The notes below the pieces were generated by a model. The model made no database searches and had not been told where the DNA came from. It worked only from the letters and a program-made list of their open reading frames with translations. From positions 1-64,000 of the forward strand of contig NZ_LGKP01000027.1 of NCBI RefSeq assembly GCF_001306135.1: a DNA stretch of 64,000 nucleotides, read 5' to 3'. Below are positions 1 through 64,000 of the stretch, piece by piece. The DNA is from Herpetosiphon geysericola. Lineage in GTDB: Bacteria; Chloroflexota; Chloroflexia; Chloroflexales; Herpetosiphonaceae. Position 1 is the stretch's first letter. The number at the start of each line of letters is the position of its first letter. The translations under genes were made by a program, and so were the position numbers.

Positions 1-435
1 GGTCAGGGGTCGGGGTTGGGCTATAGGCTATCGTAAACATAATCCACATACTCTGTGCAATCTGTGGCGAAAATAAGCCTTCGCGGTTTCGGTGCGAGGG
101 GTCGGCGGTCAGGGGCTGGGGATTGGTTACTTGTTCAATTCCCAGCATCTTTGCCAAACTCGTTAATTTCCCGCTAGCCAAACGCCGCTAGCCAATAGCC
201 TTATTCACCCTGCGCCTCTGGGCTAAAACCCTTCTTCGTGCTCTTCGCGCTCTTCGCGGTTCCGTTCTTTGTGCTCTTTGTGGATCAAAAATCGATCCTC
301 AACTCTGCGCCACTGCGCCGAAATCCCGATCCCCAATCTCCGATTCCCAGCCCCCAGTCCCATCAGTTGACAACTCCCCAGCGATCATCCACAATGCAGC
401 GATTATTGACGACAATTCAGGCATTCCAACGATAG
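1..435. repeat. Intergenic short-repeat region (heptamer/nonamer type)
   Basis: About 450 bases without a convincing gene. The DNA is built from degenerate short words: G-rich heptamers of the GGGGTCA/GGGGCTA kind near 1-30 and 100-130, an 'aatctgtggc' word near 58-72, and nonamer-like units of the CTCTTCGCG/TTCTTCGTG kind near 225-290. A 65-codon open frame at 238-435 lies wholly inside these words and is not believed. The same word families recur near 27620-28035, 30805-30965, 32130-32300 and 63160-63590, so this is a dispersed intergenic element. Confidence 0.7.
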
Positions 436-453
436 AAAGGTTCCAAGGTTTTT

Positions 454-1545
454 ATGCGAATTGCAGTAACAGGCGGGGCAGGCTTTATTGGCTCCAACTT
501 TGTGCGCTATTGGATGGATACCAACCCTGCTGATGAGGTTGTGGTAATTGATGCCTTAACCTATGCTGGCCATTTGAGCAATTTGGCGGGCTACCACGAA
601 CGCCCCAATTGCCAATTTGTACAGGCTGATATTTGCGATTACCAAACGATGCTCAAGGTCTTGGCGGGAGTTAATTTGGTGGTGCACTTTGCCGCCGAAA
701 CTCACGTTGATCGGTCGTTGGGCGCGTTTGAATTGGAGCGCCAATTCTATCGCTCAAATATTGAAGGCACTGCTAGCTTGATTCGGGCTTCACGCGAGGC
801 TGGGGTTGGCCACTTTCACCATGTTTCAACTGATGAAGTGTTTGGCGATTTAGCCTTCGACGACCCGCAAAAATTCCACGAAACCTATCCCTATAATCCC
901 AGCAGCCCATATGCAGTCAGCAAAGCTGCCTCGGATCATGTGGTGCGTGCCTTTGCTCACACCTACAACTACCCGATCACGATTACCAACTGCACTAACA
1001 ACTATGGCCCATTTCAGACCCCAGAAAAGCTGATTCCACGCTCGATTGCCTTGTTGTTGGCCAACCAAAAAGTCAAGCTCTATACCGATGCGGATGGGAT
1101 TCCAGGTCGCAACATTCGCGATTGGCTGCATGTGCAAGATCACTGCGAAGCGATTGCCTTGGTGATTAAAAAAGGTCGCATTGGCGAAACCTACGGGATT
1201 GGCGGCGAAGCCGAGCTTTCCAACTTTCACCTTGTCGAAACCATGCTCGACATTATGAGCGAATTTCTTGATCGCTCATTGACGATTGAAAATAGCGTTG
1301 AATTTGTTGCCGATCGCCCGGGCCACGACCGCCGCTATGCCATGGATCTGAGCAAAATCAAGCGCGAATTGGGCTGGCAACCACGCTATTCGTTTGAACA
1401 AGGCTTTTTGGAAACCGTGCAATGGTACACATCACCTGAAGGCCAAGCCTGGCTCGCCAGTTTAAGCGATCGCACCAGCGATGTACGTGCCAACCAAGAG
1501 CAAGTGGTTGCCGTGCGCGAAAACTGGCAAGCAGAACATCAATAA
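454..1545 (+). CDS. rfbB: dTDP-glucose 4,6-dehydratase
   Basis: 363-residue short-chain dehydratase that converts dTDP-glucose to dTDP-4-keto-6-deoxyglucose, the second step toward dTDP-rhamnose and other deoxysugars. Visible: the NAD-binding GGAGFIGS at residues 7-14, STDEVFG at 125-131, the YxxxK pair Y153/K157, and the family signature around FVADRPGHDRRYAMD near residue 290. The length is normal with a modest C-terminal extension. An AAAGG-containing ribosome site precedes the ATG. It stands alone; no rfbA/C/D partner is visible in the window, so other parts of the sugar pathway must be elsewhere. The family is clear. UDP-glucose or CDP-glucose dehydratase is less likely given the dTDP-type STDEVFG context. 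Confidence 0.9.
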   Translation: MRIAVTGGAGFIGSNFVRYWMDTNPADEVVVIDALTYAGHLSNLAGYHERPNCQFVQADICDYQTMLKVLAGVNLVVHFAAETHVDRSLGAFELERQFYRSNIEGTASLIRASREAGVGHFHHVSTDEVFGDLAFDDPQKFHETYPYNPSSPYAVSKAASDHVVRAFAHTYNYPITITNCTNNYGPFQTPEKLIPRSIALLLANQKVKLYTDADGIPGRNIRDWLHVQDHCEAIALVIKKGRIGETYGIGGEAELSNFHLVETMLDIMSEFLDRSLTIENSVEFVADRPGHDRRYAMDLSKIKRELGWQPRYSFEQGFLETVQWYTSPEGQAWLASLSDRTSDVRANQEQVVAVRENWQAEHQ

Positions 1546-1718
1546 GCTACAGTTCAAATCCTCATAACGCTGCACATTAACCCAACCACGTGCTCAAACG
1601 CTCCTCGCTTGCACCACGAGCGCGGGGTTGGGCTGAGGAAGAGATCATCAACTGTTAAGAATTTGGCCGCGATGATTAAGCTACGATAACGGCGGTAGTC
1701 ACTAAGGAGCTAGCGGCG

Positions 1719-2348
1719 ATGGTCGATCAATTTTTACGCCAGCCAAAAGAACGTTTATTAGCTCCGTTAGCCCAACGCTTGCGCCATATTCACCCAACCA
1801 GCATTACACTCGCTGCCTTTGGCGTTGGCCTTGCAGCAGCAGTTTGTGCTTGGCAACAGCTGTATTGGGCCAGCTTTGGTTGTTGGCTGCTCAATCGCCT
1901 ACTCGATGGGCTTGATGGCACGGTTGCACGGCTCAGCAATCAACAAAGCGATCTTGGTGGCTATATCGATATTCTGCTCGATGTGCTGATCTATGCCTTG
2001 CTGCCAATTGGTTTGGTTGCAGGCCAGCCAACCCTAGCCAATGGCTTGGCAGCGCTCGGCCTGATCGCCAGCTTTTATGTCAATGCAATTTCTTGGGCCT
2101 ATTTGGCAGCAATTTTAGAAAAACGCCAGCAAGGGGCCAAAGCCCAAACGGCTATGACCAGCATCGCCATGCCCAGCGGCTTGATCGAGGGTACAGAAAC
2201 CGTGCTGCTGTTCAGTCTCTTTATTGTGCTGCCCAGCCATTTGAGCCTGCTGTTTCATGGGATGACAGCGTTGGTCGGCATTACAATTGGCCAGCGCGTT
2301 CTTTGGGCCAGCCGTTATCTTCGCGAGGAACCACGCCATGACCACTAG
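1719..2348 (+). CDS. CDP-alcohol phosphatidyltransferase family membrane protein
   Basis: 209-residue polytopic membrane enzyme carrying the complete CDP-alcohol phosphotransferase signature D66-G67-x2-A70-R71-x8-G80-x3-D84-x3-D88, whose aspartates bind the metal and the CDP-linked donor. Members transfer a phosphatidyl or phospho-alcohol group to glycerol phosphate, inositol phosphate, serine or similar acceptors. The acceptor cannot be read from the sequence. An AAGGAG site lies about 9 bases before the ATG. The gene starts a same-strand run through 7017 and overlaps the next gene by 11 bases, suggesting co-transcription. Confidence 0.85.
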   Translation: MVDQFLRQPKERLLAPLAQRLRHIHPTSITLAAFGVGLAAAVCAWQQLYWASFGCWLLNRLLDGLDGTVARLSNQQSDLGGYIDILLDVLIYALLPIGLVAGQPTLANGLAALGLIASFYVNAISWAYLAAILEKRQQGAKAQTAMTSIAMPSGLIEGTETVLLFSLFIVLPSHLSLLFHGMTALVGITIGQRVLWASRYLREEPRHDH

Positions 2349-3042
2349 CCCACCAACCAGATCGTTTTGGCAACGCCATTGGCAAAAATTGCTCGCCGCA
2401 GGGTTTTGGTTGCTGCTGATTGGCGGCTATTTCTGGTATTCATGGCGCAACCAGCTTTCGCCCGCCGCCGCTGTGGGCCAAGTAATCGAGCTGCTCAAAA
2501 GCAATTTGGGCATGCTGATTTATATTGGCATCTATCTGCTACGCCCGTTGATTTTCTTTCCTGCCACATTTTTGACGCTTGCTGGTGGCAGCGTTTTTGG
2601 GAGTGTGTGGGGCTTGATTTACACCGTGATTGGGGCCAACGGCTCAGCCATGGTGGCGTATATTATTGGGCGTTTTTTTGGTCAGCCAGAGCAACATCAA
2701 AACCAAACTGGCGTCATTAATGGCTATATCGAGCGTTTACGCCGCAATAGCTTTGAAACAATTATGTTGATGCGCCTAATCTTCTTGCCCTACGATTTAG
2801 TTAATTATCTGGCTGGCATTTTGCGCATCAATTGGAAACAATTTTTGATCGCCACGATTCTTGGCTCGTTTCCTGGCACACTCACCTTTGTGTTGCTCGG
2901 CGCATCATTCGAGGGCGATTTTACCAAGGCCGAGTTTTCGTTCAATCCATGGGCCTTTGCTGGCTCAGTCGTCATTTTTATTCTTAGTATTGGGGTTTCA
3001 CGCTGGCTTAAGCGTCGTGAAGCCGCCAAAGAAGCAGCCTAG
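2338..3042 (+). CDS. VTT/DedA-like (TVP38/TMEM64 family) membrane protein
   Basis: 234-residue integral membrane protein of the VTT (SNARE-associated, DedA-like) superfamily, whose members are linked to lipid scrambling or undecaprenyl-phosphate recycling. The core stretch around residues 80-120 has the Gly-rich FLTLAGG...GSVWGL...GANGSAM pattern, followed by MRLIFLPYDLVNYLAG and the GSFPGT motif near residue 180, both typical of the family. The ATG at 2338 follows a GAGG site and overlaps the end of the phosphatidyltransferase gene; an in-frame GTG/ATG further upstream at 2287 would lie deep in the preceding gene and is less likely. The neighbour suggests a lipid-related role. Confidence 0.8.
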   Translation: MTTSPPTRSFWQRHWQKLLAAGFWLLLIGGYFWYSWRNQLSPAAAVGQVIELLKSNLGMLIYIGIYLLRPLIFFPATFLTLAGGSVFGSVWGLIYTVIGANGSAMVAYIIGRFFGQPEQHQNQTGVINGYIERLRRNSFETIMLMRLIFLPYDLVNYLAGILRINWKQFLIATILGSFPGTLTFVLLGASFEGDFTKAEFSFNPWAFAGSVVIFILSIGVSRWLKRREAAKEAA

Positions 3043-3060
3043 CAGAGGTATAGCAGCGGT

Positions 3061-4344
3061 ATGCAAACACGCAAACGAATCTGGAATTTAGCAGTGATGC
3101 TTGGCTTGGTAAGCTTAATCATCGCCAGTTGTGGCAGCAATGCGGCTACGCCAACCAGCACGCCAAGCAGCACCAGCCTTGATATCAACAATTGGGCTGG
3201 CATCGAGCAAGCAGCCAACGGCCAAACGGTTAATTGGTATATTTGGGGTGGCTCGGATAGCATCAATCGCTTTGTTGATCAATTTTATGGCAAAGCGCTC
3301 AAAGAACGCTACAACATTACCCTCAATCGCGTGCCAATGGCCGACACTGTCGATGTGGTTAATCAGTTGCTCAGCGAAAAAGCAGCTGGCAAAACCACTG
3401 GCGCTGTCGATTTAATTTGGATCAACGGCGAAAACTTTGCCTCGTTGAAACAAGCTAATTTGCTGCGCGCTGATTGGGGCCAGAGCCTGCCCAACAGCAA
3501 ATATGTCAACTGGGCCAATCCGGCGGTCAACCTCGATTTTGGCGAGCCAGTGGAGAGCCTCGAAAGCCCATGGTCATCGGCGCAATTTCAATTTATTTAC
3601 GATTCGGCCAAACTACAAGCAAGCGAGCTGCCACGTTCGTATGCGGCGCTGAAAGAGTATGCCTGCGCTAATCCGGGCAAAGTGACCTACATCGCGCCGG
3701 GGCCAGGTGCATTCCAAGGCACGCGCTTTGTCAAACAAGCCTTGTTCGAGGTCAGCGGCGGCGCTGAACAATGGCTCGGCAAGTTCAATCAGCAATTATG
3801 GGATCAATGGTCGCCCAAATTGTGGGAATATTTCAACCAACTTGAAGGCTGTTTGTGGCGCGAAGGCAGCACCTATCCCAAAACCGAAAACGAATTACAT
3901 AGCCTGTTTGCCAATGGCGAAGTCGATTTCTCGATTACCCAAGCGATTGCTGGGGCTGGCTCGTTGATCAAAGATAATTTGGTGCCAGTCAGTGCACGGG
4001 CGTTTGTGTTTGATGATAATATGATCGGCGATTTCAACTATGTAGCAATCCCCAGCACCGCACCAAATCCCGCTGCGGCCTTGGTATTGGCGAATTTGAT
4101 TCTCGACCCTGAATTACAAGCGGCCCAAATTTTGCCAGAAAACGGCTTTGGCCTGGGCTATGGCATCGACCCAACCAAGGTGAGCGATCCTGCTTTGGCA
4201 GCCAAACTCAGCAATGCCGCCCAACAACTTGGCGATGCTGCAACTCCAGCCAGCGATTTAGCCAAATCGTTGCGCAGCGATATTGCCGCTGAATATCAAA
4301 GCCTCATCGAACAAGGTTGGGAGGCGAATGTATTGCGCAAGTAA
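3061..4344 (+). CDS. ABC importer substrate-binding lipoprotein, YnjB-like
   Basis: 427-residue extracellular solute-binding lipoprotein. The signal peptide ends in the lipobox IAS-C24. The mature part opens with a Ser/Thr/Pro-rich linker, then the WAGIEQAANGQTVNWYIWGG region (written here only as a landmark), which resembles the E. coli YnjB branch of type 2 periplasmic binding proteins, as does the WINGENF stretch near residue 120. Two permeases and an ATPase follow with 5-base or overlapping junctions, the same order as ynjBCD. The substrate is unknown; related systems bind thiamine-, sulfate- or iron-like ligands. A ribosome site AGAGG lies 11 bases before the ATG. Confidence 0.85.
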   Translation: MQTRKRIWNLAVMLGLVSLIIASCGSNAATPTSTPSSTSLDINNWAGIEQAANGQTVNWYIWGGSDSINRFVDQFYGKALKERYNITLNRVPMADTVDVVNQLLSEKAAGKTTGAVDLIWINGENFASLKQANLLRADWGQSLPNSKYVNWANPAVNLDFGEPVESLESPWSSAQFQFIYDSAKLQASELPRSYAALKEYACANPGKVTYIAPGPGAFQGTRFVKQALFEVSGGAEQWLGKFNQQLWDQWSPKLWEYFNQLEGCLWREGSTYPKTENELHSLFANGEVDFSITQAIAGAGSLIKDNLVPVSARAFVFDDNMIGDFNYVAIPSTAPNPAAALVLANLILDPELQAAQILPENGFGLGYGIDPTKVSDPALAAKLSNAAQQLGDAATPASDLAKSLRSDIAAEYQSLIEQGWEANVLRK

Positions 4345-4349
4345 ACAGC

Positions 4350-5216
4350 ATGGCTAAATGGCGACGCTGGTTGGGTTTAGCACCAGCAAGCATCATTATT
4401 ATTGGCTTATTTGGCGGCAGCCTTGGCTATGGCATTGCCCAAAGCCTTGGCTGGTTGCCATTTTTAGGCCAACGCCAGCTTAGTTTGGCCGCCTATCGCA
4501 ATGTCTTGGCAGGCGAACAATTGGGCGGCCAATGGTGGCAGGCGTTGCTGTTTTCGCTCTGGGTTAGCCTTGCAGCAACGCTTGGCTCGGCGCTGATTTG
4601 CTTGGGCTTGCTGAGTAGCATCGCCGAACGCCAACAACAGTATCGTGGTTTGAGCACCATCAGCAATTTGCACTTGGCGATTCCGCATAGCGTTTGGGCT
4701 ATGGCCTTGCTGTTGGTGCTGAGCCAAAGCGGCATTTTCGCACGCATCGGCTTTGGATTAGGCTGGCTCGATCAGCCCAGCGATTTTCCGGTACTGGTGC
4801 GTGATCGCTGGGGCATCGGGATTATTATGGCTTATATCACCAAGGAAGTGCCATTTTTGCTGTTGATAGGCTTGGCAACATTACGCCAACAAGGCCGCGA
4901 GTATCTTTTGGTGGCCCAAAGCTTGGGAGCTAATCGTTGGCAACGAGTGCGCTTAGTGCTTTGGCCGCTGCTGGCTCCTAGCTTAATCGGTGGCAGCTTA
5001 TTGGTATTGAGCTTTATTTTTGGAGCCTACGAAGTGCCAGCCTTGGTTGGCGTGCGCTACCCCGAGATGCTGGCAACCATGGCCTTGGAGCTGTTTCTCA
5101 ACCCCGATCTGCACGCGCGAGCCGAGGGCATGGCCGTCAGCCTGCTGATGAGCTTGATCATTCTAGTGGTGATTGGGCTAGCATGGCGTTGGCGACGGGC
5201 GGAGCAGCAGTCATGA
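4350..5216 (+). CDS. ABC importer permease 1 (YnjC-like)
   Basis: 288-residue inner-membrane permease with about six hydrophobic segments and the EAA-type cytoplasmic loop near residues 180-200 (AQSLGANRWQRVRLVLWPLL), which docks with the ATPase. The ATG at 4350 sits 5 bases after the stop of the binding-protein gene; an in-frame TTG at 4317 would overlap that gene and give a hydrophilic, unlikely N-terminus. It ends in an ATGA overlap with the second permease. The pair probably forms the heterodimeric channel of the YnjBCD-like importer. Confidence 0.85.
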   Translation: MAKWRRWLGLAPASIIIIGLFGGSLGYGIAQSLGWLPFLGQRQLSLAAYRNVLAGEQLGGQWWQALLFSLWVSLAATLGSALICLGLLSSIAERQQQYRGLSTISNLHLAIPHSVWAMALLLVLSQSGIFARIGFGLGWLDQPSDFPVLVRDRWGIGIIMAYITKEVPFLLLIGLATLRQQGREYLLVAQSLGANRWQRVRLVLWPLLAPSLIGGSLLVLSFIFGAYEVPALVGVRYPEMLATMALELFLNPDLHARAEGMAVSLLMSLIILVVIGLAWRWRRAEQQS

Positions 5217-5998
5217 GCTATCGCATAATTGTCTGGGTTTTGGCGCTGATTTTGCTTGTGCCAATTGCAGTTTTTTTGATCTACGCCTTTGCCCAAGGCT
5301 GGTTTTTTCCAGCGCTCTGGCCTGAACGCTGGGATAGTGGGCTGTTTCTGCGCCAATTGGCTGATCCACAGTTGCGGCGGGCGTTTGGCCAAAGCCTGAT
5401 CATCGCAACTGGTGTGAGCATTCTGGCGCTCGTGCTTGGCTATCCGGCGGCGCGCGTGCTCGAACTACAAACATTTCGCGGGCGTGGCTTGATCTATGGC
5501 CTGTTTTTTCTGCCAACGGTTGTGCCAAGCGTCGCCACCGGTATTGGCTTAAACATCGTCTTTTTGCGGCTGGGCTTGGCTGGCACGTTATTTGGCGTAA
5601 TGTTAGTACACCTGATTCCGGTTTTGCCCTATGTGGTGCTAACCTTGGGCAGCAGCTTTGCGCGCTATGATCGCAACTACGAACAGCAAGCAGCGGTGTT
5701 GGGCGCTAGCCCGTGGTTTGTTTTTTGGCGGGTCAGCGTGCCAATGCTCTTGCCAAGTTTAGTGGTTGCAGGCGTATTGGCATTTTTAATCTCTTGGAGC
5801 CAATACGTGCTCAGCTTGCTAATCGGCGGCGGTAAGATTATCACCCTGCCAATGCTCTTATTTGCGGCGGCCAGCGGTGGCAACCAGAGCTTGATCGCCA
5901 GCTTGAGCCTAATCTTTATCGCCCCGTTATTAATCTTGCTAGGTTTGGTAGCGCGCTATTTGGGTTCGCCAGCAACAGGAGCAACGCCCCGACCATGA
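5213..5998 (+). CDS. ABC importer permease 2
   Basis: 261-residue permease, second half of the transmembrane heterodimer. Hydrophobic segments run from residue 4 to the C-terminus, and the EAA loop is visible as QQAAVLGASPWFVFWRVSVP near residue 160. The start is the ATG inside the ATGA overlap with the first permease, preceded by a GGAG site; a GTG/ATG 30 bases upstream is possible but would overlap more. It overlaps the ATPase gene by a second ATGA. Translational coupling of the three membrane-complex genes is expected. Confidence 0.85.
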   Translation: MSYRIIVWVLALILLVPIAVFLIYAFAQGWFFPALWPERWDSGLFLRQLADPQLRRAFGQSLIIATGVSILALVLGYPAARVLELQTFRGRGLIYGLFFLPTVVPSVATGIGLNIVFLRLGLAGTLFGVMLVHLIPVLPYVVLTLGSSFARYDRNYEQQAAVLGASPWFVFWRVSVPMLLPSLVVAGVLAFLISWSQYVLSLLIGGGKIITLPMLLFAAASGGNQSLIASLSLIFIAPLLILLGLVARYLGSPATGATPRP

Positions 5999-7017
5999 GC
6001 TATTTGCAACTTGATCAGTTAACTAAATCGTATGCAAAGCAGACCATTCTTCAAAATATCAATTTACAGCTAAACCAAGGTGAATTTTTGGCCTTGCTTG
6101 GGCCATCTGGCTCAGGCAAATCGACAATGCTCAAGCTCTTGGCGGGGATCGAAACACCCGATGCTGGCGAGATTCGCTTGGCTAAGCGGGTGCTGAATCA
6201 GGTGCCAGCCCATCAGCGCGAAATTGTCTTGCTCTTTCAGCAGCCCTATTTATTTCCATTTCTCTCGGTGGCCGAAAATATTGGCTTTGGCCTCAAGGCG
6301 CGCAAAGTAGCCAGCCAGCAGATTAAGCAAAAAGTGGCCGAATTGTTGGATTTGGTTGAATTGAGCGGGATGCAGCAACGCAAGCCACAGCAACTTTCTG
6401 GTGGCCAACAACAGCGTATCGCCTTGGCGCGGGCTTTGGCAGTCCAGCCCAAGGTTTTGTTGCTCGACGAGCCATTAAGCAGCCTTGACCCAGAAATTCG
6501 AGTTAGTTTGCAAGGCGTGATTGCGCGGCTGCATCGTGAATTACAGATGACAACCATTATCGTGACCCATGATTTGAGCGAAGCCTTGGCCTTGGCCGAA
6601 CGCACAGCGCTGTTAATCAATGGCAGTTTGGTTGCCGATTTGCCATCAATTGCGCTGTTTGAGCGGCCACCAAATCGGGCGGCGGCCCAATTTGTGGGGG
6701 TTGGCGCAATCATTGCGGGGCACATGCACGGCACCACGTTTGAGAGCCAGCTTGGTCAATTTAACGGCAACTTTGGCCCAAATACGCTTCATGTAGCAAT
6801 TCGGCCTGAGCATATTCAAATTAATAATGCTGCAAGCCAGCCCAACATTTCAGCCCAGATTATTGAGCGCCGCTACCTTGGCGAGCGCTGGGAATATCGT
6901 TTGCAAGCCGCCGAACAGCTAATTATCGTGCGCGAAGTAGGCCAAACGCCACGCGACATTGGCCAAACTGTCGATCTCCATTTTCCCCCACAACAGCTCT
7001 TTGCCCTCGCCGATTAA
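5995..7017 (+). CDS. ABC importer ATP-binding protein
   Basis: 340-residue ATPase that powers the importer. Walker A is GPSGSGKS at 36-43, the signature is LSGGQQQR at 134-141, Walker B is VLLLDEP at 154-160, the D-loop SSLD follows at 162-165, and the switch histidine is H192. Residues from about 230 to the end form a TOBE-type regulatory or substrate-sensing domain, including the typical VAIRPEHI strand. This is the CysA/PotA/FbpC-like layout of small-ion and polyamine importers. It closes the six-gene run from 1719; the terminator that follows reads mainly on the opposite strand. Confidence 0.9.
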   Translation: MSYLQLDQLTKSYAKQTILQNINLQLNQGEFLALLGPSGSGKSTMLKLLAGIETPDAGEIRLAKRVLNQVPAHQREIVLLFQQPYLFPFLSVAENIGFGLKARKVASQQIKQKVAELLDLVELSGMQQRKPQQLSGGQQQRIALARALAVQPKVLLLDEPLSSLDPEIRVSLQGVIARLHRELQMTTIIVTHDLSEALALAERTALLINGSLVADLPSIALFERPPNRAAAQFVGVGAIIAGHMHGTTFESQLGQFNGNFGPNTLHVAIRPEHIQINNAASQPNISAQIIERRYLGERWEYRLQAAEQLIIVREVGQTPRDIGQTVDLHFPPQQLFALAD

Positions 7018-7058
7018 ACAAAAAAGCATCCGGCGGAGTGATTAGCTCCACCGGATGC
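7015..7058 (-). terminator. Rho-independent terminator of the 2706-residue protein gene
   Basis: Inverted repeat GCATCCGG-x-GGAG / CTCC-x-CCGGATGC at 7026-7058 with a 7-base loop. On the - strand it is followed by a run of T residues (A-run at 7015-7025 on +), so it ends transcription of the gene at 7072-15192. On + the hairpin lacks a T-run but may still slow transcription leaving the ABC operon. Confidence 0.8.
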
Positions 7059-7071
7059 AGACCTTCAGCGC

Positions 7072-10000
7072 TTAGTTGCCCTTGGCAGTGTATGGCAGGA
7101 AGACCACATAGGTTGCCGTGCCAGTCGTTGCGGTTGGCGTAACCGAAACAGTTACCGTTGGGGTCGCTGTTTGGGTTGGCGTTGAAGTAATCGTTGGCGT
7201 ATGGGTATTGGTTGGCGTAATACCAGGCTCCAAGGTCGCCGTATTGGTTGGCGTATTGCTTGGGGTTGGCGTTTCGGTATTGGTTGGGGTGTTGGTTGGC
7301 ACCTCGGTTGCTGTCGCCGTATTGGTTGGCGTTTCAGTTGCCGTGGCCGTAGCCGTATTGGTTGGGGTGTTGGTTGGCACATCGGTTGGGGTGTTGGTTG
7401 GCGTTTCAGTTGCCAACGCTCCAAACCAATTAATGTCCAAGTAGTTGATCTTGGTGTTTGTGCCACCAACGGGATCAACTGTCAACTTGCCGTCGCTGAC
7501 CGTCACACGCACGGTGTTGGTTTGATGCAAACTGGCTGAACCATTGGCAGCATTGGCTGGTGGCACAAACTGGTTGATTGCCACAACGCCTTCAATCGTT
7601 ACATTGTGCGACATTGCCGAGCCACCAGCTTGGGCATCGCCCACAGCCACAGTTACATCATAAACCCCGTTTGGAACTGCTGCTTCCCACTTGCCGCCGC
7701 CAGTGGTCAACTGCATATGCATCAAGGTATCCAAGCGGATATCGCTGTTGACGCTACGCCGCCGTGGATCGCTGATCAAGCTCTTGGGCTGGCCAGCACT
7801 GTCGATCCAACCATAGCTCAAGCCTGAACCTTGGCCAGGATCTTGGCGCAAACCATAGCCTTGGCCATAATCCTTGACGTAGCCGTTTGGCACAGCGCCA
7901 GAATCGTTGGGCTGGAAGTTGACCTTCAAGAAGAAGGTACCTTGTGGCGTTGGCGTAAAGGTGCCAATTGGCGTATTGGTTGGCGATGGCAAGGCAGTTG
8001 GGGTGGCAAAGGTCAAGTTTTGGGCCCCAAAGACCTCAATCGCACTTACGGTTGGGCGGCTTGCTTCTGGCGCAAATTGAAGATTCAAAACTCCATCAGT
8101 CACGTTGACCGTAAACAAGCGGGTATCGGCAGCTTTCGCGCCAACCGCCAGCGTTGGGTCATAATCGTTGAGCACGCGGTTGCCTTCAATGTTGACATCG
8201 AAGACCCGCTTGCCTGTGCCACCAGCAACCCCACTTGTTACCCCAAAGAAGATTTCGGCGAAGTGCAAGCGCACGGTGTATTGGCCGCTGACTGGCACTG
8301 GAATCGCATAATCCAAGGTTGCAGTTGCTGCGCCCGAGGCAAAGCGATCGTCGTAGTACAAGGCATCGTTATCGGTGTTAGCCACATCGCCCAAGTTGCC
8401 TGGGTTCGAGGTACTGCCGTTTTGCGAGTAGCTATCGGCAGCCCAGCGCACGCCATCGGGAGTAGTTAGGCTGCTGAAAGCGCCTGCATTGAAGCGGGTA
8501 AGCAATGGCAAGACCTGCACTTGCAGCGAGGTTGAAACGCTGCTTGAGCCATTGCTGGCCGTGACTGTTACCGTGTAATTGCCCTTGGTTGCAAAGGCAT
8601 GGCGTACCTTGCCAGTGCTTTCGTTGACCACAGGCGTACCATCGCCAAAGTTCCAAGCAAAGTTGACGTTGCTGCCACAAGCCACCACCGCTTGGAAGCT
8701 AATTGCATCGTTTGGCGATGATGGGCCGTTGGATACTGCCACAACTTGCTCGATTGGTTTATTGCCAACCAAGATTGTGACCGTGTCGCTGGTGCTGGCG
8801 CCGCCTGCATCGGTTGCGGTAAAGCGGAAGACCAAGCTGGTTGCGCTGGCTGGAGCGGTAAAGCTGCGATTGTTGCCAGTGCCAGTTAGCGTGACGGCAG
8901 GGCCTTCAAGCTGGGTCCAAGCGCCAGTTACGGTCGTGTTTTCGAAGTCGCTGCTTGTGCCCGCCAAATTGACGGTCGCACCTAGAGCAACTTGTTGATC
9001 AGCCCCAGCATTGGCGGTTGGTGGCACATTGCCATTGACTGTGCTGGCAAAAACTTCGATTGCTGAGATCGAAGCAAAGTCCATTTCTGCATCAAAGGCC
9101 AATTGCAACTGACCATCAACCACTGGAATACCGTTGATTGGCACAATTAATGCGGCGCGTGCAGCACCAACCGAGGCGCTAATATCGAAGTTATCGAGAA
9201 TCGTCTCGCCTTCGGCGCGTACATCGAACACCCGCTTGCCTGGGCCAGCAGCGCCACCACCAGGTGCACCCCAGTAGAGTTCAGCGAAGTGCAAACGAAC
9301 ATCAACGCTTTGTATGGTTGCTGGCACGGTTAAGTTATAGGTAATCGTGCGGGTTGGGTTGCCAACATTGCCACGATAGGTTTGATAGAGCGTATCATCA
9401 ACCGTGTTTTCGATGGCTGGTGTGCCAGTGCCTTCAGCAACCGCATTGCTTGGCTCGAACAAACCAGTATCAGCTTGCCACACATTGCCAGCGCTATCAG
9501 TGAAGCTATTGGCGCTACCAACATCAACCCGAGCCACAACTGGCCGCGCGGCGGTTGGTTCGTCAAGGCTGATTGCAAATGTATCAAAGACAGTTGTAAA
9601 GGTCGTGTTGGTTTTGTGGGTGGTTACAATCCCCGCATTGACCTTGCGATCAAAGAAGCGTTGATAGCGGCCACCAGTCAGGGTCACTTGGCCAAGCGTT
9701 GTAAAACTTGGGTTTGGATTGGCTGCCGTGATCAGCCGATAGGCTGCGGTTGCCACCCCAGTTTTGGGATCGCCGCTCAAGCGCAATTCGGTTGCCAGCA
9801 CATTGGCTGGGCTAGCAATCGCTGGGCTAGTTGCCACGGTAGCGCTTGTGCCATTGGTTTCGTTGGTAAAGACGACCACTGGTTGGGTGCTGGCTGAGCT
9901 AAGCATCACTTTCAGATAATTGTCTTGCTCCATGCCCCAGAAAATGCCTGCTTGACGATTGGCGCTAGTGAAGCCCGCAACGCTGCCTTCGATCCGCGTG

Positions 10001-13000
10001 GTAATTGCAAAGCGCGAGGCTTGGGCGTTGAATGGCAGTTGCAAGGCATTGACTTGGGTGTTGGTTGTGCCATCCTGTGTGCCTGCTGGCGAAACCAAGC
10101 TCAGCGTGCCAGCCCCAGCAGTGTTCATTGTTAATAAGGTTGGATCATACGATACGCCAATGCTAATTTGCTTGTAATCACTCTTGTTGCGTTGGGTTTG
10201 TGAGAAGCCCGTGCCAACATTGGTGTTATCAACCAAGGTATTTGGGTAATTTTGATTGAATTCCAAATTCAGGCTTGGCGTGCCGGGCATTGCGCCAACC
10301 GTTGAATCGTCAACCTCAACAAACTCTGGCCGAATATTGTTGACGATATAGACGTTATCGTTATAGTCGTAGTTGATGCCGTTGAAGTCCATCGACAGCA
10401 CATAGCTATTAGGAACCAAGACCCCGTTGCGATCGCGCAATGGCCAAGCCCGCAAATAGTGCTTGCCAACTGGATTATTGTACTGAGGATCGCCCCAAGC
10501 AGTTTGTGAAATGATAAATTGGAAGATCCCGGTTGGGTTCATGTTAATATCAAACACATCGCTGCCATCGTACAAGCGTGGCATATAGGTTTGGCCATCC
10601 GATGGATGGTGGGTGCTGGATTCTTGCAAAGTGGTGCTACCTTTAGCAGCCCATGCAATATCGCTAGCTGTGCTGGTGGTACAGCACTGGTGCAAACCAG
10701 CCAACTGGACAACCCGTACTGGCTTGCTCGCATCGAAGCGCGTCCAATATGGCGAGATAACTTCCTCGCCAATTTGGGTCAGTGTACCCCCATCGCCAGT
10801 CCAGGTTTGGGGTGGATAGACAATCTTCACGTCGTAGCCAAAGAAATCCATAATTTGTTGGATGTTTGGCTCGTCGTCGCCTTCGTTTTGTTTTTGCCAC
10901 CAGCCACGCAATTGAATAACCTTGTTTGGCTCGCTTGCATCGTTGGTGCGCAACAGCAGCTCACCCGAATAGGCAATCCCTGGTGGATCAGTCCGCGGAT
11001 CAACTGGTGGCGTGAAATCCAAGCGAATATCACGGAAGGTATTTGGCTGAATGATCGTTGGCAAGCTCAAAGTGCCGCTCAACGTCCAAACCCCAGTAAT
11101 CGTCATGCTGCTGAGAATCAATGGCCCAGTGCCTGTGTTGCGCACCCGAACAACCCCAGTGTTGCGGAAGTAGTTGCGCGTGCCACTGCGGGCAGCTGGA
11201 TTTTGAATCTTGCTGAACATCAACCAATCGTTGTAAGGGATGTTGTGTGATTCAACATTTTCGATCTCTAGCTTACCTGCACCGAAACATGCGGCAGCCA
11301 CAACTTGGGCCGTCATCAGGGTTTTGAGCTGACGCACTGCGCTTTCGATTGCAGAAGTGAAGTTTTCGTCATTAGCTTGACGAGTGCTCACTACACCTTC
11401 AATCGCAGGCCGATACATGCCTTTGAGGCCCAAGGTTACGCCGCCAGGGCCGCTGCGAGGCCCGCCCAGAATCACCATCGGAATAAAGACCCGACTGGTT
11501 GCTGGTGGCACAGTCACGGTTGGGGTAACGGTGACCGTTGGCGTACCTGGGGTTGGCGTAATCGTGGGCGTAACGGTCGCGGTTGGCGTGCCAGGCGTTA
11601 CCGTGAGCGTTGGGCTACCAACGGTTGGGCTTGGCGTAAAGGTATTGGTTGGTTGGGTGGTGCCAGGTGTTGTTGGCACAGCAGTCGTTGTGTTGGTTGG
11701 CGTATTCGATGGCGTAGCCGTGTTGGTCGCCGTCGAGGTGGCCGTGTTGGTTGGCGTATTCGTCACCGTCGGCGTATTGGTCGACGTTGGCGTGTTGGTT
11801 GGCGTTTCGGTTGGCGTGGCGGTTGGTGGCTCCACGTAAGGCGTAATAATCACAAAATTGATTTTGGTGTTAATCCCACCATGAGCATCAATAGTTAAGC
11901 GATTATCATTAACTGTTGCCACCACAGTTTGGGTTGCGTGCCTGGTTGGTGCGCCAGTTGCCCCCACCGAGGTGAAGTTGTTAATCGCGTTTACGCCTTC
12001 AACATTGATGGTGTGGCGATCAAATTCAGGAGTTTGTTGAACCTGCGGATCACCAGCGGCAACCGTGACCGAGTAAATGCCATTCGGCAGCGCCATTTCC
12101 CATGTGCCAGGCGCCTTGACCCCGCCAAAAACTCCAGAAATATCGTTGGCACGCATGTGCATCAACGAATCATAGCGTTTGTCGATATTAGCAACAAAGC
12201 GATAGCGCCCGTTGGTATCAAGCACAATCGGCGTAATCGTCTCTGGATTGACCCAGCCATAGTACAACGAGCCATCGCCTTGATCTTTTTCATTGCGATT
12301 GCCAAAGGCTTGGCCCCAATCACGCATGTAGCCAGCAGGCACAGCAGTCGAGGCACTTTGGAAGTTGATTTGGACTGGGGTGCTCATGCTTGGCAAGCGC
12401 ACTGGCCGCACATTACGCACAATAAAGACCAGATCTTGATAGTCTAAGCCCGTGGTCGCTTCTTCAAACACCACCACATAGGTATTCGGTACCGTCGAAT
12501 CGTTGCTGGTTTTGAGAGGGTAAACCCGCATATGGTGTGGATTCGCCTCATCAAACGTGTTGAGGCTATCTTGGCCATAAACCACCCGATTTGCAAAGGC
12601 TGGCCATTGGGTATAGAAATCGAAGAACTCATAGCCTGGTTCAAAGGTCAAATTGCCAGTGATAGCTGGGTTCAGGCGTTGAGCACTGGTATTTGGCACC
12701 GAGAAAATACTGGTGCGATTAGCTCCAGCACTCTTAACTGGATACCAACCCAAGGTTGTTGCAGTTCCAGCAGGGCCGGTTGGGCCAAAGGCAGCCAATG
12801 GCTCCAAGGTAATTGCCGACGTTGTTGCGCGGGTAAAGAAATCTGCATAGACTTCTTGACCAAGCAGCAACGATGTACCATTGGTGCTATGAATTATCGA
12901 AGTTGTTGGGTCATCATCGCCAACGTTCATCGGGAATTCATAGGTATCGATAATCCATTGGAGCGATGGTTCAGTGCCATTGGCATAAACCAAGCCGCGC

Positions 13001-15192
13001 AAAGCCCCGTCAATCTTGGGATTAATTGGGTCGTTGCTTTGGATTTGGATAATTGCGCCCTTCGTGCCCAAACTGGTTGCTGCATTGGCGCGCATGACCA
13101 CATTCAAACTAAGCGTCGCGCTTGGAGCCAAGGTGCGGGGGAAGCTTGGCACATTGGTGATCACAAACGAACCAGCTTCAGGCCCAATCAATTGCACGCC
13201 AGTCACGCTCAAATTAGCTTGACCAGTATTGCTAATCACAAAGGTTTGGGTTAGCGAATCGACCGAGCCGCTCGTAGGCCGCGCCAAGTTGAACACCCGG
13301 CGGGCTGGCTTGATATCGATCCGTGGTTCTGGCTGAATATCAGGCGTCAGCAGGTAAATTTTTTCTGCCAAATAATCGGAAACATACAAATTGCCGTTGG
13401 CAGTATTTTCAATCACGTCAAGCGGCCCCGAGAAATCTTTCATCCCAGGCAAGCCACCTTGTTCGCTAATAATCTCTTTGTTGGCACCAAGGGTCAGCAC
13501 AACCAAATCTTTGCTGCCGCTATAACGGGTAACAATCAATTTGTTTTTGAGTGCGCCATTAAAGGTGTTCGATTTGTATTCAATCGTGCCGTTTGGCGAT
13601 TTGTGCAAACCAAAATCCCACGAGAAGCCGCGATAGTTGCGGTCTGGTTGGGTCCCAACTGGGTAGCCAACATTGCTGCCACCTGGGGCAACTTCGGCGG
13701 GATCAACCGCAGAGCTTGGATTACCGCCGTTCATGACCCATTCACAGCGTTGGGGATTGGGGTGGCCATAGTAGCCGCCCGGCGTAATCCGAAAGAGAAA
13801 ATCGGATTGATCGGGAATGCGCGTGCTTGAGCTTGATGATAATTTCGGCACATCAGGCCCAACATAGGCTCCATTGGTGCCAACATCAAGCCGATTTTGA
13901 CAAGGTGCATAATTCGCCAAATTACCAGGCGTTGCTGGGGTATTGCCGCCAGCAGCTGAGCCGTTGGTCGCGGTATACAATTGGCCATTCGAGTGCCAAA
14001 TCAGGTCATAGGCGTTACGAACGCCAGAGGCATAAATCGTCACTGGGGCATTTGGCGCAAATGGGTCGTAGGTGCCACCATCTTCAGTTTGCACATTCAA
14101 TGGCAACGTGCCCAGCCCATTTTGATTGATCCGCAGGACTGCTGCGCCCAGTTTGTGCTCTGGCCGCAAGTTCCAACCATTATCCACAAAACCCATGGCG
14201 CTGTTGCTACCAACGGTCATATACAATGCGCCGTCAGGGCCAAACACCAAACTATTCGAAAGGTGGTCACGTGATGAACGTGGCATGCCAATCAAATAAT
14301 CTTGGGCAGTTGTAAGATTCGCGCCGCTCAAGCGCGTCAGCTTGCCGCTCCAATCGGGGCCACCGCTCAAGGCATATGGGCTATGAGTGATCCACAAAAT
14401 TGGGTTGGCTGCGGTTGAAGCAGGGTCAAACACCAAACCGATGATCATGCGCTCTTGGGTGGTGCCAGTGTAGGTACGCACCGTTTGAATGGCCAAACTA
14501 TTGGCGGTATTCAACGTACCATCGGCGTTAATCGTATAGCGCACAATTTGGCCTTTGACGGTTGCAGCGTAGAGCTTGCCATCAGGGCCAATTGCCAATG
14601 AGGTATAGCCTTCATCGTTTGGCATCGTAATGCCAGTCGCAACCTTGTTAAAGCGAATATTGCCAGTTGCCGAAGGGCCACCAGCACTGCCAGTTGTAAA
14701 GACAGATTCATAGGCTTCAAACGGTTCGCCAGCAATATCGCGTAGCAAACTATTGGTTGCAACCCCAACATTCACCCGAAAACGATATTGGGTAAATGGA
14801 TCAAGATAGTCATTGGGATTGAGAATAATCACATCGCCAGCTGCTGAGGTAGTCAGCCGCGCTACAATTTCAAAATTATCAATCACCCGAATCAATTTGA
14901 CAGACGCTGCTGTCAAGGTTTGGGGGTCAAGCCCACCATTAGGAATATAGACGTTTGCTGCGATGAAAATATCACGGTTAACCGAGGTCGAGCCATTGAG
15001 TGGCAAGGTGTCGGTTACCCGTGGAGCCTCTAGTAGGGCTTTAGCTTGAACTGGCGTAAGTGGTTGGCGATTGCTCGCCGGAACCGCCGCCGCCACCTGC
15101 GTTGGCGGTGCGCCCACAAGCCAAAGGTTGCTAAACAAGAATGCTGCGAGCACCCCATGCAACCAACGAACGATAGACCGCTTCATGGTCAT
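7072..15192 (-). CDS. Giant multidomain secreted protein with sorbosone-dehydrogenase-like propeller, malectin and PKD modules
   Basis: 2706-residue exported protein. A signal peptide ends near residue 36. Approximate order: Ig-like domain 50-165; glucose/sorbosone-dehydrogenase-type propeller 175-615; ASPM-like beta domain 640-735; module A 740-930; galactose-binding-like module 940-1115; Thr/Pro-rich linker 1117-1230; internal VFIPM tail-like motif near 1233; second ASPM-like stretch 1310-1420; module B (related to A) 1440-1620; laminin-G/DUF1349-like 1735-1875; malectin 1880-2050; two PKD-like domains 2057-2227; malectin 2230-2394; second galactose-binding-like module 2420-2595; Thr/Pro linker; C-terminal tail [14 protein letters not shown] lies 4 bases before the ATG. 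It is likely a surface or secreted carbohydrate-binding protein; whether the propeller is enzymatic cannot be told. The internal tail suggests fusion of two ancestral genes. Confidence 0.85.
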
Positions 15193-15557
15193 GACCCCTC
15201 CTGGAACAGCTTGTGACCCGTAGCGAGTTGTGATTTCAAGCGCTTAACGCGCAAAAAATCGAATCAATCACGATCGATCAAAAAAAGTGCGTTTGCTACG
15301 GGCCATCGTTATCGATCAGTATATCAGTTGAGATTAACTAAAAGTACGGTATTGTTATATACAATGGTACTAATTTTGTCAATCTTTACAGTGCAAATTT
15401 TGGTTTGCTTGGCCAATATTTGCATGAATTTTAATGTTTTTTGGTACTATTTTAATGTTTTTAAAAACATTTTTAAGGAATTCACGTCATGCCTTAGCAA
15501 CGATCAGTTCAATCGAGCGTGAAGCCATCAACCAGTGACGACTCCACGCAATCGTGC
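15193..15557. other. AT-rich intergenic region with direct repeats and a perfect palindrome
   Basis: 365 bases between two - strand secreted-protein genes, so it holds the promoter of the 7072-15192 gene and the 3' end of the next. It is notably AT-rich from 15330 to 15480. An 18-base perfect palindrome AATGTTTTTAAAAACATT lies at 15454-15471, and its left arm belongs to a direct repeat ATTTTAATGTTTTT at 15428-15441 and 15449-15462, 21 bases apart (two helical turns). This could be an operator. No credible gene is seen; a 64-codon frame at 15328 has no ribosome site. Confidence 0.4.
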
Positions 15558-18500
15558 TTAGTTTTTGAGCGTGTATGGTAGCCAAATCCGATACGTCGGT
15601 TGGTCAACGGTTGCGGTTACGCTTGGCGTTTCCGTTTGGGTTGGCGTGTTGGTCGGCGTAGTGCTTGGAGTCAACGTCACAGTCGGCGTATTGGTCGGTG
15701 TCAGCGTGCCAGTCGCGGTTGGTGACGGCGTATTGGTATTGGTTGGCGTATTGCTGGCCGTCACGGTTGGCGTGTTGGTTGGCGTGTTGGTCACGGTCGG
15801 CGATGGCGTATTGGTCGCGGTTGGCGATGGCGTGACCGTTGGCGTAACATTGGCAATGTTGAGAATTGGCCCCCAAACCTCAATCGCCGCAATTTTGCCT
15901 TGATCAACATTGCCCGGCTGACCACTTGGCAAACTAATATTCACCGCTCCATCACTAATATTGGTGCTGAAGGTTTTGGTAATCGGGCGGAAGGTTGCGC
16001 CAGTTTCGCTGAAAATATCGAAATTGGTCAACACCGTCGTACCTTCAATTTGAACATTGAATTTGCGCTGGTTCGGGCCTGGCCGCCCATTGGTTCCCCA
16101 ATAGAGTTCGGCAAAGTGCAATCGCACCGCATAGGTTCCAGTGCTGCTGACCGGAATCGTGTATTGAACTGGCGAGCCACTTGTATTGCGCTCGGAACAA
16201 TACAAACGATCAAAGTCGCGGGTCACATTGTAAATTTGTGGGCACGAAACCCCTGGAATCAAAACATAGGTGCCACCGCCACTTGAGTATGGGCGGCTTG
16301 TACTGCTATCAGGACTCCAAACAGCACCGTCGTTGGTCGTCCAATCACGATCGCCGCTGTTAATTCGCGCCACAATATCGCGATAGCTCAAACGGAAGAA
16401 ATCGAAAATAAATGAGATCGTGTTTGGCGTTCCATGGTTGGTTGCCAAAATCCCAGTTGGGGTTCCCGTATTGAAAAACCACAATGGAACATTGATTGTG
16501 CCAATTGCAATCCATGTGTTGCCTGTCGTTTTATAGTAGGCAGTTATGGTCTGCGCAGCAGGATTACCGTCTAAACGCAGGTCGATATTGCTCACACCAG
16601 GCAAAACGATGCTTGGATTATTATTTGTTGGATTGATTTGTAGGTTTCCTGCAACTTCCATGGCAAATTGCAACCCAGTGTCGCCACTGGTACCATCGCC
16701 ATTGAGATTGGCGGTCGCCACCAATTTCACGTAGTTATCTTGGTTGGGCCCAAAGAACAGGCCCGCCGCTTGATTGCCCTCAGGCGTGCGCCCAAGGAAC
16801 ATTTCAGTAATCCGCGTTTCGACTCGGAAATTGCGATGGGGATCAAAGCCAAGTTGTAAGGCATTGGCTTGGGTATTAATCGCACCAGCATTAGTGCCTT
16901 CGGTGGTGATGATGTTGGTAAAACCACCAGCAGCGCCAACCGCAATCTTGGCTTCAGCGGTACGGGTTAAGCCGTTGGTAATTTGAACCCCAGTAAAGCC
17001 AGTGTTGGCAACTTTGCCCAATGGCGCATCGCCAGGATTCCAATTGAACTCGACTGGCAACTTGGTATTCGTGCCGTTGGCAGCATCGAAATACAACTGA
17101 TCGTTGACATCGAGAATCCCATCGTTATCATCGTCAGGATCGGTCAAATCGGAGATCATATCGCCATCGAAATCGTTGGGCACGCTAGCACGGCTACATA
17201 AGTTGGTGCCATTTTGATCTTCATCAAAATCGGAGTAGCCATCGTTATCGCTATCGAACGCGCTGGAATATGGCGGCGGTGGCGGACAATTGGGCAAATC
17301 TTCTGGCTCAAGGATGGTAATTGCATCGCTGCCAAATTCGGCCACGTAAATCACGCCCTTGGCATCGGTTACCACATCAAGCGGTTGATTGAAGTTGGCC
17401 AAGCTTTGGATGCTGGTGGGACTACCATTCGCATCGAGTTGGACGCGGCTCACATCTTGATTTTGGCCATAGGTTGCTACAATCAAATTGCCTTGCAACG
17501 CGCCGCCAAAAGCATTGCTAATGTAAGCAGTGATCCCGTTGGTTGATGGCCGGAAATCGTAGGTCAAAGCTGGTGGATTGTAGTTTGGCGGCGTTGGCAA
17601 ACCTTGGGCATTGCCATTGTTGAGCACACATTCGCCGCGGGCTGGGTTGGGATGCCCACCATATGAGCCTTGAGTCACAATTTTGAGCGTATCGGGCAAA
17701 TAGCGTGGGTTGATTTCAACGCCACCAGGGCATTGGGCTGCGCTCGGCGTATCGCCGTAGCCATCGTTGCCGCCGTTGACATTGGCATACAACTTATTGT
17801 TTAGCCAAATAAAATCATAGACATTACGATAGCCAGTTGCAAAAATTTCAAACTGGCCAGCAAACGGTGTTAAAGCAGAGGCACTATTGACGTTTTTAAC
17901 GTCAATCCCGGCGCTTGGAAAGCCTGCACTGCGCACATTGGCGCGCAAAATTGCCGCCGAAAGATAATATTCGGCCAAATTGCTGAAGTGAGCGCTTGGT
18001 GCACCATTATTAGTGTTGCTCGACGACGAAATATACAGCCAGCCATCTGGACCCCAGCCAATGCTGTTGGTGCTATGGTTTTCGCGTGAACGAGGCAAAC
18101 CTTTGATAATGTCGGTTGAAGTAGCAAAATTATTGGTGCTGAGCAATTTGCTAATCGTGCCAGAACGGGTGTTGATTTTCTGCGAGGTTGTATCGCTGTT
18201 GTAGCCATAGCGTGGGTCGCTATGTGAAACATACAAAATCATGTTCGCAGGCGTTGAGGCAGGGTCAAACAAAATCCCAATCAATTGGCGGCCATTAACT
18301 CCGGTTGCTGGCGAGCCATCATCATTAGTATTAGGATAATTGTAGATTGTTTCGATAACTTGGACGGCGGTGGCTTGATGGGTAGTTGGATTAAGCGTAA
18401 TCGCAAAAATCCGGCCATTGAATTGGCTAACATACAAGCGCCCATCGGGGCCAAAAATCATGCCGGTTGGGCTATCGAAGAGCGAAGCACCAGTTAATCC

Positions 18501-18707
18501 AGAGCTAGAATTGAAAATTGTTTGGCGAAAAAAACTAATGCTGCCAGAATGTACATGTTGGCGCTCAGGATTATAACTATATTGAATCGTCGAGCGCGTT
18601 TGAGCGGCGGCATCATGAGTCGCTGGTTGCAGCAACCACCCCCCAGTCAGCAGACTGAAGAGCACTATCATCACAACCACACGGGCATGAAACTGTCGTT
18701 TGATCAT
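15558..18707 (-). CDS. Secreted protein: sorbosone-dehydrogenase-like propeller, calcium-type repeats, DUF1349-like and malectin domains
   Basis: 1049-residue exported protein, a smaller relative of the 2706-residue neighbour. Signal peptide to about residue 36; propeller of the glucose/sorbosone dehydrogenase kind about 50-460; Asp-rich thrombospondin-type-3-like calcium repeats about 475-530 (DNDGYSDFDEDQNG, then DDDNDGILD); laminin-G/DUF1349-like domain about 590-740; malectin domain about 760-930; Thr/Pro/Asn repeat linker; C-terminal tail IWLPYTLKN. The ATG at 18707 has AAAGGA 6 bases upstream; an ATG at 18728 lacks one and adds seven residues before the signal. It is probably cell-surface or secreted and carbohydrate-binding. 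Confidence 0.85.
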   Translation of the reverse strand: MIKRQFHARVVVMIVLFSLLTGGWLLQPATHDAAAQTRSTIQYSYNPERQHVHSGSISFFRQTIFNSSSGLTGASLFDSPTGMIFGPDGRLYVSQFNGRIFAITLNPTTHQATAVQVIETIYNYPNTNDDGSPATGVNGRQLIGILFDPASTPANMILYVSHSDPRYGYNSDTTSQKINTRSGTISKLLSTNNFATSTDIIKGLPRSRENHSTNSIGWGPDGWLYISSSSNTNNGAPSAHFSNLAEYYLSAAILRANVRSAGFPSAGIDVKNVNSASALTPFAGQFEIFATGYRNVYDFIWLNNKLYANVNGGNDGYGDTPSAAQCPGGVEINPRYLPDTLKIVTQGSYGGHPNPARGECVLNNGNAQGLPTPPNYNPPALTYDFRPSTNGITAYISNAFGGALQGNLIVATYGQNQDVSRVQLDANGSPTSIQSLANFNQPLDVVTDAKGVIYVAEFGSDAITILEPEDLPNCPPPPPYSSAFDSDNDGYSDFDEDQNGTNLCSRASVPNDFDGDMISDLTDPDDDNDGILDVNDQLYFDAANGTNTKLPVEFNWNPGDAPLGKVANTGFTGVQITNGLTRTAEAKIAVGAAGGFTNIITTEGTNAGAINTQANALQLGFDPHRNFRVETRITEMFLGRTPEGNQAAGLFFGPNQDNYVKLVATANLNGDGTSGDTGLQFAMEVAGNLQINPTNNNPSIVLPGVSNIDLRLDGNPAAQTITAYYKTTGNTWIAIGTINVPLWFFNTGTPTGILATNHGTPNTISFIFDFFRLSYRDIVARINSGDRDWTTNDGAVWSPDSSTSRPYSSGGGTYVLIPGVSCPQIYNVTRDFDRLYCSERNTSGSPVQYTIPVSSTGTYAVRLHFAELYWGTNGRPGPNQRKFNVQIEGTTVLTNFDIFSETGATFRPITKTFSTNISDGAVNISLPSGQPGNVDQGKIAAIEVWGPILNIANVTPTVTPSPTATNTPSPTVTNTPTNTPTVTASNTPTNTNTPSPTATGTLTPTNTPTVTLTPSTTPTNTPTQTETPSVTATVDQPTYRIWLPYTLKN

Positions 18708-19280
18708 CACAAATCCTTTCGAGAACATGAGCGAGCGCAGATCAACCTGCTATGCCAAATTCTTGCTGGTGCTACGCCTATGATCGTGCCGAGATCAGCG
18801 AGGCATGTCAAGCGACCGATCACGTGGTACGGGAATGTGGTGACATCTTAACAATTGAAGCCATTCAGCAGATGGCATAACGCTCATAACTCGTCCTCTA
18901 TTTGTGAACTATAGCGCATAGCAGCATGCTTGTCGTGGGAATTATGGCCTATACTCAGGCGCTATTTCTGTGAGGAGCCACGCTCCACCGTATGGGTGAA
19001 GCATGGGTGATAAAAGTTAAATCTATTTAACCTTTTTGGCTCATTTCAGCACATCCACACACTCAAGCGCTGTTCAAGCCGATTATGCTCGCCGCATCTG
19101 CATATCAAGTGACTCTATTACAGCATATGGTTGGTTTTTTGTGCGCACGGTTTTTTAAGAATTAAGCCTGTGCCGACCCAACCATAGCAGCAATTTAGCC
19201 TAAAACTCACGCCATGCGCTAGAATAACAACAGACTTTCATTCAATGCTGCATGAAAGCGACATTCACTAGGAGGTTCTT
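18708..19280. other. Divergent intergenic region before arginase
   Basis: About 570 bases between a - strand secreted-protein gene and the + strand arginase gene, so it must hold both promoters. No open frame with a ribosome site and no tRNA or clear riboswitch is seen. The only marked site is AGGAGG at 19270-19275, five bases before the GTG start of arginase. Confidence 0.5.
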
Positions 19281-20207
19281 GTGCTAATCGATCTTATCGG
19301 TGTCCCGCTTGATTTGGGTCAAGGGCGGCGTGGCGTGGACATGGGGCCAAGCGCAATTCGTTATGCAGGCTTACGTCCTCAATTAGAGGAGCTTGGTCAT
19401 ACCGTCATTGATCGAGGCAATCTGACGGCCAGTATTGCCGAAACACTTCCAGTCGGCGACCTCACCTTGCGCTATTTCGAGCCAATCCGCGATACCTTAG
19501 TGCAATTAGCCAGCGAAGTTGACCAATCGTGTAGCCAAGGCCATGTGCCGGTTGTGCTTGGCGGCGACCATAGCATTGGCTTAGGCTCGGTCAGTGGCGC
19601 TGCCCACAATCGCGATATTGGAGTGCTTTGGATCGATGCCCACGGCGATTTTAATATTCCCAGCACCTCGCCATCGGGCAATATTCATGGCATGCCCTTG
19701 GCGGCGCTGTGTGGCTATGGCGACGAACGCTTAATCCACTTGAGCGGTCAGCGCTTGGCCAATTCCATGATCAATCCGCATCATGTGGCCTTGGTCGCGG
19801 TGCGCGATCTCGACCCTGAGGAACGCCAACTCTTAACTGAAGCTGGCGTGCAGGTCTTTGCAACCGAATATATCGATCGTTATGGCATGTATGAAACCAT
19901 GGTGCGAGCAATCAGCGTTGCCAATCAAGGCCGCGATGGTTTTTACGTCAGCTTTGATCTTGATGTGCTTGACCCAGCGGTTGCGCCAGGCGTTGGCACA
20001 CCAGTCCCAGGCGGCATAACCTACCGCGAAGCCCACTTGGCAGCAGAGCTCATTGCCGAATCAGGGTGCATGATTGGGCTGGATATTGTTGAGGTCAACC
20101 CAATTCTCGATGATCGCAATCGCACCGCAACGGTTGCGGTTGAAATTGCGCTTTCAGCACTTGGCAAGCGGGTGTGGCATAAACAGCAACCACGCACCGC
20201 ACTCTAA
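19281..20207 (+). CDS. rocF: Arginase
   Basis: 308-residue ureohydrolase that splits arginine into ornithine and urea with a binuclear manganese centre. Metal ligands are visible: H97 in GGDHS (94-98), D119/H121/D123 in DAHGDFN (119-125), and D226/D228 in SFDLDVLDP (224-232). The N-terminal GVPLDLGQGRRGVDMGPSA pattern is that of true arginases rather than agmatinases. The start codon is GTG with AGGAGG five bases upstream. It lies alone between two secreted-protein genes and no other arginine catabolic gene is visible. Formiminoglutamase or agmatinase are weaker alternatives. Confidence 0.92.
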   Translation: MLIDLIGVPLDLGQGRRGVDMGPSAIRYAGLRPQLEELGHTVIDRGNLTASIAETLPVGDLTLRYFEPIRDTLVQLASEVDQSCSQGHVPVVLGGDHSIGLGSVSGAAHNRDIGVLWIDAHGDFNIPSTSPSGNIHGMPLAALCGYGDERLIHLSGQRLANSMINPHHVALVAVRDLDPEERQLLTEAGVQVFATEYIDRYGMYETMVRAISVANQGRDGFYVSFDLDVLDPAVAPGVGTPVPGGITYREAHLAAELIAESGCMIGLDIVEVNPILDDRNRTATVAVEIALSALGKRVWHKQQPRTAL

Positions 20208-20218
20208 ATCAAACAACA

Positions 20219-20244
20219 ACAAAAGCGGGGCACAAGCCCCGCTT
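20219..20244. terminator. Bidirectional-looking terminator between convergent genes
   Basis: AAGCGGGGC / GCCCCGCTT, 9 perfect pairs with an ACAA loop (20223-20244). On the - strand it is followed by TTTTGTTGTTG, a good end for the secreted-protein gene at 20271-22295. On + it follows arginase and has only a short T-tract. Confidence 0.8.
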
Positions 20245-20270
20245 TGTGATCTCCAAAGGTGCAACGAACG

Positions 20271-22295
20271 TTATTCAGCGCGAATTGCGTAGGGCAACCA
20301 AACCCACCACTGCACTTGGGCTGGTGCTTCAACCACGACGGTTGTGCTTGCTGAAAGCGAGTTGGTAGTGTTGCTCGCGCTTACCGTAACCGTGTAGTTG
20401 CCAATCGTCGCGTAGGTGTGGCTCACGTTGGTGGTTGAGGTTGTCACAGCAGTTGAACCATCACCAAAATTCCAAACATAACTGACATTGGTTCCAGCAG
20501 TAATCGTGGCCTCGAAGTTGGTAGCTTGGCCAACAACCGTTGGGCCATCGTTGCTTACTTCCAAGCCAGCAACTGCTTGGGCTGGAGGTGCCGATTTGCG
20601 CACCATAATCAAACCACGCGAAATATCGCTAATCAACAATGTGCCGCTTGGCAAGTATGGATAAACGCCCCAAGCGCCATCAAAATCAGAATCATTGCTG
20701 CCTGGATAGGTATCAAAGAAGGCTGCTTCTTGAATCCTATTGGGATTAGTTACATCCAAAATCGTCAAACCACGCAAGTAATTCGACATGTAATAGTCGT
20801 TGTCGATTGTATAGCCGTTGTGATCAATCGCTGCAGTTGGGCCATCCCAAACTGCGCTAATGGTTGGATTATCCAAATCGTGAATATCCATCGTGCGCAC
20901 CCGGGTGTTGTGACCCTGATTTTGCTCATCCAATTCATCTTGGATGAAGAGATACATTTTATCGTCGCTATACCAGCCTGAGTGGGTGTAGCCGCTGCCC
21001 GAATAAGGCCGTGAGCTAATGTGGAATGGGTTGGCCGAATCGGTAATATCCCAAATTTCGACCGACGATTCGCTGAAATCAAACAGTATTTCGCACGAGG
21101 CTTGGTGGCCAGGCGCACATGCCGAGGTTCGTGAATCGGTGATGATCATGCTGGTATCGTCGTGGGTGTAGCTAACATTTGTATCTGGCACGCCACTATC
21201 AATAATTTGCGGCGTAAGTGGATTGCTAATATCAAACGCGCGGAATACGCCAGAACTCAAACGGCTGCCATTTTTGCCCACGCCGTTCATATACAGCGCA
21301 GCAGTTTTGCCAGGCAAGGCCACATTGGTGCTGTAATCAACGTTTTTGATATAAACCGTGTGCGATGAGCCAAAATCAGCGGTATAGGTTGCTGCCAAAC
21401 TGACCGAAGGATTGGGATCGCTCAAGTGGTTGAGATCAACGATCTGCAAGCCTTGGCTGCGATTTTCGGTTGAAAGATAGGCATAGGCATTCCAGCGATT
21501 TTGGGTTGTGTTGAAATATTGATAGACCTTCACTTCGCGCCAGATTGAATTATTGCCGGGCACGGTGCCAATTACGACTGGATTGGTTGGATCAGTTACG
21601 TCAACTACGCCTGTGCCGTTGTTGACCCCAATAACTGCATATTCGCGATTGGTATTGAGATCGACGTGGCCCCACAGATTGCTGCCATCGGTAGCCCCAA
21701 CATTATTGACCTTAAAGTTTGAGAGTGGAACACTACCCAAAAAGTCAATTCCTTTACATTCAAAAATCCCTGCCATGCCATTGACACATGGTTGGGCGGC
21801 GCTTGGAGTTTCCAATTCGCTTGGAATTTGAATTCGATTAAGTTCAGGTGTATCGCTACCATCGCGATCTTCAACCCGCGCAAAACCAATCGCTGCCAAC
21901 TTTTCACGGTAGCGCATCGGAATCCCCGCCACATAGGTTGGATTGGCGCTAGGATCTTGCTCGGTAAAATTATCGCGAGCGCTATAGCCACCGCGCACCG
22001 GAATTTGGCGGCTCAGCAATAAGCCAACCGAGCGAGCATCAAATTGATAATCGCCAGCAGCAACCCGAATTTCGTCGCCCTTGCCAGTCCCACGATTAAT
22101 TGCATATTCGATGGTTAAACAGGGCTGCCATATCTTCGAACAATCACCATCATCTCTGCCAAACGGCGCAACATAGATCTTATGATCATGATTGCTATGC
22201 GCCGAAATCGAAGCAATTGGCGCTAACACAAACGCTGCCACAACTGCAAAACCGACCGCTAACGAACGCGACCAACGTCCATTGTGTGTGTACAT
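20271..22295 (-). CDS. Secreted choice-of-anchor-B-like (LVIVD) protein with PKD domain
   Basis: 674-residue exported protein. Signal peptide to about residue 33. Residues about 40-90 look like a right-handed parallel-repeat start (GDDGDC...TIEYAINRGTG...I.VAAGDY). Residues about 165-575 form a propeller of 'LxIxDxTxPxxP' units (VVDVTDPTNPVVIG, WDITDSANPF, TILDVTNPNRI), as in choice-of-anchor-B family proteins. A PKD domain with WNFGDGS follows at about 580-655. The protein ends in WVWLPYAIRAE, matching the tail of three other secreted proteins in the window, but here without a Thr/Pro linker. GAGG precedes the ATG. Function is unknown; probably a surface protein. Confidence 0.85.
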   Translation of the reverse strand: MYTHNGRWSRSLAVGFAVVAAFVLAPIASISAHSNHDHKIYVAPFGRDDGDCSKIWQPCLTIEYAINRGTGKGDEIRVAAGDYQFDARSVGLLLSRQIPVRGGYSARDNFTEQDPSANPTYVAGIPMRYREKLAAIGFARVEDRDGSDTPELNRIQIPSELETPSAAQPCVNGMAGIFECKGIDFLGSVPLSNFKVNNVGATDGSNLWGHVDLNTNREYAVIGVNNGTGVVDVTDPTNPVVIGTVPGNNSIWREVKVYQYFNTTQNRWNAYAYLSTENRSQGLQIVDLNHLSDPNPSVSLAATYTADFGSSHTVYIKNVDYSTNVALPGKTAALYMNGVGKNGSRLSSGVFRAFDISNPLTPQIIDSGVPDTNVSYTHDDTSMIITDSRTSACAPGHQASCEILFDFSESSVEIWDITDSANPFHISSRPYSGSGYTHSGWYSDDKMYLFIQDELDEQNQGHNTRVRTMDIHDLDNPTISAVWDGPTAAIDHNGYTIDNDYYMSNYLRGLTILDVTNPNRIQEAAFFDTYPGSNDSDFDGAWGVYPYLPSGTLLISDISRGLIMVRKSAPPAQAVAGLEVSNDGPTVVGQATNFEATITAGTNVSYVWNFGDGSTAVTTSTTNVSHTYATIGNYTVTVSASNTTNSLSASTTVVVEAPAQVQWWVWLPYAIRAE

Positions 22296-22353
22296 GCCAG
22301 AACCTCACTGTAGGACCATCGGAGAAAATAGGGGCCGCCTTTGGAGATGCCCT

Positions 22354-22383
22354 ATTATACGCGATTCTTAATATGTGTATAAT
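22354..22383. promoter_or_regulatory. Back-to-back A/T-rich promoter boxes
   Basis: On the - strand TTATAC (22382-22377) is followed after 17 bases by TATAAT (22359-22354), a plausible sigma-70-like promoter for the secreted-protein gene that starts at 22295. On + a TATAAT at 22378-22383 lies about 55 bases before the selD ATG. The two overlap, which would make the promoters mutually competitive. This rests on motif matching only. Confidence 0.35.
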
Positions 22384-22438
22384 ATTAATCACTGGCATTT
22401 CTAAAATTCTTTAATCCCTGTGGATGATAGGCAAAATC

Positions 22439-23485
22439 ATGGCAGATCGCGAACAAATTCGGCTGACCGAGCTAGCTTCCTGCGCTGGCTGAGCAGCCAA
22501 AATGGGGGCAGGTGCTCTCAGCAATTTAATAAGGAGCTTGCGCTTACCAACCAGTCCACAGCTGTTGGTTGGCCTCGATGTCAGCGATGATGCAGCGGTA
22601 TATCAAATCAATCAGCAGCAAGCCTTAGTCCAAACGGTGGATTTCTTTCCGCCAATTGTTGACGACCCCTATAGTTTTGGGGCGATTGCTGCGGCCAATG
22701 CGCTGAGCGATGTCTATGCGATGGGCGGCAAGCCGATTTTGGCCTTGGCCATTGCTGGCTTCCCACGTGATCTGCCGCCAAGTATTATTCAGGCAATTAT
22801 GCAAGGTGGCGCAGATAAAGTTGCCGAAGCTGGCGCTGTGCTGGCTGGCGGCCATACGATCATCGATAACGAGCCAAAATATGGCCTCTGCGTGACTGGT
22901 TTAATCGATCCCGCACTCATTACCCGCAAAGCCCAAGCCCAAGCAGGCAACCAACTCTATTTGACCAAAGCGCTCGGCACAGGCGTAATCAGCACCGCCA
23001 GCAAGCGCCAAGTTGGTGATCCAGCAGATCTTAAACTGGCCATCGAGAGCATGCTCAGGTTGAATCGACGGGCAGCGGAACATATCGCAGCGCTTGGCAG
23101 CATTCGTAGCGCCACCGATATTACTGGCTTTGGCTTGCTTGGCCATGGCTTGGAATTGGCGCGCAATAGCCAGGTTGGGCTGCGGATCAACAGCCAAGCA
23201 TTGCCGCTGCTCCAAGGAGCCTATCGCTACGCCCAAGCAGGGATCATGCCTGGTGGCTTGCATACAAATCGCGCTTATGTCGAGCAACAAATTCAGGTCA
23301 ACTATGCTGAGACAGTCGATCCAGCACTTCAAGCCTTGTTATACGATCCACAAACCTCTGGGGGATTATTGATTGCGGTGGATGCTGAGCATGCGGCTGC
23401 GCTCGAACAGCAATTTGCCCAAGCAGGTGACCCACTTTGGCCCATTGGCGAGATTATTGAGCAGCAATGCATCGAGGTTGTTTAA
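22439..23485 (+). CDS. selD: Selenide, water dikinase SelD, itself a selenoprotein (in-frame UGA = Sec18)
   Basis: 348-residue enzyme making selenophosphate from selenide and ATP, the donor for selenocysteine and selenouridine. Reading from the ATG at 22439 gives ...IRLTELASCAG-UGA-AAK..., aligning with the E. coli SelD start (IRLTQ...GCGCK): the TGA at 22490-22492 sits exactly at catalytic Cys17 and K21 matches Lys20. The frame continues open to 23485 with the conserved GLDVSDDAAVY, TVDFFPPIVDDPY, AMGGKP, LAGGHTI and DPQTSGGLL motifs. A frame beginning after the TGA would lack the catalytic residue. An AGG lies 7 bases before the ATG; an in-frame ATG at 22424 is possible. The gene implies a selenocysteine insertion system elsewhere in the genome. 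Confidence 0.93.
22489..22521 (+). promoter_or_regulatory. Candidate bacterial SECIS hairpin in selD
   Basis: Immediately at and after the UGA, GAGCA (22491-22495) can pair with TGCTC (22513-22517), and CC (22497-22498) with GG (22511-22512) around a bulged G. Two more pairs below are separated by a 2-base bulge. The 12-base loop contains a run of five G. A hairpin with loop G residues a short distance after UGA is what bacterial SelB needs. The fold was judged by eye. Confidence 0.5.
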
Positions 23486-23551
23486 ACGAGCACCATCGAT
23501 AAAGCTCCACAGCACATCGTGGGCAAACAGCATTAATTCAAAGCATCAATA

Positions 23552-23932
23552 TTATGGTTGGGGATGCGAATCGATTTCAAGCCAGCCAAGCCCATTTTGT
23601 GGAGCCTGAAGCGCCAAAACGGTATATTGCTGTTGATTAATTGTCACCGCATCACCAACTTTAACCTGCTGTTGAACCCCGGCCTGCGTGCGCTCAGTGC
23701 GAATTTCAACAGTCATCAGATCAGTCGCTTCATCATAACTTTTAATTCGCACCCAATGCTGCGCAAACTCTAAATGAGGAACACCATAGGGCAAGATAAC
23801 ACTATCGGGCTTGGTTTGGGGATAAACAATTGGTTCAGGGTTAGTACTAGGAATTGCTGGATCGGACATTCCACATGCTCCTACTAAAATTAATATGCTT
23901 GTAAGCACAATAATTGAAACAACCATACGCAT
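23552..23932 (-). CDS. Small putative lipoprotein of unknown function
   Basis: 126-residue protein with a classic lipoprotein signal: a hydrophobic stretch at 4-18 and lipobox LVGA-C20. The mature part starts with a Pro/Ser-rich linker and then a compact beta-rich domain (residues 55-126) with no family recognised by eye. The gene starts 5 bases after the stop of the WXG100-calpain gene on the same strand, so the two are very likely co-transcribed. That arrangement fits a partner, inhibitor or immunity protein for the protease, but nothing in the sequence proves it. Confidence 0.7.
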   Translation of the reverse strand: MRMVVSIIVLTSILILVGACGMSDPAIPSTNPEPIVYPQTKPDSVILPYGVPHLEFAQHWVRIKSYDEATDLMTVEIRTERTQAGVQQQVKVGDAVTINQQQYTVLALQAPQNGLGWLEIDSHPQP

Positions 23933-23937
23933 AAAAA

Positions 23938-25014
23938 TCAGTCCTTTTCGTTAATCGAAACCTGCTGATAATGCTTTTTAAATTCATCGAAACTAATTGT
24001 TGGATGCTCATAGCCCCAAGGATTATACATGGTCACAGTTTGCTTATTCAGATCAATGCTTTGAATAACATAGGCATGCCGAGCATCAACATCACTTGGA
24101 GGGTTTGAAAGCGACTTGTATGTACCAGCAGTAATGGCATCACCACTATCTAAGCGCTGCTTAAGTTGGGTAAAATCAACTTTTGACCCATTGATTTGTG
24201 AGGAATCCTTGCCAGTCAAGAGCGCCATAAATTCACCAGGATCTCCATAGGCAATCGCCGCAAAACTACCTTTATGTTGAGCATACGCCTTTTCAATTAA
24301 CATAGGCCAAATTTCTGAATCATTACTAAGTTGTGCATAGGCTGGAGTTTTACCATCTTTTGCATAAACAAAATCATTTGTAACCGTTACCTCAACTTTT
24401 GAGCGTTTACCGAAAAAGCCCAAAAATCCTTGCTCAGGATAAAAAGTTACAGTATATGTCCCATCACCATTGTCCCGAATAGCATTCCGAATTACATCAG
24501 GATTTGTTTTGGCAATCGCTGCTAATCCAGCCATTAAATAACAATCAGCAATCAATCCCTGATTAACATCATCGAACGCAATAGCATCACTATCACCAGA
24601 ACCTTTGGCAAAGGCTGGTTTATCTACTTTTCGATATTCAGGGTTACGCACTTCTGTACTTTTTGCTGCCGGATTGCCATACATACCAATGGTTGGCAGA
24701 TTAATCCCGTCAAAGGTTTGTTTAAAGAGGCTTGCAGCCTCAATTTCAGCCTCACGGAGCAGACCATTAACATTTAATGTAACTTGTTGCGCGGTGATTA
24801 AGACGGCTTTGAGTCGGCCCAAGGCTGGAAAAACATTCGTTTGCATTTCATTGAAAAAATGGTTGGCAGAGTCACCTTGCCAATCACGCAGCAATTGCTG
24901 ATACAACTGGTTTAATTGTTGATCCAATTGAAGCACTACATCGGCTTGGCGTTGGAAACGGTGGCTCAGTTCGCGCATGCATTCATACTCAATCAAGACA
25001 ATCGGAGCTGGCAT
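23938..25014 (-). CDS. WXG100 domain fused to a calpain-like cysteine protease
   Basis: 358-residue protein. Residues about 5-100 form a two-helix WXG100-like hairpin with WQG at 45-47, the fold exported by ESX/type VII-like systems. Residues about 130-355 match the calpain (C2) protease core: NQG at 151-153 then catalytic C158 in GLIADCYLMAGLAAIA, H313 in DARHAYVI, and N331 with W333 in NPWG. All three catalytic residues are present, so activity is plausible. The ATG at 25014 has AAGGAG 7 bases upstream; a longer reading to 25089 has none. There is no classical signal peptide. With the adjacent lipoprotein it looks like a secreted effector or toxin unit. Confidence 0.85.
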   Translation of the reverse strand: MPAPIVLIEYECMRELSHRFQRQADVVLQLDQQLNQLYQQLLRDWQGDSANHFFNEMQTNVFPALGRLKAVLITAQQVTLNVNGLLREAEIEAASLFKQTFDGINLPTIGMYGNPAAKSTEVRNPEYRKVDKPAFAKGSGDSDAIAFDDVNQGLIADCYLMAGLAAIAKTNPDVIRNAIRDNGDGTYTVTFYPEQGFLGFFGKRSKVEVTVTNDFVYAKDGKTPAYAQLSNDSEIWPMLIEKAYAQHKGSFAAIAYGDPGEFMALLTGKDSSQINGSKVDFTQLKQRLDSGDAITAGTYKSLSNPPSDVDARHAYVIQSIDLNKQTVTMYNPWGYEHPTISFDEFKKHYQQVSINEKD

Positions 25015-25186
25015 AGATGGACTCCTTGCTGAGGATTGAGAAACAATCAAGATTGTATGCAGAAAAGGGGCAACAAGCTGTTCAATCAATTACATAGTAA
25101 TATAACAAAAGCTTCAAACAATTGTCAATAATATAGCACTATAATTCAAGATAAACTGCGATAATTGATGCTAATGCTAGTTGGGC

Positions 25187-25219
25187 AAAAAACCCGTTTC
25201 CATCAGATGGAAACGGGTT
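25187..25219 (-). terminator. Rho-independent terminator of the NB-ARC gene
   Basis: AACCCGTTTCC / GGAAACGGGTT, 11 perfect pairs around ATCAGAT (25191-25219), followed on the - strand by six T residues. It lies 40 bases after the stop of the 25259-27469 gene, separating it from the calpain-like unit. Confidence 0.88.
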
Positions 25220-25258
25220 TGAGGGGGAAACAAGACTTGTTTAGATCAACAGTAGGTT

Positions 25259-27469
25259 CTAGCCCAACACCCGTGGATCAACTGTTTGATCGACTAGATC
25301 AAGAAATTCACTAATTGTTGGCAAATGTGCTGGCGGGGTTGGTTCACCAGCAAACATGCCAATGCGCTCGGCAATCCGTTCAAACTCGCGCAACGAAGCA
25401 GGATCAGGTTGATGCTCCTGATTGTAAGGGTCTTGCATGTGTTCAGCAAACCTCAGGGCTTGGTTTGCCAAGGTAGGATACTGCTCAGCCAGAATCGCGG
25501 CCAGGGTCAACATCTCATCGCCAGATTGCTCCAAATTTTGGATTTGGGCCTGAAGATCGAAGACTGGTCGTAACAGCTGAAAAGCTCGTTGAAGTTGCCC
25601 AGATTTATACCAAACCCGTGCTAACGAGCCTTGCACCCCAGGAATCAAATTGCGGGCATCGTTGTGCAAAGCCAAATTCAGGGCTTCATCCAGCACTTGT
25701 TCGGCCAATTGTACATTGTCAATTGCACATGCCAACCATCCACGCGAACTTTGGCAGAGAATAATCCCAACTTGGTTGCCAATCGTGCGGTTAATCTGCA
25801 AACTTTGCTGATAGCAGCGTTCAGCATCATCAAAACGACCCAAACCTGTGTAGGAACTGGCCAAATTGCTAAGCGCAGCTGCCTCGCCCGAACTATCATT
25901 AATCGCCCGCCAACGAGCTACAACATCTTCGCCAAGCACAACTGCTTGTTGATAATAGCGTTGTTGATAGGCCAATGATGCGAGATTGTGTAAGGCGCGG
26001 ATTTCGCCAAAGCTATCGCCAACTTGCTTAAACAAGGCTTGACCGCGCTCATACCAAAGCGTGGCATCGGCGTGATCGGCAAAATATTGGGCACAAATGC
26101 CTGCGGCAATCGCGGCTTTGGCGCGAACCGCTGGCTCAACTTCGTGCTCGCGCAGCCATGCTTGGAGAATCCACGTGCGGGCTTCTTGGGCATAACCTTT
26201 GGTAAACCAAAACAACCAGAGCGAGCCAGCAATCCGCAAGGCTGTGGCAGGATGCTGCTCAACTGCCCAATCGAGCACCGAACGCAAGTTGTAAATATCG
26301 CTTTGCAAGCGCGCCATCCACAGCGGTTGTTCTGCTCCAAGCAATGGTTTTTCGGCGCTTTCGGCCAAGTGGGTAAAATAGGCGCTATACAAGCGTTGCA
26401 GATGGTTGGCTTCACGCCGTCGTTGCAATCGCCCTTCAGCATACGAATGTACAGCATCGAGCATCAGATAGCGCTGCTCGCCATTGGGCAAGGTTTCGAG
26501 CTGCACCAACGATTTATCGACCAACGTTTGCAAGCCTTCGACCACATTAATTGGCACATCAGGAATTCCAGCGCAAATCGCCTCAGCCGATTCCAGCGTC
26601 CAGCTGCCACGAAAAATCCCCAAGCGAATAAACAAAACTTGCAGCGTCGGTGAAAGCAGCCGATAGCACCAATCGAGCACCGGCCACAAAATTTCTTTGC
26701 GTTGCATGGTGCTATTTTTATCAATCATGGCAGCGCCTAAGCGCAAATGATGGCGCACCATCCGCACTAAATCCGAGGGTGGCAAACTGCGGCTATGGCT
26801 CGCCACCAATTCCACCGCCAAGGGCAAGCCTTGCACCAAACGGCACATTTCGCCAATCGCTTGGGCTTGGGTTTGGTCGAATTTAAGCATCGGCTGCAAA
26901 CGGCGCAAGCGTTCGCTAAATAATTGCACCGCGCCATATTGCATAATTTCGTCAGCACTCAAATGGGCATCTGCCGCCGGAACACTCAATAATGGCACGC
27001 GATAGATCGTTTCAGCAGCCACATTCAAGGCTACTTGGCTCGTTACCAAGACCGTTAATTGCGGCACAGCTGCCACCAAGGCTTGCACATCAGAGGCAGC
27101 TTCAATCACATGATCGATATTATCGAGAATTAAGAGGCTTGGTTGGGGTGCAAAAGAATGAGCAATCGTGTTAATTAATGGCTGATTGCTGGTTGGAGCA
27201 ATGCCTAGGCTCTCGGCAATTGTGGCCAATACCAAACCAGCCGCCCGAATCGGCACCAGCGAAACAAAAAAACTGCCGCCAGCAAAGTGGTCTGTATATA
27301 AACGGGCACAATCGACGGCCAAGCGCGTTTTGCCTGCACCGCTTGCACCAACTAAACTAATCAAACGCTGGCCTTGGGTCAGCAGTGCCCCAATTTCAGC
27401 AGTTTCAGCATCACGCCCAATGAGCGCAGTGGTATACCGTGGAAGGAGATCGGAATGTTCTGTCTGCAT
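25259..27469 (-). CDS. NB-ARC-type ATPase with TPR repeats (AfsR/MalT-like, no DNA-binding domain)
   Basis: 736-residue STAND-class ATPase. The start PRYTTALIGRDAET is typical of AfsR/LuxR-family ATPases. Walker A is GASGAGKT at 41-48, Walker B SLLILDN at 111-117, and a sensor-like VLVTSQ follows near 140. A winged-helix linker occupies about 280-350 and TPR repeats run from about 430 to 690 (ALHNLASLAYQQRYYQQAV, then AALSNLASSYTGLGRFDDAE). Relatives are signal-responsive switches that usually carry an HTH or BTAD domain; none is visible here, so it may act through partners. It is transcribed toward the calpain unit but separated by a terminator. Confidence 0.85.
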   Translation of the reverse strand: MQTEHSDLLPRYTTALIGRDAETAEIGALLTQGQRLISLVGASGAGKTRLAVDCARLYTDHFAGGSFFVSLVPIRAAGLVLATIAESLGIAPTSNQPLINTIAHSFAPQPSLLILDNIDHVIEAASDVQALVAAVPQLTVLVTSQVALNVAAETIYRVPLLSVPAADAHLSADEIMQYGAVQLFSERLRRLQPMLKFDQTQAQAIGEMCRLVQGLPLAVELVASHSRSLPPSDLVRMVRHHLRLGAAMIDKNSTMQRKEILWPVLDWCYRLLSPTLQVLFIRLGIFRGSWTLESAEAICAGIPDVPINVVEGLQTLVDKSLVQLETLPNGEQRYLMLDAVHSYAEGRLQRRREANHLQRLYSAYFTHLAESAEKPLLGAEQPLWMARLQSDIYNLRSVLDWAVEQHPATALRIAGSLWLFWFTKGYAQEARTWILQAWLREHEVEPAVRAKAAIAAGICAQYFADHADATLWYERGQALFKQVGDSFGEIRALHNLASLAYQQRYYQQAVVLGEDVVARWRAINDSSGEAAALSNLASSYTGLGRFDDAERCYQQSLQINRTIGNQVGIILCQSSRGWLACAIDNVQLAEQVLDEALNLALHNDARNLIPGVQGSLARVWYKSGQLQRAFQLLRPVFDLQAQIQNLEQSGDEMLTLAAILAEQYPTLANQALRFAEHMQDPYNQEHQPDPASLREFERIAERIGMFAGEPTPPAHLPTISEFLDLVDQTVDPRVLG

Positions 27470-27619
27470 ATACCCACCAATTGGTTTCTGCTAAAGCTAT
27501 CAACATTGATAGCAGCCATGCGGCATTGCATCGTCAGTTGTTGTGCATAGCCCGATTGCTGAGCTGTTGCATTGGTTAATCATACACGAAAATGTGGCTT
27601 AAATGCACTAGTATCGCTA

Positions 27620-28035
27620 GGATTGTTAAGGTTGGGGGTCGGGGATCGGTTGTTGGGGTCTAGGGGTCAGGGGCTAGGATATGGGCTTTGGGCTATCGGA
27701 AGATAATCAAATCAATCTGTGGAAATCTGTGGCAAAAATCGTTCTTCGTGCTCTTCGCGTTCTTCGTGGTTTCAGTCCTTCGTGCCCTTCGTGCTCTTCG
27801 TGGATCAGATTTTAGCGCAGAGGTGCAGAGAGAAGGATGAAGGATGAATTATGAGGGATGAAATATTAAAAGTCTGAATAGTTACGCAAAAACCATAGCA
27901 CAAAAAGGCAAAGGAGTTAGGCTATTGCTTTGGATTGCTGAAACAATAATCCAGCCAATCTGTGGGAATCTGTGGCAAAAATCGTTCTTCGTGTTCTTCA
28001 CGTTCTTCGTGGTTTCGGTTATTCATGGTTTTGCT
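27620..28035. repeat. Intergenic short-repeat region
   Basis: Non-coding stretch of the same word families as at 1-435: G-rich heptamers (GGGGTCA-like) at 27630-27685, 'aatctgtgg' words at 27712-27735 and 27956-27980, nonamer units TTCTTCGTG/CTCTTCGCG at 27744-27808 and 27985-28015, and heptamers GGATGAA at 27833-27866. No gene is seen between 27470 and 28097. Confidence 0.7.
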
Positions 28036-28049
28036 ACGCTCAGTACACA

Positions 28050-28082
28050 GCAATCCCCGTAGAAATACTCCACGGGGATTGC
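28050..28082 (-). terminator. Terminator-like hairpin after the 28098-28844 gene
   Basis: GCAATCCCCGT / ACGGGGATTGC, 11 pairs with an 11-base loop, 16 bases beyond the stop of the - strand gene. There is no T-run on the - strand side, so it may be a weak terminator or an mRNA 3' stabiliser. Confidence 0.5.
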
Positions 28083-28097
28083 AGCTGATTAATCAGT

Positions 28098-28844
28098 TTA
28101 GCGCTTGTCAGCAAGCCATGTGCGGGCGGCGTTGGTGGTAAATGGTGCAAGCAACAGATTCGCTTCTGGCGTTGCATACGACACGCCAACCAAACCATAA
28201 TCGACTTCGCGCTCAATCGCGTTGGCTGGTGCATAAACCTTGATGCTGCTATCGAAATCATATGATCGTTGGACGACTTCGAGCGACAACGCACCAAAAT
28301 CAGGGTCGTTACTATACATACCTAATTGCATTTGATGCAGATAGTTGGCTTCCACCCCAACCCACAAATCAAATTTGAGGTAGCTTGTGCCAGCAGCATC
28401 GCTATTGAGCCAAATTTGATATTGATCGGTTGGCGCACCAGCAATCGGCATTGCCCCCATGTGGGTTACTGGCACATCGCCAGTTGGCGTTTCGGGCAAA
28501 TCTTCAATGGGCATAGCTTCGGGCAAGCCAGTTGCTTCAATATACCATTGGGTGTCAATCCCAGTGCGGCTATAAAGCGTTCCGTCATACAACACCATTT
28601 CAACCAAGTCGGTATCAGACAATAAACCAACTGGGCGAATAACCATATAGGCCCGATTGGGGTTTTCTTGCTCGACCTTGGCTACCATCAATGGCTCGCT
28701 ATTGATTTGCATCAATAATTCACTACGCCCACTTGATTGGGCTTTAACTGCTGGCAAGCTATCAACTCGTTCAGCAGCGGCAGCTGATAAACTCGTCACC
28801 ATCACCAATAATGCCACGAGAGCAATACGCATACGTTTCAACAT
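28098..28844 (-). CDS. Secreted protein of unknown function, LolA/LprG-fold-like
   Basis: 248-residue exported protein. Signal peptide at residues 1-24 (hydrophobic LVALLVMVTSLSAAAA). The mature chain alternates short beta strands and ends with KVYAPANAIEREVDYG, a pattern that recalls lipoprotein-carrier-like (LolA/LppX/LprG) folds, but the match is not strong. A hairpin terminator follows it. The Ro gene lies upstream on the same strand after its own terminator, so no functional link is implied. A GAAAGGGA site lies upstream of the ATG; the second Met at residue 5 is also possible. Confidence 0.65.
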   Translation of the reverse strand: MLKRMRIALVALLVMVTSLSAAAAERVDSLPAVKAQSSGRSELLMQINSEPLMVAKVEQENPNRAYMVIRPVGLLSDTDLVEMVLYDGTLYSRTGIDTQWYIEATGLPEAMPIEDLPETPTGDVPVTHMGAMPIAGAPTDQYQIWLNSDAAGTSYLKFDLWVGVEANYLHQMQLGMYSNDPDFGALSLEVVQRSYDFDSSIKVYAPANAIEREVDYGLVGVSYATPEANLLLAPFTTNAARTWLADKR

Positions 28845-28926
28845 AGCCGATTAGTCCCTTTCACTCAACACAACAGGGCGTTGTGCTCGTGATAGTGTAC
28901 GCTAGCAAGAGTCCTAGGTTACAACA

Positions 28927-28958
28927 ACACAGGTACTATATTTCAATAGCACCTGTGT
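28927..28958 (-). terminator. Terminator of the Ro (rsr) gene
   Basis: ACACAGGTACTAT / ATAGCACCTGTGT, 13 pairs on the - strand with one G-U wobble, a 6-base loop, followed by TGTTGTTG. It begins 5 bases beyond the rsr stop codon. Confidence 0.7.
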
Positions 28959-28962
28959 CACC

Positions 28963-30549
28963 TCAAAGAGTGATTTGCTCGATTGTGCTTAACTGATTGG
29001 CTATGCCGAGCAAGCTTTGAGCAATATAGGCGGGCACATGCTCGGCCCAACCGAAAATAAAGCTTACATTTGGCTCAGCGGGCGGAGCAACCGCGTGCGG
29101 ATACGGCGCAATTGTGATCAAAAATGCTTGGGCATTGGGGTTGACCTCGGCCAAATACTTGCGCCAAACACTCACAAAACTTTTGCCACCATGGCTATCC
29201 TGTGCCCATTCCTCGTTGTCGGTAAGCGCAATTACCACATCAACGACCTCACGCCGAGCGTACAAATAGGAAATGGGCGCTGAAACCGCCGTACCACCGC
29301 CAATCTTGATCGAAATTTGCTGGGTAATGTGCAGCAAACTGGGCTGCTGCATAAGCTTTATCTCGACAACCTTCGTATCAAAGGGCAGCAGTTGCGCCGT
29401 AGGATTGCTGCGATAGAGCGAGCCAGCGAAAATGCCAGCAATATCGACATAGCGAACGTGTGATTTGGGGTTGAGCCTACCGCGCATCGAGCCAGAAACA
29501 TCCGGTGCAATCACCACCCGGCCAGGAATTACTGGCATATTCTCAAAGGCCAGTTCGAGCATCTGCGCAAGGGTTTGGCGAATCACGCCTTCTTGCTCAT
29601 TCATTGGCAGGAAGGCCATCCAAGCAGCATGCAGCCGAAAGGGCAAAATTTTGGCTCGGCGCAAGGCTTCAAGGTCGCTCAAACGGCCAACTACATAGTC
29701 AATCATCGCAGGATCGTGAAACACGCCAGCGCGTTGCAACGCTGCCAAATGGCGCAGCAAGGCAAAGTAGGGCATTTGCGTCATCAATACGTGCCACAAT
29801 TCACGATCTGGCTTAATGGCACCAGTCACAATTTCGTAGGGCAAACGTCCAGTTTCAACCAAGGCTCGCTGTTCGTTTGGGTCGCTCGTGCGCTTCAATT
29901 GCTCCAACGCAGCAATTTGCGGCAAGAGCGTGGGCGCTTGCTCGGCCCATGTTTCACGCCAGCATTCGCGATCGATGAGATAACTGAACAAGGCATTGGT
30001 GCGATCATCGACTGGTTGCGGGCGGGTGAGCCGCAGCACATCGCGCAAGCTCATGCTGCCAGCGTTCGTGCCACCATATTTAATTGCGTGATATTCGCTC
30101 AGGTTTAGCAACCAAGCATTGATCGTTTGCTTGATCGCGCGACCCATGCCGGGCCGAATCTGGCGCGAACGCACAATTTGCACAAAATCTTGCAAGTCGC
30201 CAGGTGTAAGAATAATGCGCTTGAAAATTTGGCGAAACAAAGCCAAATCGACAGTTGATAGCACAACCAAGCCAATAATTGGTTGAAGGCGCATGGTTGC
30301 TTGTTCACGGGCATAGACCAAGGCTTGCGCAGCAAAAAGTGGGTTCTGGGCCACCATTGCTTTGTACAACCCCAGCGTCAAGGCATAATTGGTGCCTTTC
30401 GAGGCATAAAATGTCGAGCCAAGTGTATTGGTCAACAACATTTGCACATAACGTTCAGCCAAACTGCGTTGATAGGTTGGCAAGCCATGATAATTAAGCC
30501 CGTTAGCATCGGCAGGGGCGGGTGCAAACAGGCCGCGAACAACGTTCAT
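28963..30549 (-). CDS. rsr: Ro60-like RNA-binding protein (TROVE and VWA domains)
   Basis: 528-residue ortholog of the Ro 60 kDa autoantigen. Residues about 15-300 are the helical HEAT-like TROVE ring, with the characteristic RPGMGRAIKQTINAWL and YHAIKYGG stretch near 130-160. Residues about 335-528 form a von Willebrand A domain with an intact MIDAS D-V-S-G-S motif near 348 and TDNEEW near 440. In other bacteria Ro binds Y RNAs, aids survival after UV or oxidative damage, and joins RNA quality-control complexes with exonucleases. The ATG at 30549 follows GGAGGT; the TTG at 30561 overlaps that site and is unlikely. Two structured RNAs lie directly upstream on the same strand. Confidence 0.92.
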   Translation of the reverse strand: MNVVRGLFAPAPADANGLNYHGLPTYQRSLAERYVQMLLTNTLGSTFYASKGTNYALTLGLYKAMVAQNPLFAAQALVYAREQATMRLQPIIGLVVLSTVDLALFRQIFKRIILTPGDLQDFVQIVRSRQIRPGMGRAIKQTINAWLLNLSEYHAIKYGGTNAGSMSLRDVLRLTRPQPVDDRTNALFSYLIDRECWRETWAEQAPTLLPQIAALEQLKRTSDPNEQRALVETGRLPYEIVTGAIKPDRELWHVLMTQMPYFALLRHLAALQRAGVFHDPAMIDYVVGRLSDLEALRRAKILPFRLHAAWMAFLPMNEQEGVIRQTLAQMLELAFENMPVIPGRVVIAPDVSGSMRGRLNPKSHVRYVDIAGIFAGSLYRSNPTAQLLPFDTKVVEIKLMQQPSLLHITQQISIKIGGGTAVSAPISYLYARREVVDVVIALTDNEEWAQDSHGGKSFVSVWRKYLAEVNPNAQAFLITIAPYPHAVAPPAEPNVSFIFGWAEHVPAYIAQSLLGIANQLSTIEQITL

Positions 30550-30591
30550 GACCACCTCCAAATTATAAGCAAGGAAACACCACTTCTCTCG

Positions 30592-30685
30592 AAAAAAACC
30601 ATGGCCGAAGCCGAATCACGCTTGCGAATCAAACGCTGTGAATTGGGTTGGGCAACTACATCACATCGATTCGACTTGGCCATGG
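30592..30685 (-). ncRNA. Candidate Y RNA: long hairpin RNA ending in a U-run, next to rsr
   Basis: About 94 nt on the - strand, 43 bases before the rsr ATG. The ends pair: CCATGGCC (30685-30678) with GGCCATGG (30606-30599), a single bulged C, then AAGUCGAAUC with GAUUCGGCUU containing one U-G wobble, giving about 18 pairs. Seven U follow at once (30598-30592). The interior can form CGTTTG-ATTCG-CAAGCG and TGTGA...TCACA hairpins. The wobble pair is possible only in - strand RNA. An 8-pair end helix, one bulge and a 3-pair helix is the layout of Ro-binding Y RNA stems, though there the bulge is on the 5' side. It could instead be a strong terminator or attenuator. Confidence 0.6.
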
Positions 30686-30697
30686 GGCCACAATAGG

Positions 30698-30803
30698 GGA
30701 GCCTAGCAGGACTCGAACCTGCGCCCGAAGCAATTCCTACTATCACCTCGCGAACGAGGAAGTTGCCGTAGAAGTCTTTGCTCTACCAACTGAGCTATAG
30801 GCT
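30698..30803 (-). ncRNA. tRNA-like RNA with expanded anticodon region (second Y RNA candidate)
   Basis: 106 nt on the - strand with an 8-pair acceptor helix (GGAGCCTA / TAGGCTCC), U8-A9, a canonical D arm (GCTC-AGTTGGTA-GAGC) and a canonical T arm (GCAGG-TTCGAGT-CCTGC). Between D and T arms are 55 nt instead of the usual ~25, with no 5-pair anticodon stem. This part holds a CCTCG-TTCG-CGAGG hairpin and a TTC-TAC / GTA-GGAA helix. CTTCTAC looks like an Arg(TCT) anticodon loop but its flanks do not pair. No CCA is encoded. It cannot be a normal tRNA. Bacterial Y RNAs are known to mimic tRNA D and T arms and to lie beside rsr, as here. Automated tools may call it a tRNA. Confidence 0.6.
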
Positions 30804-31331
30804 CCGTATTAAGGATGAAGGATGAGGGATGAAGGATGAAATCAAACCCACCATTGTTGCACAACCCACCAATTGTTCCGCTCGCCCATAGCCTCATTTC
30901 CTCTGCGCCTCTGCGTTAAAACCCTACCTCGCGCTCTTCGCAGTTTCGGCCTTCGTGGATCATCTCAGGTGATACTAACTCATGGTCACAATGGTTCTAA
31001 GAAGCGGCTGATTAAAGCCCGCATTCGCCACGTTAACATTGCACGGTTCCTCAGGTAGCTGCATACGACTCCTTCAAACGGTATGCTGAACGCAAGGCTG
31101 CTGAGGAAAAGGCGTGGAACTTCGGAATGAGCGAAGTATGTCCCACAAACACCTCAGCAAACTCTCACTTGTCTCCCACAAGCAGGCGAGGAAGTAAACT
31201 AGATTGAAAATACCCCACCTCGCCAGCTCGTTGATTCTCTCCCACAAGCGCTACGCCATTAATTTTGTAATCAAACATTGGCCAGCGATTCCTTGGACTA
31301 AAGTCAATGCCTGCTCCGCTCGTTCTCTCCC
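30804..31331. repeat. Intergenic region with heptamer repeats
   Basis: About 530 bases without a credible gene. 30808-30840 is a tandem of GGATGAA/GGATGAG heptamers; 30885-30965 carries the 'ctctgcgcctctgcgtt' and 'ctcttcgcagtttcgg' words found in the other repeat regions. Two similar 'ctctcccacaag'-like words near 31172 and 31237 are the only feature of the rest. Nothing else is recognised. Confidence 0.55.
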
Positions 31332-31805
31332 TCAAGCGGTTTTTTTGGCTTTGCCGCGCCATGGCAAGCGCCACGAGGTTGTTGGTTCGGGCGCTGTCTC
31401 AATCTGCGCCAATTCCAACACTTTGCGCACATAACTGCGCACTTCGCCGTGGCAAGTATCCAAGTGCTTGGCAACCTTGGCGGCATCTTCCACCACCACC
31501 GGCACACGCAAACTTTGGTCAAACCACGAAACAATTCCGGTTACGTCGCGCATAAGTTTGGTTGGCGGCGTTAAGCACACCACCCGAACCAACACATCAG
31601 TGCGTTTAATTTTTGGATGCTGTACCGTAAACATGGGGCTGGCAATATAATTTGCGTAGATCAACACTTTGGCAATCAGCAAGCGATAGCGAAGGCTGTC
31701 ATCACTGATTGAACCAGTGTCTACGACCCATAAATCCAACCCAGGCCGGGCGGGGTCGAGCGAACCCGCAACAATATCAATGCGGGTGGGATCTTCGAGC
31801 GTCAT
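31332..31805 (-). CDS. Hypothetical protein
   Basis: 157-residue soluble protein. The N-terminal part reads TLEDPTRIDIVAGSLDPARPGLDLWV as a beta-strand-rich region, then a helical LRYRLLIAKVLIYANYI segment, suggestive of small DUF6572-like proteins, but this is only a resemblance. The C-terminus is basic. The ATG at 31805 has GAGG about 8 bases upstream. It is isolated, and no neighbour hints at a role. Confidence 0.55.
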   Translation of the reverse strand: MTLEDPTRIDIVAGSLDPARPGLDLWVVDTGSISDDSLRYRLLIAKVLIYANYIASPMFTVQHPKIKRTDVLVRVVCLTPPTKLMRDVTGIVSWFDQSLRVPVVVEDAAKVAKHLDTCHGEVRSYVRKVLELAQIETAPEPTTSWRLPWRGKAKKTA

Positions 31806-32304
31806 GAGCAAACCTCGCGCTAAAACAAAATAGTCGCCACTGCTGTGACGACCTTAGCATTAGCGTGTGTCAGTACGCGTCACACTAGCGGTCGCCATCC
31901 ATCCTTCGTCCAACTCAGCTCGCCTGCAAAACCGTAGCCTAAATCTACATTACGCAATGAGCCACAATTGTGGGCTAGCGGTGCATAATGGGTGATAGGC
32001 TGGTGTTTCGGTTGTGAATTGGTGAGTAGCCGTCGCATGGTGCTCGTTCCTTTCCGATTCGATCTACCAATTTCGGTGATAGGCTCACTATAAACGCTCT
32101 ACCGCAGCCCGTCATCAGCCATCAGGCGGAAATTCCTAGGCAATTAGGCTGAGAGCAGAACAGAGAACAGAGAAGTTTTGCGGTTGCTTTAACCACGAAG
32201 AGCACGAAGAACACGAATGTTAAATTTCTTGGCTACGTAGCAAATACCTAGAACAACAAAACCAACCTTTGTGCTATTCGTGTCCTTCGTGGTTAAATAA
32301 AGGT
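31806..32304. repeat. Intergenic region with CACGAAGA nonamer repeats
   Basis: About 500 bases without a gene. 31812-32100 shows nothing recognised. 32130-32300 carries 'gaacagagaacagagaag', then a tandem of CACGAAGAG/CACGAAGAA units (32190-32218), and the inverted CCTTCGTGGTTAAA word near 32286, i.e. the two arms of one repeat element facing each other. Confidence 0.5.
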
Positions 32305-33120
32305 CTATTCTTCGCCCAAAACAAAGCGTCGAATACCATAGGCAGCGCCATCTTCGGCCAGCGTTGGCAGCACATGATTTGCCGCAGCTAAGGCAAAACG
32401 ATCAGCATTGCCCATCGCCATGCCAAACCCAGCCCAAGCCAACATCGAAGCATCGTTCTCGCGGTCGCCAATGGCGGCAACTTCTGCTTGCGCAATGCCA
32501 AGATGTTCAGCTAAAACTGCTAAACCAACGCCTTTGGAACTACCAATCGCCGAAGCCTCGCCAAAATGGTCGTGCGAGCGAAAAATCTCCAAGCGGCCTT
32601 GCCAACGTGCGCCCCATTCTTGCATCGTGCGCTCCAATTCGGTTGGGTTGGTAATCCAAACCAGCTTGGTAACAGGCTTTTGGCGCACAATTTCCACCAA
32701 ATTTGGCACAACGTTCACCGGAATATCAACCAGCGAAAAGCCCAAATATTCTTCAACTTCTGGGCTGCGCTCGACAATCCACAATTGATCGTCAATATAG
32801 GCCTGAATATACAAGCCCTCTGCTAAAGCCAATTCAACAACTTCGGCGGCCAAATCGGGCGGCAACGGGTTATCGTAGAGCACCGTACCATCGGCAGTTT
32901 GCACATGTGCACCTTGGTAGGTAATTAATGGCGTGGTGATGTTGAGCATATCAGCAAATGGCTGAGCAGTGCGAATCATCCGACCAGTTGCAATCGTGAC
33001 ATGCACGCCAGCAGCTTGGGCAGCAGCAATCGCTGCTTTAGTGGCGGCGCTTGGCTCCAAGCTTGCATCAAGCAAGGTTCCATCAAGATCAAGCGCTAAT
33101 AAACGATAGTTGGGCGACAT
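32305..33120 (-). CDS. HAD-superfamily Cof-type sugar phosphatase
   Basis: 271-residue cytoplasmic hydrolase, probably acting on sugar phosphates. Motif I is ALDLDGTLLD at about residues 8-17 with the nucleophile DxD; motif II is the Thr in VTIATGR near 47-53; motif III Lys is in the SSKG region near 200; motif IV is IGDRENDASML near 222-232 and GMAMGNA follows. This is the Cof subfamily with a large type-IIB cap between motifs II and III. The ATG at 33120 follows AGAGGA; an ATG at 33144 lacks a site. The substrate cannot be predicted. Confidence 0.88.
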   Translation of the reverse strand: MSPNYRLLALDLDGTLLDASLEPSAATKAAIAAAQAAGVHVTIATGRMIRTAQPFADMLNITTPLITYQGAHVQTADGTVLYDNPLPPDLAAEVVELALAEGLYIQAYIDDQLWIVERSPEVEEYLGFSLVDIPVNVVPNLVEIVRQKPVTKLVWITNPTELERTMQEWGARWQGRLEIFRSHDHFGEASAIGSSKGVGLAVLAEHLGIAQAEVAAIGDRENDASMLAWAGFGMAMGNADRFALAAANHVLPTLAEDGAAYGIRRFVLGEE

Positions 33121-33212
33121 CAAAAATCCTCTAAAACGCAACAACGACGTGCAGCTAGTATACCGCAGCGTCGTTGAGTCGATATCCTTGAATGCTTGCT
33201 AGTATAACACCC

Positions 33213-33833
33213 TCAGCGCTCCTGATCCTTGGGTGGATCAAGATAGATCATTGGTTGCTGACTAAGGTCGGCATAGACAATCGGTTGACCTTGAAATAAT
33301 GGCTCGGTTTCAACCGGCACTGGTTTTATTACGCGGTCTAAACGCCCAATTAATAAAGCATTGCCAATGTAAATTGTGATTGCCAGCAAAACCAAATAGC
33401 TGACAATTAACAACATATCGAGCCATGGATTAAAATCTTTCGCTAGCAGATTCCGCACCATAAGCAGATAAAGCCAACGCCCAAGCACCATCAAACCTGC
33501 TTGCCAAGCAACCTTGCGCACAACTGCTTGCTCATCGAAGAGTAACAAGCATGGCAGCAAGCCAATCACGACCGAAACAACTGGTAGCAGGGTTTGCAAT
33601 AGAGCATTCGTGTTTACCAAATGATAGTGATCAACGCTGATGAGGTTCTCGCGCCAGACCCACCTTAAGAGCACCGGATAAACCAGCAACAGCATAATGA
33701 TCGTTACAACTGGCTCAATCACGACAATACCCAACAAATATTTCATGCGTTCGATTGAGCTTTTTTTGCGCTTCGCCAACCAAATGCCAAGCGCAATCGC
33801 TAGCCAAAGCACAAGGTAGATGCCTATAACCAT
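33213..33833 (-). CDS. Polytopic membrane protein of unknown function
   Basis: 206-residue protein with about five hydrophobic segments (residues 1-20, 28-58, 75-105, 115-145, 150-170) and a charged cytoplasmic C-terminus rich in Pro and Gln (residues 180-206). No family is recognised. A GGGAGAA site precedes the ATG. It is the last of three - strand genes (34642-35805, 33855-34604, 33213-33833) with short gaps, probably one transcription unit with a solute-binding protein and a coiled-coil membrane protein. Confidence 0.7.
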   Translation of the reverse strand: MVIGIYLVLWLAIALGIWLAKRKKSSIERMKYLLGIVVIEPVVTIIMLLLVYPVLLRWVWRENLISVDHYHLVNTNALLQTLLPVVSVVIGLLPCLLLFDEQAVVRKVAWQAGLMVLGRWLYLLMVRNLLAKDFNPWLDMLLIVSYLVLLAITIYIGNALLIGRLDRVIKPVPVETEPLFQGQPIVYADLSQQPMIYLDPPKDQER

Positions 33834-33854
33834 ACAATTCTCCCAAATAGATGT

Positions 33855-34604
33855 TTAGGCAACGCCACTTTGCGACATTGCACCTTCCAAAACATGTTGA
33901 AACGCATCCATATCAGCGTTCAAATTGCTCAGCCGCTCAGCAACTTCTTGCGAGGTTTGGCTTGCGCTCGAAGCCTCGGAGGCGCGCAAACGCACAGTTT
34001 CAGCCAACACATTATCAAGGTTGGCAGCAATATTTTGCAATTGCGCCGTAATTCGATCATAGTAGGTCGCCAAGGCTTGGGCATTTTGCTGCCGATCGAT
34101 CAAGGCGGCACGAGTTTCTTTCAATTGATCAACGGTATAGCTGTCTTTGGTCATGGCAATTCGCTGATCAAGATTATCGATTTGCGGTTGCAAGCCATGT
34201 GGTGGCGAAGTATACAAATATTGCTCGATCAGTTGGCCTTTATCAGCTAAGCCATGGGCCTGTTGATACAATTCATTAGCCTGCTCGGCAATTGGCTGCA
34301 ACAGGCGTTGCAACGGCCCAGCAGTTACATTGGTCGAGCGCGTAATCTCGCGGCGAGTATGATCAATCGTATCCAAATGTGATTGAAAGGTGCGGCTGGT
34401 AATTTTGGCCAATTTTGGCGCTTCGGGCTTTTGCGCCAAAATATTGGGGTCGCTGGCCAACGCCCAGAGCATCAACCCATAGGCAATAATTGCAACCACA
34501 ATCAACCAAGGATATATCGTCAGCGACATAACAATCCCAACTGCCAAGACAACTAAGGGCAGGGGCTTGGTAGCCGCAACGCGTAAAGGGTGCCGTGAAT
34601 TCAT
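33855..34604 (-). CDS. Membrane-anchored coiled-coil protein
   Basis: 249-residue protein with two adjacent N-terminal hydrophobic segments (about residues 13-50) and then a long, Gln/Ala/Leu-rich helical domain with heptad character from about 75 to 240. The lack of Cys, Gly and Pro in this part supports a coiled coil. The layout recalls XpaC-like proteins that accompany toxic-anion-resistance proteins, but a clear signature is missing. The ATG at 34604 is the natural start; a TTG/ATG at 34706 would overlap the upstream gene by 65 bases. Confidence 0.65.
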   Translation of the reverse strand: MNSRHPLRVAATKPLPLVVLAVGIVMSLTIYPWLIVVAIIAYGLMLWALASDPNILAQKPEAPKLAKITSRTFQSHLDTIDHTRREITRSTNVTAGPLQRLLQPIAEQANELYQQAHGLADKGQLIEQYLYTSPPHGLQPQIDNLDQRIAMTKDSYTVDQLKETRAALIDRQQNAQALATYYDRITAQLQNIAANLDNVLAETVRLRASEASSASQTSQEVAERLSNLNADMDAFQHVLEGAMSQSGVA

Positions 34605-34641
34605 AAGGCTACATCCAATCTCTAGAAAAATTGCTTGCTGG

Positions 34642-35805
34642 TTAACGTTTAACACTTGGTTCGATCGAATTCCACAAATCCAGCACCGCTTTAATGGTGG
34701 CAGCATCTGGCTCGGCTGCTAAGTTCGCAATGCTCATTTGCACACCAGCACTTTGGTATTTTACAAATGGCGAATCGGCTGCGTCAATTGCTACATCGGG
34801 GTCGACTGGGCGAAAGCCTTGCTGCACCGCCGTCGTTTGTTGGTCTTTTTCCAAGAGAAATTCACGCAATAAGCCAGCAGCTTCGCGTTGATCGACGCTG
34901 CTCCACGAGGCATCCAAAATTGCCAAGGGATGGTCGCTATATAAATTTTGGGGTGGATACAGTAAGAGCAATTTGCCAAAACGGCCCTGCGATTTAGGCA
35001 AATATTCTAAGGCTGTGCTTTCGTAGACGACGGCAGCGCCATAGGTGCTTGGGCCAACTTGCACCATTTTGAGCATCAACGAGCCAGTGCTTTCGGCAAA
35101 TTGTTCGACATTTTTGGCATAGCCTTGCAGCCATTCCACAAACTTGGGATCGCTAATATCAGCAGCGGTTAAGCCATTAGCTTTATTATGATAGGCATAG
35201 GCCATCAAAACCCAGGCTTGAAACCCACTATTCGAGGTTGTTGGGCTAGTTTGGCTCATGAGAATTTTCTGGTTGCGCATAGGCAGCAATACCCCATCGT
35301 GCAAAGCTTGCCAAAATTGCGCATCTTGCGATTTAACCAGCTTCGATGCAGGCGAGCCTTCGTAGGACACCAGCACCAGCGGCGAAATCAGCAACGGCTG
35401 AGCATCAGCAGCCAAATTCGTTTTGCCATCAATTTGGGCCGCATTAATTTGGGTAATTTGCAGGCTACTTGCTGGGCTAATTGCGGTTGGGCGTAAATTC
35501 CCAGCCTCCAGTTGGCTCACAATCTCCTGCGAACCGCGCGCAATCAATTCGACCTGAATTGGCTTGCCATCGACCGTGGGCTTGGTCGCGAGCCATGTAT
35601 TAACCGTTTGCTTGAGCCAAATATCTTTTTCACTGCTATAGACGATTTGGAGCTTAATTGCCTGACTTGGGTCGGGCGTGCTCGGCATTCTGGTTGGTAA
35701 AATTGCCAACGGCGCTGATGAATCCAGCCAACCGTTACTGACCGCCCCAACGACAAATGCACAAATCAGAAAAAATCCTACTGCAACCACCCATGCCTTA
35801 CGCAT
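34642..35805 (-). CDS. Extracellular solute-binding-like protein
   Basis: 387-residue protein with an N-terminal signal anchor (residues 5-25) lacking a lipobox, then a Pro-rich linker and a type 2 periplasmic-binding-protein fold: KLQIVYSSEKDIWLKQTVNTWL, ELIARGSQE, SPLVLVSYEGSP and the hinge QTSPTTSNSGFQAW, as in binding-protein modules that precede VWA domains. Here no VWA part and no transporter genes follow. The two downstream membrane proteins suggest a surface assembly rather than classic import, but this is inference. Confidence 0.75.
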   Translation of the reverse strand: MRKAWVVAVGFFLICAFVVGAVSNGWLDSSAPLAILPTRMPSTPDPSQAIKLQIVYSSEKDIWLKQTVNTWLATKPTVDGKPIQVELIARGSQEIVSQLEAGNLRPTAISPASSLQITQINAAQIDGKTNLAADAQPLLISPLVLVSYEGSPASKLVKSQDAQFWQALHDGVLLPMRNQKILMSQTSPTTSNSGFQAWVLMAYAYHNKANGLTAADISDPKFVEWLQGYAKNVEQFAESTGSLMLKMVQVGPSTYGAAVVYESTALEYLPKSQGRFGKLLLLYPPQNLYSDHPLAILDASWSSVDQREAAGLLREFLLEKDQQTTAVQQGFRPVDPDVAIDAADSPFVKYQSAGVQMSIANLAAEPDAATIKAVLDLWNSIEPSVKR

Positions 35806-36008
35806 AACAACTCCGTTCTATCCAAAGATCAAGAATGCTCTAATGTTATGGTTTTATTAAGCAAAAATAGCATTTCAGCCCATTAGAATGAGCAATTTAT
35901 CTACGCCATTTACGTGGTTTCCTTACAGCAAGTCTAGTGCAACGAAGCTTAAAAAGCTAGCCCAAAATGCCCAAAATCCTGAGCATTGGGTAGTTGCAGA
36001 GGGCTGAG

Positions 36009-37082
36009 TTAGGCCAAATCGACGCCATGGCCAGCGACAGCGGGTAAGGTTAAGCGTCCGCCAGCTTGTTCAAAGCCCCCAACAAACGGGTGCTCAGCAA
36101 TAAACAGCGGCGTATCCAAATCGACAAACTGGAAATTGCCATTGCCAGCTGCCAAATTGGCCGAGAAGCTCATGGCCAAAATGCTTTCGACCATCCCGCC
36201 AATCATCAAGCCTAAACCTGCGGCCTCAGCAATCGCAATCATGTTCAAGGCTTCGGCCACGCCAGCCTTCATCAATTTAATATTAATCACCGTGGCAGTG
36301 CCTTCGCGAGCAATTCGCAGCACGTCGCTGGCAGAGCGCGCCGATTCGTCGGCGGCGATTGCAATGCCCGCCTGAGCGCTAAGCTTGGCCATTCCAGCCC
36401 AATCCTCACGCGGCAACGGTTGCTCAAAAAGAGTCAGCGGAATCGTCTCGGCCTTGCAGGCAGCACAAAAAGCTAAGGCTCGCTCCAGATTGTAGCCGCA
36501 ATTGCCATCAACAATTAATGGTGCATGTGGCGCAGCTTGGTGAATTGCCCGCACTCGCGCCAAATCGTAGCCAACATGCTCGCCAGCAGTTTTAACCTTA
36601 ATCACGTTAATTCCACGAGCAACAATCGCTTTGGCCGAAGCTGCTGCATGGGCTTCATCGCCAGCAGTAATTGTCATATCAGTTTCGAGCTGCTGGCTCA
36701 TACCGCCAAAAAAGATGTGCAGCGGCACCTTGTAATGGCGGGTTAAGGCATCAAGCATGGCCATTTCGAGGCCACAACGGGCCGCAGCCGCCTCGTGATC
36801 GAGCTGATTGAGCATTAACGCCAACTTTCGCCATGCCCGTACATCTGCACCAAGCAAGCTTGCTTGCAAGGCTTGCACAGCAATAAGGGTGCTCGCTTGA
36901 GTTTCGCCGCTGACCGCCGGAAAAGGAGCTGCCTCGCCTAAGCCAAGCGTGCCATCGGCTAATTCGATTTTGATTAAGACATTGGCAGCAACTGCTTGGC
37001 TGCCGCTGGCAATAGCAAAAGGCTCGGTCAAGGGCAAATTAATCGCTTCAGCGCTGATCGTGCGAATCGTCGTTGCTAGCAT
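36009..37082 (-). CDS. Dipeptide epimerase (enolase superfamily, L-Ala-D/L-Glu epimerase-like)
   Basis: 357-residue member of the muconate-lactonizing/mandelate-racemase group, which abstracts the alpha proton of a substrate with Lys bases around Mg. Visible: the K-x-K pair in VIKVKTAG near residue 160, Mg ligands in VDGNCGYN (D) near 190, FEQPLPRED (E) near 216, AADES (D) near 241, and the second base in INIKLMKAG near 265. The combination of KxK and C-terminal K matches dipeptide epimerases, used in murein peptide recycling. The exact dipeptide cannot be assigned. Stand-alone gene. Confidence 0.85.
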   Translation of the reverse strand: MLATTIRTISAEAINLPLTEPFAIASGSQAVAANVLIKIELADGTLGLGEAAPFPAVSGETQASTLIAVQALQASLLGADVRAWRKLALMLNQLDHEAAAARCGLEMAMLDALTRHYKVPLHIFFGGMSQQLETDMTITAGDEAHAAASAKAIVARGINVIKVKTAGEHVGYDLARVRAIHQAAPHAPLIVDGNCGYNLERALAFCAACKAETIPLTLFEQPLPREDWAGMAKLSAQAGIAIAADESARSASDVLRIAREGTATVINIKLMKAGVAEALNMIAIAEAAGLGLMIGGMVESILAMSFSANLAAGNGNFQFVDLDTPLFIAEHPFVGGFEQAGGRLTLPAVAGHGVDLA

Positions 37083-37207
37083 AGCGGTGCTCCTATCCTA
37101 CAAGTTTATTGCTTGTATTATAGCGGCGCTTCGCCCGCAAACCGAACTATTTAAAGCAACTAAAACACCAAACGCTGGTTGATGTATTCAACCAGCGTTT
37201 GATCGTT

Positions 37208-37282
37208 TGGAGGCGACAATGGGATTCGAACCCATGGATCGCGGTTTTGCAGACCACTGCCTTACCACTTGGCTATGTCGCC
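37208..37282 (-). tRNA. tRNA-Cys(GCA)
   Basis: Full cloverleaf on the - strand: acceptor GGCGACA / TGTCGCC, D arm with GCC-AAGTGGTAA-GGC, anticodon stem GTGGT / ACCGC around CTGCAAA giving anticodon GCA, and T arm ATGGG-TTCGAAT-CCCAT. Discriminator is T and CCA is encoded at the 3' end (37210-37208). Confidence 0.97.
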
Positions 37283-37421
37283 AACAGGCGGGATTATACC
37301 ACAGCATCAGCTTCACTGCAAGAATGATGAAACTGGTTGGAATCTCGCTGCAACAATTCAAAATAGCCCAGCGTCCTAGCTACCAGATAATCAAACAATT
37401 GCTTTTGAAGGAGCTACACCA

Positions 37422-37994
37422 ATGACTACGCAAGTTTCCAACCGTTTGACCCGCAGCGCTACCGACCGCCGTTTTGCTGGCGTTTGTGGTGGGATTGCAG
37501 AATATTTGGCCATCGATTCAATCTGGGTTCGTTTAGCTTTCGTCTTCTTAGTTTGGACTGGGATTAGCATTTTGCTCTACCCATTGTTGTGGTTCATTAT
37601 GCCTCGCGGCGCAGTGAGCTACTTGGCTCAATCAGGCCAAGTTATCCAACAACCAATCAACTATCAAGTTGCCCAAAGCGTTGGGGTTCAACCAAGCGTC
37701 AATGCTCGCTTCGACCCAATGACTGGCCAAGCAATCAAAGCTGAACCATATCGCTTCGACCCAGTGACTGGTCAACCAGTTGGTCAAAGCATTCCAGTTA
37801 GCAACCTTTCAACTCCAGTTGCCACGGTTAGCCCAGATGTGATCAAAGCTCGCCGCAACTTGTGGCTCAAGAGCGCCTTGGTTATCGGTGGCGCCTTGTT
37901 CCTGAGCAGCATCTTGGTCGACATCGCTCCAGTGCTGATTCCAGTTGGCTTGGTCGTTGCAGGCGTGTGGTTGATTCGCAACAACAAAATCTAA
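37422..37994 (+). CDS. PspC-domain membrane protein
   Basis: 190-residue protein. Residues 8-65 are a PspC domain: RSATDRRFAGVCGGIAEYL followed by WVRLAFVFLVWTGISILLYPLLWFIMPR. A hydrophilic linker with a repeated RFDP(M/V)TGQ motif at about 90-125 connects to two more hydrophobic segments at 145-188. PspC proteins sense envelope stress or regulate sigma and phage-shock proteins. AAGGAG lies 10 bases before the ATG and a strong terminator follows, so it is monocistronic. Confidence 0.85.
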   Translation: MTTQVSNRLTRSATDRRFAGVCGGIAEYLAIDSIWVRLAFVFLVWTGISILLYPLLWFIMPRGAVSYLAQSGQVIQQPINYQVAQSVGVQPSVNARFDPMTGQAIKAEPYRFDPVTGQPVGQSIPVSNLSTPVATVSPDVIKARRNLWLKSALVIGGALFLSSILVDIAPVLIPVGLVVAGVWLIRNNKI

Positions 37995-38006
37995 TTCAAA
38001 CACCCT

Positions 38007-38043
38007 AACCGCCCTTGGTGCTTCGCACTGAGGGCGGTTTTTT
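38007..38043 (+). terminator. Rho-independent terminator of the PspC gene
   Basis: AACCGCCCT / AGGGCGGTT with a loop including GGTGCTTCGCAC (itself GTGC-TTC-GCAC), followed by TTTTTTG. Confidence 0.92.
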
Positions 38044-38151
38044 GTTGTTCATACATGGCAACGATTGAATGCTTGACGCAGCTAGGCTATGCTATGATAG
38101 CATTCAGCACAGTGCTTTCGACTTTCTTGTGTTTTGGAGGATCACCGACTC

Positions 38152-38568
38152 ATGTCCAGTTTTCTGCTAAACGCTCACTCTGGTTGGCGTTGGATTGTTA
38201 TGTTGGCGATTGTGGTTGCCGTTGGCTATGGTTTGTGGGGTTGGCTCACCAAACAATCATGGAACGACACCGCGCGCAAAATTATGTTGTTCACCACAAT
38301 TGCAATTGATATTCAGTTGCTGCTTGGCTTAGCCTTGTATGTTGTCAACAAATCGTGGAGCCAACTCAATCCTGCGACGGTGCGCTTTGAACACCCAACA
38401 GTGATGGTACTGGCCTTGGGATTGGCCCATGTGGTTAATACCAAAGTCAAACGCGGCGAAATTCCAGCCGCCCGCTATCGCTTGATGGCGCTCGGCACAA
38501 TTGCAGTTTTGGTGTTAATTGTGGTTGGGATTATGCGCTTGCCAGGCAATCGTTTGTTCGGCATGTAG
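38152..38568 (+). CDS. Four-helix membrane protein (cytochrome b-like hypothetical)
   Basis: 138-residue protein with four hydrophobic helices at about 11-33, 45-70, 85-105 and 112-132. Conserved-looking His residues lie in LLNAHSGWRW at the start, FEHPTVM near 80 and GLAHVV near 92, a layout reminiscent of small proteins annotated as cytochrome b-like in other bacteria. Heme binding is not demonstrated. GGAGG lies 10 bases before the ATG; a terminator follows. Confidence 0.75.
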   Translation: MSSFLLNAHSGWRWIVMLAIVVAVGYGLWGWLTKQSWNDTARKIMLFTTIAIDIQLLLGLALYVVNKSWSQLNPATVRFEHPTVMVLALGLAHVVNTKVKRGEIPAARYRLMALGTIAVLVLIVVGIMRLPGNRLFGM

Positions 38569-38596
38569 TAATCCACAAAGAACCATTAAAACCAAT

Positions 38597-38632
38597 GCCC
38601 TGCCGAGTGTGCCAACTCAGCAGGGCTTTTTT
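38597..38632 (+). terminator. Rho-independent terminator
   Basis: GCCCTGC-x-GAGT / ACTC-x-GCAGGGC stem with a 6-base loop, followed by TTTTTTG, about 30 bases after the four-helix protein gene. Confidence 0.88.
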
Positions 38633-38730
38633 GTACGTTTAGCTAATTTATCAAATGCAATACGGCAAAAATCATACTCATCGCAAGTGAAGCCTACGCT
38701 AATTTTTTATACAGCGCAGAACCGTCATAG

Positions 38731-38877
38731 CTAGCTTGCAAGCCTAATAGAACAAAAAAGCCACCCAAAACCTGCTTGTAACCAGCCATCTTCAGCACTA
38801 AATGCAGCCATCAAACTAATAATCCAGTTAAGCCCACCAGCAACGACCGCGAGTATGCGTGTTTCATTGGTTTGCAT
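38731..38877 (-). CDS. Possible small membrane protein
   Basis: 48-residue frame with two hydrophobic stretches (ILAVVAGGLNWIISLMAAF and LQAGFGWLFCSI) separated by AEDG. The composition looks protein-like rather than random, but no convincing ribosome site is seen before the ATG at 38877, so it may be spurious. Confidence 0.3.
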   Translation of the reverse strand: MQTNETRILAVVAGGLNWIISLMAAFSAEDGWLQAGFGWLFCSIRLAS

Positions 38878-38950
38878 AAAGCATCGCTCATTCACCAAAG
38901 TATATTCAAATCCAATCAATTCTATGCTACGAGCCACATTGCCGCATGGT

Positions 38951-40738
38951 TCAGAGGCTCAGGGGGTGGCTGTGCAGCCACGAGCTAATGTCTGGCGCAG
39001 TCAGCGGGCGGCTAAAATGATAGCCTTGGCCATAATCACAGCCCAAATCGCGCAAAGTTGCCGCTTCTTCGATAGTTTCGATGCCTTCGGCAATCACATT
39101 CATGGCCAATTGCTGCGAAAGCATGATAATTGCGCGCACAATTTCGACGTTGCGACTGCCACCGCTCATAGCATTGATAAATGAGCGATCAACTTTGAGC
39201 GTATCTAAGGGGAAATGGTGTAAATAGCTCAATGACGAATAGCCAGTACCAAAATCATCAATCGCCAGCTTTACACCTAAATCTTTGATTGCATCCAATT
39301 GCGCCCGCGCCGATTCCAAGCCATGAATCACCATGCTTTCGGTAATTTCCAACTCCAATTGGGCTGGGGCAATCCCCGTGCGTTGAATAATCTCGCCAAG
39401 GGTTTGAATCAGCATGGGGCTGGCCAATTGACGCGCCGACAAATTGACCGAAAGCACTTGTAAGCCAGAGCGTGAATGATCAGCTTGCCAAGCCAAAAAT
39501 TGCCGACACGCAGTTTCGAGCGCCCAAAAGCCAATCGGCACAATTAAGCCGCTTTCCTCGGCCAAAGGAATAAAGTCGTTGGGCAAAATCATGCCACGCT
39601 GAGGGTGATGCCAACGCAACAAAGCTTCAACGCCAACCATCTGGCCAGTTGGCAAGGCCGTAATTGGCTGATAATGCAAAATCAATTCGTGGCGCTCCAA
39701 GGCTCCACGCAAATCAATTTCCAGTTGCCAACGCTCGGTTAGCGCCGCATGCAAAGCCCGATCAAACAAAAAGATTTGGCCAATGCCAGCAGTTTTGGCC
39801 TGATACATCGCCGTATCTGCTTCGCGCAAGAGAGTTTCGGCCTGGGCTTGACCATCGCCAAGGGTTACCCCAATGCCGAGCGAGGTATAAATTGGTTTAT
39901 CGGCCAACAGCATGGGCTGGCTAAATTGCTCTTGAATACGTTGAGCATGCTCCAGCGCTTGCTGGGCATGCTGAACCTGAGCCAGCACCACGACAAATTC
40001 ATCGCCGCCCAAACGAGCAGCCAAATCTGCTGGGCCAAGCGTTGCTTGCAGGCGTTGGGCAATCGTTTGCAGCGCCTGATCGCCCACATCGTAGCCCAAG
40101 GCATCATTGACCGCGCTAAATCGATCGACCTCGACGAACAACACCGCAAACTGCTGTTGATCAAGCTGGCGCTGAGCAATGAGGCGTTGTAGTTGAACGA
40201 CCAAGCTGTGGCGATTGGGCAAGCCAGTCAGCCAATCGATTGTTGGTGGCGTTCGATCAAGCGCAACTGCGTTAAGCTCGCGGCAACTGATAATCCAATA
40301 GCGCCCAACTTGATGCCAGCACGATTCTAAAGGTTGCCATGAGCCATCGGCATGGCGATAGCGCAAGGGTTGCCATTGAATATGGCTGGTTGGCTGATGC
40401 AGGGCTTGCTGAAAATGGTGGTATGAATCGGGATGCAAAAGTTGGGCGAATGCTGTGCCATTGAGTGATAAATCGGAGTAGCCAAGCTGTTGGTTCAGGG
40501 TTGGGCTGATTGAAACAAGCCTGGAATGCTGATCGATGATCAGGGTTTGTTGACTCTGCGGCCAGTGCCATAAGCTCAATTGGCTGCTAATTTGCAGCGC
40601 AGTGCGCCGACGCAGCCAACGCCAGCAAACCCAAACCCCCAACCAGCATACGAGGCCGATCAAGATCAATTCGGTTGGCAAGAAGGCCGCTTGGACAGTC
40701 GAATCGGGCAATCGGATGGTGGGTGTTTGAACACTCAT
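38951..40738 (-). CDS. PAS-GGDEF-EAL cyclic-di-GMP signalling protein
   Basis: 595-residue membrane-anchored protein. One transmembrane segment at about 20-40, a PAS domain at about 65-165, a diguanylate cyclase domain at about 175-325 with an intact GGDEF site (ARLGGDEFVVVL), and a phosphodiesterase domain at about 340-590 with EALLRW, ELEITESM and DDFGTGYSSLSYL present. Both catalytic signatures are intact, so it may be bifunctional. The inhibitory RxxD site five residues before GGDEF reads GPAD and is lost, so product feedback is probably weak. Monocistronic; its PAS ligand is unknown. Confidence 0.92.
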   Translation of the reverse strand: MSVQTPTIRLPDSTVQAAFLPTELILIGLVCWLGVWVCWRWLRRRTALQISSQLSLWHWPQSQQTLIIDQHSRLVSISPTLNQQLGYSDLSLNGTAFAQLLHPDSYHHFQQALHQPTSHIQWQPLRYRHADGSWQPLESCWHQVGRYWIISCRELNAVALDRTPPTIDWLTGLPNRHSLVVQLQRLIAQRQLDQQQFAVLFVEVDRFSAVNDALGYDVGDQALQTIAQRLQATLGPADLAARLGGDEFVVVLAQVQHAQQALEHAQRIQEQFSQPMLLADKPIYTSLGIGVTLGDGQAQAETLLREADTAMYQAKTAGIGQIFLFDRALHAALTERWQLEIDLRGALERHELILHYQPITALPTGQMVGVEALLRWHHPQRGMILPNDFIPLAEESGLIVPIGFWALETACRQFLAWQADHSRSGLQVLSVNLSARQLASPMLIQTLGEIIQRTGIAPAQLELEITESMVIHGLESARAQLDAIKDLGVKLAIDDFGTGYSSLSYLHHFPLDTLKVDRSFINAMSGGSRNVEIVRAIIMLSQQLAMNVIAEGIETIEEAATLRDLGCDYGQGYHFSRPLTAPDISSWLHSHPLSL

Positions 40739-40904
40739 GACACCTGCGTGAATCAGCCTAAACCTGCGGTCAGGGCAAATTTAGACATTGGGAACTCAGA
40801 GAATTACATCCTACCTGAGTTCGTAGCTTTGTCGAGTAGGAGTTTTCCAACTTCTACAGGCGGTTTTTTGCTCACCGTATGCACTCTAATTGCCCCTTCA
40901 TGGT

Positions 40905-42029
40905 TCACTCGTTACTGGGAGGAACAGGGGAATCAGGGCTACGAACTTTGTCGAGAATTTGGTCGAGCCGTTCGCGGCTATCGCTAATTTTCAGCACTTC
41001 GCGGAGCATTGGCCACAACGGGCTAACCGCGAGCGCTGGTTCATCGGCCTTGCCATTAAACACCGCTTCGGCCAAATTGGAATGGCGGCTGGCCAACAAT
41101 TCACGGCCTTTGATTTGATCGATAAAGGCTTGGTGTTTGAGCATCAAAGCTGCAACATTATTCGGTGATAAATGGTCGCGATACAGCGCTAATGGCGCCC
41201 GTGGGTTCAGATCCATTTCTTCAAAACGACCCAAAATATCGCGGTGCATTTCGCGGCGATACTCAAGGCTGGGCTGCATCTCTTTGCCATACAATTCGCG
41301 ATAATAGGAAGCGGGATAATTGCCCAAGCGCGAAAGCAGGTCGGCCATGCGTTGGCGATGGCGTTCGTTTGGCTGCCACAAATATTCCCAAAGCACAAAA
41401 TCTGGCTGCACATTGGCAATCGCATTCAAGGTCATTGGCAATTGGCGATCAGTATCAGTCAAATAGGGAATGACTGGCAACATTGCCACGCCGGTGGGAA
41501 TTCCTGCCCGTTTGAGCGTATTCAGCGCTTCTAAACGAGCAGAAGGCGGGGCCACTTTGCCCTCTAATTTTTCTGAAAGCAAGGGATCGATGGTGGGAAT
41601 GCTCATCACCACAATCGCCAAGCCCTGCTCATTCATGCGTTGCAAAAGAGTCAAATCATCCATCACAGCCAAACTTTTGGTCAAAATCAAGACTGGTTGT
41701 TTGGCAACCTGGCACGCCTGCAACATCTGGCGGGTCAGGCGATAGGTTTTTTCTGCAGGTTGATAGGCATCGCCAAGGCTAAATGCCACAAGATCACCGC
41801 GCGAAATTGTGCTCAATTGCTCTGCAAAGCGGTCGGGCAAATCCACATTAGCGCGGATAACCTCGTTGAATGGCCGCTGACTGAACGACCAGCCATCGCA
41901 ATAGGCACACCCAAATTCGCAGCCCACATATGGACCAACTTGATAGGTCGAGAGAAAAAATTCATTAATTGTAGGGCGACGAGGTGCAAGCGCTGGCCCA
42001 CCAGGCCGCTCTTCAACATAATAGGCCAT
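40905..42029 (-). CDS. Radical SAM protein, spore-photoproduct-lyase-like
   Basis: 374-residue radical SAM enzyme with the cluster-binding motif C-x3-C-x2-C in VGCEFGCAYCDG at about residues 36-47. The arrangement of the surrounding NEFF...TYQVGPY and the following FSLGDAYQPAEKTYRLTR, LILTKS and VVMSIPTIDP stretches follow the SPL family, which includes DNA photoproduct lyases and uncharacterised relatives in non-sporulating bacteria. No sporulation genes are nearby. The substrate is unknown. A GGAG site lies upstream of the ATG. Confidence 0.85.
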   Translation of the reverse strand: MAYYVEERPGGPALAPRRPTINEFFLSTYQVGPYVGCEFGCAYCDGWSFSQRPFNEVIRANVDLPDRFAEQLSTISRGDLVAFSLGDAYQPAEKTYRLTRQMLQACQVAKQPVLILTKSLAVMDDLTLLQRMNEQGLAIVVMSIPTIDPLLSEKLEGKVAPPSARLEALNTLKRAGIPTGVAMLPVIPYLTDTDRQLPMTLNAIANVQPDFVLWEYLWQPNERHRQRMADLLSRLGNYPASYYRELYGKEMQPSLEYRREMHRDILGRFEEMDLNPRAPLALYRDHLSPNNVAALMLKHQAFIDQIKGRELLASRHSNLAEAVFNGKADEPALAVSPLWPMLREVLKISDSRERLDQILDKVRSPDSPVPPSNE

Positions 42030-42263
42030 TAGTCGACTCCATGGTGTAGTTATTCTTGCGCATTATACCCAAACTTTGGCCATGTGAATTGCAGTTGCTC
42101 GGGCCAGCAACTCGTGGAGCGTAACCTGCTCATGGCGTGGCTCGTACTAAAGGACGAGGGCACGTTGCAGATTTTACAGCTCAAGTTCGCCCCTGATTCG
42201 GATGTACAATCCAAATCACTGATTTATAGTAGATATTAGGCAGTATGCTGATTGGAGAATCCA

Positions 42264-42734
42264 ATGCTTCAAGCGCGATATAGTTCTTGGACTGGGCGAA
42301 AACTTGAAATTCATAGCCCTTATCACGCCCCATTCGAGGTTGAATTTAGGGGTTGGCGCAACACTGTCCAATGGCAAATTGGCGCGAATTTCTATAGTCT
42401 TGAAAATCCAAAAGGCAAGGGCTATCCCATTACGATCACAATCAATGGGCAAGAATTAATGCGAATTGAGCGCTTTGGGTTTTGGAAACCAATTCTCGAA
42501 GGCCACTATGCAAACCAACCGTTACGCTTTGAACGGCCATCGGCCTGGAAAAGTACCTATCAGGTGTATTTGAATTATCAGATTGTTGGCGAAGTTAAAA
42601 CCGAAGGTTTTTGGAATCGGGCTATGATTGCTAATTTTCATGATTCACAGCCTTTTGATTTGCAACTTGGCTGTTTATTATTTGCAATAACGACCTGGCG
42701 ACGTGAGGCGGCGAGTGCAGCAGCAGCATCGTAA
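42264..42734 (+). CDS. LURP-one/tubby-like hypothetical protein
   Basis: 156-residue soluble protein of alternating beta strands with repeated patterns (ARYSSWTGRKLEI, RIERFGFWKPILEGHY, VGEVKTEGFWNRAMI), as in the LURP-one/tubby-C-terminal-like fold that binds membrane lipids. A single C-terminal hydrophobic LGCLLFAITTW may help membrane contact. The ATG at 42264 has GGAGA six bases upstream. It overlaps the histidine kinase gene by 20-32 bases, implying translational coupling with the two-component system. Confidence 0.65.
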   Translation: MLQARYSSWTGRKLEIHSPYHAPFEVEFRGWRNTVQWQIGANFYSLENPKGKGYPITITINGQELMRIERFGFWKPILEGHYANQPLRFERPSAWKSTYQVYLNYQIVGEVKTEGFWNRAMIANFHDSQPFDLQLGCLLFAITTWRREAASAAAAS

Positions 42735-44358
42735 ATTAAGCTTACGCCAACGCTTGCGCCAACGGTTTGGCACGCTACGCTGGAAACTCACATGGTCATA
42801 TGTGTGGATCAGCGTAGCGCTGACCTTGTTGATCAATACCTTAGCGTTTCTTGTTGTCATGGGCGCTGCACCCCCGCTCAATGCACCTACCCTCCTCAGC
42901 GCAGCCCAAAATCATGCTGCCGAATTTAGCACGTTGCTGCAAGAGCCAACCGATTCGCGCACAATTCAACAAATCTTGCGCTATCGTTTTGGTTCGTTAC
43001 GTGGTCAGTTTTTGCAAAATAATCTGGAATTGGCAATTAGCAATACGGTTAATAATACGCCCAGCGATCTTGCGCAAGAGCTTATTTTGATGCCTGCCGA
43101 GGCCTTTACCCCAGAGGCAACCAATGATTTCAGCCAAAGTTATCATTTGCTGCTGCTCGATGCCAAGGGCACGGTGCTTGGCGGCACGTTTCCCAGCTAT
43201 AGCCCTGCTAGCCAACCATGGAACGATTCGGTAGTTGGTAATGATCGGCGGGTTGTGCAGGCAGCACTGGCTGGCAGCGACGAGATTGATCAACTGACTT
43301 GGACGTATGACAAATATTTAGTGATTGCAACGCCAATCCGCGACCAAGCCAACCAGGTTATTGGCGCATTGTATGTTCGTTCGCGGTCCCTTAGCCAAAA
43401 TCAAGCGATTGTTGCCTTGCTGATGGTTATTATTTTTATGATTAGTTCGGTTGTTTCGCTGATTGCCAATGCACTGATTGGGATGGTCTATGGCTGGTTT
43501 GTGGCGCGTAATTTTGTGCGCCGCTTGGTGCAGCTTACCAAAGCCACCGATAGTTTGGCCACTGGCAACTTGAGTGTACGGGTCAACGACACGGCGAGTG
43601 ATGAAATTGGCCAATTAGCCCGCCGCTTTGATAGCATGGCCCAAGAGCTTGAATCGAATGTCAAAATGTTACGCCAACTTGCCGATCGTAATGCGGCCTT
43701 GGTGGAGCAAGCAGGCCAATTAGCAATTGTCGAGGAGCGCAATCGGCTTGCCCGCGATTTGCACGATAGCGTCAGCCAAGAGCTATTTAGCGTAACGATG
43801 TTGGCGGCGGCAGCGCGCAATTTATTGCCAGCCCAGCCAGATAAAGCCCGCAGCCAAGTTGAACAACTCAGCCAAATGGCCCAACGGGCCTTGCACGAAA
43901 CCAGAGGCTTGATCTTCGCCCTGCGGCCAGCAGCGCTTGGCGATCAAGGGTTAGTTCCAGCCTTACGGCAACTCGTCGAAGAGGCTGCTCGACGCCAAGG
44001 GCTGCAAATTCAGCTCAACATCAACGGCGAACGGCGCATTCCCTTAGATCACGAGCAAGCGTTATACCGAATCTGTCAAGAAGCGTTGGCTAACATTACC
44101 AAGCATAGCGGGGTTAATAGCGCCAGCGTTAACCTCGAATACGAGGCCCAGCACACCATTTTAGAAGTGAGCGACCGTGGCCGTGGCTTTGATGTGCAGC
44201 AGCCACGCAACTCGCACTCGCTTGGCTTAATTAGCATTCAGGAGCGTGCCAATGCAGTTGGCGGCACAGTCGAAGTAACCGCCGCTCCGGGCCAAGGTAC
44301 AAGCCTGCGCATCGTTGTACCACGCAGCCAAACCGGGCTTCTGGTGGAGCCACGTTAA
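42703..44358 (+). CDS. NarL-type sensor histidine kinase
   Basis: 551-residue membrane kinase. Two transmembrane helices at about 30-52 and 232-265 flank an extracytoplasmic sensor region of about 180 residues; HAMP at about 268-320; HisKA_3 dimerisation domain with H354 in LARDLHDSVSQELF; HATPase at about 440-545 with EALANITKHS (N box), DRGRGFD and GLISIQERA (G boxes). It phosphorylates the LuxR-type regulator that follows. The start is GTG 42703; a GTG at 42715 with GAGG six bases upstream is equally possible. The downstream ABC exporter suggests a LiaRS/BceRS-like response to cell-envelope stress. Confidence 0.92.
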   Translation: MRRRVQQQHRKLSLRQRLRQRFGTLRWKLTWSYVWISVALTLLINTLAFLVVMGAAPPLNAPTLLSAAQNHAAEFSTLLQEPTDSRTIQQILRYRFGSLRGQFLQNNLELAISNTVNNTPSDLAQELILMPAEAFTPEATNDFSQSYHLLLLDAKGTVLGGTFPSYSPASQPWNDSVVGNDRRVVQAALAGSDEIDQLTWTYDKYLVIATPIRDQANQVIGALYVRSRSLSQNQAIVALLMVIIFMISSVVSLIANALIGMVYGWFVARNFVRRLVQLTKATDSLATGNLSVRVNDTASDEIGQLARRFDSMAQELESNVKMLRQLADRNAALVEQAGQLAIVEERNRLARDLHDSVSQELFSVTMLAAAARNLLPAQPDKARSQVEQLSQMAQRALHETRGLIFALRPAALGDQGLVPALRQLVEEAARRQGLQIQLNINGERRIPLDHEQALYRICQEALANITKHSGVNSASVNLEYEAQHTILEVSDRGRGFDVQQPRNSHSLGLISIQERANAVGGTVEVTAAPGQGTSLRIVVPRSQTGLLVEPR

Positions 44359-44377
44359 TAGCACGAAGGGACGGAGC

Positions 44378-45037
44378 ATGCACGAGCAAATACGGGTTGT
44401 TTTAGTTGATGATCATGTGGTGGTACGGGTTGGCTTGCGCGCCTTCTTGGATACCCAGCCCGACATTGAGATTGTGGGCGAGGCCGCTTCTGGCGAGGAA
44501 GGCGTTCAGGTTGTCAGCCACGTTTTGCCCGACGTGGTGTTGATGGATTTGCTGATGCCTGGTATCGACGGCGTGGAAGCAACCCGCCAAGTGCGTGGCG
44601 CCTCGCCATCGACCCAAGTAATTGTGCTCACATCGTATAGCGAAGATGAGCGGATTTTTCCGGCAATCAAGGCAGGGGCGCTCTCGTATTTGCTCAAAGA
44701 TGTTGGGCCTGATGCCTTGGTCGCGGCCATTCGGGCAGCGCGACGCGGAGAAGCGACCTTGCATCCAATGGTTGCCTCGCGCTTAATGACCGAACTCACC
44801 AGCTCGCGACGCTCGCCATTGGATACCCTAACCGAACGCGAACGCGAGGTATTGACGTGCATTGCCCGTGGCATGAGCAATGCTGAAATTGCCGATCATT
44901 TGGTCATTGGCGAGCGTACGGTTAAAACTCACGTCAGCAATATTTTATCCAAGTTACATTTGCAAGATCGGACTCAAGCGGCAATCATGGCCTTGCGTGA
45001 ACGCCTTGTTCCGCTTGATGATGAACAAAATAAATAA
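44378..45037 (+). CDS. NarL/FixJ-family response regulator
   Basis: 219-residue DNA-binding regulator, partner of the kinase upstream (19-base gap). The receiver domain has D11/D12, phospho-acceptor D57 in VVLMDLLMP, T85 and K107. The C-terminal LuxR HTH covers about 145-210 (LTEREREVLTCIARGMSNAEIA). The ATG at 44378 is preceded by AAGGGA and GGAG; a longer reading would begin inside the kinase gene. It probably controls the ABC exporter genes downstream, perhaps through the inverted repeat at 45058-45078. Confidence 0.92.
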   Translation: MHEQIRVVLVDDHVVVRVGLRAFLDTQPDIEIVGEAASGEEGVQVVSHVLPDVVLMDLLMPGIDGVEATRQVRGASPSTQVIVLTSYSEDERIFPAIKAGALSYLLKDVGPDALVAAIRAARRGEATLHPMVASRLMTELTSSRRSPLDTLTEREREVLTCIARGMSNAEIADHLVIGERTVKTHVSNILSKLHLQDRTQAAIMALRERLVPLDDEQNK

Positions 45038-45057
45038 TAACTGCAACATTTAGCCCA

Positions 45058-45078
45058 ATGTTAACGTTATACTAACAT
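45058..45078 (+). promoter_or_regulatory. Inverted repeat upstream of the ABC exporter
   Basis: ATGTTA-N9-TAACAT in the 64-base gap between the response-regulator and ABC-ATPase genes, overlapping a possible -10 box TATACT. Symmetry and position suit an operator for the LuxR-type regulator. Inferred from position and symmetry only. Confidence 0.35.
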
Positions 45079-45101
45079 CGCAGCCTATAGAGGAGCATTC
45101 T

Positions 45102-46064
45102 ATGAGTGGAATCGCAATTACCGCTGAAGGATTGACGAAAGTCTATAAAAATGTCCCAGCAGTTAATAATTTAAGTTTATATATTCCAGAAGGTACGATT
45201 TATGGTTTCTTAGGCCCTAATGGTGCAGGTAAAACCACCACTATCCGTATGTTATTGGGGCTCATCCGACCAACAGCGGGCAAAGCAACAGTTTTCGGTC
45301 ATGATATTTTACATGCTCGCCAAAACATTGCACCATATGTTGGAGCAATTGTTGAATCGCCAGCATTTTATACATTTATGTCGGGTTTAGAAAATTTACG
45401 TCTTTTAGCCCGCTCTGGTGGTCATGATTTACCCCAAGCCCGCTTTGATGAATTAATTGAATTTGTGGGTTTGCGTGGCCGCGAAAAAGATAAAGTTAAA
45501 ACCTATTCGTTGGGGATGAAGCAACGGCTTGGCGTGGCAGCAACTCTGCTCAACGACCCCAAACTGGTGTTTCTCGATGAGCCAACCAACGGGCTTGACC
45601 CTGCTGGAACGGTCGAAATGCGCAATTTGATTTTGCGCATGGGCCAAGAAGGCCGTACGGTTTTCCTTTCGAGCCACTTGTTGTTTGAAGTAGAACAAGT
45701 TTGCTCGAATGTGGCAATTATTCAAAAAGGTGTAACGATCAAACAAGGTCGGGTACGCGATTTGCTGGCTGCTGAAGGCGGCCCAGGCTATGCAATCGAG
45801 GCTGCGCCATTTGAAAAAGCCATGGCGATTTTGCAAGAAATTCCCGAATTAAAAGCCACCAGCTTTGACCAACACTGGATTAATATCAACGCCGAACCGC
45901 AGGATGTGCCACAAGTGATGCGCAAATTGGTGCAAGCTGATGTTGATGTGTTCCAAGTGGTGGTGCGCCAACGCTCGCTCGAATCGTTGTTCTTGGAAAT
46001 TACTGGTAACGGTGGCGCAGCTGCGCAACAACCGTTGGCTGAAGTTGTGGTAGGGGGTCGCTAA
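45102..46064 (+). CDS. ABC exporter ATP-binding protein (BcrA/NatA-like)
   Basis: 320-residue ATPase of the ABC-2 type. Walker A GPNGAGKT lies near 38-45, signature YSLGMKQR near 137, Walker B KLVFLDEP near 155, and the switch His in LSSHLL near 192. The C-terminal 90 residues are the usual short regulatory tail. GAGGAG precedes the ATG. With the permease 2 bases downstream it should form an exporter for a peptide, antibiotic or lipid; the kinase-regulator pair upstream supports a self-resistance or envelope-stress role. Confidence 0.9.
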   Translation: MSGIAITAEGLTKVYKNVPAVNNLSLYIPEGTIYGFLGPNGAGKTTTIRMLLGLIRPTAGKATVFGHDILHARQNIAPYVGAIVESPAFYTFMSGLENLRLLARSGGHDLPQARFDELIEFVGLRGREKDKVKTYSLGMKQRLGVAATLLNDPKLVFLDEPTNGLDPAGTVEMRNLILRMGQEGRTVFLSSHLLFEVEQVCSNVAIIQKGVTIKQGRVRDLLAAEGGPGYAIEAAPFEKAMAILQEIPELKATSFDQHWININAEPQDVPQVMRKLVQADVDVFQVVVRQRSLESLFLEITGNGGAAAQQPLAEVVVGGR

Positions 46065-46066
46065 TA

Positions 46067-46906
46067 ATGTGGAATTTATTTCGCGCTGAATGGACGAAAA
46101 CCTATAAACGTCCAGCCAATATTGGCTTGTTTCTCGTTACCTTAGGTATTATTTTGCTCGGTTTTTTGGGCATGGTTGGGATATCCTTGTACGAAGGTAT
46201 GGATAGCCAATTTGCTGAACAAATTCGTCAACTAACCTTGTTTCCCACGAGCTTACAAGTACCATTAATTGTGCTGAGCCAACTTGGCTCGATTTTAGCA
46301 ATTGTCTTTATGAGCAACAGCATTGGCGCTGAATACACCAATGATACGTGGAAAGTGCTGCTGCCACGCCGCGCGCGCCGCAGTGATTTCATCATTATCA
46401 AAGTTGTGATCTGTTTGTTGTTTATGACCTTATTGATTGCCATTTCGCTGATTTTTGCTGCACTCTTAGGGGTGCTTGTTAATTTGATCGTTGGTGGTGA
46501 TATCAGCAATCTGGAGCAATTTTCAGCTTCAGAGCTGTTCAAATCGCTGGTGCCAATTTTTATGCAGTTGATCGTCTTTTCATCAATTACCCTCTTGGTA
46601 ACCATGGCCAGCCGCTCAACGATTATGGGGATTGTGTTTGGGATTGTTGGGAATACTATATTTAGTGTTGCCGCAAGTCTTTCCAAATTAGCTGCCAAAA
46701 TTCTCCCTAATTTACACATTAGCAATCTTGAAGCCAATTGGTTATATGATGGTGAGCAAAAAACTGAAGTCATTAAAAGAATCGATATGGCTTTTGGCAC
46801 CCCGATTTCGCTAACAACCAGCCTTATCGTAGTGGGAGCCTATATCTTTGGCTCAATTATTATCGGCTTAGTGCTGTTTCAACGGCGGGATATGGCGGGG
46901 CAATAG
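46067..46906 (+). CDS. ABC-2 type permease
   Basis: 279-residue membrane protein with six hydrophobic segments (about 20-42, 65-85, 108-140, 165-190, 195-215, 250-272). The N-terminal FRAEWTKTYKRPANIG is the typical amphipathic coupling region of ABC-2 permeases. The EYTNDTWKVLLPRRARR motif near 90 is the conserved intracellular loop seen in BcrB/NatB-like proteins. It starts 2 bases after the ATPase stop and ends the operon at a terminator. Confidence 0.88.
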   Translation: MWNLFRAEWTKTYKRPANIGLFLVTLGIILLGFLGMVGISLYEGMDSQFAEQIRQLTLFPTSLQVPLIVLSQLGSILAIVFMSNSIGAEYTNDTWKVLLPRRARRSDFIIIKVVICLLFMTLLIAISLIFAALLGVLVNLIVGGDISNLEQFSASELFKSLVPIFMQLIVFSSITLLVTMASRSTIMGIVFGIVGNTIFSVAASLSKLAAKILPNLHISNLEANWLYDGEQKTEVIKRIDMAFGTPISLTTSLIVVGAYIFGSIIIGLVLFQRRDMAGQ

Positions 46907-46931
46907 CTTGTAGCTCTCAAGAGGGTTTGGG

Positions 46932-46962
46932 CCGTGGTCTTCATTGACCACGGTCTTTTTTT
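46932..46962 (+). terminator. Rho-independent terminator of the ABC exporter operon
   Basis: CCGTGGTC / GACCACGG, 8 perfect pairs with a TTCATT loop, followed by TC and seven T. The end of its T-run touches the stop codon of the convergent homoserine dehydrogenase gene. Confidence 0.92.
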
Positions 46963-47965
46963 AGCACAAGGCCAAGAGGTCGAACAACACTGCCGAGGCG
47001 GTTACTTCAACTCCAGCGCCAGGTCCGCGTACCACGAGCGGTCGCTCTTGATAACGCTTGGTCGTCCACGCCACCAGATTATCGGGGCCTTTGAGCGAGC
47101 CAAGTGGACTATCGTTGGCGACTGCTTGCAAACCAATGCGCGCGCCATCAGGCGTAATCGAGGCCACATAGCGCAAGGTTTGGCCTTGGGCTACGGCCTC
47201 TGCTTGACGTTGGGCATAGCCAGCATCAAGTTGCTCAAGCTGGGCCATAAATTCAGCAATGCTTAAATCTGCAAACTCAGCAGGGTACAATGGCTCAATC
47301 GCAATATCGCTCAAGTTCCATTGATAGCCCAACGTTCGCGCCAAAATCAAGGCTTTGCGTGCAACATCAACTCCGCCCAAATCATCACGCGGATCTGGTT
47401 CAGTCCATCCCAAGGCTTTGGCCTCGCGCACGGCGCTTGAATAGGGCTTGCCTTGTTCAATCGACGAGAGCAAAAAACCCAAGGTGCCACTCAAACAACC
47501 TTCGATCCGTTGCACCTGATCGCCACTATCACGCAGTAAATTGGTGGTGACGACAATTGGCAATCCTGCGCCAACCGTGGCTTCATAGCGGGTGCGGCGC
47601 TCGCCAACCAAGGCTTGAAACAGGTTTAAGTCGTCGCACAACGGTTTTTTGTTGGCCAAGGCTAAGCGCTGGCCTTGGGCTACTAATTCAACCAATTGGG
47701 CGGCGTTGGCTTCAGCGGTGGTATCGGCCACCAAACAGCCAGCAGGCAAGGCGGCTCGCCAATCGCCGCTGGTTCCTTCTGGCAAGCTGGCCAAAGTTGT
47801 GCCTTGAGCTTTGGCAGCGGCCACCGCCAACCAACGTTCGTTGCTCAACGGCCCTACGACATAGCCAGAACGATCAGCCACCAAGGCAAGCGTAAAATGG
47901 GGCAATGCTTGGGCTAGCACCGCCCGCCCGACTCCACCAAAGCCATAAATTGCTAAATTGTGCAT
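46961..47965 (-). CDS. hom: Homoserine dehydrogenase
   Basis: 334-residue enzyme reducing aspartate semialdehyde to homoserine for threonine and methionine synthesis. The NAD(P)-binding GFGGVG is at residues 8-13; LALANKKPLC near 98 and the substrate-binding GAGLPIV and GCLSGTLGFLLS stretches near 135-165 are characteristic, as is the DPRDDLGGVDVARK catalytic region with its Lys near 205. No ACT domain, so feedback inhibition by threonine is not expected from this protein alone. Not in an operon with thrC or thrB. Confidence 0.92.
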   Translation of the reverse strand: MHNLAIYGFGGVGRAVLAQALPHFTLALVADRSGYVVGPLSNERWLAVAAAKAQGTTLASLPEGTSGDWRAALPAGCLVADTTAEANAAQLVELVAQGQRLALANKKPLCDDLNLFQALVGERRTRYEATVGAGLPIVVTTNLLRDSGDQVQRIEGCLSGTLGFLLSSIEQGKPYSSAVREAKALGWTEPDPRDDLGGVDVARKALILARTLGYQWNLSDIAIEPLYPAEFADLSIAEFMAQLEQLDAGYAQRQAEAVAQGQTLRYVASITPDGARIGLQAVANDSPLGSLKGPDNLVAWTTKRYQERPLVVRGPGAGVEVTASAVLFDLLALC

Positions 47966-48060
47966 TGTTAGCGTCCTTATCTGATGTGTCGGGCTGTATT
48001 GTACGGGCTAGCTAACGATTTCGGCAACATTTTGGATCAAGCTTGACGCAAATCCGCTTG

Positions 48061-48927
48061 TTAGTCGGCTTTACGCTGCTTTTTGAGCAATTTACGCACT
48101 TTTTCTTCTTCAGCAATCACTGCTTCAACTGCTTTGCTTGCAAGTTTGCCTGCATCGACCAAGGCATAGGCTCCCGACCGATCGAGCACCAACACATTGT
48201 CGTCGTCGAACTCGAAGGGCATATCGGCAACCAGCATTTCAACCACAGCCTTGAGAATCGCAATCCGTGCCCAACGTTTGTCGTTGGCGGCAATCACCTG
48301 CCATGGCGCGGTTTCGCTTGAGGTGCGGGCCAACATTTCGTCGGTGGCAATTGCATATTCTGGCCATTTCTCGCGATTGCGCCAATCTTCTTCGGTTAAT
48401 TTCCAGGTTTTAAGTGGATCTTGTTCGCGGTCGCGAAAGCGTTTTTCTTGCTCCTCGCTAGAAATATGCAGGAAAAATTTCAAAATTGAGGTTCGATCGT
48501 TATGTAAAATCCGTTCAAAATCGTTGATTTCGCCATAGGCTTGGCTCCACTCGCGCATGGTCGCAAAGCCCTCAACCCGCTCAACGAGTACACGACCATA
48601 CCACGAACGATCAAACAGCACCATCTGGCCATCGCGGGGCATGCGGTTCCAGAAGCGCCAAAGATAGTTGTGGGCGCGTTCTTCGGGCGTGGGGGCAGCA
48701 ATTGGATGCACCACAAAACCGCGTGGATCGAGCGCTTCGGTCAGGCGTTTGATTGCGCCGCCTTTGCCGCTAGCATCCCACCCTTCAAAGACTAACACCA
48801 TCCGATGGCCAATCTGGGTTACGGCGCGTTGCAAGCGCAACATTTTAAATTGTAATTCTTCAAGCTGGCGCTCGTAGGATTTTTTGCCCAAATGCAGCGA
48901 TAAATCAACTTGGTCAAGCATTGACAT
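48061..48927 (-). CDS. ppk2: Polyphosphate kinase 2 family protein
   Basis: 288-residue PPK2-type kinase that moves phosphate between polyphosphate and nucleotides. Walker A lies in GWDASGKGG (49-57), and the lid/Walker B region in FDRSWYGRVLVERV (105-118). The length and FEGWDASGKGGAIKRL match the one-domain class; whether it uses NDP or NMP cannot be told from the sequence. The ATG at 48927 has AGGAGC upstream and gives the usual start; one at 48960 has no site. It lies between a terminator and the hom gene. Confidence 0.9.
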   Translation of the reverse strand: MSMLDQVDLSLHLGKKSYERQLEELQFKMLRLQRAVTQIGHRMVLVFEGWDASGKGGAIKRLTEALDPRGFVVHPIAAPTPEERAHNYLWRFWNRMPRDGQMVLFDRSWYGRVLVERVEGFATMREWSQAYGEINDFERILHNDRTSILKFFLHISSEEQEKRFRDREQDPLKTWKLTEEDWRNREKWPEYAIATDEMLARTSSETAPWQVIAANDKRWARIAILKAVVEMLVADMPFEFDDDNVLVLDRSGAYALVDAGKLASKAVEAVIAEEEKVRKLLKKQRKAD

Positions 48928-48944
48928 GAAACGCTCCTTTAAAT

Positions 48945-48972
48945 GCAAAACGCCCCGCAACTACGGAGCGTT
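48945..48972 (-). terminator. Terminator of the ArsR-type regulator gene
   Basis: AACGCTCCG / CGGGGCGTT on the - strand with one U-G pair, followed by TTTTGCATTT. It begins 11 bases after the regulator stop. Confidence 0.75.
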
Positions 48973-48983
48973 GGCACAAATGC

Positions 48984-50069
48984 TTAGACAAATTCACGTA
49001 AGCGAGCTGAAATTTCTTCAATCCGTTGGCGATTGATTGAATAATATTTTGCGCCTTTATCGCGCCGCACATTCAGCACCCCAGAAGTTTCCATCAGCTT
49101 CAAATGGCGAGAAACCGCCGATTGGTGAATATCAAGCAAGTTGACAATTTCTTGGGCATATAATTCACGGCCATGCAACAAGGTCATAATTTGCAGGCGT
49201 GTTTTATCGGCCAAAGCGGCTAATGGCTGATAGAGGCTTTGAGTACGCTCAGTTTGCTCATCGCCTTCAGCAGGCGTCGTACTGCTATTATAAAACACAG
49301 TGAGTAATGAATTATTGAATAAAAATGATAAATATGGCCCGATGTATTGCGATGGAACAAAACGCACAGTGCTAATGGTGCCAAGCCGTTCATGAATATG
49401 GTCTGGCAAGCGCCGACCAGTTACACCAGCAAACAAATCGCGGAAGTTAACACTATATTGATGAGTACGATGATAATGAGCATTACGTTCACGGCGAGCT
49501 TGTTGCAGTTCATATTGCTCACGATAAATTCGATCCCAAAAACGTTGAATTGTTGAGACCAATAAATCGCGCCATTCGGTTGGCTGTTGCAATAATTCGA
49601 TTAATTCGTCGGTATCTACTGGAAACTGCATTTTAGCTAATAAGTCTTCTAATTGTTCTTGATCGGCAATAATTTCTGCTGGCGTATGCACTAATTCAAT
49701 ATCTGCATTGACAGCAGTACGCTGCACAATTTTATGCACAATTGCAGCACATTCTTGCGCAGACAACGCTTTGAGATCGTCGATCAAGCCATTAAAATCG
49801 TCGTGACCAGCAGCACCGGGGGCTAAAACTTCGCCAGCCACTGTTTCAACCACAACATACGGATATACACCCAAGCGCATTGCCAGTTGAATATCGTGGC
49901 GTAAGCGTGGTGGCACACTCGCAGCAGCTTCAACCAGCCAAGCATCTAAGCCCTCAAAATCGTGAACAATTCCAATCAGACCCATTGTCGAAAGCAGATC
50001 CAACCCAAGCGATGGGACAAAATCAACTTTAAATGCCGGTTGAGCGCGAACGAGTTCAGTCATAGCCAT
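48984..50069 (-). CDS. ArsR-family transcriptional regulator with large N-terminal domain
   Basis: 361-residue protein. Residues about 270-361 are an ArsR winged helix: LAALADKTRLQIMTLLHGRELYAQEIVNLLDIHQSAVSRHLKLMETSGVLNVRRDKGAKYYSIN. The N-terminal 260 residues are helical and acidic with no recognised family, and lack Cys ligands for a metal site. ArsR proteins with such DUF5937-like effector domains exist in other bacteria. Its target may be itself or nearby genes; AGGAGT precedes the ATG. Regulation by a small ligand is inferred only. Confidence 0.82.
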   Translation of the reverse strand: MAMTELVRAQPAFKVDFVPSLGLDLLSTMGLIGIVHDFEGLDAWLVEAAASVPPRLRHDIQLAMRLGVYPYVVVETVAGEVLAPGAAGHDDFNGLIDDLKALSAQECAAIVHKIVQRTAVNADIELVHTPAEIIADQEQLEDLLAKMQFPVDTDELIELLQQPTEWRDLLVSTIQRFWDRIYREQYELQQARRERNAHYHRTHQYSVNFRDLFAGVTGRRLPDHIHERLGTISTVRFVPSQYIGPYLSFLFNNSLLTVFYNSSTTPAEGDEQTERTQSLYQPLAALADKTRLQIMTLLHGRELYAQEIVNLLDIHQSAVSRHLKLMETSGVLNVRRDKGAKYYSINRQRIEEISARLREFV

Positions 50070-50396
50070 CGACTCCTACTTTTAAGATGCGGTCCCACCA
50101 TTTGGGGTGATAGAGCTAGCGGATACATCCCTGCACGAGGGACAACAGACGCCCCCGCATTCGACAACGCTCTGAAGGATGGGTTATGCAGGCTTGTACA
50201 TTTTAGCATATTCTGGCTAACTTCGGCTAACAGTGGCCAAAGCTTAGCCAAACGCTGCTATTTGGGTGCGCAGGCTTGCGATAGATTCCTCAGATCCAAC
50301 CCTATTATTGACCCAAATCATGGCACAATCGGCATGACCGCTCGTTCTTGGGAAAACGCACGCTTGGAGACAGAAGTTTGATTAACCAAAATCGAT
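50070..50396. other. Intergenic region, no gene seen
   Basis: About 325 bases holding the promoter of the ArsR-type gene (- strand) and the 3' end of the sensor gene. A GGCTAAC word occurs twice near 50215-50232 and a GGCCAAAGCTTAGCC imperfect palindrome at 50234-50248. No RNA gene or open frame with a ribosome site. Confidence 0.45.
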
Positions 50397-51941
50397 TTAG
50401 CGCAGGGCTGCTTGCATGCCAGCGGCCAACGTTTGATAAATTGCGATCTGGCCAAAATCGATATTGGCAGCCACAATTTCTTCGGCAATCGCTGGATTGG
50501 CACCTGTTAGCAACAAGCGTGCACCCAATAATTGCACTGCTTGGGCGGTTTGGCCAAGCGCGATTGCAGCCTGTTGGTCGAGCTGCGAAACGCCAGTTAC
50601 ATCGAGGATGACGCTCCGAGCGCGATGGGTTTCAATGCCTTGTAAAATCGTAGTTTGCAAGCGCTCAGCCCGAGCCAAGTCTATTTGACCAATTAATGGC
50701 ATGGCTAAGACCTCGCGTGAAACCGGAATTAGCGGCAAGGCTTGTTCGGCCAAGGTTTGCTCTTGGAGTTCGAGCAATGTTGCTTGGGTTTGCAATTGGC
50801 TTTGTTGATTGGCGAGCATCTCTGCTTGCAAGGCACTGCGCTTGGCTTCGGCGGCCAATTGTTCACGTTGCGCCACAGCTAACGAATCAAGCGCTTGATT
50901 AACAGTTTTGGCCAATAAACCTAGTTCATCGGGGCTGGCAAAGTTAATCTGTTGCTGATTGGGCTGGCTGGGATCGATCTGACGTAAATCGCCAACAATT
51001 GAGCTTAGTGGCTGGAAAATAAAGCGCCGTAATGCCCAAAATAAGCTAAGCAAGCCGAGACAGCCAGCAATCCCCACTACGCTAGCAATCAGCCAAAAGG
51101 TGCGTTGGCCTTGAATATAAATCGTGCGTGGTAAGGCCAAGGTTGCAACCAACAGCGGCTGATTATCGATCGAAGGAAAGACCACAAAGCCTTCGAGCGT
51201 ATTCTCGTTGAAGGCCCGCGAAACCAAGCGCTGATCGTTGGCTAGCTCGCTCACCACTTGCTGACGATTGGTTGATAAAAAACGATAATCACTTAATTCT
51301 ACTGGCAAGAGCGTTTGATAATTAATTCGATCAGTCACGTCTTGATCGACTAAACGGCCATAAATTAATGTGCCGCGAGCTGGGCCTTGACCCTCATTGG
51401 TGATGATTGGGCGGGCAGCCAAAAGCCAGAGTTTAGTGCCAGCCCGCACGACACTGGTATTGCCTTGATCAAGACGGGGATGTTGGAGCAGTTGAGGATA
51501 GAAATTATTAATATCAAAAAACTCAAATGGCACAGCAACAGGTTTGGCTTGCTTGGGATCGTAGGTTTTGGCAAAGACGATGGTGCCATTTTGATCGGTG
51601 TAGAGCATTGCTTGAATGTTATACAGCTCAAAAACATCATCATTGGTATTTTCGGCGATATAACTTGGCGTGCGTTGATTGATAAAATTATATGATTCGT
51701 CCCACGTTGCCATCGACAAGACTAAAGCGTCGATCTGGGTTAGCTCAGCATTAATTGCGCGCCGAACCCGTTCGAGGTGGTTTTGCATTTCCTGTTGTTC
51801 AGCGAAGAGGCTCGAACTATTGACAATATAACGGAGCGGAATCAACAAAATCAGCACCACAAGCAGCATAATGCCTAATAAAGCAAGGCTAATTTTGCCA
51901 CGTACACTTTTATGCACATACTGTTGATAGGTTGATTTCAT
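50397..51941 (-). CDS. CHASE4-HAMP-STAS sensor protein
   Basis: 514-residue membrane sensor. Transmembrane helix at about 17-38, an extracellular CHASE4-like sensor at about 45-270 (ATWDESYNFI... is typical), second helix at about 280-303, HAMP at 305-360, a coiled coil at about 360-425, and an RsbR/RsbS-like STAS domain at about 430-514 (VSREVLAMPLIGQID then ILDVTGVSQLDQQAA). In STAS regulators the residue after the conserved Asp is normally Ser/Thr and phosphorylated; here it is Gln (LDQ). It resembles a stressosome input with altered switching. No kinase or phosphatase partner is adjacent. Confidence 0.82.
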   Translation of the reverse strand: MKSTYQQYVHKSVRGKISLALLGIMLLVVLILLIPLRYIVNSSSLFAEQQEMQNHLERVRRAINAELTQIDALVLSMATWDESYNFINQRTPSYIAENTNDDVFELYNIQAMLYTDQNGTIVFAKTYDPKQAKPVAVPFEFFDINNFYPQLLQHPRLDQGNTSVVRAGTKLWLLAARPIITNEGQGPARGTLIYGRLVDQDVTDRINYQTLLPVELSDYRFLSTNRQQVVSELANDQRLVSRAFNENTLEGFVVFPSIDNQPLLVATLALPRTIYIQGQRTFWLIASVVGIAGCLGLLSLFWALRRFIFQPLSSIVGDLRQIDPSQPNQQQINFASPDELGLLAKTVNQALDSLAVAQREQLAAEAKRSALQAEMLANQQSQLQTQATLLELQEQTLAEQALPLIPVSREVLAMPLIGQIDLARAERLQTTILQGIETHRARSVILDVTGVSQLDQQAAIALGQTAQAVQLLGARLLLTGANPAIAEEIVAANIDFGQIAIYQTLAAGMQAALR

Positions 51942-52180
51942 CGTTGAATGTCCTTAAATACCAGCACTGGTTGCTAACCTGAAACGAAAAAGCTGCACTA
52001 CGCAGCAGATGGAGCCTGATCCAACCAACTATCCAACTGCTTAAAGCCACCGTTGTGGTGAGCAATATCACCCGAAAGTAGCTATTTACAGCTAGGACTT
52101 TATGGTATACAACAAGATCAGAGTATCAATCACTGGGAGCGCGTTTTTTGAAGGCGCTTGATTGATGGTAGGAGCAAGCT

Positions 52181-52576
52181 ATGCACATTTTAATTGTCGA
52201 TGACGACCAAGACAACCGCACCATCCTCACAACCCGCTTGCAACGACGGGGTTTTAAGATTAGCACGGCAAAAACGGGCATTGAAGGCTTGATGTTGGCC
52301 TTGCAATTAAAGCCTGATTTGATTTTGATGGATATGTCGATGCCCGAACTGCATGGGTGGGGTGCGACCGCCCAACTCAAAGCCTCACCCCAAACCCGCG
52401 CGATTCCGGTTATTGCAATTACTGCCTACAACTTAGCTGGTGATCGTCAACGCTGCTTGGCGGTTGGCTGCGATGCCTATGTTGAAAAACCGATTGATTT
52501 TGCCTATTTGCTCTCAACGATTCAGCTTGTAGCTGATCGGCATAAGCTTGCCTTTGAGATCAAGCTTGGTGGATAA
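52181..52576 (+). CDS. Single-domain response regulator (CheY-like)
   Basis: 131-residue receiver domain: D7/D8/D9 acidic pocket, phospho-acceptor D51 in LILMDMSMP, T81 in IAITAYN, and K103 in VEKPID. There is no output domain, so it acts by protein interaction or as a phospho-relay. AGGAG lies about 7 bases before the ATG. It is transcribed away from the STAS sensor gene, a possible but unproven partnership. Confidence 0.88.
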   Translation: MHILIVDDDQDNRTILTTRLQRRGFKISTAKTGIEGLMLALQLKPDLILMDMSMPELHGWGATAQLKASPQTRAIPVIAITAYNLAGDRQRCLAVGCDAYVEKPIDFAYLLSTIQLVADRHKLAFEIKLGG

Positions 52577-52809
52577 AGCACTCGTGTTCAAATAACCGAT
52601 ACCAAATAGGCAGCAAACAATAATAAGCGCCTACCTACCGCTTAATCTACGTTACGCAGATTATACACCGTTCTAGCCTCGTTTTTGCTTCGCTCTTCTA
52701 GTTTCACATGCATAATTTGTTTTTCTTGCTGGCTCCCACTTTAGCGAGCAAGCGGCGCTTTGATTGCCGCTTGCTTGCATATTTGGAATCCCCGTTGATT
52801 AACCGAGCA

Positions 52810-54729
52810 TTATTTGCCAGTCCAAGGCAAATAGACTTTGTATTGGGTTGGAATCGCGGTATTGGTTGCCGTTGGAACCAAGGTCGCGGTTGGCGTTTGG
52901 GTTGCAGTGCTCGTTGGCGTATTGGTCGCAGTTATGGTTGGCGAACCAGGCGTCACCGTCACCGTCACCGTGATTGTTGGCGTTGCGGTTTGGGTTGGGG
53001 TGGCAGTTGGCGAACCAGGTGTAACCGTTACTGTCACCGTGATTGTTGGCGTTGCCGTCTGAGTGGCAGTTGGTTCAACGGTTGCCGTTGGTGCTACCGT
53101 TGCAGTGGCAGTTGGTTCAACGGTTGCCGTTGGTGCTACGGTTGCAGTGGCAGTTGGTTCATCGGTTGAGGTTGGCGCTACGGTTGCGGTCGCAGTTGGT
53201 TCATCAGTTGCAGTTGGCGCTACGGTTGCGGTCGCAGTTGGTTCATCGGTTGCAGTTGGTGCGACGGTTGCAGTATTGGTTGGGCTAGCCGTTTCGGTTG
53301 GGGTTTCGGTTGGCGTGGTCGTCTCGGTTGGCGTGTTAGTTGGGGTAGCCGTTGGATTTGCGGCTACAACCGTATAGCTATAATCCTCGGGATCGTCGTT
53401 AAAGCCACGAACGTGCTGGCCAAGTGGGTTCACATATTGGCCATTTGTTTGCTTCATATAGGCCGTTGAGCCGCCATCTTGCACAATCACCCGATAGAAA
53501 ATGGTTGTGCCCACTGCTTGGGCTGGAATGCTGGCCTGCCATAAGTCGTAGCTATGGCTTGCTTGGTTGCGAAAACTTGCAGTCAACGATTTGCTGCGGG
53601 TCATCGGAATGGTGGTTGAAGTAGCGCCATCCCAGTAGCGCAGGCTGGCGTTTTGCACATCCAGCGCATCGGTTAATGCAGAAATCGTTACAGCAGTCGT
53701 TTCGTTGATTGTGCCCGTGGCGCTATGCAAGAAGCTATAGCTTTCGCCGGGCACAAACTCGGTTTGGGGATTTGCGCTCGTTGCACTGTGATAGAGATAA
53801 TCCCACAAAATATTATTATCGCCACCAAGCACTGGAGTGCTGGTTGGGGCTGGAGTTTCTGTCGCCGTCGCAGTATTGGTCGGGGTGTTGGTTGCAGTAT
53901 TCGTTGGCGTGTTGGTCGGAGTATTCGTTGGCGTATTCGTTGGCGTGTTGGTTGCAGTATTCGTTGGCGTATTGGTCGCTGTGTTGGTTGGAGTGTTGGT
54001 TGCGGTATTCGTTGGGGTATTGGTTGCTGCTGAACACGTCAGAGTTGGGCTGGCACTGTTGCGTGGGTTTGGCGTAACTGCAGTAAATTCGCCAGCATTG
54101 TCATCTGCATCAACACATGGATTTGTGCGAATGACGCTGGTGGTATTGCTTGGAGCTGGGGCTGGGCCGTTGCCTTCAAAGTAATTTGCAGTTCCATAAC
54201 CAACCAGATCGACAATTTGCGCTTGTTGGGCGGCACTACATGATGTTGAACCACCATTACAAGCTAACCCAGTTGTAGTATTGGCAACAATAACTTTACC
54301 TGTTGTACCAGACATTGTAGCAGTTCCAGTAGCATCAGGGGATGGCAATGCAGCACCAGTTGCCCCGCCAGACATACGTACAAGATAGTATTGACCAGGA
54401 GCCATTGAAACATTAGGCAATGTGGTAACACTACCACTAAAATTTCCCGTACCAGTACCTGCTGCATATTGAATCGACAAACCATTAAGCGAAACTGCTA
54501 CTGAGCTCCGATTAAATAATTCAACAAAATCATTGGTATAGGTAGAGCCTGTATTTCCTCCGCCCCCATAAACCTGGCTAATGACTACGCCATTGGAGGC
54601 GGCGAAGGTTGGCCGTGCACCTGCCTGCGGCAGCATCCACGCCATCAAGCCGACCAAGAAAACACTTAACAACGAGCCAATTCGGGCACGATCCACAGTC
54701 AATAACGACCGCAACGAGCGCAATTGCAT
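52810..54729 (-). CDS. Secreted lamin-tail-domain protein with Thr/Pro repeats
   Basis: 639-residue exported protein. Signal peptide to about residue 42, then a lamin-tail (LTD) domain at about 45-235 (VVISQVYGGGGNTG...DFVELFNRS...GYGTANYFEG). A TNTPTNTA repeat linker follows at about 240-305, then an Ig-like module at about 310-455, a second long Thr/Pro/Ala linker containing five 14-residue repeats, and the tail VYLPWTGK. LTD proteins in bacteria are often linked to surface nucleases or hydrolases, but no catalytic domain is seen. The ATG at 54729 has GAGGAG 9 bases upstream; one at 54756 is further from it. Confidence 0.85.
   Translation of the reverse strand: MQLRSLRSLLTVDRARIGSLLSVFLVGLMAWMLPQAGARPTFAASNGVVISQVYGGGGNTGSTYTNDFVELFNRSSVAVSLNGLSIQYAAGTGTGNFSGSVTTLPNVSMAPGQYYLVRMSGGATGAALPSPDATGTATMSGTTGKVIVANTTTGLACNGGSTSCSAAQQAQIVDLVGYGTANYFEGNGPAPAPSNTTSVIRTNPCVDADDNAGEFTAVTPNPRNSASPTLTCSAATNTPTNTATNTPTNTATNTPTNTATNTPTNTPTNTPTNTPTNTATNTPTNTATATETPAPTSTPVLGGDNNILWDYLYHSATSANPQTEFVPGESYSFLHSATGTINETTAVTISALTDALDVQNASLRYWDGATSTTIPMTRSKSLTASFRNQASHSYDLWQASIPAQAVGTTIFYRVIVQDGGSTAYMKQTNGQYVNPLGQHVRGFNDDPEDYSYTVVAANPTATPTNTPTETTTPTETPTETASPTNTATVAPTATDEPTATATVAPTATDEPTATATVAPTSTDEPTATATVAPTATVEPTATATVAPTATVEPTATQTATPTITVTVTVTPGSPTATPTQTATPTITVTVTVTPGSPTITATNTPTSTATQTPTATLVPTATNTAIPTQYKVYLPWTGK
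53063..53272. repeat. Five tandem 42-base repeats coding 14-residue units
   Basis: Five consecutive 42-base copies (starts 53063, 53105, 53147, 53189, 53231) in the linker of the lamin-tail protein, encoding near-identical ATVAPTA(T/S)(D/V)EPTAT units on the - strand. Near-identity at DNA level suggests recent expansion and likely length variation between strains. Confidence 0.9.
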
Positions 54730-54910
54730 ACCAATACTCCTCAGCAAGAAACACATGTGGCGAGAACAGAAGGGTCACAAGCGATCTTGCCACGCAGTCT
54801 AGCTCCACGTCAATGCTATTTAGTCCTATCCATGGCCTAGTTCTGGGTGCAATTGGAGTGATGTTTTAGTTGGCGAAATTGCTTCGGTGGCGCTGCTGGA
54901 GAGGGATAGA

Positions 54911-54928
54911 GGGGAGTTGTGGCTCCCC
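54911..54928 (-). terminator. Hairpin after the gamma-glutamyltransferase gene
   Basis: GGGGAG-TTGTGG-CTCCCC, six perfect GC-rich pairs, about 35 bases after the stop of the - strand gene. No T-run is present, so terminator function is uncertain. Confidence 0.35.
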
Positions 54929-54964
54929 TGCCATCTCATGCTTAATTTGGAGTGAACGTGCCAA

Positions 54965-56569
54965 TCAAAAACCCAAGGCACAGCCATCGGCGCGCATATC
55001 GCTGCCGCCCATTAATGAGCCATTTGGTAAGCGCCAGATAATTTGGCCACGCCCAAACATGCCACCTTCGGCATGAATTTCGACCTCGTGGCCCAGCGCG
55101 CGCAGGCCTTCGGCAATAAATTGGGGCACGCCATATTCAAGAAATACTTTGCGCCCAGCGCCAACTTGCCAGCGCGGCGCATCAAGGCTGGCCTGCGGGT
55201 TGAGTTGCCAATCAACTCGATTAAGAATCATTTGGGCATGGCCTTGAGGTTGCATCGCGCCGCCCATCACCCCAAACGGCCCAACCGCCTCGCCATCACG
55301 GGTTAAAAACGAGGGAATAATCGTGTGGAATGGACGTTTATTGGGCGCTAAAACGTTGGGATGCTGGGGATCAAGCGAAAAATTGGCCCCGCGATTTTGC
55401 AGCGCAATCCCAGTTTCGGGCACAACCACGCCGGAGCCAAAGCCCATATAGTTGGATTGAATGAAGCTGACCATCATGCCATCGCCATCAACCGCACACA
55501 GATAGACCGTGCCACCTTGGGGTAATTCACCATGCTGCGGCTCGATTGCATAATCGCCAATCAGGCTGCGGCGGCTGGCGGCGTAGCGTTTGGAAAGCAA
55601 GGCTTTAGTTGGCACCTCAACATGCATGGGGTCGGCAATGTAGCGGTGGGCATCAGCAAAGGCTAATTTCATGGCCTCGATTTGCAAATGATACGATTGA
55701 ATTGTGTCGCGGGTGTTATGGCTCAAATCAAAGCCTTCCAGAATATTCAAGGCTATTAGCGCCGCCAAACCTTGACCATTTGGCGGAATCTCCCAAACTT
55801 GATAGCCGCGATAGCTGGTGCTAATTGGCTCGACCCATGTGCTGGTGTGCTGGGCTAAATCGGCGGCGCTGATAAAACCACCTGTTTTCTGTGCCCACTC
55901 AACAATCTGCGCCGCCAATTCGCCCTGATAAAAATCATCGGCACCGGTTTGGGCGATGCGGCGCAAAGTGCGGGCTTGACGGCGCGAACGCCACATATCG
56001 CCAGTGCTCGGCGCCCGCCCACGATACGAAAAGGTGTTGAGCCAAGCGCTAGTTGCTGGGTCGGTTATGGCTTCGTAGCGACGCAAAGCAAGGTTCCAAT
56101 AATGCGCAACGATCGGTGTAACCGCAAACCCATCTTCAGCAGCGCTAATTGCTGGCATCAACACTTCTTCAAAATCCAAGCGCCCAAAGCGTTGATGCAG
56201 GTCGCGCCATGCTCGCGGTGCACCAGGCACGGTCACGCTGGGCCAACCATAGGCTGGCATTGTTTCATGACCAGCTTGGAGCATGGTTTCAAGGCTAATG
56301 GCTTGCGGCGCACGCCCAGAACCATTCAGCCCATGCAAGCTCCGCCCATCCCATACCAATGCAAAGGCATCGCTCCCAATGCCGTTCGAGGTTGGTTCGA
56401 CGACGGTGAGCATTGCGGCGGCAGCAATCGCTGCATCAACTGCGTTGCCACCTCGTTCCAGCATCGATAAGCCTGCCAAAACCGCCTGCGGTTGACTGGT
56501 CGCCACCATCGAGCGCCGCGCAATTGCTGGCATGCGCCGTGAGCTATAGGGTAAATCAATCAACTTCAT
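54965..56569 (-). CDS. ggt: Gamma-glutamyltransferase family protein (YwrD-like)
   Basis: 534-residue N-terminal-nucleophile hydrolase that cleaves gamma-glutamyl bonds as in glutathione. Key parts: RRSMVATSQP and GGNAVDAAIAAAAML near the start, SNGIGSDAFALVWDG near 80-95, the autoprocessing Thr in GGTVYLCAVDGDG near 355, and the SxxGGxxxPxGHAQ stretch near 440-455. There is no signal peptide, as in the cytoplasmic B. subtilis YwrD branch rather than secreted GGT. The ATG at 56569 gives that family's usual length; a reading to 56656 adds 29 unlikely residues. True substrate may differ from glutathione. Confidence 0.85.
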   Translation of the reverse strand: MKLIDLPYSSRRMPAIARRSMVATSQPQAVLAGLSMLERGGNAVDAAIAAAAMLTVVEPTSNGIGSDAFALVWDGRSLHGLNGSGRAPQAISLETMLQAGHETMPAYGWPSVTVPGAPRAWRDLHQRFGRLDFEEVLMPAISAAEDGFAVTPIVAHYWNLALRRYEAITDPATSAWLNTFSYRGRAPSTGDMWRSRRQARTLRRIAQTGADDFYQGELAAQIVEWAQKTGGFISAADLAQHTSTWVEPISTSYRGYQVWEIPPNGQGLAALIALNILEGFDLSHNTRDTIQSYHLQIEAMKLAFADAHRYIADPMHVEVPTKALLSKRYAASRRSLIGDYAIEPQHGELPQGGTVYLCAVDGDGMMVSFIQSNYMGFGSGVVVPETGIALQNRGANFSLDPQHPNVLAPNKRPFHTIIPSFLTRDGEAVGPFGVMGGAMQPQGHAQMILNRVDWQLNPQASLDAPRWQVGAGRKVFLEYGVPQFIAEGLRALGHEVEIHAEGGMFGRGQIIWRLPNGSLMGGSDMRADGCALGF

Positions 56570-56680
56570 TGGAATGTTGCCCTCAGCTGCTAAATCAATA
56601 CGTTCCCTCGCCCTTCCTTGCAAGGTTCGGTTTTTAACAATCGGTTTGTTCTCCACCCTTCCGTCCCGCCAGCGGGAAAC

Positions 56681-56703
56681 GCAGGGGGCTTTAATCCCCC
56701 TGC
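56681..56703. terminator. GC-rich hairpin between gamma-glutamyltransferase and glycosyltransferase genes
   Basis: GCAGGGGG / CCCCCTGC, 8 perfect pairs with a CTTTAAT loop, in the 150-base gap upstream of the gamma-glutamyltransferase gene and downstream of the 56815-58908 gene (both -). A smaller CCCGC-CAG-GCGGG-like hairpin sits beside it. No T-run; it may be a terminator or leader structure. Confidence 0.45.
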
Positions 56704-56814
56704 ACCGCTAAAACACGGCCATCGTCAAGTTAGTATCTGTATACTTAAATCAAATTTTTGCAAATGAAGAAGCATTGATAGCGACTATAGCAGAATCTTG
56801 GCCAATTCAAAAGC

Positions 56815-58908
56815 CTATTCCAGCCGAATCCAATCGACTCGCAAGCCCAAATCGCGCCCATCGGGATTGGTTGGCTCAAGATCATGCGGCACGAAGGTGC
56901 TACTGCTGCGTAATTCTAGCTCTAATGGTATGTTACGCAAACTATTTGGTAAAGCAATCTCATGCACCGTCCAGCTAGAATCGATCGCAAGCTCCGCCAG
57001 CAATTGGCCATTCGCCCACAAGCTTAATATGGGCGCTGCAAGGCTAACCGGGCGTTGGCTGGCAATCCGCAAGCGGAGCATTGTGGCATCAACTGGGGCG
57101 TGCAACCAAACTGTGGCCTGCTCGCCAAACCAACGGCTATCTTCCTCGGCAGTATACCAATTGGCAATCAAGCCCAAATCGAGGCCAGAACCCAAATCGA
57201 GCGTGTTGGTGATGGGCAGAAACTGCATGCGTTGGCGTGACCACGCTTGCAAATCCTCAGTCGAACTCGTTTCATAGGCCAATTCGTTGCGGGCTGCGCT
57301 CAAATTGCCTTGCTGGCGCAAATAATCGCCAAGCAATAAATGGGCATAAGCATGGGCTGGCAACGCAGCGATTGCAGCCCGCAACTGTTGCTCGCCCGTC
57401 GCAGGTTGATCGCTGATAAAGGCGATTCGCGCCAACAACACGCGCGCCAAGGCCGATTCTGGGTCAAAACGCAAGGCATTGCTGGCCGCCGCTTGGGCCT
57501 CAAACACTGCCACGCCCGAGCTTGCTTGTTCATTCATGGTTGCAGGCAACGTGTTGGCAGCGGCTAAATAGCGTTCGGCCTGCCACAAATACCAATGTTT
57601 TTGGCCTAAACGCCAAGCTTCTTGTGGATAATTGGCATAGCTCAAGCTCAAGGCCAGCACGCTTACCCCCGTTGCCAACGCCAACCACTGCCGCGGCTGC
57701 GGCCAAGCCCAGCGCAATTGGTGAATTTGCCACGCCGCTGCAGGCAAGAGCACAGGCAGCAAGGGCAAACGATAGCGATATTCAACATGAAACAAACATG
57801 AGGTAAACACGGTGTAGCCAACCCATACCAGCAACAGCAATTTGAGCCAACGCTCGCAGGGCAACGACCACAAACCAGCCAACCCCAAGCCAATCAGCAA
57901 CAGCCACCAGCCATCGCCAAAAATCAAGCGCAGCCACACTTCGCTGGCTGGTTGCCAAATCGCACGCCGCGCTAGCAAATCGTCGCTATGCTCTAAGCCC
58001 CAGCTATGCCAAAATTCGCGGCCAAACTTAGCCAAAAACCAATCAGGATGCTCAGTAATTGCCGCAATGCCTTGCTGCGAGGCCAATTGGCTGCGCTCAA
58101 TGCGGGCATCGCCCAACGCATACAATTCGGCTTTAACCAGATCACGGCCCCGCGGATCGTTATCCAGCCAAAGATTTTCTTGGCCAGTCGTATCAATCAA
58201 AATGAAGCCGCCATAACTCAGGGCATTGCGAATTGTCCACGGCGCGATGGTCAATACTGTTGCAGCCAGCAAACCAAGCATCTGCCGCCAGCGTTGTGGG
58301 TTATCGCTGCGCCAGAGCAACAATAAACCTAATGGCAGCAAGGGCAACGCTACCGAGCGAATTAAGCTGACGACTGCAATCGCCACGCCAGCAGCAATCG
58401 CCCAGCGCAATTGCGGGCGACGCAAACTCAGGGTAATGAAGCCAAACACCAGCATCAAGCCGGCGAGGGTCACCGTTTCGCTGAGTAATTCGGTGGCGTT
58501 CAAGGCCAAGGTAAACGAGCAGGCCGTCAAGCCAGCAGCAATCAAGCCCAGATCGTTGCGCCGCAACAACAGCCGCGCCCACCACCAAACCAAAGGAATT
58601 GTGGCGGTGCTGATCAGTGCATTAATCAGCCGCAAGCCCTGCAAATCGCCATCAAGGAGCCAAACCGCAGCCGCCAAACCCACAGGAAACAGCGGCGGGC
58701 GCATAAATTGCAAATCGTAATAGGGCTTGCCTTGGGCCAAAGCAATCGCCAAATCCAAATATTCGCGTTCATCGCCGCCAAGTGGCCGAAATTCATGCCA
58801 ATGCCAAGCGGCGAGCCGCAGCCCCAAACCTAAGCCCATCAGGCCAAAAAGAATCGCAATAGTGAGCCAAGAACGCCGCAAACGCATAATCATTCCATCA
58901 ATAGCCAT
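56815..58908 (-). CDS. GT39-like membrane glycosyltransferase with TPR-like C-terminus
   Basis: 697-residue protein. Residues 1-430 hold about ten hydrophobic segments with the luminal acidic loop motif GGDEREYLDLA near 44 and FMRPPLFP near 68, as in PMT/ArnT-type GT-C enzymes that move a sugar from a polyprenyl phosphate. Residues about 440-560 look like TPR helices (ASNALRFDPESALARVLLARIAF...AHAYAHLLLGDYLRQQGNLSAARNEL), and 560-697 form a beta-rich domain. Addition of soluble parts to the C-terminus is common in such enzymes. The acceptor is unknown. It starts 73 bases from a divergent methyltransferase gene. Confidence 0.82.
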   Translation of the reverse strand: MAIDGMIMRLRRSWLTIAILFGLMGLGLGLRLAAWHWHEFRPLGGDEREYLDLAIALAQGKPYYDLQFMRPPLFPVGLAAAVWLLDGDLQGLRLINALISTATIPLVWWWARLLLRRNDLGLIAAGLTACSFTLALNATELLSETVTLAGLMLVFGFITLSLRRPQLRWAIAAGVAIAVVSLIRSVALPLLPLGLLLLWRSDNPQRWRQMLGLLAATVLTIAPWTIRNALSYGGFILIDTTGQENLWLDNDPRGRDLVKAELYALGDARIERSQLASQQGIAAITEHPDWFLAKFGREFWHSWGLEHSDDLLARRAIWQPASEVWLRLIFGDGWWLLLIGLGLAGLWSLPCERWLKLLLLVWVGYTVFTSCLFHVEYRYRLPLLPVLLPAAAWQIHQLRWAWPQPRQWLALATGVSVLALSLSYANYPQEAWRLGQKHWYLWQAERYLAAANTLPATMNEQASSGVAVFEAQAAASNALRFDPESALARVLLARIAFISDQPATGEQQLRAAIAALPAHAYAHLLLGDYLRQQGNLSAARNELAYETSSTEDLQAWSRQRMQFLPITNTLDLGSGLDLGLIANWYTAEEDSRWFGEQATVWLHAPVDATMLRLRIASQRPVSLAAPILSLWANGQLLAELAIDSSWTVHEIALPNSLRNIPLELELRSSSTFVPHDLEPTNPDGRDLGLRVDWIRLE

Positions 58909-58981
58909 GCATCAGAGCGATGCATCACGCGGTATTATACCGAGGGTCAGTGGTTAATTGGTAGCACTCAAGGAAATAACG
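58909..58981. promoter_or_regulatory. Short divergent promoter region with palindromic -10 box
   Basis: 73 bases serve both divergent genes. GGTATTATACC at about 58931-58941 is an exact palindrome containing TATAAT on the - strand and TATTAT on +, so one element could act as the -10 box in both directions. An AAGGAA site lies at 58969-58974 before the methyltransferase ATG. Confidence 0.4.
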
Positions 58982-59644
58982 ATGGCTTGGATTCCCCGAC
59001 GTTCACAATCTGCCGAATTGCTCGACGATTTGACTGAGCATCCAGAGTTGGCGGCCAATTTAGCCGAGATGGCGTGGCTCTATCGTTTGAGCGGTGGCTA
59101 TCGCTTGGGTTGGCGTTTGTTGCAGCCATTGCTGCAAAACCAGACAACCATGCTTGATCTTGGGGCAGGCAACGGCCAAATTGGGCGCTGGCTCCAAACA
59201 GCAAGCAAGCAACAAGGCCAATTACTGCACATGCTCAGCCTTGATCTCAACCAAACAATCGTGAGCAGCAACCAACAAGCCGTGGTTGGTGCAGGCCAAA
59301 CTTTGCCCTTTGCCGATCGCAGCCTCGACATCGTTTTTTGTGCGCAAATGCTGCATCATTGCACCAGCGCTGAAATAATTGCGCTGTTGCACGAGGCTCA
59401 GCGCGTCGCGCGACGCGGCATTGTGCTTGTCGATCTGCAACGGAGTTGGTTGGGTTATTGGGGGGCACGGCTCGCTGGATTAGGCCCGCTGACCAGCCTT
59501 GGCAAGCACGATGGCCCGCTATCTGTGCTGCGAGCATGGCGGAGCAACGAAATTCAAGCAATGCTACACGAGGCAGGCATTCACCAGTATCAAATCAAAC
59601 AAACGCCCATTTATTGGGGCTTAGCGATTGAACCAGCTGTTTAG
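58982..59644 (+). CDS. Class I SAM-dependent methyltransferase
   Basis: 220-residue soluble enzyme. Motif I is MLDLGAGNGQIG near 56-67, the motif II acidic residue in LSLDLN near 86, the motif III PFADRSLDIVFC near 105-117 and QMLHHCTSAE next to it. This matches the UbiE/COQ5-like (Methyltransf_11) group, which methylate small lipophilic or phenolic substrates; the substrate here is unknown. The ATG at 58982 has AAGGAA 8 bases before it; an earlier GTG at 58958 lacks one. Its 3' end overlaps the convergent next gene by 24 bases. Confidence 0.85.
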   Translation: MAWIPRRSQSAELLDDLTEHPELAANLAEMAWLYRLSGGYRLGWRLLQPLLQNQTTMLDLGAGNGQIGRWLQTASKQQGQLLHMLSLDLNQTIVSSNQQAVVGAGQTLPFADRSLDIVFCAQMLHHCTSAEIIALLHEAQRVARRGIVLVDLQRSWLGYWGARLAGLGPLTSLGKHDGPLSVLRAWRSNEIQAMLHEAGIHQYQIKQTPIYWGLAIEPAV

Positions 59645-60418
59645 GCCAAAAGCTAGGCAGCCAAGCATTGCCGCGCTCCAAAGCCATGCCCCAAGTTTGG
59701 CTTGGTGATAGCGACGCAACCAAGCGCTCAAGCCAAGCAGCAACAGCCATAAAACGAGCAAAATAGCACCAAAACCCCAAGCCGAGCCAAGCCAAACTCC
59801 AGTCAATTGCGCTTGAATTAACCACGCTGGCAAGGCTAAATGGCCCAAACGGCGTGCACCCAAGGCCCAAGCCAAAGCACCTTGGGTTGGCGCGGTTTCC
59901 CACGCCCCAAGTTGCAGATAGGGCAGCAAGCCAGCCAACCAGAGTGCTAACCCCAACCAGCCCAGCCAGCCTGCATCCAAAATCAAAAGATCGTTGGGCA
60001 ATAAACCACCATGCAAACTCGCGATGATCCAGCCAACCAAGCCCAGCAGCGGCCAGCCAGTAATCAGGCCAACCAACCAACGGGCAGCCCGCAAGCCAGC
60101 CTGCGCACCGTTACGCCAATCTTGGCCAATCGCCCAGAGCAACGGCAGATCAAGCAACAGCCAATAACTTAAAAGATCAAGCGTCGCCCGCAACTCGCTT
60201 GATTCGGCAAAGGGCCACAGGCTCAGCGCCAACAAGGGCAATGGCAGCAAGAGCCAAGCAAAAGGGTGTTCAGCGCCAACCGAGTTGGTGCGCGGCGTCA
60301 GCCAACGCCAAACCAGCCAGCCCAAGCCAAGCGCAATCAGCGCACTCAAGCCACCAGGATAGAGCAACAAGCGCTCCCATTGGCCAGCAACCCCCAAACG
60401 CCATGCTTCGCTACTCAT
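59621..60418 (-). CDS. Polytopic membrane protein of unknown function
   Basis: 265-residue, extremely Leu/Trp/Gly-rich protein with about eight hydrophobic segments. No motif is recognised; the LLYPGGLSALIALGLGW start and PLLWAIGQDWRNG loop vaguely recall proton-translocating oxidoreductase (NuoH-like) subunits, but key residues are absent. The ATG at 60418 overlaps the stop of the upstream gene by 8 bases (ATGAGTAG), so the two are translationally coupled. It is the last of four - strand genes that start at 63112. Confidence 0.65.
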   Translation of the reverse strand: MSSEAWRLGVAGQWERLLLYPGGLSALIALGLGWLVWRWLTPRTNSVGAEHPFAWLLLPLPLLALSLWPFAESSELRATLDLLSYWLLLDLPLLWAIGQDWRNGAQAGLRAARWLVGLITGWPLLGLVGWIIASLHGGLLPNDLLILDAGWLGWLGLALWLAGLLPYLQLGAWETAPTQGALAWALGARRLGHLALPAWLIQAQLTGVWLGSAWGFGAILLVLWLLLLGLSAWLRRYHQAKLGAWLWSAAMLGCLAFGLNSWFNR

Positions 60419-61586
60419 CGCGCGGTTGGCTCCCCCATGGCAAGCCACGCTTCACCAATTGCCACATTGTTTGCTCGCGCAACGGTTCTTGATCGGCGTT
60501 GGTTGGCTGACCACGCCAGCGATTGGCCAAATAACTCAGCGCAATGCCCACCACGAGCAAGCCTGCAAGCACCAGCGAAGGCAAGGTTGCCACCACTTGC
60601 GAGCCAGGATTGCGCGTTGCCAAGCCTGTCCACGGCGCAATATCCAGCCTGCCAAAGACGGTCAAGCCTGCGCCAAGTTCACGCCAAACTGGCTTCAACA
60701 GCAGTTCGAGCAAAAAAGGCAAACCCAAGCCAAGCCCAAGTTGCACAAGCATCAAGGGCCATTGCCAACGAGAAACCTGTGGTGGCAAGCGAAAACTGCT
60801 CAAACTAAGCAGCATGAGCACAAGCCAACCAACCCAACTAAGCAAGGCCAAGCCACCAGCCAAACTTGCCGCCGCCGTCAACCAGAGCGCCATCGCCAGC
60901 GGAACCAAACTGGCCAAATTGCTATGGCGTTGAAATAAGGGATGAGCCAAACAGGCAGCCAGCGCCAAAGCCCATGTTGCAGCAATGCCCGCTTCGCTGG
61001 CTAATAAACTGGTTGCTAGCACCAAACACCACAAAACTTGCGCAACCAGCGTCCGCCGTTGATCGAGCGTTTGGGCTGGCAGCAATTGCCAAGCAAACCA
61101 AAGCGCCGAGCCAGCGCCAATGAAAGCTGCAATCGCAGTCCAAGCCCAATCCAAGGGCACAAGGCTATATAAACGCAACAAACTACCAAGCTGCACCAAA
61201 GCCAATGTGCTAGCAGGCGGCGTTGGCTTGGCAGGCCAAGGCCAACAACCAAAGGCACACGCAGCTCCAGCAATCAACAACCCAATATGGATTGAATTGA
61301 GATTAACTGCCACGCTGGCCGCTTGCCACGCCCAACTATCAGCCTGCAAGCCCAATAAACCAAGCCCAAGCGCTGATAAAACGCCACTCAAACGCTGGCC
61401 CCAGGTGTGGCCGAGCAAGCCACCAACCAGCAATAATGCCAAGGTCGAAAGACCCAAATGCGGGCTAACAACGCTTGCAACGCCAATCAGCCAAGCAACG
61501 CCAACCAGCCAGCGCTTGGGCGCAACCAAGCCATCGGCCAGCAGGGCCAAGCCAAATAAAGGCAAGAGCGCAATCAATAAACTCAT
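60411..61586 (-). CDS. Polytopic membrane protein, NuoN-like hydrophobicity
   Basis: 391-residue protein with about 11 hydrophobic segments, rich in Leu, Ala and Trp. Segments such as LVQLGSLLRLYSLV near 130 faintly resemble antiporter-like subunits of complex I or hydrogenase-4, but conserved Lys/Glu of those are not evident. It overlaps the lipoprotein gene upstream by 4 bases (ATGA) and the next gene by 8, forming an operon with LysM and deacetylase-like genes. Function is unknown; an envelope role is likely by context. Confidence 0.65.
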   Translation of the reverse strand: MSLLIALLPLFGLALLADGLVAPKRWLVGVAWLIGVASVVSPHLGLSTLALLLVGGLLGHTWGQRLSGVLSALGLGLLGLQADSWAWQAASVAVNLNSIHIGLLIAGAACAFGCWPWPAKPTPPASTLALVQLGSLLRLYSLVPLDWAWTAIAAFIGAGSALWFAWQLLPAQTLDQRRTLVAQVLWCLVLATSLLASEAGIAATWALALAACLAHPLFQRHSNLASLVPLAMALWLTAAASLAGGLALLSWVGWLVLMLLSLSSFRLPPQVSRWQWPLMLVQLGLGLGLPFLLELLLKPVWRELGAGLTVFGRLDIAPWTGLATRNPGSQVVATLPSLVLAGLLVVGIALSYLANRWRGQPTNADQEPLREQTMWQLVKRGLPWGSQPRDE

Positions 61587-62530
61587 GGCTGCATCACTTC
61601 TGCAATTGGCTGCGGCTGCAAACCGGCTTGCTGCAAGCGTTCAATAATTAATGGCAGGGCTGCGGCGGTTTCAGCACTGTTGCAATCGAGCGCAATCAGC
61701 GACCCGCGATAGCTGGCTGCTTGCTCAGGGTCAACTAAGCTTTCAGCCAATTCAGCAGCATCGCGTTCTTGCGCATTATCAAGCGATAAATAGCCGTTTT
61801 GAGCAGCAAGTTCGGCCAATTCTGGGCTACTTGCTTGGCCCCAAATCCGCAGATACGGGCGAATTGAAGCATCCATGCCAAGCTGATTGGTCAGACTGGT
61901 TTCGGTGCGCAACAAGGCTTGGCTCAAAGTTTCAGGCTCAAGCTGCGCCAGCGCTACGCCATTGGCCAATTCCTGGCCCGCAGTAGCAAGCTGTTGCAAG
62001 CCTTGTGGGTTTTGCTCAATCCACATGTGGTCAATAAAAAAAGTCATGCTGATTGCACTGCTCGCGAGGGTTGTCACGATTGGCTCAATTGGCCCAGCCT
62101 TAGCACCTAAATCGCAGCTAAGCCCCACCCAATTTTGGCTGCTGAGGCCACGGCGAATCAGCGCAGGAGTTGAGGGCAAACGATTGAGCTGATCATTCTC
62201 CAAACGCGGCACGATTAAAAGTTGGCCTGCGCCAATTGGGCGATTGAGCCGATTGTAGCGGCTGATAAACAGCGGAAAGCTTGCACCCCGTTCAGCAATC
62301 GATTCTAAGCTATCGCCAGCTTCAACCTGATAGGCGGTGTACGATTGCCATGTCAGCGCCAAGGCCATCGGGGTCGCAGTTAATGCAATTGGGGTTGGGG
62401 CAAGCACGGTTGCGCTCACGCTGGTTGGAGTTGCGGTTGCAATTTCAGGGCGCGTTGTTGGCGGATTAGGCGCTGTGGAAGCACAACCAACCAAGCAACA
62501 CAAACCCAATACGAAGCCAATAACGCGCAC
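61583..62530 (-). CDS. Lipoprotein with LysM and degenerate polysaccharide-deacetylase domain
   Basis: 315-residue lipoprotein (lipobox LVG-C16) with a Thr/Pro linker, a LysM domain at about 65-110 (YQVEAGDSLESIAERGASF...GAGQLLIVP) that should bind peptidoglycan, and a NodB-like fold at about 130-315. The usual catalytic and metal residues are missing: the TFDDG of active enzymes reads LSCDLGAKAG and the GHExxNHxxxH site reads GQELANGVAL. It is probably non-catalytic. The start is GTG with GAGG five bases upstream. It is coupled by ATGA overlap to the membrane protein downstream. Confidence 0.82.
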   Translation of the reverse strand: MRVIGFVLGLCCLVGCASTAPNPPTTRPEIATATPTSVSATVLAPTPIALTATPMALALTWQSYTAYQVEAGDSLESIAERGASFPLFISRYNRLNRPIGAGQLLIVPRLENDQLNRLPSTPALIRRGLSSQNWVGLSCDLGAKAGPIEPIVTTLASSAISMTFFIDHMWIEQNPQGLQQLATAGQELANGVALAQLEPETLSQALLRTETSLTNQLGMDASIRPYLRIWGQASSPELAELAAQNGYLSLDNAQERDAAELAESLVDPEQAASYRGSLIALDCNSAETAAALPLIIERLQQAGLQPQPIAEVMQP

Positions 62531-62539
62531 AAAACCTCA

Positions 62540-63112
62540 CTATGGAATAATTAAAACATCGCCTGGCTGAAGCTGATCAGCTTGTTGGGGCGTTAAGTCA
62601 TTAGCTTCAAGCAATTCAGCAATCGTCACATCAAAAGCCTCGGCAATCGAGCGCAAGGTATCGCCATCTTCAACAGTGTAGGTGCGTTGTTCAGCAGTTG
62701 GCTCGCTGGTTGCTTCAGCTGTGGCAGTTGGTTCGCTGGTTGCCTCAGTAGTTGCGGTTGGTTCGCTGGTTGGCGTAGCACTCGGGCGGGTTGTCGCGGT
62801 TGGCGCTGGGCGCGTTGCGGTTGCAGCTACAGTTGGTAACACTTGGGTTGGCTGGGCGGTTGCTTCAACCTCAGGCGGCAGATCGAGATCAATGCCTTGC
62901 TGCTGAATAATCACCAAACTGCCAAGCTGAACGCTGGCTTGATGTTGGCTCACCAGCCAAATTGCGGCAAATGCTGCTAGCCCAAACAGCACCCCAGCAA
63001 TCGAATAAAAGGGCAAGGCACTTAGGCGCGTGCGCAGAAAACGCAGCAGAATCGCAGTCAAAATGGGGCTTAGTAAGACAAAGAAGAGGGCTAAAGCAAT
63101 ACTTGTTGACAC
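62540..63112 (-). CDS. Membrane-anchored LysM protein
   Basis: 190-residue protein with two N-terminal hydrophobic helices (about 3-22 and 40-60), a Thr/Pro/Glu-rich linker with SEPTATTEAT-type repeats at about 95-145, and a C-terminal LysM domain at about 147-190 (YTVEDGDTLRSIAEAFDVTIAELLEAND, QPGDVLIIP). It probably holds the envelope to peptidoglycan. The start is GTG with AGGAG 8 bases upstream; a longer reading to 63193 has none and begins inside repeats. Next gene follows after 9 bases. Confidence 0.8.
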   Translation of the reverse strand: MSTSIALALFFVLLSPILTAILLRFLRTRLSALPFYSIAGVLFGLAAFAAIWLVSQHQASVQLGSLVIIQQQGIDLDLPPEVEATAQPTQVLPTVAATATRPAPTATTRPSATPTSEPTATTEATSEPTATAEATSEPTAEQRTYTVEDGDTLRSIAEAFDVTIAELLEANDLTPQQADQLQPGDVLIIP

Positions 63113-63159
63113 AGTACAGTCTCCTACAGACACGCCCCAAGTATAGCATATTGAAGAAC

Positions 63160-63576
63160 AGAGAACAGAGAACACATAAAGAGCATAGAACAAAGAGCAT
63201 AGAGCATAGAAGCTTTTTTAACCACGAAGAGCACAAAGAGCGCGAAGCATTTGATCCACGAAGGACACGAAGAGTACGAAGTATAGTTTTTAGCCACAGA
63301 TTATTGTTCCAATAACCAATAGACTGAATTCTGATCCCTCATCCTTTTGACTTCATCCTTCATCCTTCATCCCTCATCCTTTCGTTCTCTGCGCCTCTGC
63401 GTTAAATAATGTTGCTTTTTAGTTAGCCACAGATTTTCAGGATTGGGCTTTTGACTTTTGCCTTTTGCTTTCATTCCTCATGCTTCTGACTTCTGACTTT
63501 TGCCTTTTGCCCTTCTATTCATCCCTCATCCTTTCTTAATTCATCCCTCATCCTTCATCCTTTCTAATTTGTGGCT
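63160..63576. repeat. Intergenic heptamer/nonamer repeat region
   Basis: About 400 bases of short repeats: 'acagagaac' and 'agcataga' words at 63155-63210, CACGAAGAG/CACAAAGAG nonamers at 63222-63290, TTCATCC/CTCATCC heptamers at 63353-63382 and 63520-63575, and CTTTTGA/CTTTTGC heptamers at 63447-63470 and 63485-63510. No gene is credible here. It is the densest block of these words in the window and reaches the stop of the TetR-type gene. Confidence 0.75.
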
Positions 63577-64000
63577 TCATCCTTCATCCTTCGTGCCTGG
63601 CCACGCGCTCAGTGCCAAATCGGCAACTGCAAGCAAATCATTGGTTCTGGCACCATCAATCGCTTGCACCGACATGCCTTGCACAATCGCTGTATAAAAA
63701 TTGGCCAAGGCCAGCGCATCGATCGTTGCTGGCAATTCGCCGCTAGTTTTTGCTTCATTCAAGCGCTCGACAAAGCCAAGCACCATGTGCTGGCGAATGC
63801 GGGCAACTTCTTGAGCAATTGGCTGATTTTCGCTTGCACATTGCAGCGCTGCCGTAGCCACCATACAGCCAGCTGGCGTGTGCGGATCGGTAAAACTTTC
63901 AGCAGCAGCATACAAATAGGAGCGCAACATGGCATAAGCGCTTGGTTGCTCCAAGGCAGCATCCATCCGCCGTCGCTCGCTGCGCAACAGAAAAAACTGA
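63577..64000 (-). CDS. TetR-family regulator, C-terminal part (cut by window edge)
   Basis: The last ~140 residues of a TetR-type repressor, open through the right edge, so the HTH domain lies outside. The visible part is the ligand-binding C-terminal domain (HTPAGCMVATAALQCASENQPIAQEVARI...LANFYTAIVQGMSVQAIDGA), a pattern of the TetR_C group with GCxxxNxxxE-like start that often controls oxidoreductases or efflux genes. Its target cannot be seen. Confidence 0.85.
   Translation of the reverse strand, partial: QFFLLRSERRRMDAALEQPSAYAMLRSYLYAAAESFTDPHTPAGCMVATAALQCASENQPIAQEVARIRQHMVLGFVERLNEAKTSGELPATIDALALANFYTAIVQGMSVQAIDGARTNDLLAVADLALSAWPGTKDEG

Follow-up and report, generated by a model that had tools for sequence, protein, structure and literature searches.

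The window, that is, the whole 64,000-base stretch of DNA analysed here (bases 1–64,000 of contig 16 in a genome of 6.14 Mb), holds a selD gene with a UGA inside its frame. The locus raises the question of whether this UGA is a stop or a codon for selenocysteine (Sec), and of where the protein begins. The original prediction held that selD encodes Sec at its own active site, a reading that the sequence comparisons support. The gene is almost certainly a standard Sec-type selenophosphate synthetase, decoded via SelB and a Sec-tRNA(UCA). A Sec-containing SelD in Herpetosiphon is of a known kind, as in many other bacteria. The features are collected in Table 1.

Table 1. Positions of the selD features and of the other genes located in this work (plain numbers refer to the window; the others to contigs or loci)
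Feature	Position	Strand	Evidence
selD, selenide water dikinase, 348 residues, predicted Sec at residue 18	22439–23485	+	Translation, profile match, E. coli alignment
UGA, codon 18, predicted to be read as selenocysteine	22490–22492	+	Aligned with E. coli Cys17; TGA in relatives
ATG, codon 22, standard ORF-caller start; overlaps the hairpin foot	22502–22504	+	ORF list
Putative SECIS-type hairpin (bacterial form) of 7 base pairs, with AGGU loop at 22510–22513	22503–22520	+	Fold and low third-position variation
Calpain-family protease	23938–25089	minus	
tRNA-like gene	30698–30804	minus	Rfam tRNA, 49.8 bits
selA	C46:192732-194048		535 bits
selB	C10:16063-17928		320 bits
tRNA-Sec	C1:554512-554604		62 bits (cut-off 47); anticodon TCA (UCA in RNA)
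The same tRNA-Sec gene in locus L085, near EF-Tu	L085:2013-2109		
EF-Tu gene	L085:2323-3579		
SelD of G040, TGC for TGA	L040:1531-1572		

Reading frame and start of selD

From the ATG at 22439 to the TAA at 23483–23485 the sequence translates as one frame, in which codon 18 is the only TGA. The frame that had been claimed, running through this TGA to 23485, is seen both in the sequence and in its translation. In the table-11 ORF list, selD begins at the next ATG and has 327 amino acids; the annotation hazard pointed out for that ATG is therefore real, and a start placed there means the loss of the catalytic residue.

Comparison of codons 1–17 between the window gene and five congeners revealed 22 synonymous and no amino-acid differences, with the UGA unchanged. 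In the 30 bases 5′ of the ATG, just 7–12 positions agree, so the start at 22439 is backed by conservation from the ATG onward and by none upstream. The conserved amino acids and the unconserved upstream bases together indicate that translation begins at 22439 and continues through the UGA. In the remainder of selD, the differences among Herpetosiphon are likewise mostly at synonymous sites.

SelD family and active site

The protein matches the SelD family model TIGR00476 over its whole length (residues 8–318; 382.3 bits, cut-off 125) and has, in its N-terminal loop, both the Cys/Sec position and the Lys expected of the family. The motif is C15-x2-U18-x2-K21; U18 lines up with C17 and K21 with K20 of E. 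coli SelD (3u0o_A), the catalytic residues, in agreement with the loop assignment made in the original prediction. The E. coli protein (PDB 3u0o) belongs to the same family and shares the active-site Lys and the loop position, but has Cys17 where the window SelD would have Sec18.

The likeness to Sec-type SelD extends to the profile match over the whole length, the predicted Sec at the catalytic Cys position with Lys three residues on, a SECIS-type hairpin after the UGA, and selA, selB and selC in the genome. Nothing essential differs from that type; the hairpin loop in the window is the four-base AGGU, in a register one base off that of the order.

Distribution and Sec/Cys state of selD

Across 41 genomes of the order (the window genome being G000), 33 selD matches over the cut-off were found in 32 genomes: 31 carry one in-frame TGA, one carries TGC (G040), and one is a fragment without the region. 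Since the in-frame TGA recurs in 31 of the 33 matches, it is neither chance nor a sequencing error. It is present in all six Herpetosiphon genomes, and the fetched loci of the order show TGA in 29 of 30 and TGC in that of G040.

The original prediction also stated that many SelD proteins have Sec at this site and proposed an alignment with Sec- and Cys-type homologues. Among the best 80 of 582 distant loci, 65 have TGA, 12 TGC and 3 TGT, nothing but Sec or Cys codons, in a set for which one search peptide carried Cys at the Sec site and thus favours Cys forms. In the available text of PMC1794560, formate dehydrogenase and SelD are the most widespread bacterial selenoproteins, and for a different member of the phylum the available part of PMC4918011 describes a selenophosphate synthase that contains a UGA.

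When placed in a tree together with 80 outside SelD sequences, the SelD proteins of the order formed one clade (SH-aLRT 96) and a single Sec/Cys change was needed. The SelD of G040 is nested among Sec-type sister rows; its TGC still has the SECIS-like GGGGCCAGGCGCCCT downstream, and selA is still present in this genome, as are a tRNA-Sec match and a TGA-bearing AhpC-TSA gene. This SelD likely represents a recent Sec-to-Cys change.

These data bear on the reading of the UGA as a true stop, by which SelD would start at the ATG of codon 22 without its active-site loop, either as a SelD-like protein that makes no selenophosphate or as a decaying gene. The standard ORF does begin there, and the weaker profile matches of SelD are to same-fold relatives with other functions (ThiL, HypE and others). 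However, codons 1–17 are constrained at the protein level, the rest of the gene too changes mostly synonymously, and the UGA is conserved throughout the order, with Cys codons as its only replacements, so that a true stop is very improbable.

The hairpin downstream of the UGA

The stretch 22502–22521 folds (z −3.47) into a hairpin that begins 10 bases after the UGA; a 36-base piece that starts at the UGA, folded alone, favours another fold (z −0.82). In the selD alignment of 28 sequences, 94.3% of the hairpin cells are paired, against 51–71% when the hairpin is slid along it. In the six rows from Herpetosiphon the pairing register is offset by one base from that of the remaining rows, and covariation in the hairpin was not significant in these 28 sequences (32 of 500 shuffles as high).

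Third-position variation was ranked over 177 four-fold columns of selD in 29 loci, leaving out L052, which the motif had missed. Among codons whose third position lies in the hairpin, codon 24 is the least variable of all columns, codon 23 is 6th and codon 26 is 11th; codons 19 and 27 come 123rd and 173rd. With the alignment read by eye, GGT is found equally far from the TGA in 20 of 28 selD rows, and at that distance also in the 12 formate-dehydrogenase-like TGA genes of family f2. A hairpin shortly after the UGA, together with this wobble constraint, points to a SECIS.

Selenocysteine decoding machinery

The original prediction expected, and depended on, a SelA/SelB/selC set; selA, selB and tRNA-Sec are all present in the same genome. 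The tRNA-Sec family model also picks up other long tRNAs: all 41 genomes have a match at E 0.001, and 31 of them have one over the cut-off. The identity of the tRNA-Sec in the window genome is settled by its UCA anticodon rather than by the model match alone. With the TGA unchanged in five congeners, these genes support the proposed decoding of Sec by the organism. In the window genome, this tRNA-Sec gene lies shortly before an EF-Tu gene (L085); the genes near them are presumably ribosomal protein genes.

In the order, selA occurs in 31 of the 41 genomes, and seven lack both selA and selD over the cut-off (G013, G016, G019, G025, G027, G031 and G036). In two, selA is present but no selD exceeds the cut-off, namely G023 (99% complete) and G024 (80% complete); G023 also has tRNA-Sec, which counts against the gene set being complete in every assembly.

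Leaky readthrough, in which a near-cognate tRNA (for Trp or Cys, for example) and not a Sec-tRNA reads the UGA, is compatible with the sequence alone, and three draft genomes have selD without a selA match (G006, G008 and G018; 75, 76 and 86% complete). This reading is hardly credible against the presence of selA, selB and tRNA-Sec in the window genome, the SECIS-type constraint in selD, and Cys as the sole alternative residue in the best 80 of 582 distant loci.

For Sec decoding, the known family suggests how insertion and catalysis would proceed. SelB on the hairpin would bring Sec-tRNA(UCA) to the UGA codon; SelD, with Sec18 and Lys21, would convert selenide and ATP to selenophosphate, which SelA would need for making Sec-tRNA.

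Gene context and other features of the window

The neighbours of selD are an arginase-family gene, genes for a PKD-domain protein and for a small protein lacking any Pfam match, and the calpain-family protease gene, none of them with a link to selenium. The N-terminal part of this protease may resemble a WXG100-type helix pair. No terminator-like sites were found in the selD context; promoter-like sites numbered 4, against 1.6 expected, with none directly 5′ of selD on its strand.

The tRNA-like gene was missed by ARAGORN at default settings and, with introns allowed, was called as a tRNA-Arg(UCU) whose anticodon loop carries an insert of 36 bases. It is found in all six Herpetosiphon genomes, with the insert core nearly unchanged and the changes in the acceptor stem matched. 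The insert is too short to be a group I intron.

Other uses of selenium

Neither SelU nor YqeB was found over the cut-off in any of the 41 genomes, and the window genome has no match to either; a YqeB match in G012 is just below the cut-off. In the window genome, there is no in-frame stop in those of its 8 Fdh-alpha matches that were listed, nor inside the 13 AhpC-TSA, 2 CMD and 6 thioredoxin matches. From the absence of SelU and YqeB matches and of stops in the listed matches of the four families searched, SelD may be the sole selenoprotein of Herpetosiphon.

In relatives, these family searches did turn up candidate selenoproteins. AhpC-TSA matches with one TGA occur in five of eight genomes (G010, G022, G028, G030 and G040), each of the five with UxxC at the TGA; the peroxiredoxin-like genes L223–L227, from five genomes of the order, read UPHC or UPFC there. 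Formate-dehydrogenase-like genes with one TGA are found in six family f2 genomes (G009, G012, G015, G018, G021 and G024).

A covariance model, R1, was built from the selD SECIS of the order in 28 of the 30 fetched loci; L040, with its TGC, and L052, which had escaped the motif, were left out. In a scan of 10 genomes, selD alone stood out. As a control, R1 was run on 12 loci whose formate-dehydrogenase-like gene has an in-frame TGA, and it missed the SECIS of every one, so the scan is uninformative on other selenoproteins. Seventeen weak hits outside selD were inspected, 16 of which begin with TGA; three (L122, L125 and L128) have at least 35 open codons on both sides, and L125 alone is from the window genome. 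It was rejected as a further selenoprotein, since its counterpart in G003 (L126) has just 15 open codons upstream and the frame is not kept.

Selenoprotein families known in prokaryotes number more than 110 according to the available part of PMC13188914. In the available text of PMC1794560 (Zhang et al. 2006), three selenoproteins were counted in Chloroflexi, and the selenouridine trait was not found there; SelD is the single selenoprotein in several species bearing YbbB; and it is proposed that formate dehydrogenase or SelD sustains the Sec trait, SelD by itself doing so mainly in species that use selenouridine. Herpetosiphon, in which SelD may likewise be the sole selenoprotein, resembles the YbbB/SelU bacteria so described, but its window genome has no SelU match, so that an explanation by which SelD is kept for selenouridine, as far as that text gives it, misfits Herpetosiphon. 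Herpetosiphon is named in the available part of PMC4918011 solely within a strain list, and our literature search, to which this statement is confined, found no published account of its SelD or Sec case.

Meaning for the Sec trait in Herpetosiphon

A closed loop of selA, selB, selC and selD kept across the genus, with SelD as the sole selenoprotein and no other known use of selenophosphate, is a tentative and rather unlikely picture; it would reflect either an undiscovered use of selenium or a self-maintaining relic. Such a relic could be what remained once a Sec peroxiredoxin or a Sec formate dehydrogenase like those of relatives had been lost. The searches made here turned up no Sec formate dehydrogenase among the matches listed and no SelU, which makes Herpetosiphon well suited to the question of what sustains the Sec trait where SelD stands alone.

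Follow-up and report, generated by a model that had tools for sequence, protein, structure and literature searches.

The window analysed here, a stretch of 64,000 nt from the Herpetosiphon geysericola genome, carries on its minus strand the rsr gene (28963..30552), an orthologue of Ro60/TROVE whose product scores above the cut-offs of the Pfam families vWA_Ro60 (60.7 bits) and TROVE (49.5 bits). Among named records, the nearest are H. llansteffanensis (90% Rsr identity) and H. giganteus (87%). A tRNA-like RNA (30698..30805, minus), which the original prediction had placed next to rsr, lies about 145 nt upstream of the start of this gene, and its position beside a Ro60 orthologue is thus confirmed. 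Between the two lies a second conserved stem-loop RNA (30597..30685, minus; fold z-score −4.42), found in 6/6 Herpetosiphon genomes and composed of a long terminal stem with two inner hairpins, followed by a U run. This RNA was considered as a canonical Y RNA and rejected, as a Y-type internal loop is missing from it and its covariation does not exceed that of shuffled alignments. A simple scan of positions 30540-31350 revealed no promoter-like or terminator-like site.

The tRNA-like RNA is matched by the Rfam tRNA family RF00005 on the minus strand at 30804-30698, with 49.8 bits (E 1.1e-7; gathering cut-off 29), while 45 nt in the anticodon arm stay unaligned; the span used here, 30698..30805, also counts the −1:73 pair, formed by 30805 with 30698. 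The 5′ strand of the acceptor stem, GAGCCUA (30798..30804, minus), pairs with the 3′ strand, UAGGCUC (30699..30705, minus), giving seven pairs, and G-1:C73 (C73 at 30698) extends the helix to the eight pairs originally described. The D arm (GCUC/GAGC, with GG in the loop; 30780..30795, minus) and the T arm (GCAGG UUCGAGU CCUGC; 30706..30722, minus) are both aligned by RF00005, as expected from the description of them as textbook tRNA arms. A strict arm scanner found exactly one place in the 64-kb window, which is the tRNA-like RNA. Applied to shuffled loci, the same scanner found nothing, and across 225 kb of control loci other than rsr loci it reported only one ordinary tandem tRNA pair, present in two overlapping loci. 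Rfam searches of the window, at gathering cut-offs and at E<5, returned only tRNA plus chance matches.

The RNA is kept in all six Herpetosiphon genomes found, and its D and T arms are invariant in 6/6. Two clades of congeners differ at acceptor pair 2-71, which is A-U in one and G-C in the other, and the −1:73 pair, which is G-C in the window genome, is C-G in three congeners. These changes are compensatory, which indicates that the helix is maintained. It could be proposed that the RNA is a decayed tRNA pseudogene into which an insertion fell by chance. Such decay would fit the lack of an anticodon, the RF00005 score, which is weaker than those of most tRNAs of the same genome, and the absence of an encoded CCA, which was noticed at the outset; CCA is encoded by 47/47 of the other tRNAs found in the genome. 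However, invariant arms, compensatory acceptor changes and the conservation of the module at the same place in two other genera are all at odds with it, and we find this explanation barely credible. Energy calculations are a weak point: the tRNA-plus-Y fold described below has −34.9 kcal/mol (−36.9 when constrained), but the minimum-energy fold is a different one, at −38.8 kcal/mol, and the fold z-score is only −1.87.

The anticodon arm is where the RNA departs from a canonical tRNA. The D and T arms are separated by 56-57 nt in the six Herpetosiphon genomes, and an intact 5-pair anticodon stem with a 7-nt loop is absent from 6/6. The initial description of the RNA as having no anticodon stem therefore stands as far as an intact stem is concerned, although it is not absolute: when a variable loop of 5 nt is assumed, positions 27-31 and 39-43 form 3/5 pairs in three of these genomes, and in the remaining three they form 4/5 around a central C.C mismatch. 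The RNA was not called in one run of ARAGORN; with introns allowed (locus L031), the program reported a 'tRNA-Arg' with a 36-nt insert. An alternative explanation is an intron-bearing tRNA, in which removal of the insert would yield a normal tRNA. In all six Herpetosiphon genomes, however, the sequences on either side of the insert cannot pair into an intact 5-pair anticodon stem, so that its removal restores no arm, and no group I or group II intron family scored in the window. Comparison of homologous loci, which had been suggested as a check, showed no normal 76-nt tRNA in relatives, and the insert is kept in 6/6 Herpetosiphon genomes.

The insert itself is 49 nt long (30726..30774, minus) and consists of a 7-pair helix (P1), an internal loop, a 5-pair helix (P2) and a cap. 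The 5′ strand of P1, CUUCUAC (30768..30774, minus), is equivalent to the 3′ strand of the Y stem in YrlA, and the 3′ strand, GUAGGAA (30734..30740, minus), to the YrlA 5′ strand; the consensus is CUUCUAC with GUAGGAG, and the first pair is C-A in the window. The P2 hairpin, CCUCG-UUCG-CGAGG (30746..30759, minus), forms a cap in the place where an ordinary Y stem has its free ends. P1 is followed by a conserved tail (30726..30733, minus) with the sequence UUGCUUCG, whose counterparts in relatives read UUCCUUCG, AUACUUCG or UUACUUCR. Nineteen copies of the insert were aligned (A3), derived from the six Herpetosiphon genomes, from genome G049 of the same family and from G052, G053 and G055 of the same order. 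Standard pairs occupy 97.4% of pair cells in this alignment, and the covariation score of 0.234 exceeds the 0.137 of shuffled alignments (0/500 reach 0.234). As shuffling takes no account of relatedness, the slid controls, which do not exceed 0.127, are more telling.

A covariance model of the insert (R1) gave 64.2 bits at the insert, its single match in the 6.1-Mb window genome. Among 400 Chloroflexota genomes, R1 matched seven, and all 16 places lie within about 1.5 kb of rsr; G052, G053 and G055 stand outside the R1-matching genomes of this sample, and their copies come from a separate search. By its pair counts in A3, the insert follows the plan of a Y stem, with an outer helix, an asymmetric internal loop and a 7-pair inner helix. 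The consensus of the YrlA family RF02553 shows the same plan, namely a 6-pair outer helix, a 5 x 8 internal loop and a 7-pair helix. According to the original prediction, the RNA is a Y RNA module derived from a tRNA whose anticodon arm gave way to a different fold; this proposal is strengthened by the conservation and covariation of the insert and by the restriction of its closest relatives, as recognised by the model, to rsr loci. It can also be refined, as what took the place of the arm is very probably the Y stem itself; binding of Rsr by the insert would follow from membership in that family.

Were the insert a Y stem with a closed end, its halves, once swapped, would be expected to model ordinary free-ended Y stems. 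A second model (R2) was therefore made by cutting the insert at the cap and exchanging the two halves, using 17 of the 19 rows (two identical ones were dropped), and was trained on inserts only. In the 6.1-Mb genome, R2 found one match, at 31156-31102 of the window on the minus strand, with 42.0 bits. This free-ended Y-type hairpin (31102..31156, minus) contains the same two strands in opposite order, has a small hairpin where the tRNA-like head would be and lies about 300 nt upstream of the tRNA-like RNA. As this hairpin had been spotted by eye before R2 was built, its match bears out an earlier reading; the majority of the remaining R2 matches had not been read beforehand. Equivalents of the hairpin are present in the five congener loci searched. 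Overall, 14 matches with E<1e-3 were obtained, across 10/11 sources of rsr loci, the sole source without a match being G054, which ends just past rsr; none was obtained in 22 further loci, which carry phage TROVE genes or distant Rsr genes. This distribution adds to the case for the predicted Y module, and the insert is therefore very probably the Ro60-binding Y stem.

The swapped-halves result bears on a further explanation, in which the RNA is a structured tRNA decoy beside rsr, acting for instance as bait for anticodon nucleases or as a regulator in the rsr leader, and the insert is not a site for Rsr. The position of the RNA upstream of rsr on the same strand suits such a role. Nevertheless, a match of the swapped halves to free-ended hairpins of the same locus would not be expected of a decoy without an Rsr site, and we judge this version decidedly unlikely; a decoy role in addition to Rsr binding may exist. 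Local gene conversion could explain the motif shared with the same-locus free-ended hairpins, and the stem would still be common to both. Just upstream of the free-ended hairpin, the window also contains a hairpin GGCGAGG..CCUCGCC (31229-31170, minus) with the edges GAGGUG and ACUUCCUC, which resembles a minimal Y-type hairpin.

The closest known counterpart is YrlA (RF02553). In PMC8394870, the 5′ and 3′ ends of YrlA are described as forming a large stem, to which a tRNA-like domain is added, with the basal stem holding Rsr. In both RNAs, D, T and acceptor elements of tRNA type are attached to a stem that consists of an outer helix, a 5 x 8 internal loop and a 7-pair helix, and both genes lie beside rsr (for YrlA, PMC8394870). 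In RF02553 alignments, the order of the YrlA parts is Y 5′ strand, T arm, acceptor 3′ strand, loop, acceptor 5′ strand, D arm and Y 3′ strand; in the window RNA it is acceptor, D arm, capped Y stem, T arm and acceptor, i.e., the unpermuted order of a tRNA. The ends of YrlA pair in the Y stem and its acceptor is closed by a loop, whereas the window RNA ends at the acceptor and has its Y stem capped. By the order of its parts, the window RNA is circularly permuted relative to YrlA and hence distinct from YrlA itself; it appears to represent an already known type of Ro60-binding Y RNA whose ends have been relocated. The RF02553 model (gathering cut-off 69 bits) gave no match at E<5 around the window RNA, and in searches of eight genomes it exceeded the cut-off in 0/8. 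It bridges neighbouring units in G049 (33.4 bits), with weak bridging matches in G053 and G055 as well; these are only suggestive, because RF02553 also matches ordinary tandem tRNAs (G000 contig 44, 38.1 bits). Full-text literature searches, whose coverage leaves out key Y RNA papers, returned no description of a Y RNA in tRNA order, and one may have been published.

Taken together, we read the window RNA as a Y RNA in tRNA order, with the capped Y stem as the presumed handle for Rsr and the tRNA elbow and acceptor as its head, and assign this reading a probability of about 0.83. Its architecture, conservation, linkage to rsr and relation by permutation can be taken from the compared sequences. 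The molecule would run from the acceptor 5′ strand through the D arm, the 3′ strand of the Y stem, the cap, the 5′ strand of the Y stem and the T arm to the acceptor 3′ strand. The UUCG-capped stem, in the position of the anticodon arm, is the predicted docking handle for Rsr, while the elbow and acceptor would form a head that meets tRNA-modifying and tRNA-processing enzymes and an effector. Most likely, the head would tether Rsr to an effector such as PNPase, or gate it. This part of the model is drawn from the Y RNAs of Deinococcus and from YrlA, and from PNPase in RYPER, as presented in PMC8394870 and PMC4726728. The window RNA would resemble the Deinococcus Y RNA of RYPER (PMC4726728 and PMC8394870) in having a Y stem expected to bind Rsr and another domain able to meet an effector; it differs in that an entire tRNA elbow, whose acceptor ends are open, serves as its head. 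Since the ends of the RNA lie at the acceptor, maturation by RNase P and a 3′ tRNA nuclease is predicted, unlike in YrlA. Expression, Rsr binding, the processing of the ends, the identity of the effector and the route of permutation are what we infer beyond this. Compared with a canonical tRNA, the RNA has the acceptor, D and T arms and scores over the RF00005 gathering cut-off, but it has neither an intact anticodon stem nor CCA, and its acceptor helix comprises eight pairs including −1:73.

Related loci show how this arrangement is distributed. G049, G052, G053 and G055 carry two to six capped copies upstream of rsr, interspersed with free-ended Y hairpins. The backbones in these arrays are diverse, including Lys-like ones with CCA, Glu-like ones, a class II type with a long variable arm and one without a D arm. 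More distant Rsr genes are also accompanied by capped RNAs (three in G098, and others in G002, G038 and G068). At least one capped copy is present in 14/25 genomes of the class with an Rsr match; among the other 11, some contigs end near rsr, and for the most part only about 1 kb upstream was covered. In G068 (L046, upstream of 1358, minus), TTGACA-N17-TATCAT, a promoter-like sequence read by eye, directly precedes the capped tRNA-like RNA. In G055 (L086, region of 17864-18010), a tRNA-like RNA appears to contain, in addition to the capped Y stem, a second small insert in the T loop (CCCAGAGGG).

Some relatives offer points in favour of an intron. In G049, the anticodon arm is split as GUGGAC[insert]UUGUAAUCCAU, with a loop like that of tRNA-Thr(UGU), and a copy in G055 keeps the loop CUUUUAA after the insert and encodes CCA; a copy in the haloarchaeal virus HGTV-1 is annotated as 'tRNA-Asp + intron'. 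The insert occupies the anticodon arm, as in intron-containing tRNAs. However, it matches Y-type hairpins, and Herpetosiphon has no anticodon arm to restore. Uninterrupted tRNA genes are present for Thr(UGU) in G049 and for Lys(UUU) and Glu(UUC) in G055, in a survey that took in part of the weak tRNA matches of these genomes, which means that the split copies are not the only source of these tRNAs. An intron would also leave unexplained why the insert occurs only beside rsr and why its swapped halves match free-ended Y-type hairpins. An intron-bearing tRNA is therefore quite improbable for the window RNA, while splicing may take place in some relatives. It is more likely that the split-arm copies of these relatives began as tRNAs that received the stem.

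A second type of insert was described by a sequence-only model, R3, which matched 3/400 genomes, two of them outside the class, with Rsr adjoining in all three. In this type, the 3′ side of the internal loop has ACCUUG ahead of P2, a sequence similar to aAaAcUuG in the YrlA consensus. R3 did not match the R1-type RNAs, and R1 did not match the R3-type loci; as the two types are mutually unmatched, their unity rests on architecture. In three Herpetosiphon genomes, a second tRNA-like type occurs as well (L034 967-1101; L035 650-780 and 940-1070; L036 3498-3628), in which an intact 5-pair anticodon stem holds an extra hairpin and a capped Y stem; it is absent from the window genome.

Similar RNAs accompany TROVE genes in some viruses. 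Twenty phage loci were fetched by means of the TROVE/Ro60 protein (L141-L148, L240-L244 and L249-L255) and searched with the arm scanner, the first 13 also with Rfam. An insert-bearing tRNA-like RNA was found at only 3/20, namely in HGTV-1, in the crAss-like phage PhiCrAssBcn1 and in Streptomyces phage pSt2308, the last counted by the presence of the insert alone. The HGTV-1 RNA (L142 971-1102), which lies 2.8 kb upstream of the TROVE gene, has the same capped-stem plan, with UUACUUCG after P1. In PhiCrAssBcn1, two unannotated capped copies stand in tandem just downstream of the TROVE gene (L244 5611-5754 and 5859-5999), and relatives of this phage have counterparts in which P1 and P2 show paired changes. 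The count of 20 leaves aside four additional crAss loci (L245-L248), which were retrieved via the RNA itself. A pattern scan of viral contigs and an Rsr-based viral scan returned nothing, and a scan with the HGTV-1 TROVE protein returned only HGTV-1 itself. BLAST matches of 36 nt between the HGTV-1 RNA and tRNA-Pro genes of Pseudomonas phages were rejected as relatives, being T-arm matches.

These occurrences in Chloroflexota, crAss-like phages and a haloarchaeal virus allow a broader reading, according to which tandem arrays of capped Y RNAs in tRNA order are widespread at Ro60/TROVE loci and arose repeatedly through insertion of the Ro60 handle into tRNAs of different identity, with YrlA as a permuted offspring cut from such arrays; we consider it evenly balanced whether this holds. 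When units stand in tandem, the half-unit between two successive Y caps would read as YrlA, offering a simple route between the forms, and the change of form could occur by duplication and re-cutting within arrays. A topological rule links tRNAs, Y RNAs and YrlA, the outcome depending on whether the cut falls at the acceptor or in the Y stem, and it suggests a source of the bacterial Y RNAs that mimic tRNAs. Open acceptor ends predict entry into tRNA-processing pathways, which the closed YrlA avoids. The viral examples suggest that Ro60 partners exist among the RNAs annotated or called as 'tRNAs with introns' in phages and viruses that carry TROVE.

Other structured RNAs were encountered at the phage loci. 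A permuted tmRNA (RF04321) is located near the TROVE gene of Brevundimonas phage Marchewka (L243 7707-7964), and in Gordonia phage GMA2 (L143 5632-6409), a tmRNA, a pistol ribozyme and a tRNA array lie just downstream of the Ro60-like gene.
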